A DNA stretch of 25,359 nucleotides, taken from a virus. Position 1 is the first letter of the stretch. Each line of letters starts with the position of its first letter. The stretch is taken from IMG/VR virus record IMGVR_UViG_3300021961_000580, positions 1 through 25,359 of that record; one strand, given 5' to 3'. Both the position numbers and the translations under genes were made by a program. Shown piece after piece: positions 1-25,359 of this stretch. The notes beneath the pieces were generated by a model, which ran no database searches, was not told the DNA's origin, and was given only the letters and a program-made list of their open reading frames with translations.

Positions 1-1
1 T

Positions 2-985
2 GTAGACGAAATTAAGCATCAAAGTGCACAAGGTAGTGGAACCATTACCATTGGTGCAAGTGGAGAAACAGTAGCGGTTGCTTCTGGATCTAATTTTTCC
101 ACAACAGGAATTACAGACAACTCTACAAGCACAGCTATTACAATTGATAGTAGTCAGAATGTTGGTATTGGAACTTCTTCTCCATCAAATGTATTACATA
201 TTAAAAATTCTAATCCAAATATAAGATTAGAAGATAGCGATGGCTCATCTTCAATTTATAGTCAAATAGTTAGTAATGGTGCAGGAGATATACAATTAAT
301 TGCTGACCCAAACAATGCAAGTGCAAGTACTAAAATGACATTTAGTATTGATAGTTCAGAAGCTATGCGTATTACTGGTGCTGGTGATTTTTTAGTTGGA
401 AAAACTTCTACAAGTGTAACTACAGCAGGTGATGAACTTAGAGCAGATGGAGAAGCTGTTTTTGTAAGAGCAGGTGGTCATTGTCTTAGACTACAAAGAT
501 TAACTAATGAAGGTAACGTAGCAGTATTTTATAATAACGTAGGAACAAATACAGGTTCTATTTCTGTAGGTGGTTCGTCAACAGCTTACAATACTTCATC
601 AGATTACAGATTAAAAAATAATATTTCAGATGTTTTAAATGCAATAGATAGAGTTAAACAATTAAAACCAATTAGATTTAGTTTTATAGTAGAACCAAAT
701 AAAACAGTTGATGGTTTCTTAGCACATGAAGTTCAAGATGTTGTACCTGAAGCTATTACTGGAGAAAAAGATGCAACAAGAATAGAACAATACGAAATTA
801 CTCCAGCAGTATTAAATGAAGAAGGAAGTGTAATAACAGAAGCTGTTATGGGAACAAGAGAAGTTCCTGATTATCAAGGTATAGACCAAGCTAAATTAGT
901 TCCACTTTTAACTGCTGGATTACAAGAAGCTATTGCAAAAATTGAAACTTTAGAAGCTAGATTAACAGCATTGGAGAATAAATAA
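2..985 (+). CDS. Tail fibre protein, C-terminal part, with S74 intramolecular chaperone domain (5' end outside window)
   Basis: The frame is open from the first bases of the window, so only the last 327 residues are visible. The N-terminal visible part is a beta-rich, Ser/Thr/Gly-rich shaft carrying a VGIGTSSPS..LHI element, common in phage and bacterial fibre proteins. A C-terminal domain starts at about residue 200 with SDYRLKNNI, followed by the FLAHEVQDVVPEAITGEKD block and a terminal coiled-coil-like helix (ETLEARLTALENK). These are hallmarks of the peptidase S74 (endosialidase-type) intramolecular chaperone, which helps the fibre trimerise and then cuts itself off just before the Ser of SDYR. 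The protein should recognise the host surface. It ends in TAATG, overlapping the next start by one base. The S74 domain is secure; which fibre this is cannot be told. Confidence 0.88.
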   Translation, partial: VDEIKHQSAQGSGTITIGASGETVAVASGSNFSTTGITDNSTSTAITIDSSQNVGIGTSSPSNVLHIKNSNPNIRLEDSDGSSSIYSQIVSNGAGDIQLIADPNNASASTKMTFSIDSSEAMRITGAGDFLVGKTSTSVTTAGDELRADGEAVFVRAGGHCLRLQRLTNEGNVAVFYNNVGTNTGSISVGGSSTAYNTSSDYRLKNNISDVLNAIDRVKQLKPIRFSFIVEPNKTVDGFLAHEVQDVVPEAITGEKDATRIEQYEITPAVLNEEGSVITEAVMGTREVPDYQGIDQAKLVPLLTAGLQEAIAKIETLEARLTALENK

Positions 986-1269
986 TGATAACATACGAAT
1001 GGTCATTTCCCAATTTTGAAGTGGATAATGACAACAAAGTACAGACAATACATTGGAGATATACAGCAGTAGATGGAGAACACTCTGCTTCTATGTATGG
1101 CTCTTGTGCTGGTTCAGAAGGTATGAATTTTGATGCTATGACAAAAGACCACGCAATCGCTTGTGTGATTGAAAATAATCAATCTGAAGAAGATATGCAA
1201 TCTAACTTGTCATCTCAAATCGAAGAACAAAAGAATCCAGCATTAGTATCTAAAACAAAAGAATTTTAG
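985..1269 (+). CDS. Small hypothetical protein after the tail fibre gene (94 aa)
   Basis: This 94-residue protein starts on the A shared with the fibre stop (TAATG), with a GGAG Shine-Dalgarno about 8 nt upstream. I do not recognise a characterised family. It begins ITYEWSFPNFEV, has a beta-rich first half with Trp and aromatic residues, and ends in an acidic/Gln-rich helix. Short proteins opening with a similar aromatic segment occur next to tail fibre genes in marine T4-like phages, so it may be a virion or fibre accessory protein. That is inference from position. There are no Cys pairs, membrane segments or catalytic motifs to suggest an enzyme. Confidence 0.7.
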   Translation: MITYEWSFPNFEVDNDNKVQTIHWRYTAVDGEHSASMYGSCAGSEGMNFDAMTKDHAIACVIENNQSEEDMQSNLSSQIEEQKNPALVSKTKEF

Positions 1270-1282
1270 TTTTTACATAAAC

Positions 1283-1290
1283 TATAAATA
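1283..1290 (+). promoter_or_regulatory. T4-type late promoter box upstream of gp16
   Basis: TATAAATA is an exact match to the T4 late promoter -10 element used by RNA polymerase carrying gp55. The box ends 6 nt before the gp16 ATG, so the transcript is predicted to start at the ATG itself. No Shine-Dalgarno fits between box and start. Confidence 0.8.
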
Positions 1291-1296
1291 TATATT

Positions 1297-1746
1297 ATGA
1301 GTATCAATGATAAAATTAATGAAGTATTAGGTATCCCTCCTGCAAAGGTGGAAGAAAAAAAACCTCCTGTTCCTAGAGTTGAAGACGTTACCAAAGAGGA
1401 CGTAGATAACGATTACAAGTATAGTAGAGAAAATTATTATAACTTGATAGAGCGCGGTCAGGATGCTATTCAAGGCATACTTGATATTGCACAAGAGAGT
1501 CAACACCCACGAGCATACGAAGTTGCAGGCAATCTAATTAAACAAGTTGCTGATACTGTAGATAAGTTACAAGACTTGCAATCTAAATTAAAAAATTTAA
1601 AAGACATACCTAACAAAAAATCTACTAGTACAAATATTAAACAAGCATTATTTGTAGGTTCATCAGCAGAATTACATAAGATATTAAAAGGTAAAAGTAT
1701 TCAAAAAGAAGATCCTATACCTACTGTAAAAGATACAGATGAATAA
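1297..1746 (+). CDS. 16: Terminase small subunit, gp16-like (149 aa)
   Basis: This is the small subunit of the DNA packaging motor, which regulates gp17 and helps select DNA for packaging. The core from about residue 42, with YSRENYYNLIERGQDAIQG and then QHPRAYEVAGNLIKQVADT, resembles T4 gp16 (NFYTLIEKGNDAL..HPRAYEV). The rest is helical with a coiled-coil-like stretch (KLQDLQSKLKNLKD). At 149 aa it is a little shorter than T4 gp16 (164 aa). A Pro-rich linker lies at about residues 13-30. It overlaps the terminase large subunit by 8 nt, which suggests translational coupling and is the usual T4-like order. It lies directly behind a late promoter with no room for a Shine-Dalgarno. Confidence 0.92.
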   Translation: MSINDKINEVLGIPPAKVEEKKPPVPRVEDVTKEDVDNDYKYSRENYYNLIERGQDAIQGILDIAQESQHPRAYEVAGNLIKQVADTVDKLQDLQSKLKNLKDIPNKKSTSTNIKQALFVGSSAELHKILKGKSIQKEDPIPTVKDTDE

Positions 1747-3382
1747 AGTAACAGACGCATACTTGGGTAATCCCAATTTATTTAAAGCAAACACAGCTAT
1801 AGAATACACCGAAGAGCAAATACAAGAGATTGCTAAGTGTATGAATGATCCTGTTTATTTTATTAGAAACTATATTAAAATTGTAAACATTGATGAAGGA
1901 CTTGTTCCTTTTAATATGTATGACTTTCAACAAAAGATGGTTGAGAAGTTTCATAACAATCGTTTTACTATCTGCAAACTACCTAGACAGTCAGGTAAAT
2001 CAACTACTATCATTTCTTATCTATTACACTTTGTTATCTTTAATGATAACGTTAATGTTGCCATACTTGCAAACAAATCAACTACCGCAAGAGATTTATT
2101 AGGCAGACTTCAATTGGCATATGAGAATTTACCTAAATGGTTACAACAAGGTGTTTTAAATTGGAACAAAGGTTCTTTAGAATTAGAAAATGGTTCTAAA
2201 ATAATGGCAGCTGCAACATCATCATCTGCTGTACGAGGTGGTTCATATAATATTATTTTCTTAGACGAGTTTGCGTTTATTCCTGCAAATATTGCTGAAC
2301 AATTTTTTAGTTCAGTTTATCCTACTATTTCATCTGGTAAATCTTCTAAAGTAATGATCGTTTCTACACCACACGGAATGAATATGTTTTACAAATTATG
2401 GAATGATGCTTTACACAAACGAAACGATTATATTCCTATTGACGTACATTGGAGTGAAGTTCCTGGTAGAGATGAAAAATGGAGAGAAGAAACTATACGT
2501 AACACAAGTGAAGCACAATTTGCTACCGAGTTTGAATGTGAATTTGTAGGCTCTATTGATACGTTAATTAATCCATCTAAGATTAGAACACTATCTCATA
2601 TCAATCCTATTACAACAAATGCTAATTTACATATGTATGAAAAACCTATTAAAGGACACACTTATGTTTGTACGGTTGACGTTGCACGTGGTACTGTCAA
2701 AGATTATTCTGCTTTTGTTGTTTTAGATGTAACACAATTACCTTATAAGATAGTTGCCACATTTAAAGACAATGAAATCAAACCACTTTTATTTCCACAT
2801 ACAATAGATAAAGTTTGTAAACAATATAATCACGCATATGTTTGTATAGAAACAAACGATTTAGGACATCAAGTTGCTGACGCACTACATTTTGAATTAG
2901 AATATCCTAACATAATGATGTGTATGATGAAAGGTCGTGCAGGACAAATATTAGGTGGTGGTTTTTCTAAACGAGGAACGCAACTAGGTGTTCGTATGAC
3001 AAAACAAGTAAAACGAATAGGTTGTGCTAATCTAAAAACTTTAGTAGAAAGTGATAAGATTATTATACAAGATTTTAATATCATACAAGAGTTATCAACT
3101 TTTGTAAGAAGAGGTCATTCTTTTGAGGCGGAAGAAGGTTCAAATGATGACTTAGTAATGTGTTTAGTAATATTCTGTTGGTTATCTAATCAAAGATACT
3201 TTAAAGAATTGACTAACCAAGACGTAAGAGCTCAGATGTATGCAGAACAGGCAAACGCATTAGAACAAGATATGGCACCCTTTGGCTTTCTAAATGACGG
3301 TTTAGAAGAAGAAGAACCCTTTAAAGACGAGTATGGAGAAGTATGGTCTCCTGTAACAGTAAGAAAAGGGGATATGCTGTAG
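1739..3382 (+). CDS. 17: Terminase large subunit, gp17-like packaging ATPase/nuclease (547 aa)
   Basis: This is the motor protein that pumps DNA into the prohead and cuts concatemers. The N-terminal ATPase shows Walker A PRQSGKSTT (residues 82-90), Walker B IIFLDE (172-177, D176/E177) and the coupling motif STPHG (209-213). The C-terminal RNase H-like nuclease shows D314 in CTVDVARG, E371 in CIETNDLG and D470/D471 in SNDDLVM, matching the three acidic residues of T4 gp17. A hydrophobic/aromatic N-terminal region (FIRNYIKIVN, FNMYDFQQKM) matches the gp17 adenine-binding region. Length is somewhat below T4 gp17 (610 aa). No intein or intron interrupts the gene. It is translated from an overlapping start inside gp16. 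Confidence 0.97.
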   Translation: MNKVTDAYLGNPNLFKANTAIEYTEEQIQEIAKCMNDPVYFIRNYIKIVNIDEGLVPFNMYDFQQKMVEKFHNNRFTICKLPRQSGKSTTIISYLLHFVIFNDNVNVAILANKSTTARDLLGRLQLAYENLPKWLQQGVLNWNKGSLELENGSKIMAAATSSSAVRGGSYNIIFLDEFAFIPANIAEQFFSSVYPTISSGKSSKVMIVSTPHGMNMFYKLWNDALHKRNDYIPIDVHWSEVPGRDEKWREETIRNTSEAQFATEFECEFVGSIDTLINPSKIRTLSHINPITTNANLHMYEKPIKGHTYVCTVDVARGTVKDYSAFVVLDVTQLPYKIVATFKDNEIKPLLFPHTIDKVCKQYNHAYVCIETNDLGHQVADALHFELEYPNIMMCMMKGRAGQILGGGFSKRGTQLGVRMTKQVKRIGCANLKTLVESDKIIIQDFNIIQELSTFVRRGHSFEAEEGSNDDLVMCLVIFCWLSNQRYFKELTNQDVRAQMYAEQANALEQDMAPFGFLNDGLEEEEPFKDEYGEVWSPVTVRKGDML

Positions 3383-3423
3383 AGATTTAGATTATACTAA
3401 ATAGTGATGAGATAATTGATACT

Positions 3424-3437
3424 TTATTAGCTAATAA
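3424..3437 (+). promoter_or_regulatory. 14-bp perfect palindrome immediately upstream of the gp18 Shine-Dalgarno
   Basis: TTATTAGCTAATAA is self-complementary over all 14 bases and abuts the AAGGAGAA ribosome-binding site of gp18. It could be an mRNA 5' hairpin or processing site, or a DNA operator. Similar arrangements precede gp20, gp22 and gp23. Confidence 0.55.
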
Positions 3438-3451
3438 GGAGAACAACACAT

Positions 3452-5359
3452 ATGGCATTTCAAGTTTCACCAGGTGTTCTCGTACAAGAGAAAGACTTAA
3501 CAAACGTAATACCATCCGTTGCAACTACAATAGGTGCAATTGCTGGGCAATTTAATCAAGGACCAATGGAAGAAGTAATATCTATTGCTTCTGAAAGAGA
3601 ATTGGTAGAAACGTTTGGTAAACCTGATTCTACAAACTTTGAATATTTTTTTAGTGCTGCAAGCTTTTTGCAATACTCATCAAATTTAAGAGTTGTACGA
3701 GCAACAAATACAGGTGCATACAACGCTACTTCAGGTGGCGGCGGTGCAACTTTAATTAAAAACAATTCAGATTATGAAGACGGGTTTACACCCGATGGTC
3801 TTTGGGCTGCTAGATCAGCAGGATCTTGGGGTAATAACCTAAAAGTTTCTATATGCCCAAACACAGCATCCGCATATGAAAACACAAGCGCAACAACTGT
3901 CAATGACGCTTCAACAGCAGTTGGAGATACAACTATTACAGTTACAAGTGGTGCTGCGTTAAACGTAGGCGATATTATAAACTTTGGAGAAGCTGGCGGT
4001 TATGAATATAGAATTACTGCTATTTCTACAAATGACTTAACATTCGTAAGACATCCTTCAGGTGCAGGCGGTTTACATACTGCTGTAGCTGACGCTTCAA
4101 CAGTAAGAAGAAGATGGAGATACTATGACTTAGTATCAGGTGCTCCAGGAACATCAGCATACACTTCCGCAAGAGGTGGATCAAATGATGAAATCCACGT
4201 TGTAGTAATAGATGAAGACGGTGGTATCACAGGTACTGCTGGAGAAGTATTAGAAGTTTATGATTCTGTATCAGTTGCTTCTGACGCTAAAACACCACAA
4301 GGTGACACAAACTATTACAAAGATGTAATCTATAACAAATCACAATATGTTTATTGGACAGCACACGAATCAACTGGTGCAGCTGGTAATTGGGGAGATC
4401 CTGCTCAAGGTCTAACTTTCACAGCAGTATCCGCAATTAACAATGCTAGTTTATCTGCTGGTGCTAATGGTTCAGCAGTTACAACAGCTGAATTAAAAAC
4501 TGCATACGAAAGATATGATGACGCTGACACAGTAGATGTTAACTTGATTATTGCTGGTAAAGGGGATGCTACTCATATAGATAACCTAATTACAGTTGCT
4601 GAAAATAGAAAAGACGCAATTGTTTTTGCTTCACCAGAAAGATCAGACGTTGTTGGAGTTACAAGCTCAACTACACAAACAACAAACGTTAAAAACTTCT
4701 TTGATAGTGTTAGATCATCTTCATATGTTGTATTTGATAGTGGTTACAAATATACTTACGACAAATACAATGACGTGTTTAGATATGTTCCTTTAAATGG
4801 AGATATCGCTGGATTGGCTGCAAGAACAGATTTAATCGCAGACTCTTGGTACTCACCTGCTGGTTTCAACAGAGGAGTTTTAAGAGGTGTAGTTAAACTT
4901 TCATATAATCCATCTAAAACACAAAGAGATGAACTGTACAGAGCAAGAATTAATCCAGTTGTTACTTTACCAGGACAGGGAACTGTTCTATTTGGTGACA
5001 AAACAGGATTATCAACGCCAAGTGCATTTGATAGAATAAATGTTAGAAGACTTTTTATCACTTTAGAAAAAGCAATTTCAACTGCTTCTAAATTTCAATT
5101 ATTTGAATTTAATGATGAGTTTACAAGAGCTCAGTTTAGAAATATAGTTGAACCTTTTTTAAGAGATGTACAAGGTCGTAGAGGTATTACAGACTTCTTA
5201 GTAGTGTGTGATACATCAAATAACACAGGTGACGTTATAGACAGAAATGAGTTTAGAGCGGATATCTTTGTTAAACCTAACAGATCAATTAACTTTATAA
5301 CTCTACAATTCGTTGCAACAAGAACAGGCGTTGCATTTGAAGAAGTAGTAGGAGCTTAA
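3452..5359 (+). CDS. 18: Contractile tail sheath protein, gp18-like (635 aa)
   Basis: This is the subunit of the contractile sheath around the tail tube. The N terminus (MAFQVSPGVLVQEKDLTNV) and the following TTIGAIAGQFNQGPMEEV segment are typical of phage sheath proteins. The C-terminal domain at about residues 530-632 (INVRRLFITLEKAIS, FEFNDEFTRAQFRNIV, RNEFRADIFVKP, FITLQFVATRTG) is the conserved sheath core. The middle is more variable and Gly/Ser/Ala/Thr-rich. Length is close to T4 gp18 (659 aa). The start is fixed by a strong AAGGAGAA about 9 nt upstream. The next gene, the tail tube, follows after 11 nt with its own Shine-Dalgarno. Confidence 0.96.
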   Translation: MAFQVSPGVLVQEKDLTNVIPSVATTIGAIAGQFNQGPMEEVISIASERELVETFGKPDSTNFEYFFSAASFLQYSSNLRVVRATNTGAYNATSGGGGATLIKNNSDYEDGFTPDGLWAARSAGSWGNNLKVSICPNTASAYENTSATTVNDASTAVGDTTITVTSGAALNVGDIINFGEAGGYEYRITAISTNDLTFVRHPSGAGGLHTAVADASTVRRRWRYYDLVSGAPGTSAYTSARGGSNDEIHVVVIDEDGGITGTAGEVLEVYDSVSVASDAKTPQGDTNYYKDVIYNKSQYVYWTAHESTGAAGNWGDPAQGLTFTAVSAINNASLSAGANGSAVTTAELKTAYERYDDADTVDVNLIIAGKGDATHIDNLITVAENRKDAIVFASPERSDVVGVTSSTTQTTNVKNFFDSVRSSSYVVFDSGYKYTYDKYNDVFRYVPLNGDIAGLAARTDLIADSWYSPAGFNRGVLRGVVKLSYNPSKTQRDELYRARINPVVTLPGQGTVLFGDKTGLSTPSAFDRINVRRLFITLEKAISTASKFQLFEFNDEFTRAQFRNIVEPFLRDVQGRRGITDFLVVCDTSNNTGDVIDRNEFRADIFVKPNRSINFITLQFVATRTGVAFEEVVGA

Positions 5360-5370
5360 GGAGAATAACA

Positions 5371-5898
5371 ATGCCAAATATAAATGACTTTAAAAGTAAG
5401 TTAAGAGGCGGCGGAGCTCGTGCTAATCAGTTTAGAGTAACAATGCCTTTCCCTGGATTTGCTGCTGTAGGTGGGGAGACAGAATCAATGTCTTTTCTAT
5501 GTACAACAACATCTTTACCAGGTATGACAGTCGGAGAAGTTGCTATTCCATTTAGAGGAAGAGAGTTATATGTTGCAGGTGATAGAACCTTTGCAACTTG
5601 GACAACTACAATTCTAAATGATACTGACTTCTTAATTCGTAACGCATACGAAAGATGGTTAAATGGTATCAACAATATGTCTGATAACGAAGGATTAACA
5701 AATCCTATTGATTATCAAGTTGACGCATTTGTTGACCAACTTGACCGAAACGGTAATGTGATTAAATCATATACGTTTAGAGGAATGTTCCCAACTACAT
5801 TGGATGATATTCCACTAGATTACGGTACTAACAACACAGTAGAATCATTTACTGCTACGCATAGATACCAATACTTTGAAACAAATACGACTACTTAA
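5371..5898 (+). CDS. 19: Tail tube protein, gp19-like (175 aa)
   Basis: This is the major subunit of the rigid inner tail tube. The pattern ANQFRVTMPFPG, then FLCTTTSLPGMTVGEVAIPFRGRE, then a beta hairpin with WLNGINNMSDN, and TFRGMFPTTLDDIPLDYG matches the T4 gp19 family. Length is near T4 gp19 (163 aa). A strong AAGGAGAA lies between the sheath stop and this ATG. It directly follows the sheath gene, the invariant T4 order. A second, diverged member of this fold is encoded at 12578-13204. Confidence 0.94.
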   Translation: MPNINDFKSKLRGGGARANQFRVTMPFPGFAAVGGETESMSFLCTTTSLPGMTVGEVAIPFRGRELYVAGDRTFATWTTTILNDTDFLIRNAYERWLNGINNMSDNEGLTNPIDYQVDAFVDQLDRNGNVIKSYTFRGMFPTTLDDIPLDYGTNNTVESFTATHRYQYFETNTTT

Positions 5899-5914
5899 TT
5901 CCATTATAAGTAGT
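5890..5914 (+). promoter_or_regulatory. Inverted repeat (8-bp stem) between gp19 and gp20
   Basis: ACTACTTA at 5890-5897 pairs with TAAGTAGT at 5907-5914 across a 9-nt loop. The left arm contains the last codons and part of the stop of gp19, and the right arm ends 4 nt before the AAGGAG of gp20. There is no T-run, so it does not look like an intrinsic terminator. It is more likely an RNA structure controlling gp20 translation or mRNA ends. Confidence 0.55.
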
Positions 5915-5932
5915 AGTAAGGAGAATTAAATT

Positions 5933-7474
5933 ATGGCTGAACTGTTTGGGTTTAAGATTGAGCGTGTCAAGGGCTCAACAGTCGATCCAAGACAAAATAT
6001 AGTCCCACCTCAAGCGGATGACGGTACAACAACCGTCCCCGCTGGTGGGTTTTTTGCGTCTTATGGTGGATTCGATACACAAGCTCGAAATGAACTTGAC
6101 TTAATAAGAAGATATAGAGAAGTTGCTTTACATCCAGAATGTGATATGGCAATTGAAGACATTGTAAACGAGGCAATCGTTTCTAATGAAAACCAACAAT
6201 CTGTACAATTAGATTTGTCTAATGTACCTTACAACGATACAATCAAAAAAGCAATTAGAGATTCTTTCAAAGAAATTTTAGATTTACTAAATTTTGATAC
6301 CAAAGGACACGATATCTTTAGAAGATGGTACGTTGACGGCAGAGTTTTTTATCATAAAATTATTGATAAAGAAGCACCAAGAAAAGGTATTACAGAATTA
6401 CGATATATTGATCCTCGTAAAATTAAAAAGATAAGAGAAGTTAGAAAAGGTGGTTCAAATGTACCTGCTATACCAGGTTCATTTGCATTAGCAACTAACT
6501 GGATTGAATATTATATTTTTAACGAAATGGGTATTCAACCTACTGCACCACAAGCAACACCAGGTGGAATACAAATTGCAACAGATGCTATTGCATATTG
6601 TCCATCTGGATTAATTGACCAAACTTCAAATCAAGTGTTGTCTTATTTACATAAGGCAATTAAACCTGTCAATCAATTAAGAATGATTGAAGACGCTGTT
6701 GTAATCTATCGTATTGCAAGAGCACCTGAACGTAGAATTTTTTACATTGACGTAGGTAATTTACCTAAGATTAAAGCTGAACAATATTTAAAAGATGTTA
6801 TGGCACGTTATAGAAATAAATTAGTCTATGACGCTTCAACAGGTGAGATACGTGATGACAGAAATTATATGTCAATGTTAGAAGACTTTTGGTTACCTCG
6901 TAGAGAAGGTGGGAGAGGAACAGAAATCTCTACTTTACCTGGTGGTCAAAATCTAGGCGAAATCGCTGACATAGAATATTTCCAAAAGAAACTTTACAGA
7001 TCATTAAACGTTCCAATCAGTAGATTAGAAAGTGGTACAGGTTTCAATATGGGAAGAGCTGCAGAAATTAGTAGAGATGAATTAAAATTTACTAAATTTG
7101 TAGGCAGATTAAGAAAGAAATTTACTACATTATTTTCTGACTTATTGAAAACTCAATTAGTTTTGAAAGGTGTTATTACACCTGAAGACTGGGATCAAAT
7201 AGGTCAAAGAATATATTTTAATTTCTTACAAGATGGATTCTTTGCTGAACTTAAAAATTCAGAAATTATGAGAGAACGAGTAAGTCTTGCTAGAGAGTTA
7301 GAATCTTATGTTGGTAAATATTACTCAAACCAGTATATTAGATCGAAGATATTAAAACAAAATGAACAAGAAGTTAAAGATATTGATAAACAAATTAAAG
7401 ATGAAACTCCTGCACCAGAAGAAACCGTTAATCCTGACCAAGGAGATGCTGGTGAAGAGCAACCAAAAAACTAA
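5933..7474 (+). CDS. 20: Portal vertex protein, gp20-like (513 aa)
   Basis: This is the dodecameric portal at the unique capsid vertex, through which DNA enters and leaves and on which the prohead assembles. T4 gp20 landmarks are visible: LIRRYREVALHPECDMAIEDIVNEAIV near residue 60, a GRVFYHKIID strand, LRYIDPRKIKKIREV, IYRIARAPERRIFYIDVGN, and the RNYMSMLEDFWLPRREGGRG block followed by GTEISTLPGGQNLGEI and LNVPISRL. Length is close to T4 gp20 (524 aa). The C terminus is acidic and Glu/Pro-rich. The start is supported by AAGGAG about 10 nt upstream. Confidence 0.96.
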   Translation: MAELFGFKIERVKGSTVDPRQNIVPPQADDGTTTVPAGGFFASYGGFDTQARNELDLIRRYREVALHPECDMAIEDIVNEAIVSNENQQSVQLDLSNVPYNDTIKKAIRDSFKEILDLLNFDTKGHDIFRRWYVDGRVFYHKIIDKEAPRKGITELRYIDPRKIKKIREVRKGGSNVPAIPGSFALATNWIEYYIFNEMGIQPTAPQATPGGIQIATDAIAYCPSGLIDQTSNQVLSYLHKAIKPVNQLRMIEDAVVIYRIARAPERRIFYIDVGNLPKIKAEQYLKDVMARYRNKLVYDASTGEIRDDRNYMSMLEDFWLPRREGGRGTEISTLPGGQNLGEIADIEYFQKKLYRSLNVPISRLESGTGFNMGRAAEISRDELKFTKFVGRLRKKFTTLFSDLLKTQLVLKGVITPEDWDQIGQRIYFNFLQDGFFAELKNSEIMRERVSLARELESYVGKYYSNQYIRSKILKQNEQEVKDIDKQIKDETPAPEETVNPDQGDAGEEQPKN

Positions 7475-7482
7475 AAAGAAGG

Positions 7483-7490
7483 TATAAATA
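7483..7490 (+). promoter_or_regulatory. T4-type late promoter box upstream of the gp67-like gene
   Basis: An exact TATAAATA ends 6 nt before the ATG of the next gene, the same spacing as at gp16. No Shine-Dalgarno lies between box and start. The AAGAAGG run lies upstream of or overlapping the box edge and would not be in the transcript. Confidence 0.8.
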
Positions 7491-7496
7491 ATTGAT

Positions 7497-7751
7497 ATGA
7501 GTAAAGAAAATTTAAATAAATTCGTTAATTCGCTAGAAAAAGGTGACAACTTAAAAGCGGCAGACGCTTTCAAAGCTTCTATTGCTGATAAAGTTTCATC
7601 TGCTTTAAATGATAGAAAAGTTGAAGTGGGTAGATCAATGTTTACAAGTCAATTAGGAGTTAAAGTTCCTGAAGCTGACGTGTTTTCAGGAGCTGATGCT
7701 GACACTAATACAGTACCTATCGAGGCACCAAGCGATGAAGTTGCTCAGTAA
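7497..7751 (+). CDS. Small prohead core protein, gp67-like (84 aa)
   Basis: An 84-residue protein directly after the portal gene, the position of T4 gene 67 (80 aa). The pattern of a short helix, then KAADAFKASIADKVSSALNDRKVEVGRSMF, then an acidic low-complexity tail, matches the small core proteins encoded between portal and protease in many T4-like phages. These help shape the prohead and are degraded by gp21. Assignment rests on position, size and this helix pattern, not on a catalytic motif. It has its own late promoter and a predicted leaderless start. It overlaps the next gene by 17 nt if that gene starts at 7735. Confidence 0.7.
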   Translation: MSKENLNKFVNSLEKGDNLKAADAFKASIADKVSSALNDRKVEVGRSMFTSQLGVKVPEADVFSGADADTNTVPIEAPSDEVAQ

Positions 7752-7989
7752 ACTTAAAGACGAAATTATAACTGAAACTAACGACTACAAACGTACTAGG
7801 CAATATAATAAATTATCGCCTAAAATGAAACGTGCTGTAGATATGGTTTTTTCAGCAAATGATAAAACCAGCGATGTAATTGCAAACTTTGAAAAGAATG
7901 TAAATACAGCTGCAAAGAAATTTAATGTGAGTGTGAGTGATCTTATGGATTACTTTGATAAAGAAACATTAACAATTTTAAGGAGATAA
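7735..7989 (+). CDS. Small hypothetical protein in the prohead operon, positional equivalent of gp68 (84 aa)
   Basis: I take the start at ATG 7735 (MKLLSKLKDEI), because the longer frame from 7696 lies mostly inside the upstream gene and reads non-conserved-looking sequence. The protein is basic and helical (YNKLSPKMKRAVDMVF, then NFEKNVNTAAKKFNVSVSDLMDYF). I do not recognise the family. T4 places gene 68, a prohead core protein, here, but that protein is longer (141 aa) and I see no clear similarity. A core or head-assembly role is inferred from context only. Its last codons contain the AAGGAG that serves the next gene, so the two are tightly coupled. Confidence 0.65.
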   Translation: MKLLSKLKDEIITETNDYKRTRQYNKLSPKMKRAVDMVFSANDKTSDVIANFEKNVNTAAKKFNVSVSDLMDYFDKETLTILRR

Positions 7990-7990
7990 A

Positions 7991-8254
7991 ATGTCAACAT
8001 TTATAGTTAAAGGAACTGCTAGTAATGCAGCTGCAACTTTAAGTGATAGTACAGTAGGTTCTGCTCAATTTGTAAGAATAGTTACAACGGCAGCTGCAAA
8101 TACTATTACTATTAAAGATACAGATACTAATGTACTAGGAACAGTTTACTTGCACGCTGCAGGTGACTCAGTTATTATTGAAAAGGCACCATCAGACACA
8201 GTTTCATCATCAGGTAATGCTAGTGCTGCTGCTGTTGGTTCACCTCGTAGTTAA
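7991..8254 (+). CDS. Small beta-rich, probable virion protein (87 aa)
   Basis: An 87-residue protein with an optimal AAGGAG 5-6 nt upstream. It is rich in Ala, Thr, Ser and Val, with alternating hydrophobic residues (FVRIVTTAAANTITIKD, VIIEKAPSDTV) that suggest a small beta-sandwich, and a flexible Ser/Ala/Gly tail. No Cys, no signal peptide and no catalytic motif. It sits between the prohead core genes and the protease in a late operon, where marine T4-like phages carry extra structural proteins. A capsid decoration or minor head protein is the most economical guess. Strong translation signals suggest high expression. The exact role is unknown. Confidence 0.65.
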   Translation: MSTFIVKGTASNAAATLSDSTVGSAQFVRIVTTAAANTITIKDTDTNVLGTVYLHAAGDSVIIEKAPSDTVSSSGNASAAAVGSPRS

Positions 8255-8260
8255 TATGTT

Positions 8261-8659
8261 ATGGCAATTACTACTACAATTTTAACAGACGATAGTTTTA
8301 AAATAATTGTTAGAGGTAGTGGTATTGGAAATGAAACAAAAGGTCTTTTATTAGACGCTTCAGAATTAACAGGCGCAACGGCAAGTCCTAATTTGTCAAT
8401 TGCAAAAATATATTATGAAATTTTAGGTACAGGAAACTTAACTTTATACTTTAACGCTGAAACAGATGAAGAAGCAAAAGTATTAAGTGGAAGAGGTATT
8501 TACGGATTAATTGTAAATGAACCTAAAATTAAACAAGGAGATACTGGTACTACTCTAGTAAATCCTACAGGAGATGTTTTACTTACGACAGATAGTAATG
8601 TAAGTAAATATAATTTAGTAGTGGAATTTATTAAAGAAAAAGGTTTTACAAATGGCTGA
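8261..8659 (+). CDS. Probable virion protein, first of two tandem paralogues (132 aa)
   Basis: A 132-residue beta-rich protein that is a diverged paralogue of the next gene. Both share a LDASE/IDASE element, a K-I-[YF] strand, VLSGRGIYGL versus FLSGQGFWDL, and NPTGDVLLTTD versus TPTGDVLLSTK, in the same order and spacing. It has no recognisable enzymatic motif. Location in the late head operon and the predicted beta fold suggest an exposed structural protein, such as a decoration protein. No Shine-Dalgarno is obvious. The start lies 6 nt after the preceding stop, so re-initiation is likely. Its stop overlaps the next start by 8 nt. Confidence 0.68.
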   Translation: MAITTTILTDDSFKIIVRGSGIGNETKGLLLDASELTGATASPNLSIAKIYYEILGTGNLTLYFNAETDEEAKVLSGRGIYGLIVNEPKIKQGDTGTTLVNPTGDVLLTTDSNVSKYNLVVEFIKEKGFTNG

Positions 8660-9044
8660 TACAGTTACATCACAAGTTTTAACAGATACAACAGGTGTTA
8701 AATATTCTGTTAAATTAACAAATTATTCAGACGGTACAGGAGAAACTTTAGTTAAAAAAATTGATGCTTCAGAAACAACTTTTATGACTGAAGATGGCAA
8801 TAGAAAAATATCTAAAATTTTTTGGTCTGTTAATACTGCAAATCCAAAGTCTGCTGTTGAGTTAATATGGGATGGTGCAACAAAAAATACCGCAGTTTTC
8901 TTATCTGGTCAAGGTTTTTGGGATCTAAGAGCAGACGGAAATGAGATTGCAAACAATGCTACAACACCTACAGGTGATGTTTTATTGTCAACTAAATATT
9001 TTGCAAATGGCGATAATTACACGATTTTAGTGGTTTTCAGATAA
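8652..9044 (+). CDS. Probable virion protein, second of two tandem paralogues (130 aa)
   Basis: A 130-residue partner of the preceding gene, sharing the motifs LSGxGxxxL (about residue 90) and TPTGDVLLST (about residue 110) and ending in a hydrophobic strand (YTILVVFR). It differs in carrying more aromatic residues (IFWSVNT, ELIWDG, GFWDLRAD). The pair probably arose by tandem duplication, and the two could build a hetero-oligomer on the capsid. It overlaps the upstream gene by 8 nt. It ends just before the late promoter of gp21. The function is not known, and a structural role is inferred from neighbours. Confidence 0.68.
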   Translation: MADTVTSQVLTDTTGVKYSVKLTNYSDGTGETLVKKIDASETTFMTEDGNRKISKIFWSVNTANPKSAVELIWDGATKNTAVFLSGQGFWDLRADGNEIANNATTPTGDVLLSTKYFANGDNYTILVVFR

Positions 9045-9051
9045 CAAATTG

Positions 9052-9059
9052 TATAAATA
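9052..9059 (+). promoter_or_regulatory. T4-type late promoter box upstream of gp21
   Basis: An exact TATAAATA located 23 nt before the gp21 ATG. Unlike the other late boxes here, it leaves a short leader containing a purine-rich AGAGAAGA ribosome-binding site. The box begins 7 nt after the upstream stop codon. Confidence 0.8.
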
Positions 9060-9082
9060 GTTAGAACAAAAAGAGAAGATAG

Positions 9083-9727
9083 ATGAAACTTATCACGGAA
9101 GAAATTACAGACGCTCAATATATCGTTGAAGAAAACGGCGGTAAAAAAGATTACAAAATTAAAGGTATCTTTATGCAGTCTGAAACAAAAAATAAGAATG
9201 GACGTATCTATCCAAAAAATATTTTGGAAAGAGAAGTGATGAGATATAATAGAGAGTTTATCAACAAAAATAGAGCATTCGGCGAACTAGGACATCCAGA
9301 CGGTCCCACCGTTAACCTAGAACGAGTATCGCATATGATAAAATCGCTCTATCCTGAAGGAAATAACTTTATTGGTGAAGCAAAAGTCTTAGACACACCT
9401 TATGGAAAAATTGTGAAAAACCTTATTGACGAAGGCGCTAGATTAGGAGTATCGAGTAGAGGTATGGGAACATTGACAAGCTCAAATGGCGCTAACTATG
9501 TAAAAGATGATTTTTACCTTGCAACCGCAGCTGATATAGTTGCAGACCCTAGTGCTCCAGAAGCATTCGTAGAGGGTATTATGGAAGGCAAGGAATGGGT
9601 TTGGAATAATGGTGTTTTGAAAGAACAAGAAATTAATGAATTAAAGTTACAGGTAGAGCAAGCAAGAAGAACACAACTTGCAGATATACAAGCAAAAGTG
9701 TTCGAATCGTTTCTTAAAAAACTGTAA
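9083..9727 (+). CDS. 21: Prohead core protease, gp21-like (214 aa)
   Basis: This serine protease is assembled inside the prohead, where it cleaves scaffold, core and capsid proteins during maturation. Family landmarks are NKNGRIYPKNILERE (about residues 37-51), the catalytic His in FGELGHPDGPTVNLERVSH (H71), and the Ser in LGVSSRGMGTL (S124/S125), followed by the TAADIVADPSAPEAFVEG block. Length matches T4 gp21 (212 aa). The C terminus is a helix (KLQVEQARRTQLADIQAK) that probably mediates core assembly and is lost on activation. It lies between probable structural genes and gp22, as in T4. Confidence 0.95.
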   Translation: MKLITEEITDAQYIVEENGGKKDYKIKGIFMQSETKNKNGRIYPKNILEREVMRYNREFINKNRAFGELGHPDGPTVNLERVSHMIKSLYPEGNNFIGEAKVLDTPYGKIVKNLIDEGARLGVSSRGMGTLTSSNGANYVKDDFYLATAADIVADPSAPEAFVEGIMEGKEWVWNNGVLKEQEINELKLQVEQARRTQLADIQAKVFESFLKKL

Positions 9728-9730
9728 TTT

Positions 9731-9738
9731 TATAAATA
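9731..9738 (+). promoter_or_regulatory. T4-type late promoter box upstream of gp22
   Basis: An exact TATAAATA four bases after the gp21 stop and 71 nt before the gp22 ATG. It would drive gp22 and gp23 with a leader of about 65 nt. A host-type -35-like TTGACA follows immediately. Confidence 0.75.
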
Positions 9739-9742
9739 TTAC

Positions 9743-9772
9743 TTGACATTTTAGAATAGGTGTCGGTAATAT
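9743..9772 (+). promoter_or_regulatory. Possible second, host-sigma-type promoter upstream of gp22
   Basis: A consensus TTGACA lies at 9743-9748. The best-spaced -10 is TAATAT (9767-9772) at an 18-bp spacer, matching only four of six positions. A perfect TATAAT at 9778-9783 is too far away (29 bp). It may be a weak additional promoter nested in the gp22 leader. Confidence 0.35.
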
Positions 9773-9782
9773 TATATTATAA

Positions 9783-9797
9783 TCTTAACAATTAAGA
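9783..9797 (+). promoter_or_regulatory. Short hairpin adjoining the gp22 ribosome-binding site
   Basis: TCTTAA (9783-9788) pairs with TTAAGA (9792-9797) over a CAA loop. The GGAGAG Shine-Dalgarno of gp22 starts on the next base. This has the same layout as the inverted repeats before gp18, gp20 and gp23. Confidence 0.45.
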
Positions 9798-9809
9798 GGA
9801 GAGAAAACA

Positions 9810-11126
9810 ATGGCTGACAAAGATCCGCATTTACAAAATGCAGTTGCAGCAGAACCCGCTAAAACACTTGCAGGAGCAATCCAACAAGTAATGTCTAAAG
9901 CTATTACATCACCAACTGATGGAAAAGTAGATTTTGCACAAGGGATTAATCCAGTTTCTGGAGATCCACACCAAAAAAGTGCAGGCGCGGCTGATACAGC
10001 AAAAGCAGTAAGTAAAGAAGAAAAAGAAGAAGATAAAGAAAAAGAAGAGGTCAAAGAAACTTCACACGAAGACGAAAAAGAAGTAAAAAAAGAAGCTTAC
10101 GGTTCTAAAAAAGAATCTTCACACGAAGATGAAAAAGAAAAAGAAGAAGTAAAAGAGGGTGAAATGCCTCAAGCTGCTTTGGATGCTTTAAAGAAGTCTA
10201 AAGAAAAAGACGAAGTGAAGGAAGAAGACGAAAAAGAAGACGAGAAAAAAGATAAAGAAGAAGTAAAAGAAGCAGATGAAAAAGATGATGAGAAAAAAGA
10301 CGAAGTGAAAGAAGAAGATGAAAAAGATGATGAAAAAAAAGATGTGAAAGAAAATGATGAAGAAGAAAAATCTGCTAAAGATAAAGTTAAAGATATTGAT
10401 ATGAAAGAAGATGTAGCTGCTTTAACTGATGGTGAAGACCTATCAGAAGAATTTAAAGCAAAAGCTGCAACTATATTCGAGTCTGCTGTTAAAGCAAAAC
10501 TCGTTGAAGAAATTGAAAAATTAGAGAGCGAATATGAAACTAAAGTAAACGAACAAGTTGCTTCTGTTAAAGAAGAAATCGTTGAAAAAGTTGACGCTTA
10601 TCTAAATTATGTAGTAAGTGAGTGGATTAAAGAAAATGAACTTGCTATAGAAAAAGGACTACGTACTGAGATCGCTGAAGATTTCATCGGTGGTCTTAAA
10701 TCACTATTTGAATCTCACTACATTGAAGTTCCACAAGAGAAGTACAATGTAATTGAGGATCAAGCTGTTAAGATTGATGAGTTGACAAATAAACTTAATG
10801 AGTCAATTCAACAAAACGTTGAACTTAACCAAAAAATAGGTGAGTTTGCTAGAGAAGAAATACTACAAGATGTAGCTTCTGATCTTGCAGAAACCGAAAA
10901 GGAAAAGTTTAAAGGTTTAACAGAAGGGATTGAATATAAAAACGCTGCTGATTTCAGAAAGAAAGCTGATACTATTAAAGAATCATATTTCCCAAGAAAG
11001 AAAGCAACGGTTGAAGAATCTAATGATGTGGCAGGCAAAGCAGATTACTCTAATTTAGAGGGATCTATGGCTGCATATGCCGCTGCTATTAGTAAAACAA
11101 AAAAGAATCCTTATTTTAAAAAGTAA
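9810..11126 (+). CDS. 22: Major prohead scaffold protein, gp22-like, with expanded acidic repeats (438 aa)
   Basis: This is the main internal scaffold around which the capsid shell assembles. It is degraded by gp21 before DNA packaging. Position between gp21 and gp23 and the helical C-terminal half (LVEEIEKLESEYETKVNEQV; YVVSEWIKENELAIEKGL; YFPRKK near residue 393; C terminus KKNPYFKK) fit gp22. It is much longer than T4 gp22 (269 aa) because residues about 69-200 form a Lys/Glu/Asp-only region. This includes three copies of a 14-residue unit of the type EVKEEDEKDDEKKD (135-148, 151-164, 165-178) and two copies of SHEDEKE (85-91, 104-110). The GAGGAGAG site about 8 nt upstream fixes the start and predicts strong expression. 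Confidence 0.9.
   Translation: MADKDPHLQNAVAAEPAKTLAGAIQQVMSKAITSPTDGKVDFAQGINPVSGDPHQKSAGAADTAKAVSKEEKEEDKEKEEVKETSHEDEKEVKKEAYGSKKESSHEDEKEKEEVKEGEMPQAALDALKKSKEKDEVKEEDEKEDEKKDKEEVKEADEKDDEKKDEVKEEDEKDDEKKDVKENDEEEKSAKDKVKDIDMKEDVAALTDGEDLSEEFKAKAATIFESAVKAKLVEEIEKLESEYETKVNEQVASVKEEIVEKVDAYLNYVVSEWIKENELAIEKGLRTEIAEDFIGGLKSLFESHYIEVPQEKYNVIEDQAVKIDELTNKLNESIQQNVELNQKIGEFAREEILQDVASDLAETEKEKFKGLTEGIEYKNAADFRKKADTIKESYFPRKKATVEESNDVAGKADYSNLEGSMAAYAAAISKTKKNPYFKK
10212..10343 (+). repeat. In-frame 42-bp repeats coding for acidic/basic units in gp22
   Basis: Three near-identical 42-bp units, the first two separated by 6 bp, encode EVKEEDEKEDEKKD, EVKEADEKDDEKKD and EVKEEDEKDDEKKD. The DNA is almost purely purine on the + strand. 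Copy number could vary by slippage or unequal recombination. Confidence 0.8.
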
Positions 11127-11129
11127 GGG

Positions 11130-11147
11130 TTTAGTTAATTAACTAAA
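11130..11147 (+). promoter_or_regulatory. 18-bp perfect palindrome upstream of gp23
   Basis: TTTAGTTAATTAACTAAA is perfectly self-complementary over 18 bases, lies between gp22 and gp23, and ends two bases before the GGAGAG ribosome-binding site. It has no loop as a DNA palindrome. As RNA it would be a short hairpin. No late promoter box lies in this gap, so gp23 is probably co-transcribed with gp22 and this element may define or protect the 5' end of a processed gp23 mRNA. Confidence 0.6.
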
Positions 11148-11163
11148 AAGGAGAGATAGAACT

Positions 11164-12501
11164 ATGTTTTTATCAGAACACGTACAACAAAAGTGGCAGC
11201 CCGTTTTGGATCATCCTGATCTTTCACCGATCAAGGACAGTTACAAAAGAGCAGTCACATCTGTTATATTAGAGAACCAAGAGAAAGCGTTAAAAGAAGA
11301 CGCGGCATTCTTATCAGAAGCTGCACCTGCTAACGCAACTGGTGCTAATATTAACAATTGGAACCCGATCCTAATTTCGCTAGTTAGAAGATCAATGCCA
11401 AATTTGATCGCTTACGACATCGCAGGCGTTCAACCTATGTCAGGACCTACTGGTCTTATTTTCGCTATGAGAGCAAGATATGCTACTCAAAGTGGAACTG
11501 AAGCATTGTTTGATGAAGCGGATTCAGATTTTTCAGGCAGAAACGCTGCTGGATCATCTACAGGCGGATTCTCATCAACTGCACAAGCAGGAAATAACCC
11601 AGGTATACTAAACGACTCACCAGCTGGTACTTACACAACAGGTACTGGTATGACTACAGCGAAAGCTGAAGCATTAGGTGATGCTGCTGGTAATGCTTTT
11701 GCTGAAATGGCATTCTCAATTGAGAAATCAACTGTGACTGCTAAGTCAAGAGCACTTAAAGCTGAGTACACTATGGAATTAGCACAAGACCTTAAAGCAA
11801 TCCACGGCTTAGACGCTGAAACTGAATTATCAAACATCTTATCTGCTGAGATCCTTGCGGAGATCAATAGAGAAGTTGTAAGATCAGTTTACATTGGTGC
11901 TGAAAAAGGTGCTGACACTAATACAACTACTGCAGGTATCTTTGATTTAGATACTGACTCTAACGGAAGATGGTCTGTTGAGAGATTTAAAGGATTACTT
12001 TTCCAAGTGGAAAGAGATGCTAATAAAATCGCTCAAAGAACACGTAGAGGTAAAGGAAATATCATCATCTGTTCTGCTGACGTTGCGTCTGCATTACAAA
12101 TGGCTGGTGTTTTAGATTACACTCCTGCGTTGAACAACAATCTTAACGTTGATGATACTGGTAATACTTTTGCTGGTGTATTAAACGGAAGATACAAAGT
12201 ATATGTTGATCCATATTCTGCTAACTCACCTGCAACTGGTGACCACTACTACGTAGTAGGTTACAAAGGTACTTCACCTTATGATGCTGGTATATTCTAT
12301 TGCCCATACGTTCCACTACAAATGGTGAGAGCGGTTGGACAAGACACGTTCCAACCAAAAATCGGATTCAAAACTAGATATGGTCTAGTAGCGAACCCTT
12401 TTGCTGGTGCTGGTTCTGGAGATGCTATCACTGCTGACGGCTTAACTGCTGCAAACAGCAACAGATACTATCAAAGAGTACAAGTAGCAAACATTATGTA
12501 A
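11164..12501 (+). CDS. 23: Major capsid protein, gp23-like (445 aa)
   Basis: This is the HK97-fold shell protein of the capsid. The N terminus (FLSEHVQQKWQPVLDH, then PIKDSYKRAVTSVILENQEK) is the delta-type prodomain seen in T4-like gp23. It ends at residues 50-53 with LSE-A, matching the gp21 cleavage consensus ([LI]-x-E before a small residue), so mature protein would start at A53. Downstream, NWNPILISLVRRSMPNLIAYDIAGVQPM and GLIFAMRARY are strongly typical, as are the C-terminal PYVPLQMVRAVGQDTFQPKIGFKTRYGL and the final NRYYQRVQVANIM. It is shorter than T4 gp23 (521 aa), as in marine relatives. AAGGAGAG upstream supports the start. A strong terminator follows. Confidence 0.97.
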   Translation: MFLSEHVQQKWQPVLDHPDLSPIKDSYKRAVTSVILENQEKALKEDAAFLSEAAPANATGANINNWNPILISLVRRSMPNLIAYDIAGVQPMSGPTGLIFAMRARYATQSGTEALFDEADSDFSGRNAAGSSTGGFSSTAQAGNNPGILNDSPAGTYTTGTGMTTAKAEALGDAAGNAFAEMAFSIEKSTVTAKSRALKAEYTMELAQDLKAIHGLDAETELSNILSAEILAEINREVVRSVYIGAEKGADTNTTTAGIFDLDTDSNGRWSVERFKGLLFQVERDANKIAQRTRRGKGNIIICSADVASALQMAGVLDYTPALNNNLNVDDTGNTFAGVLNGRYKVYVDPYSANSPATGDHYYVVGYKGTSPYDAGIFYCPYVPLQMVRAVGQDTFQPKIGFKTRYGLVANPFAGAGSGDAITADGLTAANSNRYYQRVQVANIM

Positions 12502-12558
12502 TTGTTGTTTAATCAACAAGTTAAAAAAGGGCGGCCGTAAAAAGTCGCCCTTTTTTTT
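12502..12558 (+). terminator. Intrinsic terminator after gp23
   Basis: GGGCG (12529-12533) pairs with CGCCC (12546-12550), flanked by A6 before and T8 after, so the A/T tracts can extend the stem. A smaller hairpin, TTGTTG (12502-12507) with CAACAA (12514-12519), lies just upstream. The G+C-rich stem stands out in this A+T-rich region. It separates the capsid operon from the next late promoter. Confidence 0.9.
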
Positions 12559-12562
12559 AGCG

Positions 12563-12570
12563 TATAAATA
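12563..12570 (+). promoter_or_regulatory. T4-type late promoter box upstream of the tail-tube-like gene
   Basis: An exact TATAAATA five bases after the terminator T-run, ending 7 nt before the next ATG. The predicted transcript begins at or one base before the start codon. No Shine-Dalgarno is present. Confidence 0.8.
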
Positions 12571-12577
12571 ATACTAT

Positions 12578-13204
12578 ATGACAACTACAAACGCATACAA
12601 TAGACAACCTACAAAGTTAGACTATGCAAGTCCTACACAGTTTAAATTTTCAATAATTAAACTACCTAAAGTAGAGTATTTTTGCACGGCAGCTAATGTA
12701 CCAGGTATTACATTAGGTAGTACAAGTCAAACTACACCTTTAAAAGATATACCTATTCCTGGTGATAAGGTAGATTATGATACTTTGAATATATCTTTTT
12801 TGGTAGATGAATACTTAGAAAACTATAGAGAGATACACGGTTGGATTACAGGTTTAGGATTTCCTAAAGATTATTCACAATTTAGAGCTTTACAAGGTTC
12901 AGGTTCAGATAGATTTCCTACAATGCAAAATGTTGGATATAGTAGTGAAATAGGTAAAGTAAACAAAACTACTCAAAATGATGGTGGTTTATATTCAGAC
13001 GCTACGTTGTTTATTACTACATCTAAAAACAATGCAAACTTAGAAGTGCGATTTAGAGATGTTTATCCTGTATCGTTATCTGGATTAGACTATAATCAAC
13101 AAGAAACAGACGTACAATATTTAACTGCTAGTGTAACATTCGCATATAAGATATATGAATTTGCAAGTGTAAGTAGCAGTACAACAACTGAAACAACATC
13201 ATAA
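12578..13204 (+). CDS. Tail-tube-fold protein (gp19 paralogue; gp3-like by position), 208 aa
   Basis: The first half (SPTQFKFSIIKLPKVEYFC, AANVPGITLGS, DIPIPGDKVDYDTLNISFLVDEYLENYREIHGWITGLG) has the same order of elements as the tail tube protein at 5371-5898: a QF-strand, a PG turn after a Cys/Thr strand, a P-x-G-D loop and a Trp helix. That indicates the gp19 fold. T4 uses this fold in gp19 and in tube initiation proteins of the baseplate. In marine T4-like phages the gene between gp23 and uvsY is usually annotated gp3, tail completion and sheath stabiliser. I favour a tail terminator or tube-associated role but cannot decide between them. The C terminus is Ser/Thr-rich. It is expressed from its own late promoter with a predicted leaderless start. 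Confidence 0.78.
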   Translation: MTTTNAYNRQPTKLDYASPTQFKFSIIKLPKVEYFCTAANVPGITLGSTSQTTPLKDIPIPGDKVDYDTLNISFLVDEYLENYREIHGWITGLGFPKDYSQFRALQGSGSDRFPTMQNVGYSSEIGKVNKTTQNDGGLYSDATLFITTSKNNANLEVRFRDVYPVSLSGLDYNQQETDVQYLTASVTFAYKIYEFASVSSSTTTETTS

Positions 13205-13205
13205 T

Positions 13206-13222
13206 CCTTGACTAAATCAAGG
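13206..13222 (+). promoter_or_regulatory. Inverted repeat overlapping the uvsY -35 element
   Basis: CCTTGA (13206-13211) pairs with TCAAGG (13217-13222) around CTAAA. Allowing one bulged base, ATAA (13201-13204) and TTAT (13223-13226) extend it. It covers the -35 hexamer. There is no T-run, so an operator is more likely than a terminator. Confidence 0.45.
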
Positions 13223-13236
13223 TTATGTGATATAAT
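13208..13236 (+). promoter_or_regulatory. Host sigma-70-type promoter for uvsY
   Basis: TTGACT (13208-13213), a 17-bp spacer, and a consensus TATAAT (13231-13236) preceded by TG one base upstream (extended -10). The -10 ends 8 nt before the uvsY ATG, so transcription should start within about two bases of the start codon. It marks the change from late to host-type promoters. Confidence 0.85.
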
Positions 13237-13244
13237 GGTATATT

Positions 13245-13673
13245 ATGACATTAGAAGAAATACAAGAATTGGTTGATAAAGATTTAAAAATCAATGACTC
13301 TGAATTGGATATAGAATCTTTAAAAACTCCTCAAATACATAACAAGTATTGTAAATTTTACAATAAGTTTTCTGCTTTACTAAAACAAGCGGAAACTGAT
13401 TATAACAAATTATTAAGAGATAAATGGGAATACTATACAGGTAAAGCTGACCCACAAGTCTATCAACAAAAACCTTTTAACTTAAAAATTTTAAAACAAG
13501 ACGCAGACAAATATATTAATGCGGATGATGAAATTATTAAGGCACAACAAAAGGTTTCTTATCTATCCACTACTGTGAACTATTTGGATCGAACCATTAA
13601 ACAGATCACTAATAGAACATTCACTATTAAGAACGCTATAGAGTGGCGTAAATTTACTAGCGGTGTAATTTAA
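13245..13673 (+). CDS. uvsY: UvsY recombination mediator (142 aa)
   Basis: UvsY helps the UvsX recombinase load on gp32-coated single-stranded DNA. The sequence follows the family closely: LLRDKWEYYTGKADPQVY, then FNLKILKQDADKYINADDEI, then a coiled-coil-like helix, and the C-terminal ITNRTFTIKNAIEWRKFTSGVI, which is almost diagnostic. Length matches T4 UvsY (137 aa). It is the first gene of the recombination block, behind a strong host-type promoter, with a predicted leaderless start and no Shine-Dalgarno. The next gene begins one base after its stop. Confidence 0.94.
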   Translation: MTLEEIQELVDKDLKINDSELDIESLKTPQIHNKYCKFYNKFSALLKQAETDYNKLLRDKWEYYTGKADPQVYQQKPFNLKILKQDADKYINADDEIIKAQQKVSYLSTTVNYLDRTIKQITNRTFTIKNAIEWRKFTSGVI

Positions 13674-13674
13674 A

Positions 13675-14235
13675 ATGTTTGCTGTTCAACCTTATAATGT
13701 ACAGGTGTCCGTTATTCCGAAAGATATCTGTAATAAAATTATAGAGTTAGGAACACAACAAAGTTTAAGTGTTGCGTCTATACAAGAAGGCAATCAAAAA
13801 AATCGTAAATCAAAAGTATCTTGGATTAAAAATGATTTCATTAAGAAATCTATACACTCATTTATAATACGTGCTAATAAAGAAAGTAATTGGAATTATA
13901 TTATTAAAGATTATGAGCCTTTTCAATATACTGTTTATGAAAAAACAGATCACTATGATTGGCACATTGATACACACAATAAACTATACGATAATGGATT
14001 TATTAGAAAACTTAGTTTTACTCTATGTTTGAATGATGACTATACAGGTGGTGAATTTGAGATATGCGTTCCTAATCCTAAGTCTGAAAAAAACACATAT
14101 ATACAATTAAAAGATTCTTGTACAATAGGAACTATGATTGTATTTCCTAGTTTTGTTTGGCATAAAGTTAATCCTGTTATATCAGGAACAAGAAAAACTT
14201 TAGTAGGTTGGATTGTAGGAACACCATTTGCATAA
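13675..14235 (+). CDS. 2-oxoglutarate/Fe(II)-dependent oxygenase, prolyl-hydroxylase-like (186 aa)
   Basis: The double-stranded beta-helix signature is complete: H97-x-D99 in YDWHIDTH, a GGEFEI strand (125-130), GTMIVFPSFVWHKVNPV with the distal His (H163), and GTRKTLVGWI with R173 to bind 2-oxoglutarate. This resembles the prolyl 4-hydroxylase/PKHD group common in marine T4-like phages. The substrate is unknown; protein or nucleic acid hydroxylation or demethylation is possible. It lies between uvsY and uvsW with gaps of one base before and a one-base stop/start overlap after (TAATG), so it is co-expressed with recombination functions. Confidence 0.9.
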   Translation: MFAVQPYNVQVSVIPKDICNKIIELGTQQSLSVASIQEGNQKNRKSKVSWIKNDFIKKSIHSFIIRANKESNWNYIIKDYEPFQYTVYEKTDHYDWHIDTHNKLYDNGFIRKLSFTLCLNDDYTGGEFEICVPNPKSEKNTYIQLKDSCTIGTMIVFPSFVWHKVNPVISGTRKTLVGWIVGTPFA

Positions 14236-15719
14236 TGACATCTATACAAGTTAAAAAACTAAATGAAGTGTATATACATATAACAGCCGAAGCTGATATA
14301 CGTAGAGAACTTTCAGATTACTTTTCTTTCGAAGTACCAGGATATCGTTTTACCCCACAGTTTCGTAATAGAGTATGGGACGGTAAGATACGATTATATT
14401 CATATGCAACAGGTCAAATGTACGTAGGATTGTATCCTTATCTAAAAGACTGGTGTAATAAGAAAAACGTACAAATAGATGAAATCAACGAAATTATCAC
14501 TCAAAAAGCGCCCATATCCGCCGATAGCCGCGAATTACAAGACGCTCTTAAACTATCTATCACACCGAGGGACTATCAAATTGACGCATTTAACTTTGCT
14601 GTCAGTAATGATAGAGGATTGATATTATCGCCTACTGCGTCAGGTAAATCACTTATTATCTATATGTTAGTAAGACATTATTTACATACTATAGATGATA
14701 ATATTCTTATCATTGTTCCTACTACATCTTTAGTTGAACAATTATATAAAGACTTTAAGGATTATGGATTTGATAGTGATAAGAAAGTACACAGAATATA
14801 TTACGGACACGAATTACAAACAAAAAAACGAATCATTATATCTACTTGGCAATCTTTATATAAATTACCTAAAAAGTTTTTTGAAGATTTTGGCGCCGTT
14901 ATTGGAGATGAAGCACATCTATTCAAAGCTGTATCACTCACTAAAATAATGACCAAGTTAGTTGACTGTAAATATAGAATAGGACTAACAGGTACATTAG
15001 ACGATAGTAAAACACACAAGTTAGTATTACAAGGACTATTTGGTGCTGTAAATAAAGTTACTTCTACAAAAGAATTAATAGATAGAAAACAATTATCTGA
15101 TTTAAAAATACTTTGTTTAGTATTATCTTATCCTGAAAGTGAAGCACTTAAATTAAAAGATGTAAAATATTATGAAGAATTAGAATACCTGGTTCAATCA
15201 GATTTACGTAATAAATATATAAGAAATCTTGCCTTAGCACTTCAAGGTAATACTTTGTGCCTGTTTCAATTAGTTGAGAAACACGGTAAAATCCTATACG
15301 ATATGATTAAAGATAAAGCAGAAAAAGATAGAAATGTCTTTTTCGTATATGGAGGAGTAGATACCGATGTTAGAGAAGACATTAGAGCGATTACTGAACA
15401 ATCGGATAATGCTATCATTGTTGCTAGTTATGGTACTTTTTCTACTGGGATTAATATTCGCAATTTACACAATATTATTTTTGCTAGTCCTACAAAGTCT
15501 AGGATACGTAATCTACAAAGTATTGGCCGCGGTCTTCGTTTAAAAGACAATAAACAGATTGCCACTTTATATGATATTGCAGATGATTTAACTTATAGAG
15601 AAAAGAAGAATTTTACTATTTCACACTTTAAAGAAAGAATAAATATTTACAATGAGGAAGGTTTCAATTATGAAATTCATAATGTAAGCCTAAAGGAAAA
15701 TGGACGGAATAAAACTTAA
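14235..15719 (+). CDS. uvsW: UvsW-like DNA/RNA helicase (494 aa)
   Basis: UvsW is a superfamily 2 helicase that remodels branched DNA, R-loops and stalled forks, and in T4 shifts replication from origin-based to recombination-based. I choose ATG 14235, which overlaps the previous stop by one base, rather than a TTG further upstream. The N-terminal domain (FTPQFRNRVWDGKIRLY, residues 39-55) is characteristic of UvsW. Helicase motifs are Q-motif-like PRDYQIDAF (111-119), Walker A SPTASGKS (132-139), DEAH (225-228), GLTGTL (250-255) and SIGRGLRLKDNK near the C terminus. Length is close to T4 UvsW (about 500 aa). Its last 20 nt overlap the next gene. Confidence 0.94.
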   Translation: MTSIQVKKLNEVYIHITAEADIRRELSDYFSFEVPGYRFTPQFRNRVWDGKIRLYSYATGQMYVGLYPYLKDWCNKKNVQIDEINEIITQKAPISADSRELQDALKLSITPRDYQIDAFNFAVSNDRGLILSPTASGKSLIIYMLVRHYLHTIDDNILIIVPTTSLVEQLYKDFKDYGFDSDKKVHRIYYGHELQTKKRIIISTWQSLYKLPKKFFEDFGAVIGDEAHLFKAVSLTKIMTKLVDCKYRIGLTGTLDDSKTHKLVLQGLFGAVNKVTSTKELIDRKQLSDLKILCLVLSYPESEALKLKDVKYYEELEYLVQSDLRNKYIRNLALALQGNTLCLFQLVEKHGKILYDMIKDKAEKDRNVFFVYGGVDTDVREDIRAITEQSDNAIIVASYGTFSTGINIRNLHNIIFASPTKSRIRNLQSIGRGLRLKDNKQIATLYDIADDLTYREKKNFTISHFKERINIYNEEGFNYEIHNVSLKENGRNKT

Positions 15720-16173
15720 TTTAAATTCAGCCAAGATCATTAAACTGATTTCAGGAGAAGAAATCTGTTGTATGTTACCTCCTGAACAACTACCTGAAAA
15801 ATCAAATCTACTACGATTATCTAATCCAATGTTAATTAAATACGTTCCACATATTTCGGAAATGGGCGTTTCCGATTATATTGCGTTAGTTAAATGGGTT
15901 GGTTTTACTAATGATGATATTGTAAGTATACCTAAAGATAAGATATTAACTATTTGTAACGCTACAGATATGTTTACAGAAAGATATCAAAGACTTGTAA
16001 AGATACCAACTAACCAAGAGTTGCCACAATACATAGAACGAGATTTAAAAGATGATGAATACTCCACGCTTGATAAAAATATTGAGATAAAGGAACGTGA
16101 TAAGAATAAGATGAAACAAACATTACAAGATATCGTTGACACGATCAGTATGCCTAGTAAGTTGAAACACTAG
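15700..16173 (+). CDS. LSm/Sm-like domain protein, marine phage family (157 aa)
   Basis: Residues about 10-85 show an Sm-fold pattern: a strand with a turn at AKIIKLISGEEICCML, LSNPMLIKYVP, a strand YIALVKWVGF, and DDIVSIPKDKILTICNATD, followed by a helix FTERYQRLVK. Sm/LSm proteins bind RNA, and marine T4-like phages often encode small proteins with this layout, but no function has been shown as far as I know. The C-terminal third is charged and helical. It starts inside the end of uvsW (20-nt overlap) with AAGGAAA just upstream, so coupled translation is likely. The family call rests on motif pattern alone and is moderate. Confidence 0.6.
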   Translation: MDGIKLNLNSAKIIKLISGEEICCMLPPEQLPEKSNLLRLSNPMLIKYVPHISEMGVSDYIALVKWVGFTNDDIVSIPKDKILTICNATDMFTERYQRLVKIPTNQELPQYIERDLKDDEYSTLDKNIEIKERDKNKMKQTLQDIVDTISMPSKLKH

Positions 16174-16253
16174 GTAGCTGGTTATCTGGTTAAGCACCTA
16201 CATAGGTATTATACTATTCAATCCAGATTTTGTCAAGTATCCGTGAAAGAAAA
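16171..16253 (+). other. Structured intergenic region with nested inverted and direct repeats
   Basis: This is one of the few sizeable non-coding gaps. It holds a tandem direct repeat CTGGTTAT/CTGGTTAA (16178-16193). TAGGTaGC (16171-16178) can pair with GCACCTA (16194-16200) with one bulge. The same ACCTA forms a tight palindrome with TAGGT at 16203-16207, and ATCTGG (16184-16189) can pair with CCAGAT (16223-16228). A possible -10 TATACT lies at 16210-16215 without a good -35. The mutually exclusive pairings suggest a regulatory RNA or operator region. Confidence 0.4.
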
Positions 16254-16430
16254 ATGAGTGAACAAAGTACATATAAAATAACAGTCACTTTCAAGTCAGG
16301 AAAGTTAGTAGAAAAGATAACTGACACTTACCCAAAGATTCAAAAAAGAGTTAAACGTTATTACGAAAGAGGACACCTAGAAATGGGAAAGGCCGAAGCA
16401 GTTGAATTGGAATTAATTGTAAAGCATTGA
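16254..16430 (+). CDS. Small hypothetical protein upstream of gp55 (58 aa)
   Basis: I start it at ATG 16254 (MSEQSTYKITVTF), with GAAAGAAA upstream, rather than the TTG at 16230 that lies in the structured gap. The protein has two beta strands (YKITVTFKSGKLVEKI, AVELELIVKH) flanking a basic helix (PKIQKRVKRYYERGHL), a compact beta-alpha-beta arrangement. I do not recognise the family. The basic helix could bind nucleic acid. Its TGA stop lies inside the -35 element of the gp55 promoter, so transcription and translation here could interfere. Confidence 0.6.
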   Translation: MSEQSTYKITVTFKSGKLVEKITDTYPKIQKRVKRYYERGHLEMGKAEAVELELIVKH

Positions 16431-16454
16431 CTTTTTCATTAAATAGTGTATAAT
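16427..16454 (+). promoter_or_regulatory. Host sigma-70-type promoter for gp55
   Basis: TTGACT (16427-16432), a 16-bp spacer and TATAAT (16449-16454) use the same two hexamers as the uvsY promoter. The -10 ends 6 nt before the gp55 ATG at 16461, so the mRNA is predicted to be leaderless. The -35 overlaps the stop codon of the preceding small gene. Confidence 0.85.
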
Positions 16455-16460
16455 AATATT

Positions 16461-17012
16461 ATGATTAAAAATAAAAAAAAGAATGAGCATTATGTAGATA
16501 ACGCAAGATTTCTACAAGCGATGACTGAGTATAAGGATCGTTGTGACAAGGCTAAAAAAAGAAATAGAAGACATCCTCCTGTTACGAATTATATTGGTGA
16601 ATGTTTTTTAAAAATAGCGAATCACTTATCTTATAGACCAAATTTTATTAATTATACTTTTAGAGATGATATGATTTCTGATGGTATAGAAAATTGTTTA
16701 CAGTATTTGGATAACTTTGATCCTAAAAAATCTAAAAATCCTTTTGCTTATTTTACACAAATTATTTACTACGCATTTATACGAAGAATACAAAAAGAGA
16801 AAAAACAAATCAACATCAAATATAGATTAATACAAGAAGCTAACTTAGATGACTTTGCTGTTAATCCAAATGATGATGATACAAAAGAATATAAAAATCA
16901 GTTTATAGAATTTCTTAGAAAAAATAAACCTGCTGAAGAACTTCCTCAGCACAAAGATATAAAAGTAAAACGTAAAAAAAGAACCGCAAAAAATTCTTTA
17001 GAGAATTTTTAA
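16461..17012 (+). CDS. 55: Late-promoter recognition sigma factor, gp55-like (183 aa)
   Basis: gp55 is a minimal sigma-family protein that directs host RNA polymerase to TATAAATA late promoters. ATG 16461 is preferred to a GTG at 16446, which would lie inside the promoter -10. Similarity to T4 gp55 is clear in FRDDMISDGIENCLQYLDNFDP, NPFAYFTQIIYYAFIRRIQKEKK, the sigma region 2-like core. The C terminus ends NSLENF (178-183), resembling the short terminal motif by which T4 gp55 (SLDFL) contacts the gp45 sliding clamp, so clamp-activated late transcription is probably retained. Length equals the T4 protein (185 aa). It follows a host-type promoter, consistent with production before late transcription. 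Confidence 0.92.
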   Translation: MIKNKKKNEHYVDNARFLQAMTEYKDRCDKAKKRNRRHPPVTNYIGECFLKIANHLSYRPNFINYTFRDDMISDGIENCLQYLDNFDPKKSKNPFAYFTQIIYYAFIRRIQKEKKQINIKYRLIQEANLDDFAVNPNDDDTKEYKNQFIEFLRKNKPAEELPQHKDIKVKRKKRTAKNSLENF

Positions 17013-17016
17013 TATT

Positions 17017-18084
17017 ATGAAGATAGCCTTATTGAACGATACCCATTTTGGTGTACGGAACGATAGTGAAGCGTTTAGAGAATATCAGTTAGATTTCTTT
17101 AACAATCAATTCTTTCCTTACCTAGAAGAACACAATATCAAAACACTTATTCATTTAGGTGATGTAGTTGATAGAAGAAAATTTATTAATCATCAAACAG
17201 CATCGGTATTCAGAAAACAATTTTTTGACAGATTGTGGGAGATGAAAGTTGATACTCATATTATTATAGGTAACCACGATACGTATTATAAAAATACTAA
17301 TGAAGTAAATGCTGTTGAAAATTTATATACTACGTTTGACGGAACTAATGAACCTTGGATTTATACTAGACCTAAAGTAGTTAACTTTGATGGTGTAGAT
17401 ATTTTATTTGTACCTTGGATTTGTGAAGATAATATCAAAGAGTCTACAGAAGCTATACAATCTGCTAAAGCAGATTTATGTTTTGGTCATTTAGAGATCA
17501 AAGGATTTGAAATGCAAAATGGTGTTATTAACGATCACGGTTTAGAGAAAAAAGATTTTACAAGATTTGATAAAGTAATATCAGGACATTTTCATAAAAA
17601 ATCAGATGACGGACACATCTATTACTTAGGTGCTCAGTTTGAAATGACTTGGTCTGATTATAAAGATCCCAAAGCATTTCATATCTTTGATACTGAAACA
17701 AGAGAGTTAGAAGTTATTAGTAATCCTAGAACTATACATAAAAAAATTATATACAACGATAAAGAAAAAGATTATACTTATTTTGATTTACAACCATATA
17801 ATAAACATCACATTAAACTAATTGTATTAAACAAAACAAAAGAGGATATGTTTGACAAGTTAGTAGAAAGATTGTATAATGAAATAACAGTATATGATTT
17901 AAATATTATTGAAGATTATTCGGACATTAAAGCTAGTGTACGAGATGATATATTAGAAATGGGTGAAGACACACTTACTTTTTTAAATAACTATGTTGAC
18001 CAATTAGAAACTGAAATTAATAAAACAAAACTAAAAGAATATTTAAAATCAATTTACATTGAGGCAAATGATAATACAGTATGA
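17017..18084 (+). CDS. 47: Recombination endonuclease subunit, gp47-like (Mre11/SbcD family), 355 aa
   Basis: This is the nuclease half of the gp46/gp47 complex that processes double-strand ends for recombination-dependent replication. The metallophosphoesterase motifs are in order: D8-x-H10 (LNDTHFG), GDVVDRR (48-54), GNHD (85-88), GHLE (157-160) and GHFHKK (190-195). A capping/C-terminal domain with helices follows. Length is similar to T4 gp47 (339 aa). The start lies 4 nt after gp55 with no Shine-Dalgarno, so it probably depends on read-through from the gp55 promoter. Its stop overlaps the gp46 start as ATGA. Confidence 0.95.
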   Translation: MKIALLNDTHFGVRNDSEAFREYQLDFFNNQFFPYLEEHNIKTLIHLGDVVDRRKFINHQTASVFRKQFFDRLWEMKVDTHIIIGNHDTYYKNTNEVNAVENLYTTFDGTNEPWIYTRPKVVNFDGVDILFVPWICEDNIKESTEAIQSAKADLCFGHLEIKGFEMQNGVINDHGLEKKDFTRFDKVISGHFHKKSDDGHIYYLGAQFEMTWSDYKDPKAFHIFDTETRELEVISNPRTIHKKIIYNDKEKDYTYFDLQPYNKHHIKLIVLNKTKEDMFDKLVERLYNEITVYDLNIIEDYSDIKASVRDDILEMGEDTLTFLNNYVDQLETEINKTKLKEYLKSIYIEANDNTV

Positions 18085-19790
18085 TATACTTTAAAACACT
18101 AAAATGGAAAAACTTTCTATCTACAGGTAATCAATACATAGAAATTGATTTACAGAAAGCACCTTCTACATTAATTATAGGAACAAATGGATCAGGAAAA
18201 TCAACTTTCTTAGACGCATTGTGTTTTGTATTATTTAATAGACCGTTTAGAGATATTAAAAAAGAACAATTAGTTAATACAATTAATAATGCTGATTGTG
18301 AAATACAAGTTACTTTTTCAGTAGGTACTAAGAATTATAAAATTATACGTGGAATTAAACCAAATAAATTTGAGATTTATTGTAATGATGTATTACTAAA
18401 TCAGGATGCCTCTAATGTTGATTATCAAAATACGTTAGAACAAAATATTTTGAAATGTAATTATCGTGCATTTTGTCAAGTTGTTATTTTAGGTTCTTCT
18501 TCTTATGAACCTTTTATGCACCTACGTGCTAGATATAGACGAGAAGTAGTTGAAGAAATTTTAGATATACGAGTGTTTAGTCATATGGACTTATTACTAA
18601 GAACTAAACAAGGTGAATTAAGTAAGGCTGTTGTTGATGTTAAACACCGTTATGATTTAATGACAGAAAAATATCATTTACAAAGAAAACATTTTGAACA
18701 AATACAAACAAGAGATAATTCTGATATTGAAAATAAAAAACAGCAGTTAGAAGAAAACAAAAAATATGATGAACAATATAATGAACAGTTACAAAAGTTA
18801 AATGAAGAAATTATATCTACGAAAGAACATTTAAAAGAAAAAGAAGAAATAGATAAAAAGGCAAATCAGTTATCTAAATTAGAGGCAAAGATTGAAACTA
18901 ACTTATTAAATCATAAAAAGAATTTAGAGTTTTTTCAGGAGAATGAAAATTGTCCTACTTGTACACAACAGTTAGAACCTGCATTTAGAGGTGAAAAGAT
19001 TGCTTTTGAAAAAGGCAAGATTACTACTTTAGAAGATGGACTAAAAGATTTATTAAATGAGATAATCAAAACAGAAACACGAATAAACGAAATGGCAAAA
19101 GTGTCTGAAAAGATTAGTAATTTAAATATTGAAATTGCAAAAGTAAATGCTTCTATTACAGAAATCAACAGACATTCAAATAGAATTAATGATGAGATTA
19201 TTAGACTAGAGAATGAGAAAAAGAACACAGACAATATAGAAACACAATTAGACTTATTGAAAGCAGAATTAGAACAAGTTAATATTGAGAAAGAAAAAGT
19301 TGTAGAAGAAAAGAAATATATTGATATTGCTAGAGAAATATTAAATGACACAGGTGTTAAAGCAAAAATTATCAAAAAATATTTACCTATTATGAATCAA
19401 TTAATTAATAAGTATTTACAAGCTATGGACTTTTTTGTTAACTTTCATTTAGATGAAGAATTTAATGAAACAATTAAAAGTAGATTTAGAGATACCTTTG
19501 TTTATAATAGTTTTAGTGAAGGTGAAAAATTAAGAATAGATTTAGCATTATTGTTTACTTGGAGAACTATTGCCAAGATGAAGAATAGTACCAATACTAA
19601 TTTATTAATATTAGATGAAATATTTGATAGTAGTTTAGATACAACAGGTACCGAAGACTTCTTTAAAATATTAAAAGAATTATCAAATGAAAATACATTT
19701 ATTATATCACACAAAGGAGATATAATGTTTGATAAATTTATTAATATAATTAAATTTGAAAAATATAAAAACTTTACAAGGATTGTATGA
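18081..19790 (+). CDS. 46: Recombination endonuclease subunit, gp46-like (Rad50/SbcC family), 569 aa
   Basis: This is the SMC-type ATPase partner of gp47. Walker A GTNGSGKS is at residues 34-41, the zinc-hook CPTC at 291-294 in the middle of two long coiled-coil arms, the ABC signature FSEGEK at 478-483, and Walker B LLILDE at 508-513 followed by SSLD. Each arm is Glu/Lys/Asn-rich and about 110-150 residues. Length is near T4 gp46 (560 aa). The gene starts at an ATGA overlap with gp47 and ends in another ATGA overlap with the deformylase gene, so three genes are translationally linked. Confidence 0.96.
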   Translation: MIYFKTLKWKNFLSTGNQYIEIDLQKAPSTLIIGTNGSGKSTFLDALCFVLFNRPFRDIKKEQLVNTINNADCEIQVTFSVGTKNYKIIRGIKPNKFEIYCNDVLLNQDASNVDYQNTLEQNILKCNYRAFCQVVILGSSSYEPFMHLRARYRREVVEEILDIRVFSHMDLLLRTKQGELSKAVVDVKHRYDLMTEKYHLQRKHFEQIQTRDNSDIENKKQQLEENKKYDEQYNEQLQKLNEEIISTKEHLKEKEEIDKKANQLSKLEAKIETNLLNHKKNLEFFQENENCPTCTQQLEPAFRGEKIAFEKGKITTLEDGLKDLLNEIIKTETRINEMAKVSEKISNLNIEIAKVNASITEINRHSNRINDEIIRLENEKKNTDNIETQLDLLKAELEQVNIEKEKVVEEKKYIDIAREILNDTGVKAKIIKKYLPIMNQLINKYLQAMDFFVNFHLDEEFNETIKSRFRDTFVYNSFSEGEKLRIDLALLFTWRTIAKMKNSTNTNLLILDEIFDSSLDTTGTEDFFKILKELSNENTFIISHKGDIMFDKFINIIKFEKYKNFTRIV

Positions 19791-20332
19791 TATACGAATT
19801 AATACCACCAAGTGATCCAAGAGTGTTAACAATGATTGCACCTTTTGACGAAAAGATATTACAAGAAGAAGAAAAAATATCACCTAAAGAATTTTCAGAT
19901 AATATGTTTGAAACAATGCAACAATATGGCGGTATCGGATTGTCTGCTAATCAAGTAGGTAAACCATATCGTATGTTTGTTATGGGTGGACATCCTCAAA
20001 TAGAATCAGGTAAAAAAAGAACTTGTTATAATCCTGTTATCAAAGGATACAGTAAAGAGTTGATAAGATTTAGAGAAGGATGCTTAACGTTTCCATATCT
20101 CTTTTTAGATATAAAAAGACCTAGAGCTGTCGCTGTAGAATATTATGACGAAAATATGACCAAAGTGGAAGAAAATCTAACTGGGATGTCCAGTCGTATT
20201 TTTCAACACGAATATGACCATATGCAAGGAATAGTATTTACTGAAAAAGTAAGTAAGTTTAAATTAAAATGGGAAATGGATAAACGTAAAAAGTCCATAA
20301 ATAAAATACAAAAACAATTAAAAAGAAAATGA
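19787..20332 (+). CDS. Peptide deformylase (181 aa)
   Basis: Removes the N-terminal formyl group from new proteins. The three family motifs are present: GIGLSANQ (49-56), EGCLT (97-101, Cys99 binds metal) and HEYDH (141-145, E142 catalytic). The second motif reads EGCLT where most enzymes have EGCLS, a conservative change. A Lys-rich C-terminal helix (from about residue 157) extends beyond the catalytic core, unlike many phage deformylases, which are truncated there. Deformylase genes are frequent in marine T4-like phages, where they are thought to support rapid turnover of formylated proteins. It starts at the gp46 stop (ATGA) and overlaps the next gene the same way. Confidence 0.93.
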   Translation: MIYELIPPSDPRVLTMIAPFDEKILQEEEKISPKEFSDNMFETMQQYGGIGLSANQVGKPYRMFVMGGHPQIESGKKRTCYNPVIKGYSKELIRFREGCLTFPYLFLDIKRPRAVAVEYYDENMTKVEENLTGMSSRIFQHEYDHMQGIVFTEKVSKFKLKWEMDKRKKSINKIQKQLKRK

Positions 20333-20529
20333 AGTGGCCAAAAGCACAAACAATTATTGACTGGAGAAAATCAGGTCGTATGAGAAAATATGATGAGATT
20401 TTTTGGGAAGGCGATAAGCGAACATATGACTGTTGGTTATCAATGGTAATAGAAAGAATAAAAAAAAATGACAAGACCTATATTGAAGAAACTGGATCTG
20501 CCAAGGTATCAAAGAAACGACCTAGATGA
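20329..20529 (+). CDS. Small hypothetical protein in the modification cassette (66 aa)
   Basis: A 66-residue basic protein beginning MKWPKAQTIIDWRKSGRM with four Trp residues in the first 42 and a Lys/Arg-rich C terminus. I do not recognise it. It starts at an ATGA overlap with the deformylase stop, and its last 62 nt overlap the next gene in another frame. Both overlaps argue that it is translated. The overlap also constrains its C terminus, which looks less structured (EETGSAKVSKKRPR). The basic, Trp-containing composition would suit nucleic acid binding, but this is a guess. Confidence 0.55.
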   Translation: MKWPKAQTIIDWRKSGRMRKYDEIFWEGDKRTYDCWLSMVIERIKKNDKTYIEETGSAKVSKKRPR

Positions 20530-21091
20530 GGCAGTTAACTATGTTGAAAGCCTAAATCTTTCTGTAGTTAAAACAAAATACAATAAAAAAGGTAATTGGG
20601 AGGCTATATCTTTACGAGGATATAGTAATGACCCTACTAATATTTTAAAACCAGGCGTACTAAAAACGGAAGAAAAAACAGATGCCGTTTTACAAGATAC
20701 ATCTTTAAGAGAACGACCAGAGATGGTTTCTATTAATGAAATATTAATTCACATACCTGCTGAGTTTGAACGTGTTAGAATTATGAGATTACGAGCAGGA
20801 ACTAAAATATCTAAACATACAGACAAAGTAGATAAGACAATAGGATTTGATGATGGGCAAATAGTACGATTGCACATTCCTATTAAAACAGACCCTAAAG
20901 TAATATTTTCTTTATATGAGGGTAACGATAAACAAGACCATTTTTTAGAAAAAGGAAGTTATTATTATACTGATGTTACTAAACCACACGAAGTACATAA
21001 TACGTGGGATCAGGATAGATTACATTTAGTTGTTGATTGTTATTCGAATCAAAAATTAAGAGAATTAATATTACGAGATGAATCACGCTAA
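20468..21091 (+). CDS. Aspartyl/asparaginyl beta-hydroxylase-like 2OG-Fe(II) oxygenase (207 aa)
   Basis: Motifs fit the Asp/Asn hydroxylase-like oxygenases: H117-x-D119 in KHTDK, RLHIPI (134-139), and KPHEVHNTWDQDRLHLVVD (172-190) with the distal iron ligand H174 and R184 for 2-oxoglutarate. The N-terminal 90 residues contain WEAISLRGYSNDP, a segment often found in this group in phages. It is a second, unrelated-looking 2OG oxygenase beside the one at 13675-14235. The substrate is unknown. The start overlaps the small upstream gene by 62 nt; sequence just after the ATG (ILKKLDLPRYQRNDLDEAV) looks like genuine protein. It overlaps the next gene by 14 nt. Confidence 0.85.
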   Translation: MTRPILKKLDLPRYQRNDLDEAVNYVESLNLSVVKTKYNKKGNWEAISLRGYSNDPTNILKPGVLKTEEKTDAVLQDTSLRERPEMVSINEILIHIPAEFERVRIMRLRAGTKISKHTDKVDKTIGFDDGQIVRLHIPIKTDPKVIFSLYEGNDKQDHFLEKGSYYYTDVTKPHEVHNTWDQDRLHLVVDCYSNQKLRELILRDESR

Positions 21092-21563
21092 CGATCAAAA
21101 CTTTGATGACATAATGAGTATATTTCACCAACATAAAAGTTGGTTTGGTCATATACGAAGTGATTATATTAGACAAACTATTATTAACAATAGTAAAAAA
21201 TTTAATTTCACTTCAAATTTAACATCAAAAAACAAAAGTAGTACATTGACTATTTTTGAAGATAACGTACTTATTACTTACAACATCTATAAAGTAAATA
21301 AAAAAATAGGTAACGTTCAAGCTAAAAAAGGTGATTGTATCTTACATCAAATAGGTGCTAAGAATAGAGATGGTTCTGCTAGTAGAATATTAAATAAATT
21401 CTTTGAGTATATTAATGGTGATGTACTTTTAAGTGTAAGACGTGATAATGTTTATGCAAAAAAATTTTATGAAAAAAATCAAATGAAATTAGTTGGAGAA
21501 ACCTCTTGGTCTAATAATACTATTCCAGGGGATATATATCGTTATGCAAAATCTATACGTTGA
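21078..21563 (+). CDS. GNAT-fold acyltransferase-like protein (161 aa)
   Basis: The C-terminal half fits a GNAT fold: strand DCILHQIGAKNRDGSASRILNKF (86-108; the RDGSA turn stands where the acetyl-CoA pyrophosphate loop is expected), then GDVLLSVRRDNVYAKKFYEKNQM (114-136), with the N-x-x-A-x-x-F-Y-E-K element of the motif B helix, and KLVGET. The first 60 residues are less typical. GNAT enzymes usually transfer acyl groups to amines. The Mu Mom protein, which modifies adenine in DNA, is a divergent relative. It lies between an oxygenase and two DNA methyltransferases with overlaps on both sides (14 and 20 nt), so a nucleic acid substrate is conceivable. Confidence 0.7.
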   Translation: MNHANDQNFDDIMSIFHQHKSWFGHIRSDYIRQTIINNSKKFNFTSNLTSKNKSSTLTIFEDNVLITYNIYKVNKKIGNVQAKKGDCILHQIGAKNRDGSASRILNKFFEYINGDVLLSVRRDNVYAKKFYEKNQMKLVGETSWSNNTIPGDIYRYAKSIR

Positions 21564-22167
21564 AAATTGTTTAGATACATTAAAAAGAAATTTAGAATAC
21601 GATTACGTATTAACTTCCCCACCAGATTTTGATGAATTAGGTAAAGACACTAATTGGTCATATAGAGAATTTTTAGAATCACTTGTAGAAAAACTTAATC
21701 CTAAGGGTAATTTTGTATCAATCTGTATAAGTGACAGAAAGAGTAAAGGTATTGTAGTATCTAAACATTGTATGGTTATTGACATTTTCAAAAAAATGAA
21801 GTATAATTTACATACACATAAATTATGGATAAAATCTACAGGAATTGATACAATGAGAATGAACTATCAACATTTACTCACATTTAGTAGAAATAAACAA
21901 AGTCGCCCTCTACAATCAGATTTTAGACCAGATGTTTTTATTGTTAATCAACATAAATGGAAAAACTTCAGTTATGGAATGCCTGTAAGAATAGTTGAAT
22001 TATTAATTAAAAACTATACAGATAAAGGTCAAGTTGTATATGATCCTTTTATGGGTTCAGGAACAACAGCAGAAGCCTGCATTAATACAAAACGAGAATG
22101 GATAGGTTCAGAAATTAATAAAAACTATTCAAAGATTATAAAAGATAGAATTAAAGATGTCAGCTAA
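21544..22167 (+). CDS. DNA amino-methyltransferase, N4/N6 family, with unusual motif IV (207 aa)
   Basis: I start at ATG 21544, since the longer frame from 21493 lies inside the GNAT gene. Motif order is IV, then X, then I, as in the beta-type N4/N6 methylases: TSPPDF (24-29), SYGMPVRIVELLIKNY (143-158) and DPFMGSGTT (167-175) with E190 as the likely adenosyl-ribose ligand. The catalytic motif normally has an aromatic residue after PP; here it is Asp, with Phe one position later. The protein is small with only a short region for target recognition. No restriction endonuclease is adjacent. It overlaps the second methyltransferase by 11 nt. Confidence 0.85.
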   Translation: MQNLYVENCLDTLKRNLEYDYVLTSPPDFDELGKDTNWSYREFLESLVEKLNPKGNFVSICISDRKSKGIVVSKHCMVIDIFKKMKYNLHTHKLWIKSTGIDTMRMNYQHLLTFSRNKQSRPLQSDFRPDVFIVNQHKWKNFSYGMPVRIVELLIKNYTDKGQVVYDPFMGSGTTAEACINTKREWIGSEINKNYSKIIKDRIKDVS

Positions 22168-23233
22168 AGAAGCAGTTAGAGATTGGAAAGATAACAAAGG
22201 ATTTCCTTATTATCCTAATGATAAAAAATGGCGTGATTCTGAATATCAAAAATTACTATCTTTTCAAAGAGATGGCATTTTAGATAGACCTAATAAAATT
22301 ATAGGACAATCAACACACGGATTATCACTTGCGTGGTCATATATGCCTCACGCTTGGGGTATTAAATGTGGTAAAATGAAAACACCTATAGAGATATGGG
22401 AAGATGAAGAACATTTAGAAAAAGGTATTAATAAGATTTTAACAGGTACATTCTTTAAACAAAAACCTGCACACGAAATAACAGACTCAGATATGAGAGC
22501 GATGTTAAGACGTTATAGTGGTACTCAAATGGTATCTAACTTTAGACCTACAGCAGCCGCAACTTTATATGACATCTTTGTAGAAAAGGATAGTCCACTA
22601 GAAGGCACTACTGCTGGTACAGTATGGGATCCAAGTATGGGTTATGGTGGTCGTTTATTAGGTGCAATCGCAGCTGGCGTTAATTACATAGGTACAGACC
22701 CTTGTGTTCCTACATATAAAGGGTTAGAACAAATAAGAGATGAATACGGACATAGTCATAAACAATATAAACTATTAAGACAAGGTAGTGAAACATTTGT
22801 ACCTCAACCAGAAACATTAGACTTTGTATTTACAAGTCCACCTTATCTAGGACACGAAATGTATGGTGATGAAGAAGAACAATCATTTAGAAAATTCCCA
22901 GTACAAGACTTATGGCGTAATGGGTTTTTATTAAAGACTATACAAAACGCATATATCGGTTTGAAACCTGGTAAATATGCAGCTTTCAATGTTGCAAACG
23001 TTAAATCATATAAGACATTTGAAGAAGACACTTACGAGTGTATGGAAGAGGCAGGATTTACAGATATAGATGTATGGTGGTTATCACTATCTACACAACA
23101 AGGCACACAGACACAATCTACACTAGAAGGCGAATCAATAGAAAGTAAACAGAAACAAAATTATGTAGGGCGATTCGCAAGACCTGACATCCCAGGACGT
23201 AAATATGAACCTATTTTCATAGGAAAAAAGTGA
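22157..23233 (+). CDS. DNA amino-methyltransferase with long N-terminal extension (358 aa)
   Basis: A second S-adenosylmethionine-dependent methyltransferase, with a different motif order from its neighbour: FRPTAAATLYDIF (129-141), motif I DPSMGYGG (158-165), YIGTDP (177-182), then a complete motif IV TSPPY (226-230). The SPPY form is common in N4-cytosine and some N6-adenine enzymes, so the base cannot be fixed. About 125 N-terminal residues (FPYYPNDKKW, SLAWSYMPHAWGIKCGK) precede the catalytic part and may recognise the target. Self-protection or epigenetic marking of phage DNA is a reasonable inference. It ends the overlapping cassette; a 107-nt gap follows. Confidence 0.87.
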   Translation: MSAKEAVRDWKDNKGFPYYPNDKKWRDSEYQKLLSFQRDGILDRPNKIIGQSTHGLSLAWSYMPHAWGIKCGKMKTPIEIWEDEEHLEKGINKILTGTFFKQKPAHEITDSDMRAMLRRYSGTQMVSNFRPTAAATLYDIFVEKDSPLEGTTAGTVWDPSMGYGGRLLGAIAAGVNYIGTDPCVPTYKGLEQIRDEYGHSHKQYKLLRQGSETFVPQPETLDFVFTSPPYLGHEMYGDEEEQSFRKFPVQDLWRNGFLLKTIQNAYIGLKPGKYAAFNVANVKSYKTFEEDTYECMEEAGFTDIDVWWLSLSTQQGTQTQSTLEGESIESKQKQNYVGRFARPDIPGRKYEPIFIGKK

Positions 23234-23340
23234 TGTTCTACTTTTGTTCTTTTTTATAGTCTATAAATCATTGATTTTATTAGATTCTTTTTCCATTTTG
23301 TGCTTGTTTTATTTGTCATTCTGTAGTAGCATATATACAT
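23234..23340 (+). promoter_or_regulatory. Pyrimidine-rich gap with a possible variant late promoter
   Basis: This 107-nt gap contains TATAAATC (23262-23269), seven of eight matches to the late box, 71 nt before the next ATG. A T-rich stretch with AAAAGT/ACTTTT and a T6 run just after the methyltransferase stop could be a weak terminator. There is no clear Shine-Dalgarno before the ATG at 23341. Confidence 0.35.
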
Positions 23341-25359
23341 ATGACAAACAAAAACACTATGGAAACTCATAAATCGAGTCTTGCAAAATTACTTGCAACA
23401 GAAAATATACAAGTTTTACAAAATCAAGTTAAGACGGCTTCTTTTGATGTTAAGAACCGTGTACTAACTATCCCATTCTTTCAGCATAATGATAACAACG
23501 TTATTGATATGTTGATTGCACACGAGGTTTCACACGCATTACACACACCTGCAGAATCTTGGAAAGACTTAAAAGATAGATCGGATGAATTTAGATCATT
23601 TGTTAACGTATTAGAAGACACAAGAATTGATAAACTTATTCAAAAGAAATATCCTGGCGTCAAACAAAATTATCTTAAAGGTTTTGATAAAATGTGGGAT
23701 GATGATTTCTTTCAATCTAAAAATAAAAATTTAGATGATTATATCTTAATTGATAAAATCAACTTATACTACAAATCTTCAAAAACTTTACCTATCAAGT
23801 TTTCTCAAAAAGAACAACCATTTATTGACGCAATTGAAAATCTTAAAACGTTTGATGATGTACTAAAACTTTCTGAAGACATCTTAGGATACTGTAAAGA
23901 AGAATTAAAAAATGCAAGTCAATCAACTACTAAAATTTATACACCTAGTATAGACGGTGAAGAAGAATTAAATCTTTCTGATAATGCTACTGGTGATGGT
24001 GACGAGGAACAAAACAGTTATAAAACTGTAGATGAAAAAACTAATGAATGGTTAGAAAAACAAAATAAAGATAAAGATAAAGAAAAAGGTCAAAGTGCTT
24101 CTAAAGGTGCTGGCGGTCAACCTCAACTTACTTCAGTTACTAATGAGGCATTTGCTGATCCTAGATTAAGAAATGATAAAGAAAATAAAAGAACGTATGG
24201 TACATTACCAAAAGTTAAACTTAAAAAATTAATTGTACCTTATAAAAAATTTATTTTAGATAATCAAAAGGCATTCTTAAAACAATGTAACGAAACTAAA
24301 CACGACTATACAGGTGCCAAATATAAAATTGGATTAAAACATACTGAAAGTGAATTTACTAAATTTAAAAACAAATCAATACCAGTTGTTAATTATCTAG
24401 TTAAAGAATTTGAAATGAGAAAAAATGCTAGATTACACGCAAGAGCTTCAACAGATAAAACTGGTGTTATTGATCCTTTAAAATTACACAGTTACAAATA
24501 TGCTGAAGATATTTTTAAAAAGATTACAATAGTTCCTAATGAAAAAAATCACGGTATGATATTCTTACTTGATTGGTCAGGTTCTATGGCAAATCATATT
24601 CTACCTACTGTAGAACAGTTATTAAACTTAGTATGGTTTGTTAAAAAAGTAAATATACCTTTTTCTGTTTATGCTTTCTGTAATCCAGGACATTTTAACG
24701 ATATCAAAAATACTGAATCATCTTTTGATGTAAATTATGGTGATATAAAAGTAGATACTTCGACAAGATTAATTCAATTGTTTACTAATAAAATGACTAA
24801 AAGAGATATGCTATTGTCAAGTAAAACAATTTACACTATGGCATCCTATCATTCTGGTAGATATAAAAGATATTCATATGGTGAAGATGATACAGGATAT
24901 AAAGTATCCGCACATCCTCATTATGAGTTGACTTCAACACCTTTAGATGAGTCTTTGATTGCTATGGATACAATTATCAAAAAATTCAAAGATGATTATA
25001 AAGTAGATAAAACTGTATTAGTTTGTTTAACAGACGGTGCCGCTAATTCTGTTAGCGGTGTTATGGGTGACGACAGTTATGGCAATCTATGGGTTAAACT
25101 TGGCAAAAATTATGTTAATTGTTCAGGATGGTGGAGATCAGGAGAATCTCTTACTGATAGATTGTTAAAATATCTAAAGAAAAAACACGATATCAAAACT
25201 GTAGGATTTTACCTAGTAAGTAAATTTAAAGAGTTAAGATATCACTTTAATGGATTTGAAGCTGAGAAGTATAAAAAAGTCTTTACTAAAGATAAACTAA
25301 TTGAATATACAAAGGCAGGTTATGACGTGTATTACATTGTTAAATCCGACAATAAAGTA
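23341..25359 (+). CDS. HExxH metalloprotease-like and von Willebrand A domain protein (3' end outside window)
   Basis: The frame is open from ATG 23341 to the end of the window (673 residues seen, no stop). Near the N terminus, IAHEVSHALHTP has an HExxH zinc site (61-65), followed by a NVLEDTRIDKLIQ element (89-101) that may supply a further ligand. A charged linker rich in Lys/Asp/Gln (about 200-270) leads to a basic region. A VWA domain then begins with the MIDAS motif DWSGS (411-415) and has the later Asp in CLTDGAANS (D565). Such CobT/CoxE-like VWA proteins usually work with a MoxR-type AAA+ ATPase, which may lie outside the window. Similar proteins occur in marine T4-like phages without known function. 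Confidence 0.85.
   Translation, partial: MTNKNTMETHKSSLAKLLATENIQVLQNQVKTASFDVKNRVLTIPFFQHNDNNVIDMLIAHEVSHALHTPAESWKDLKDRSDEFRSFVNVLEDTRIDKLIQKKYPGVKQNYLKGFDKMWDDDFFQSKNKNLDDYILIDKINLYYKSSKTLPIKFSQKEQPFIDAIENLKTFDDVLKLSEDILGYCKEELKNASQSTTKIYTPSIDGEEELNLSDNATGDGDEEQNSYKTVDEKTNEWLEKQNKDKDKEKGQSASKGAGGQPQLTSVTNEAFADPRLRNDKENKRTYGTLPKVKLKKLIVPYKKFILDNQKAFLKQCNETKHDYTGAKYKIGLKHTESEFTKFKNKSIPVVNYLVKEFEMRKNARLHARASTDKTGVIDPLKLHSYKYAEDIFKKITIVPNEKNHGMIFLLDWSGSMANHILPTVEQLLNLVWFVKKVNIPFSVYAFCNPGHFNDIKNTESSFDVNYGDIKVDTSTRLIQLFTNKMTKRDMLLSSKTIYTMASYHSGRYKRYSYGEDDTGYKVSAHPHYELTSTPLDESLIAMDTIIKKFKDDYKVDKTVLVCLTDGAANSVSGVMGDDSYGNLWVKLGKNYVNCSGWWRSGESLTDRLLKYLKKKHDIKTVGFYLVSKFKELRYHFNGFEAEKYKKVFTKDKLIEYTKAGYDVYYIVKSDNKV

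Follow-up and report, generated by a model that had tools for sequence, protein, structure and literature searches.

Iyer and colleagues are said to have predicted phage hypermodification operons that combine TET/JBP, ADDT, and P-loop kinase genes. Mom of phage Mu, a member of the GNAT superfamily, also modifies phage DNA. Mom is not known to act together with an oxygenase of the type described here. In the carboxymethylcytosine system of cyanophage S-B43, a methyltransferase-type enzyme, CmoX, installs a handle for elaboration by other enzymes, and the paper mentions neither an oxygenase nor a GNAT (PMC12783734). The stretch of viral DNA analyzed here (the window, 25,359 nt) contains genes for a putative oxygenase (OXY), a GNAT protein (GNAT), and two putative DNA methyltransferases (MT1 and MT2). 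The TET/JBP-ADDT-P-loop-kinase operons have as a regular member a GNAT-OXY fusion that is homologous to two of the window’s proteins. In the window, OXY and GNAT are instead separate, overlapping genes; TET, ADDT, and P-loop kinase genes are absent from the cassette, whereas MT2 and MT1 are present. The role proposed for MT2 is similar to that of CmoX in that a DNA methyltransferase-type enzyme would supply the handle, although CmoX performs a C5 modification (PMC12783734) and MT2 appears to be an exocyclic-amino-type (TSPPY) enzyme. Taking sequences, structure models, and analogies together, it is likely that OXY, GNAT, and MT2 form the core of a modular system for hypermodifying phage DNA, which would tailor a base-borne group and protect the phage DNA.

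All six open reading frames that had been predicted for this region (19787-23233) were found on the + strand, with the same coordinates and overlaps. The first, a peptide deformylase gene (PDF, 19787..20332, +), overlaps gp46 by 4 nt, and the overlaps along the run are 4, 62, 14, 20, and 11 nt. Gene overlaps by themselves are commonplace among phages. It is the conserved gene order, rather than the overlaps, that goes beyond chance. The second frame (66 amino acids, 20329..20529, +), which overlaps OXY by 62 nt, is a doubtful gene. No homologue was found in any of the loci fetched for comparison (given here as L-numbers), its GC3 of 0.28-0.33 deviates from the 0.15-0.20 of neighboring genes, and relatives have no such frame between PDF and OXY. 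Thus, it is probably spurious and no longer counted as part of the cassette.

OXY (20468..21091, +) matches PF05118 (Asp_Arg_Hydrox) at 2.9e-13, which is above the Pfam cut-off. Its iron triad is made up of HxD at residues 117-119 and a probable distal His 174, and Arg 184 probably binds 2-oxoglutarate. Among 43 aligned relatives, H117, D119, H174, and H186 are invariant and R184 is nearly invariant. For the structure model (pLDDT 93.0), L-proline cis-4-hydroxylase (4p7w) and Cpz10 (7v4m) tie as closest matches at Z 16.8, and profile comparisons with them gave E 9e-9 and 2e-5, respectively. Both enzymes share the fold and the 2-oxoglutarate oxygenase branch with OXY at about 20% identity. Profile, iron triad, and predicted fold place OXY in the Asp/Asn/Pro hydroxylase branch (PF05118) of the Fe(II)/2-oxoglutarate oxygenases. 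The original prediction had suggested TET-like oxidation. A kinship with TET was rejected on the basis of this family and fold, OXY has no match to Tet_JBP (PF12851) at E up to 10, and TET-like enzymes occur as its neighbors in other phages. In caprazamycin biosynthesis, Cpz10 beta-hydroxylates an aminoacyl group attached to uridine (PMC9814697). As a joint-closest solved structure, it was counted in favor of hypermodification; Cpz10 itself acts on an aminoacyl-nucleoside, whereas OXY is proposed to act on DNA.

GNAT (21078..21563, +) has no match in Pfam and matches a rimI model at 1.3e-4. Its structure model (mean pLDDT 90.6) is closest to 3g8w (Z 15.7), followed by RimI 2cnm (Z 14.5), and all chains among the matches listed are GNAT proteins. 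The predicted fold is that of a textbook member of the GNAT superfamily with RimI-like topology. A scan with the single sequence found nothing, and the family was recovered only after an alignment had been built. In the 41-row family alignment, the acyl-CoA pyrophosphate loop, [RQ]-x-x-G-x-[GA], has an invariant G99 and mostly retains G-x-G/A, but its first position is variable. No cultured phage matched the GNAT of the window or that of L258. Although Mom also belongs to this superfamily, the window GNAT resembles RimI, PaiA, and Naa60. No detectable similarity to Mu Mom was found with hmmsearch (E 0.18, 3 targets) or hhalign (probability 0.2 over 27 columns), and the Mom-type kinship suggested earlier is not supported.

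MT2 (22157..23233, +) possesses motif I (DPSMGYGG) at residue 158 and motif IV (TSPPY) at residue 226, the latter invariant in 24 relatives. Pfam gave no match, and phrog_498 DNA methyltransferase (5e-6) and PADLOC MTase_II (2e-4) matched weakly. By its two motifs, MT2 appears to be an amino-type (N4C/N6A) DNA methyltransferase; the weakness of its match to DNA methylase families counts against hypermodification. Relatives found with its profile include a protein with ParB and N6_N4_Mtase domains beside OXY and PALP, a family of PLP-dependent enzymes. MT1 (21544..22167, +, ATG start, with an alternative TTG start at 21493) appears to be a beta-class N6/N4 DNA methylase (PF01555, 6.3e-21), but its motif IV reads SPPD instead of SPPY/F. 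SPPDF is present in all three distinct MT1 sequences. The only homologues found were those of L137 (58%) and of L133/L171, which are a single contig (73%), and a scan with MT1 as a single sequence found nothing. With only two other contigs containing it, MT1 is accessory to the cassette and not a core gene.

Gene neighborhoods were compared in virus contigs selected through MT2, OXY, or GNAT. OXY-GNAT-MT2 was present in 48 of 70 MT2-selected neighborhoods, and a further 21 contained PALP, never with a GNAT of the window’s type. GNAT occurred at 63/64 covered OXY-selected loci, and OXY adjoined GNAT at 73/76 covered GNAT-selected loci. The order PDF-OXY-GNAT-MT2 was found again in dozens of contigs. 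Distinct cases with an overlap numbered 42/62 at the OXY/GNAT junction and 37/48 at the GNAT/MT2 junction. In a different T4-like lineage (L077-L081), the trio overlaps in another order, MT2-OXY-GNAT. These comparisons indicate that OXY-GNAT-MT2 is the core of the cassette. The original prediction of functional linkage is supported for these three genes, which recur as a set. The shared order is partly due to common descent, since most OXY-GNAT-MT2 contigs belong to one related phage group, a point that counts against hypermodification. A strict alternation of GNAT and PALP holds for pelagiphage-type loci, but it fails in L294 and L254, where a different PALP protein accompanies a GNAT.

Outside the lineage of the window, OXY frequently occurs fused behind an N-terminal domain that is homologous to GNAT (profile-profile probability 96.4, P 1.2e-9 over 128 columns) and makes up the C-terminal half of the protein. 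This N-terminal domain is also tied to the actinophage branch (P 1.7e-9), whereas control pairs gave P 0.01-0.77. In the fusions, the G-x-G/A acyl-CoA loop of the GNAT domain is frequently missing, which counts against hypermodification. At 81 fusion loci, the neighbors were PALP in 49 (31 of these with MT2), one or more of TET/JBP, ADDT, and P-loop kinase in 17, the stand-alone GNAT in six, and MT2 alone in two. The identities of Tet_JBP (6.7e-9), ADDT (3.4e-11), and Ploopntkinase3 (1.3e-26) were verified. TET/JBP-ADDT-P-loop-kinase operons with the fusion were found in phage LilMcDreamy (gp4) and relatives (L312-L331). For LilMcDreamy gp2, the annotation and PHROG name suggested DpdA (deazaguanine), a reading that was dropped because relatives match Tet_JBP. 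A C5 methylase was undetectable in LilMcDreamy; 5mC as the TET substrate is therefore unsupported there, and oxidation of thymine is a possible alternative. A hydroxymethylase of the thymidylate synthase type was rejected as a source of modified pyrimidine (PF00303 in 0/9 records). Other fusions have as neighbors PALP together with DNA methylases of ParB or MT2 type. One DNA methylase of Erythrobacter phage ZS04 is split by an inserted PALP domain into a half with motif I and a half with SCPPY. L255 and L256 each combine PALP, an N6_N4_Mtase-type methylase, and OXY, with a ParB domain in L255. Two observations count against hypermodification. L307 and L322 have OXY with no modification neighbor in view, and in PfAn1 and DC33 distant OXY relatives adjoin an unrelated acetyltransferase, followed in PfAn1 by internal virion protein genes. 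PfAn1 and DC33 were left out of the counts, as their GNAT does not match the window’s family.

Enzymes of TET/JBP, ADDT, P-loop kinase, methylase, and PALP types thus adjoin the homologous fusion, a genetic link to hypermodification that supports the predicted role in DNA modification without a nuclease partner. Because relatives in unrelated phages adjoin or are fused with DNA-hypermodification enzymes, this compact, exchangeable cassette of a marine T4-like phage probably builds a bulky DNA modification. From the observed genes, folds, order, fusion, and neighbors, we infer that DNA is the substrate. MT2, assisted locally by the additional MT1, would recognize sites in the phage DNA and modify the exocyclic amine of a base. 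The base would carry an amino-acid-like or alkyl group for OXY and GNAT to tailor next, OXY adding a hydroxyl and GNAT transferring an acyl from a CoA donor to the amine or hydroxyl. The decorating group would be amino-acid-like, hydroxylated, and probably acylated. In related phages, the PLP-dependent PALP in place of GNAT could give a different final group, and some PALP-type phages may also use glycosyltransferase-like and dehydrogenase-like genes. The product would protect phage DNA against host nucleases. More tentatively, there may be a new route, similar to the aminoacyl tailoring of nucleoside antibiotics, in which an Asp/Pro-hydroxylase-type OXY hydroxylates an amino-acid-like group while it sits on the base, and this group is either acylated by a GNAT of RimI-like type or handled by a PLP enzyme that lies within or next to the methylase, with cassettes swapping the final decorating enzyme. 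DNA modification is what we retain from the original prediction, without Mom/TET chemistry, MT1 as a core gene, or the 66-amino-acid frame.

The substrates of GNATs and PF05118 enzymes are mostly proteins, peptides, and free amino acids, which counts against hypermodification. PF05118 enzymes and RimI-like GNATs classically modify proteins or amino acids, and partnerless methylases are common in phages. It is thus conceivable, though improbable, that MT2 and MT1 merely methylate DNA (m4C or m6A) for restriction evasion and that OXY and GNAT are an adjacent pair that modifies proteins or peptides. L258, L259, L261, L262, and L294, which have OXY and GNAT with MT2 not in view, would fit such a separation. 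Against it, OXY-GNAT in unrelated phages meets MT2, ParB-methylase, PALP-methylase, C5-methylase-like, and TET/ADDT/kinase genes.

PDF (PF01327, 2.6e-38) contains the active-site motifs GIGLSANQ, EGCL, and QHEYDH and lies directly upstream of the cassette in most of the pelagiphage-type group. This position would suit a translation or host-takeover block in which PDF, a RimI- or Rac-like GNAT, and a ribosomal-type oxygenase modify host ribosomes or RNA polymerase. Modification of RNA polymerase or ribosomes has been proposed for GNATs of jumbo phages (PMC7824862). We regard such a block as quite unlikely here, as OXY and GNAT occur without PDF in the L077 group, L169, and actinophage-type loci, PDF is present where GNAT is missing, and fusions stand at PDF-free loci with no translation gene alongside. 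PDF was therefore judged to be a syntenic neighbor outside the mechanism and not, as predicted, part of the cassette.

The slot itself is variable and mosaic. In L040, identity to the window is 90% for gp46, 83% for PDF, and 95% for MT2, but only 58% for OXY and 41% for GNAT; the nearest relatives are in L002-L012 for OXY (about 74%) and in L133 for GNAT (59%). It is also quite unlikely that this mosaicism reflects independent accessory genes in a recombination hot spot between the conserved anchors gp46/PDF and MT2/vWA, since random cargo is not expected to show a near-obligate OXY-GNAT pairing, a fusion of the pair elsewhere, and an alternation of GNAT with PALP at one position.

Hypermodification by the cassette predicts a bulky base that methylation assays miss, and LilMcDreamy, grown on M. 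smegmatis mc2 155, is an isolate suited to testing this. If true, an Asp/Pro-hydroxylase-like oxygenase paired with a GNAT would join the known DNA chemistry of phages, as would a PLP enzyme inserted within a DNA methylase. Viruses bearing the cassette occur in many marine samples, and it would help to account for the varied DNA chemistry in phages of streamlined marine bacteria.

The window represents a 25.4-kb contig from a T4-like phage related to the pelagiphages Mosig and HTVC008M. Genes for a terminase, UvsY, UvsW, a sigma factor, and gp47/gp46 lie upstream of the cassette, and a second 2OG-Fe(II) oxygenase (PF13640, 7e-14) is encoded at 13675-14235, between uvsY and the UvsW-like helicase gene. 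The original prediction described a run of six overlapping genes, and the ORFs and their overlaps were borne out: peptide deformylase (PDF, 19787-20332), a 66-aa ORF (20329-20529), a PF05118-branch 2OG oxygenase (OXY, 20468-21091), an acyltransferase-fold protein (GNAT, 21078-21563), a PF01555 methylase (MT1, 21544-22167), and a TSPPY-type DNA methylase that family models match weakly (MT2, 22157-23233). The run is otherwise right, but the 66-aa ORF is doubtful as a gene: it has no homologue in the fetched loci and a non-coding-like composition, and was left out of the cassette.

Relatives were fetched in three separate sets, by OXY, by MT2, and by GNAT. Each set was counted alone, including only loci that extend to the upstream anchor (gp46/PDF). 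GNAT was present in 63 of 64 OXY loci and OXY in 73 of 76 GNAT loci. Both accompany MT2 in 48 of 70 MT2 loci; in 21 a PLP-dependent (PALP) family protein replaces GNAT, six of these having a fused-type OXY, and one has OXY only. Kinship of the pelagiphage-type contigs inflates such raw counts. GNAT and PALP never occurred together in the pelagiphage-type group (Fisher P ~6e-17 counted on contigs), an exclusion whose strength is overstated by shared descent, since collapsing similar MT2 proteins leaves 16 GNAT and 5 PALP lineages. Distinct junctions overlap in 42/62 cases for OXY-GNAT and 37/48 for GNAT-MT2.

The predicted hydroxylase-GNAT-methylase-methylase order recurs complete in one other contig (L133/L171), and another (L137) has OXY-OXY-MT1-MT2. 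MT1 recurs in these two contigs only; the four-gene order thus exists outside the window, but the core has three genes. In MT1, SPPD replaces the SPPY/F of amino-methylases in all three distinct homologues (21544-22167; L133 5354-5977; L137 5315-6007), which may reflect a change in the reaction or in the substrate pocket. A protein family with 16 members (e.g., L133 3503-4000) matches PF05292, the GNAT-like malonyl-CoA decarboxylase C-terminal domain, at 1e-6. It sits between PDF and OXY and is often upstream of OXY in L147-type loci.

The trio is also found in other lineages. T4-like phage loci (L077-L081) have a gene order unlike the window's, with gp46 and PDF not beside the cassette; here MT2, OXY, and GNAT, in that order, overlap too. 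Many OXY homologues carry ~165 additional N-terminal residues, and in hhalign the profile of these domains matches that of the stand-alone GNATs over 128 columns (probability 96.4, P 1.2e-9; unrelated control profiles, P 0.01 to 0.77). Actinophage-type N-termini align with other fusions (96.3, P 1.7e-9) and not directly with the stand-alone GNAT family in hhalign, so their link to GNAT is transitive. LilMcDreamy gp4 matches the L255 fusion over almost its entire length (E 1e-31). A phage-like contig binned to an Elusimicrobia genome (L169), which encodes a DnaB-type helicase and a PolA-type polymerase, has an MT2-like gene overlapped by a GNAT-OXY fusion. The oxygenase is therefore linked to GNAT both by adjacency and by fusion. 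Independent evidence comes from four or more settings: the pelagiphage type, L077 type, L169, actinophage type, and L255/L256 type.

A fusion-query scan gave 80 loci, and 81 OXY neighbourhoods were examined from these and the reference loci. PALP was present in 49, 31 of them with MT2 as well. TET/JBP, ADDT, or a P-loop kinase was present in 17, with TET and ADDT both in 12. GNAT was found in 6, MT2 only in 2, and none of these in 7, at least three of which end at a contig boundary; another (L269) has a C5-methylase-like gene upstream. No modification gene was found near OXY in L307 and L322. Neighbours were identified by family matches (Tet_JBP 6.7e-9; ADDT 2.4e-7 and 3.4e-11; Ploopntkinase3 1.3e-26), and LilMcDreamy gp3 is ADDT (2.7e-12). 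LilMcDreamy gp2 (L162/L164 855-1787) belongs to the Tet_JBP-matching group, its own match being weak (0.0022); its annotation as queuine tRNA-ribosyltransferase, a name that PHROG 6059 also bears, is apparently wrong. In PfAn1 (L253 3659-4723) and DC33 (L252 4710-5782), a distant PF05118 gene is followed by an acetyltransferase of a different GNAT group, and in PfAn1 by internal virion protein genes next. The Inoviridae filing of Limnohabitans phage DC33 (PQ492659.1) is at odds with its 39-kb size.

PALP is directly tied to DNA methylases. In a protein of Erythrobacter phage ZS04 (L250 2326-4764) with a ParB-like N-terminus, PALP separates the methylase motif I half (VLDPFAGGS) from the motif IV half (SCPPY). 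Microcystis phage Mae-JY30 has overlapping methylase and PALP genes. N6_N4_Mtase-type methylases adjoin the OXY fusion and PALP in L255 and L256, that of L255 with a ParB domain. An alternative cassette (L109 2266-5993, L145, L305, L306) contains, in this order, a GNAT-OXY fusion, PALP, glycosyltransferase-like and 2-hydroxyacid-dehydrogenase-like genes, and MT2.

Two structures come out nearest to the OXY model (pLDDT 93.0), those of L-proline cis-4-hydroxylase and Cpz10, each at Z 16.8, compared with 14.2 for human AspH; these two also rank first by sequence profile. Cpz10 beta-hydroxylates the aminobutanoyl part of its own substrate, aminoacyl-glycyluridine (PMC9814697). From this resemblance, a base methyl is a less likely target of OXY than an amino-acid-like group. 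The structure modelled for GNAT shows the classical fold of its superfamily and lies near RimI, PaiA, and Naa60; by sequence it is not Mom. The original interpretation is partly supported: its DNA-modification part agrees with the OXY-GNAT pair lying amid DNA-modification genes in several settings, and its Mom-type chemistry is not supported.

MT2 would perform a sequence-specific step on DNA, and OXY and GNAT, or alternatively PALP and its partners, would build and cap a group on it; we infer both the group and the order of steps. Part of this may have been described earlier in the Iyer papers. The cassette, for which we infer a DNA substrate, is probably a phage DNA-hypermodification module containing an oxygenase-GNAT pair.
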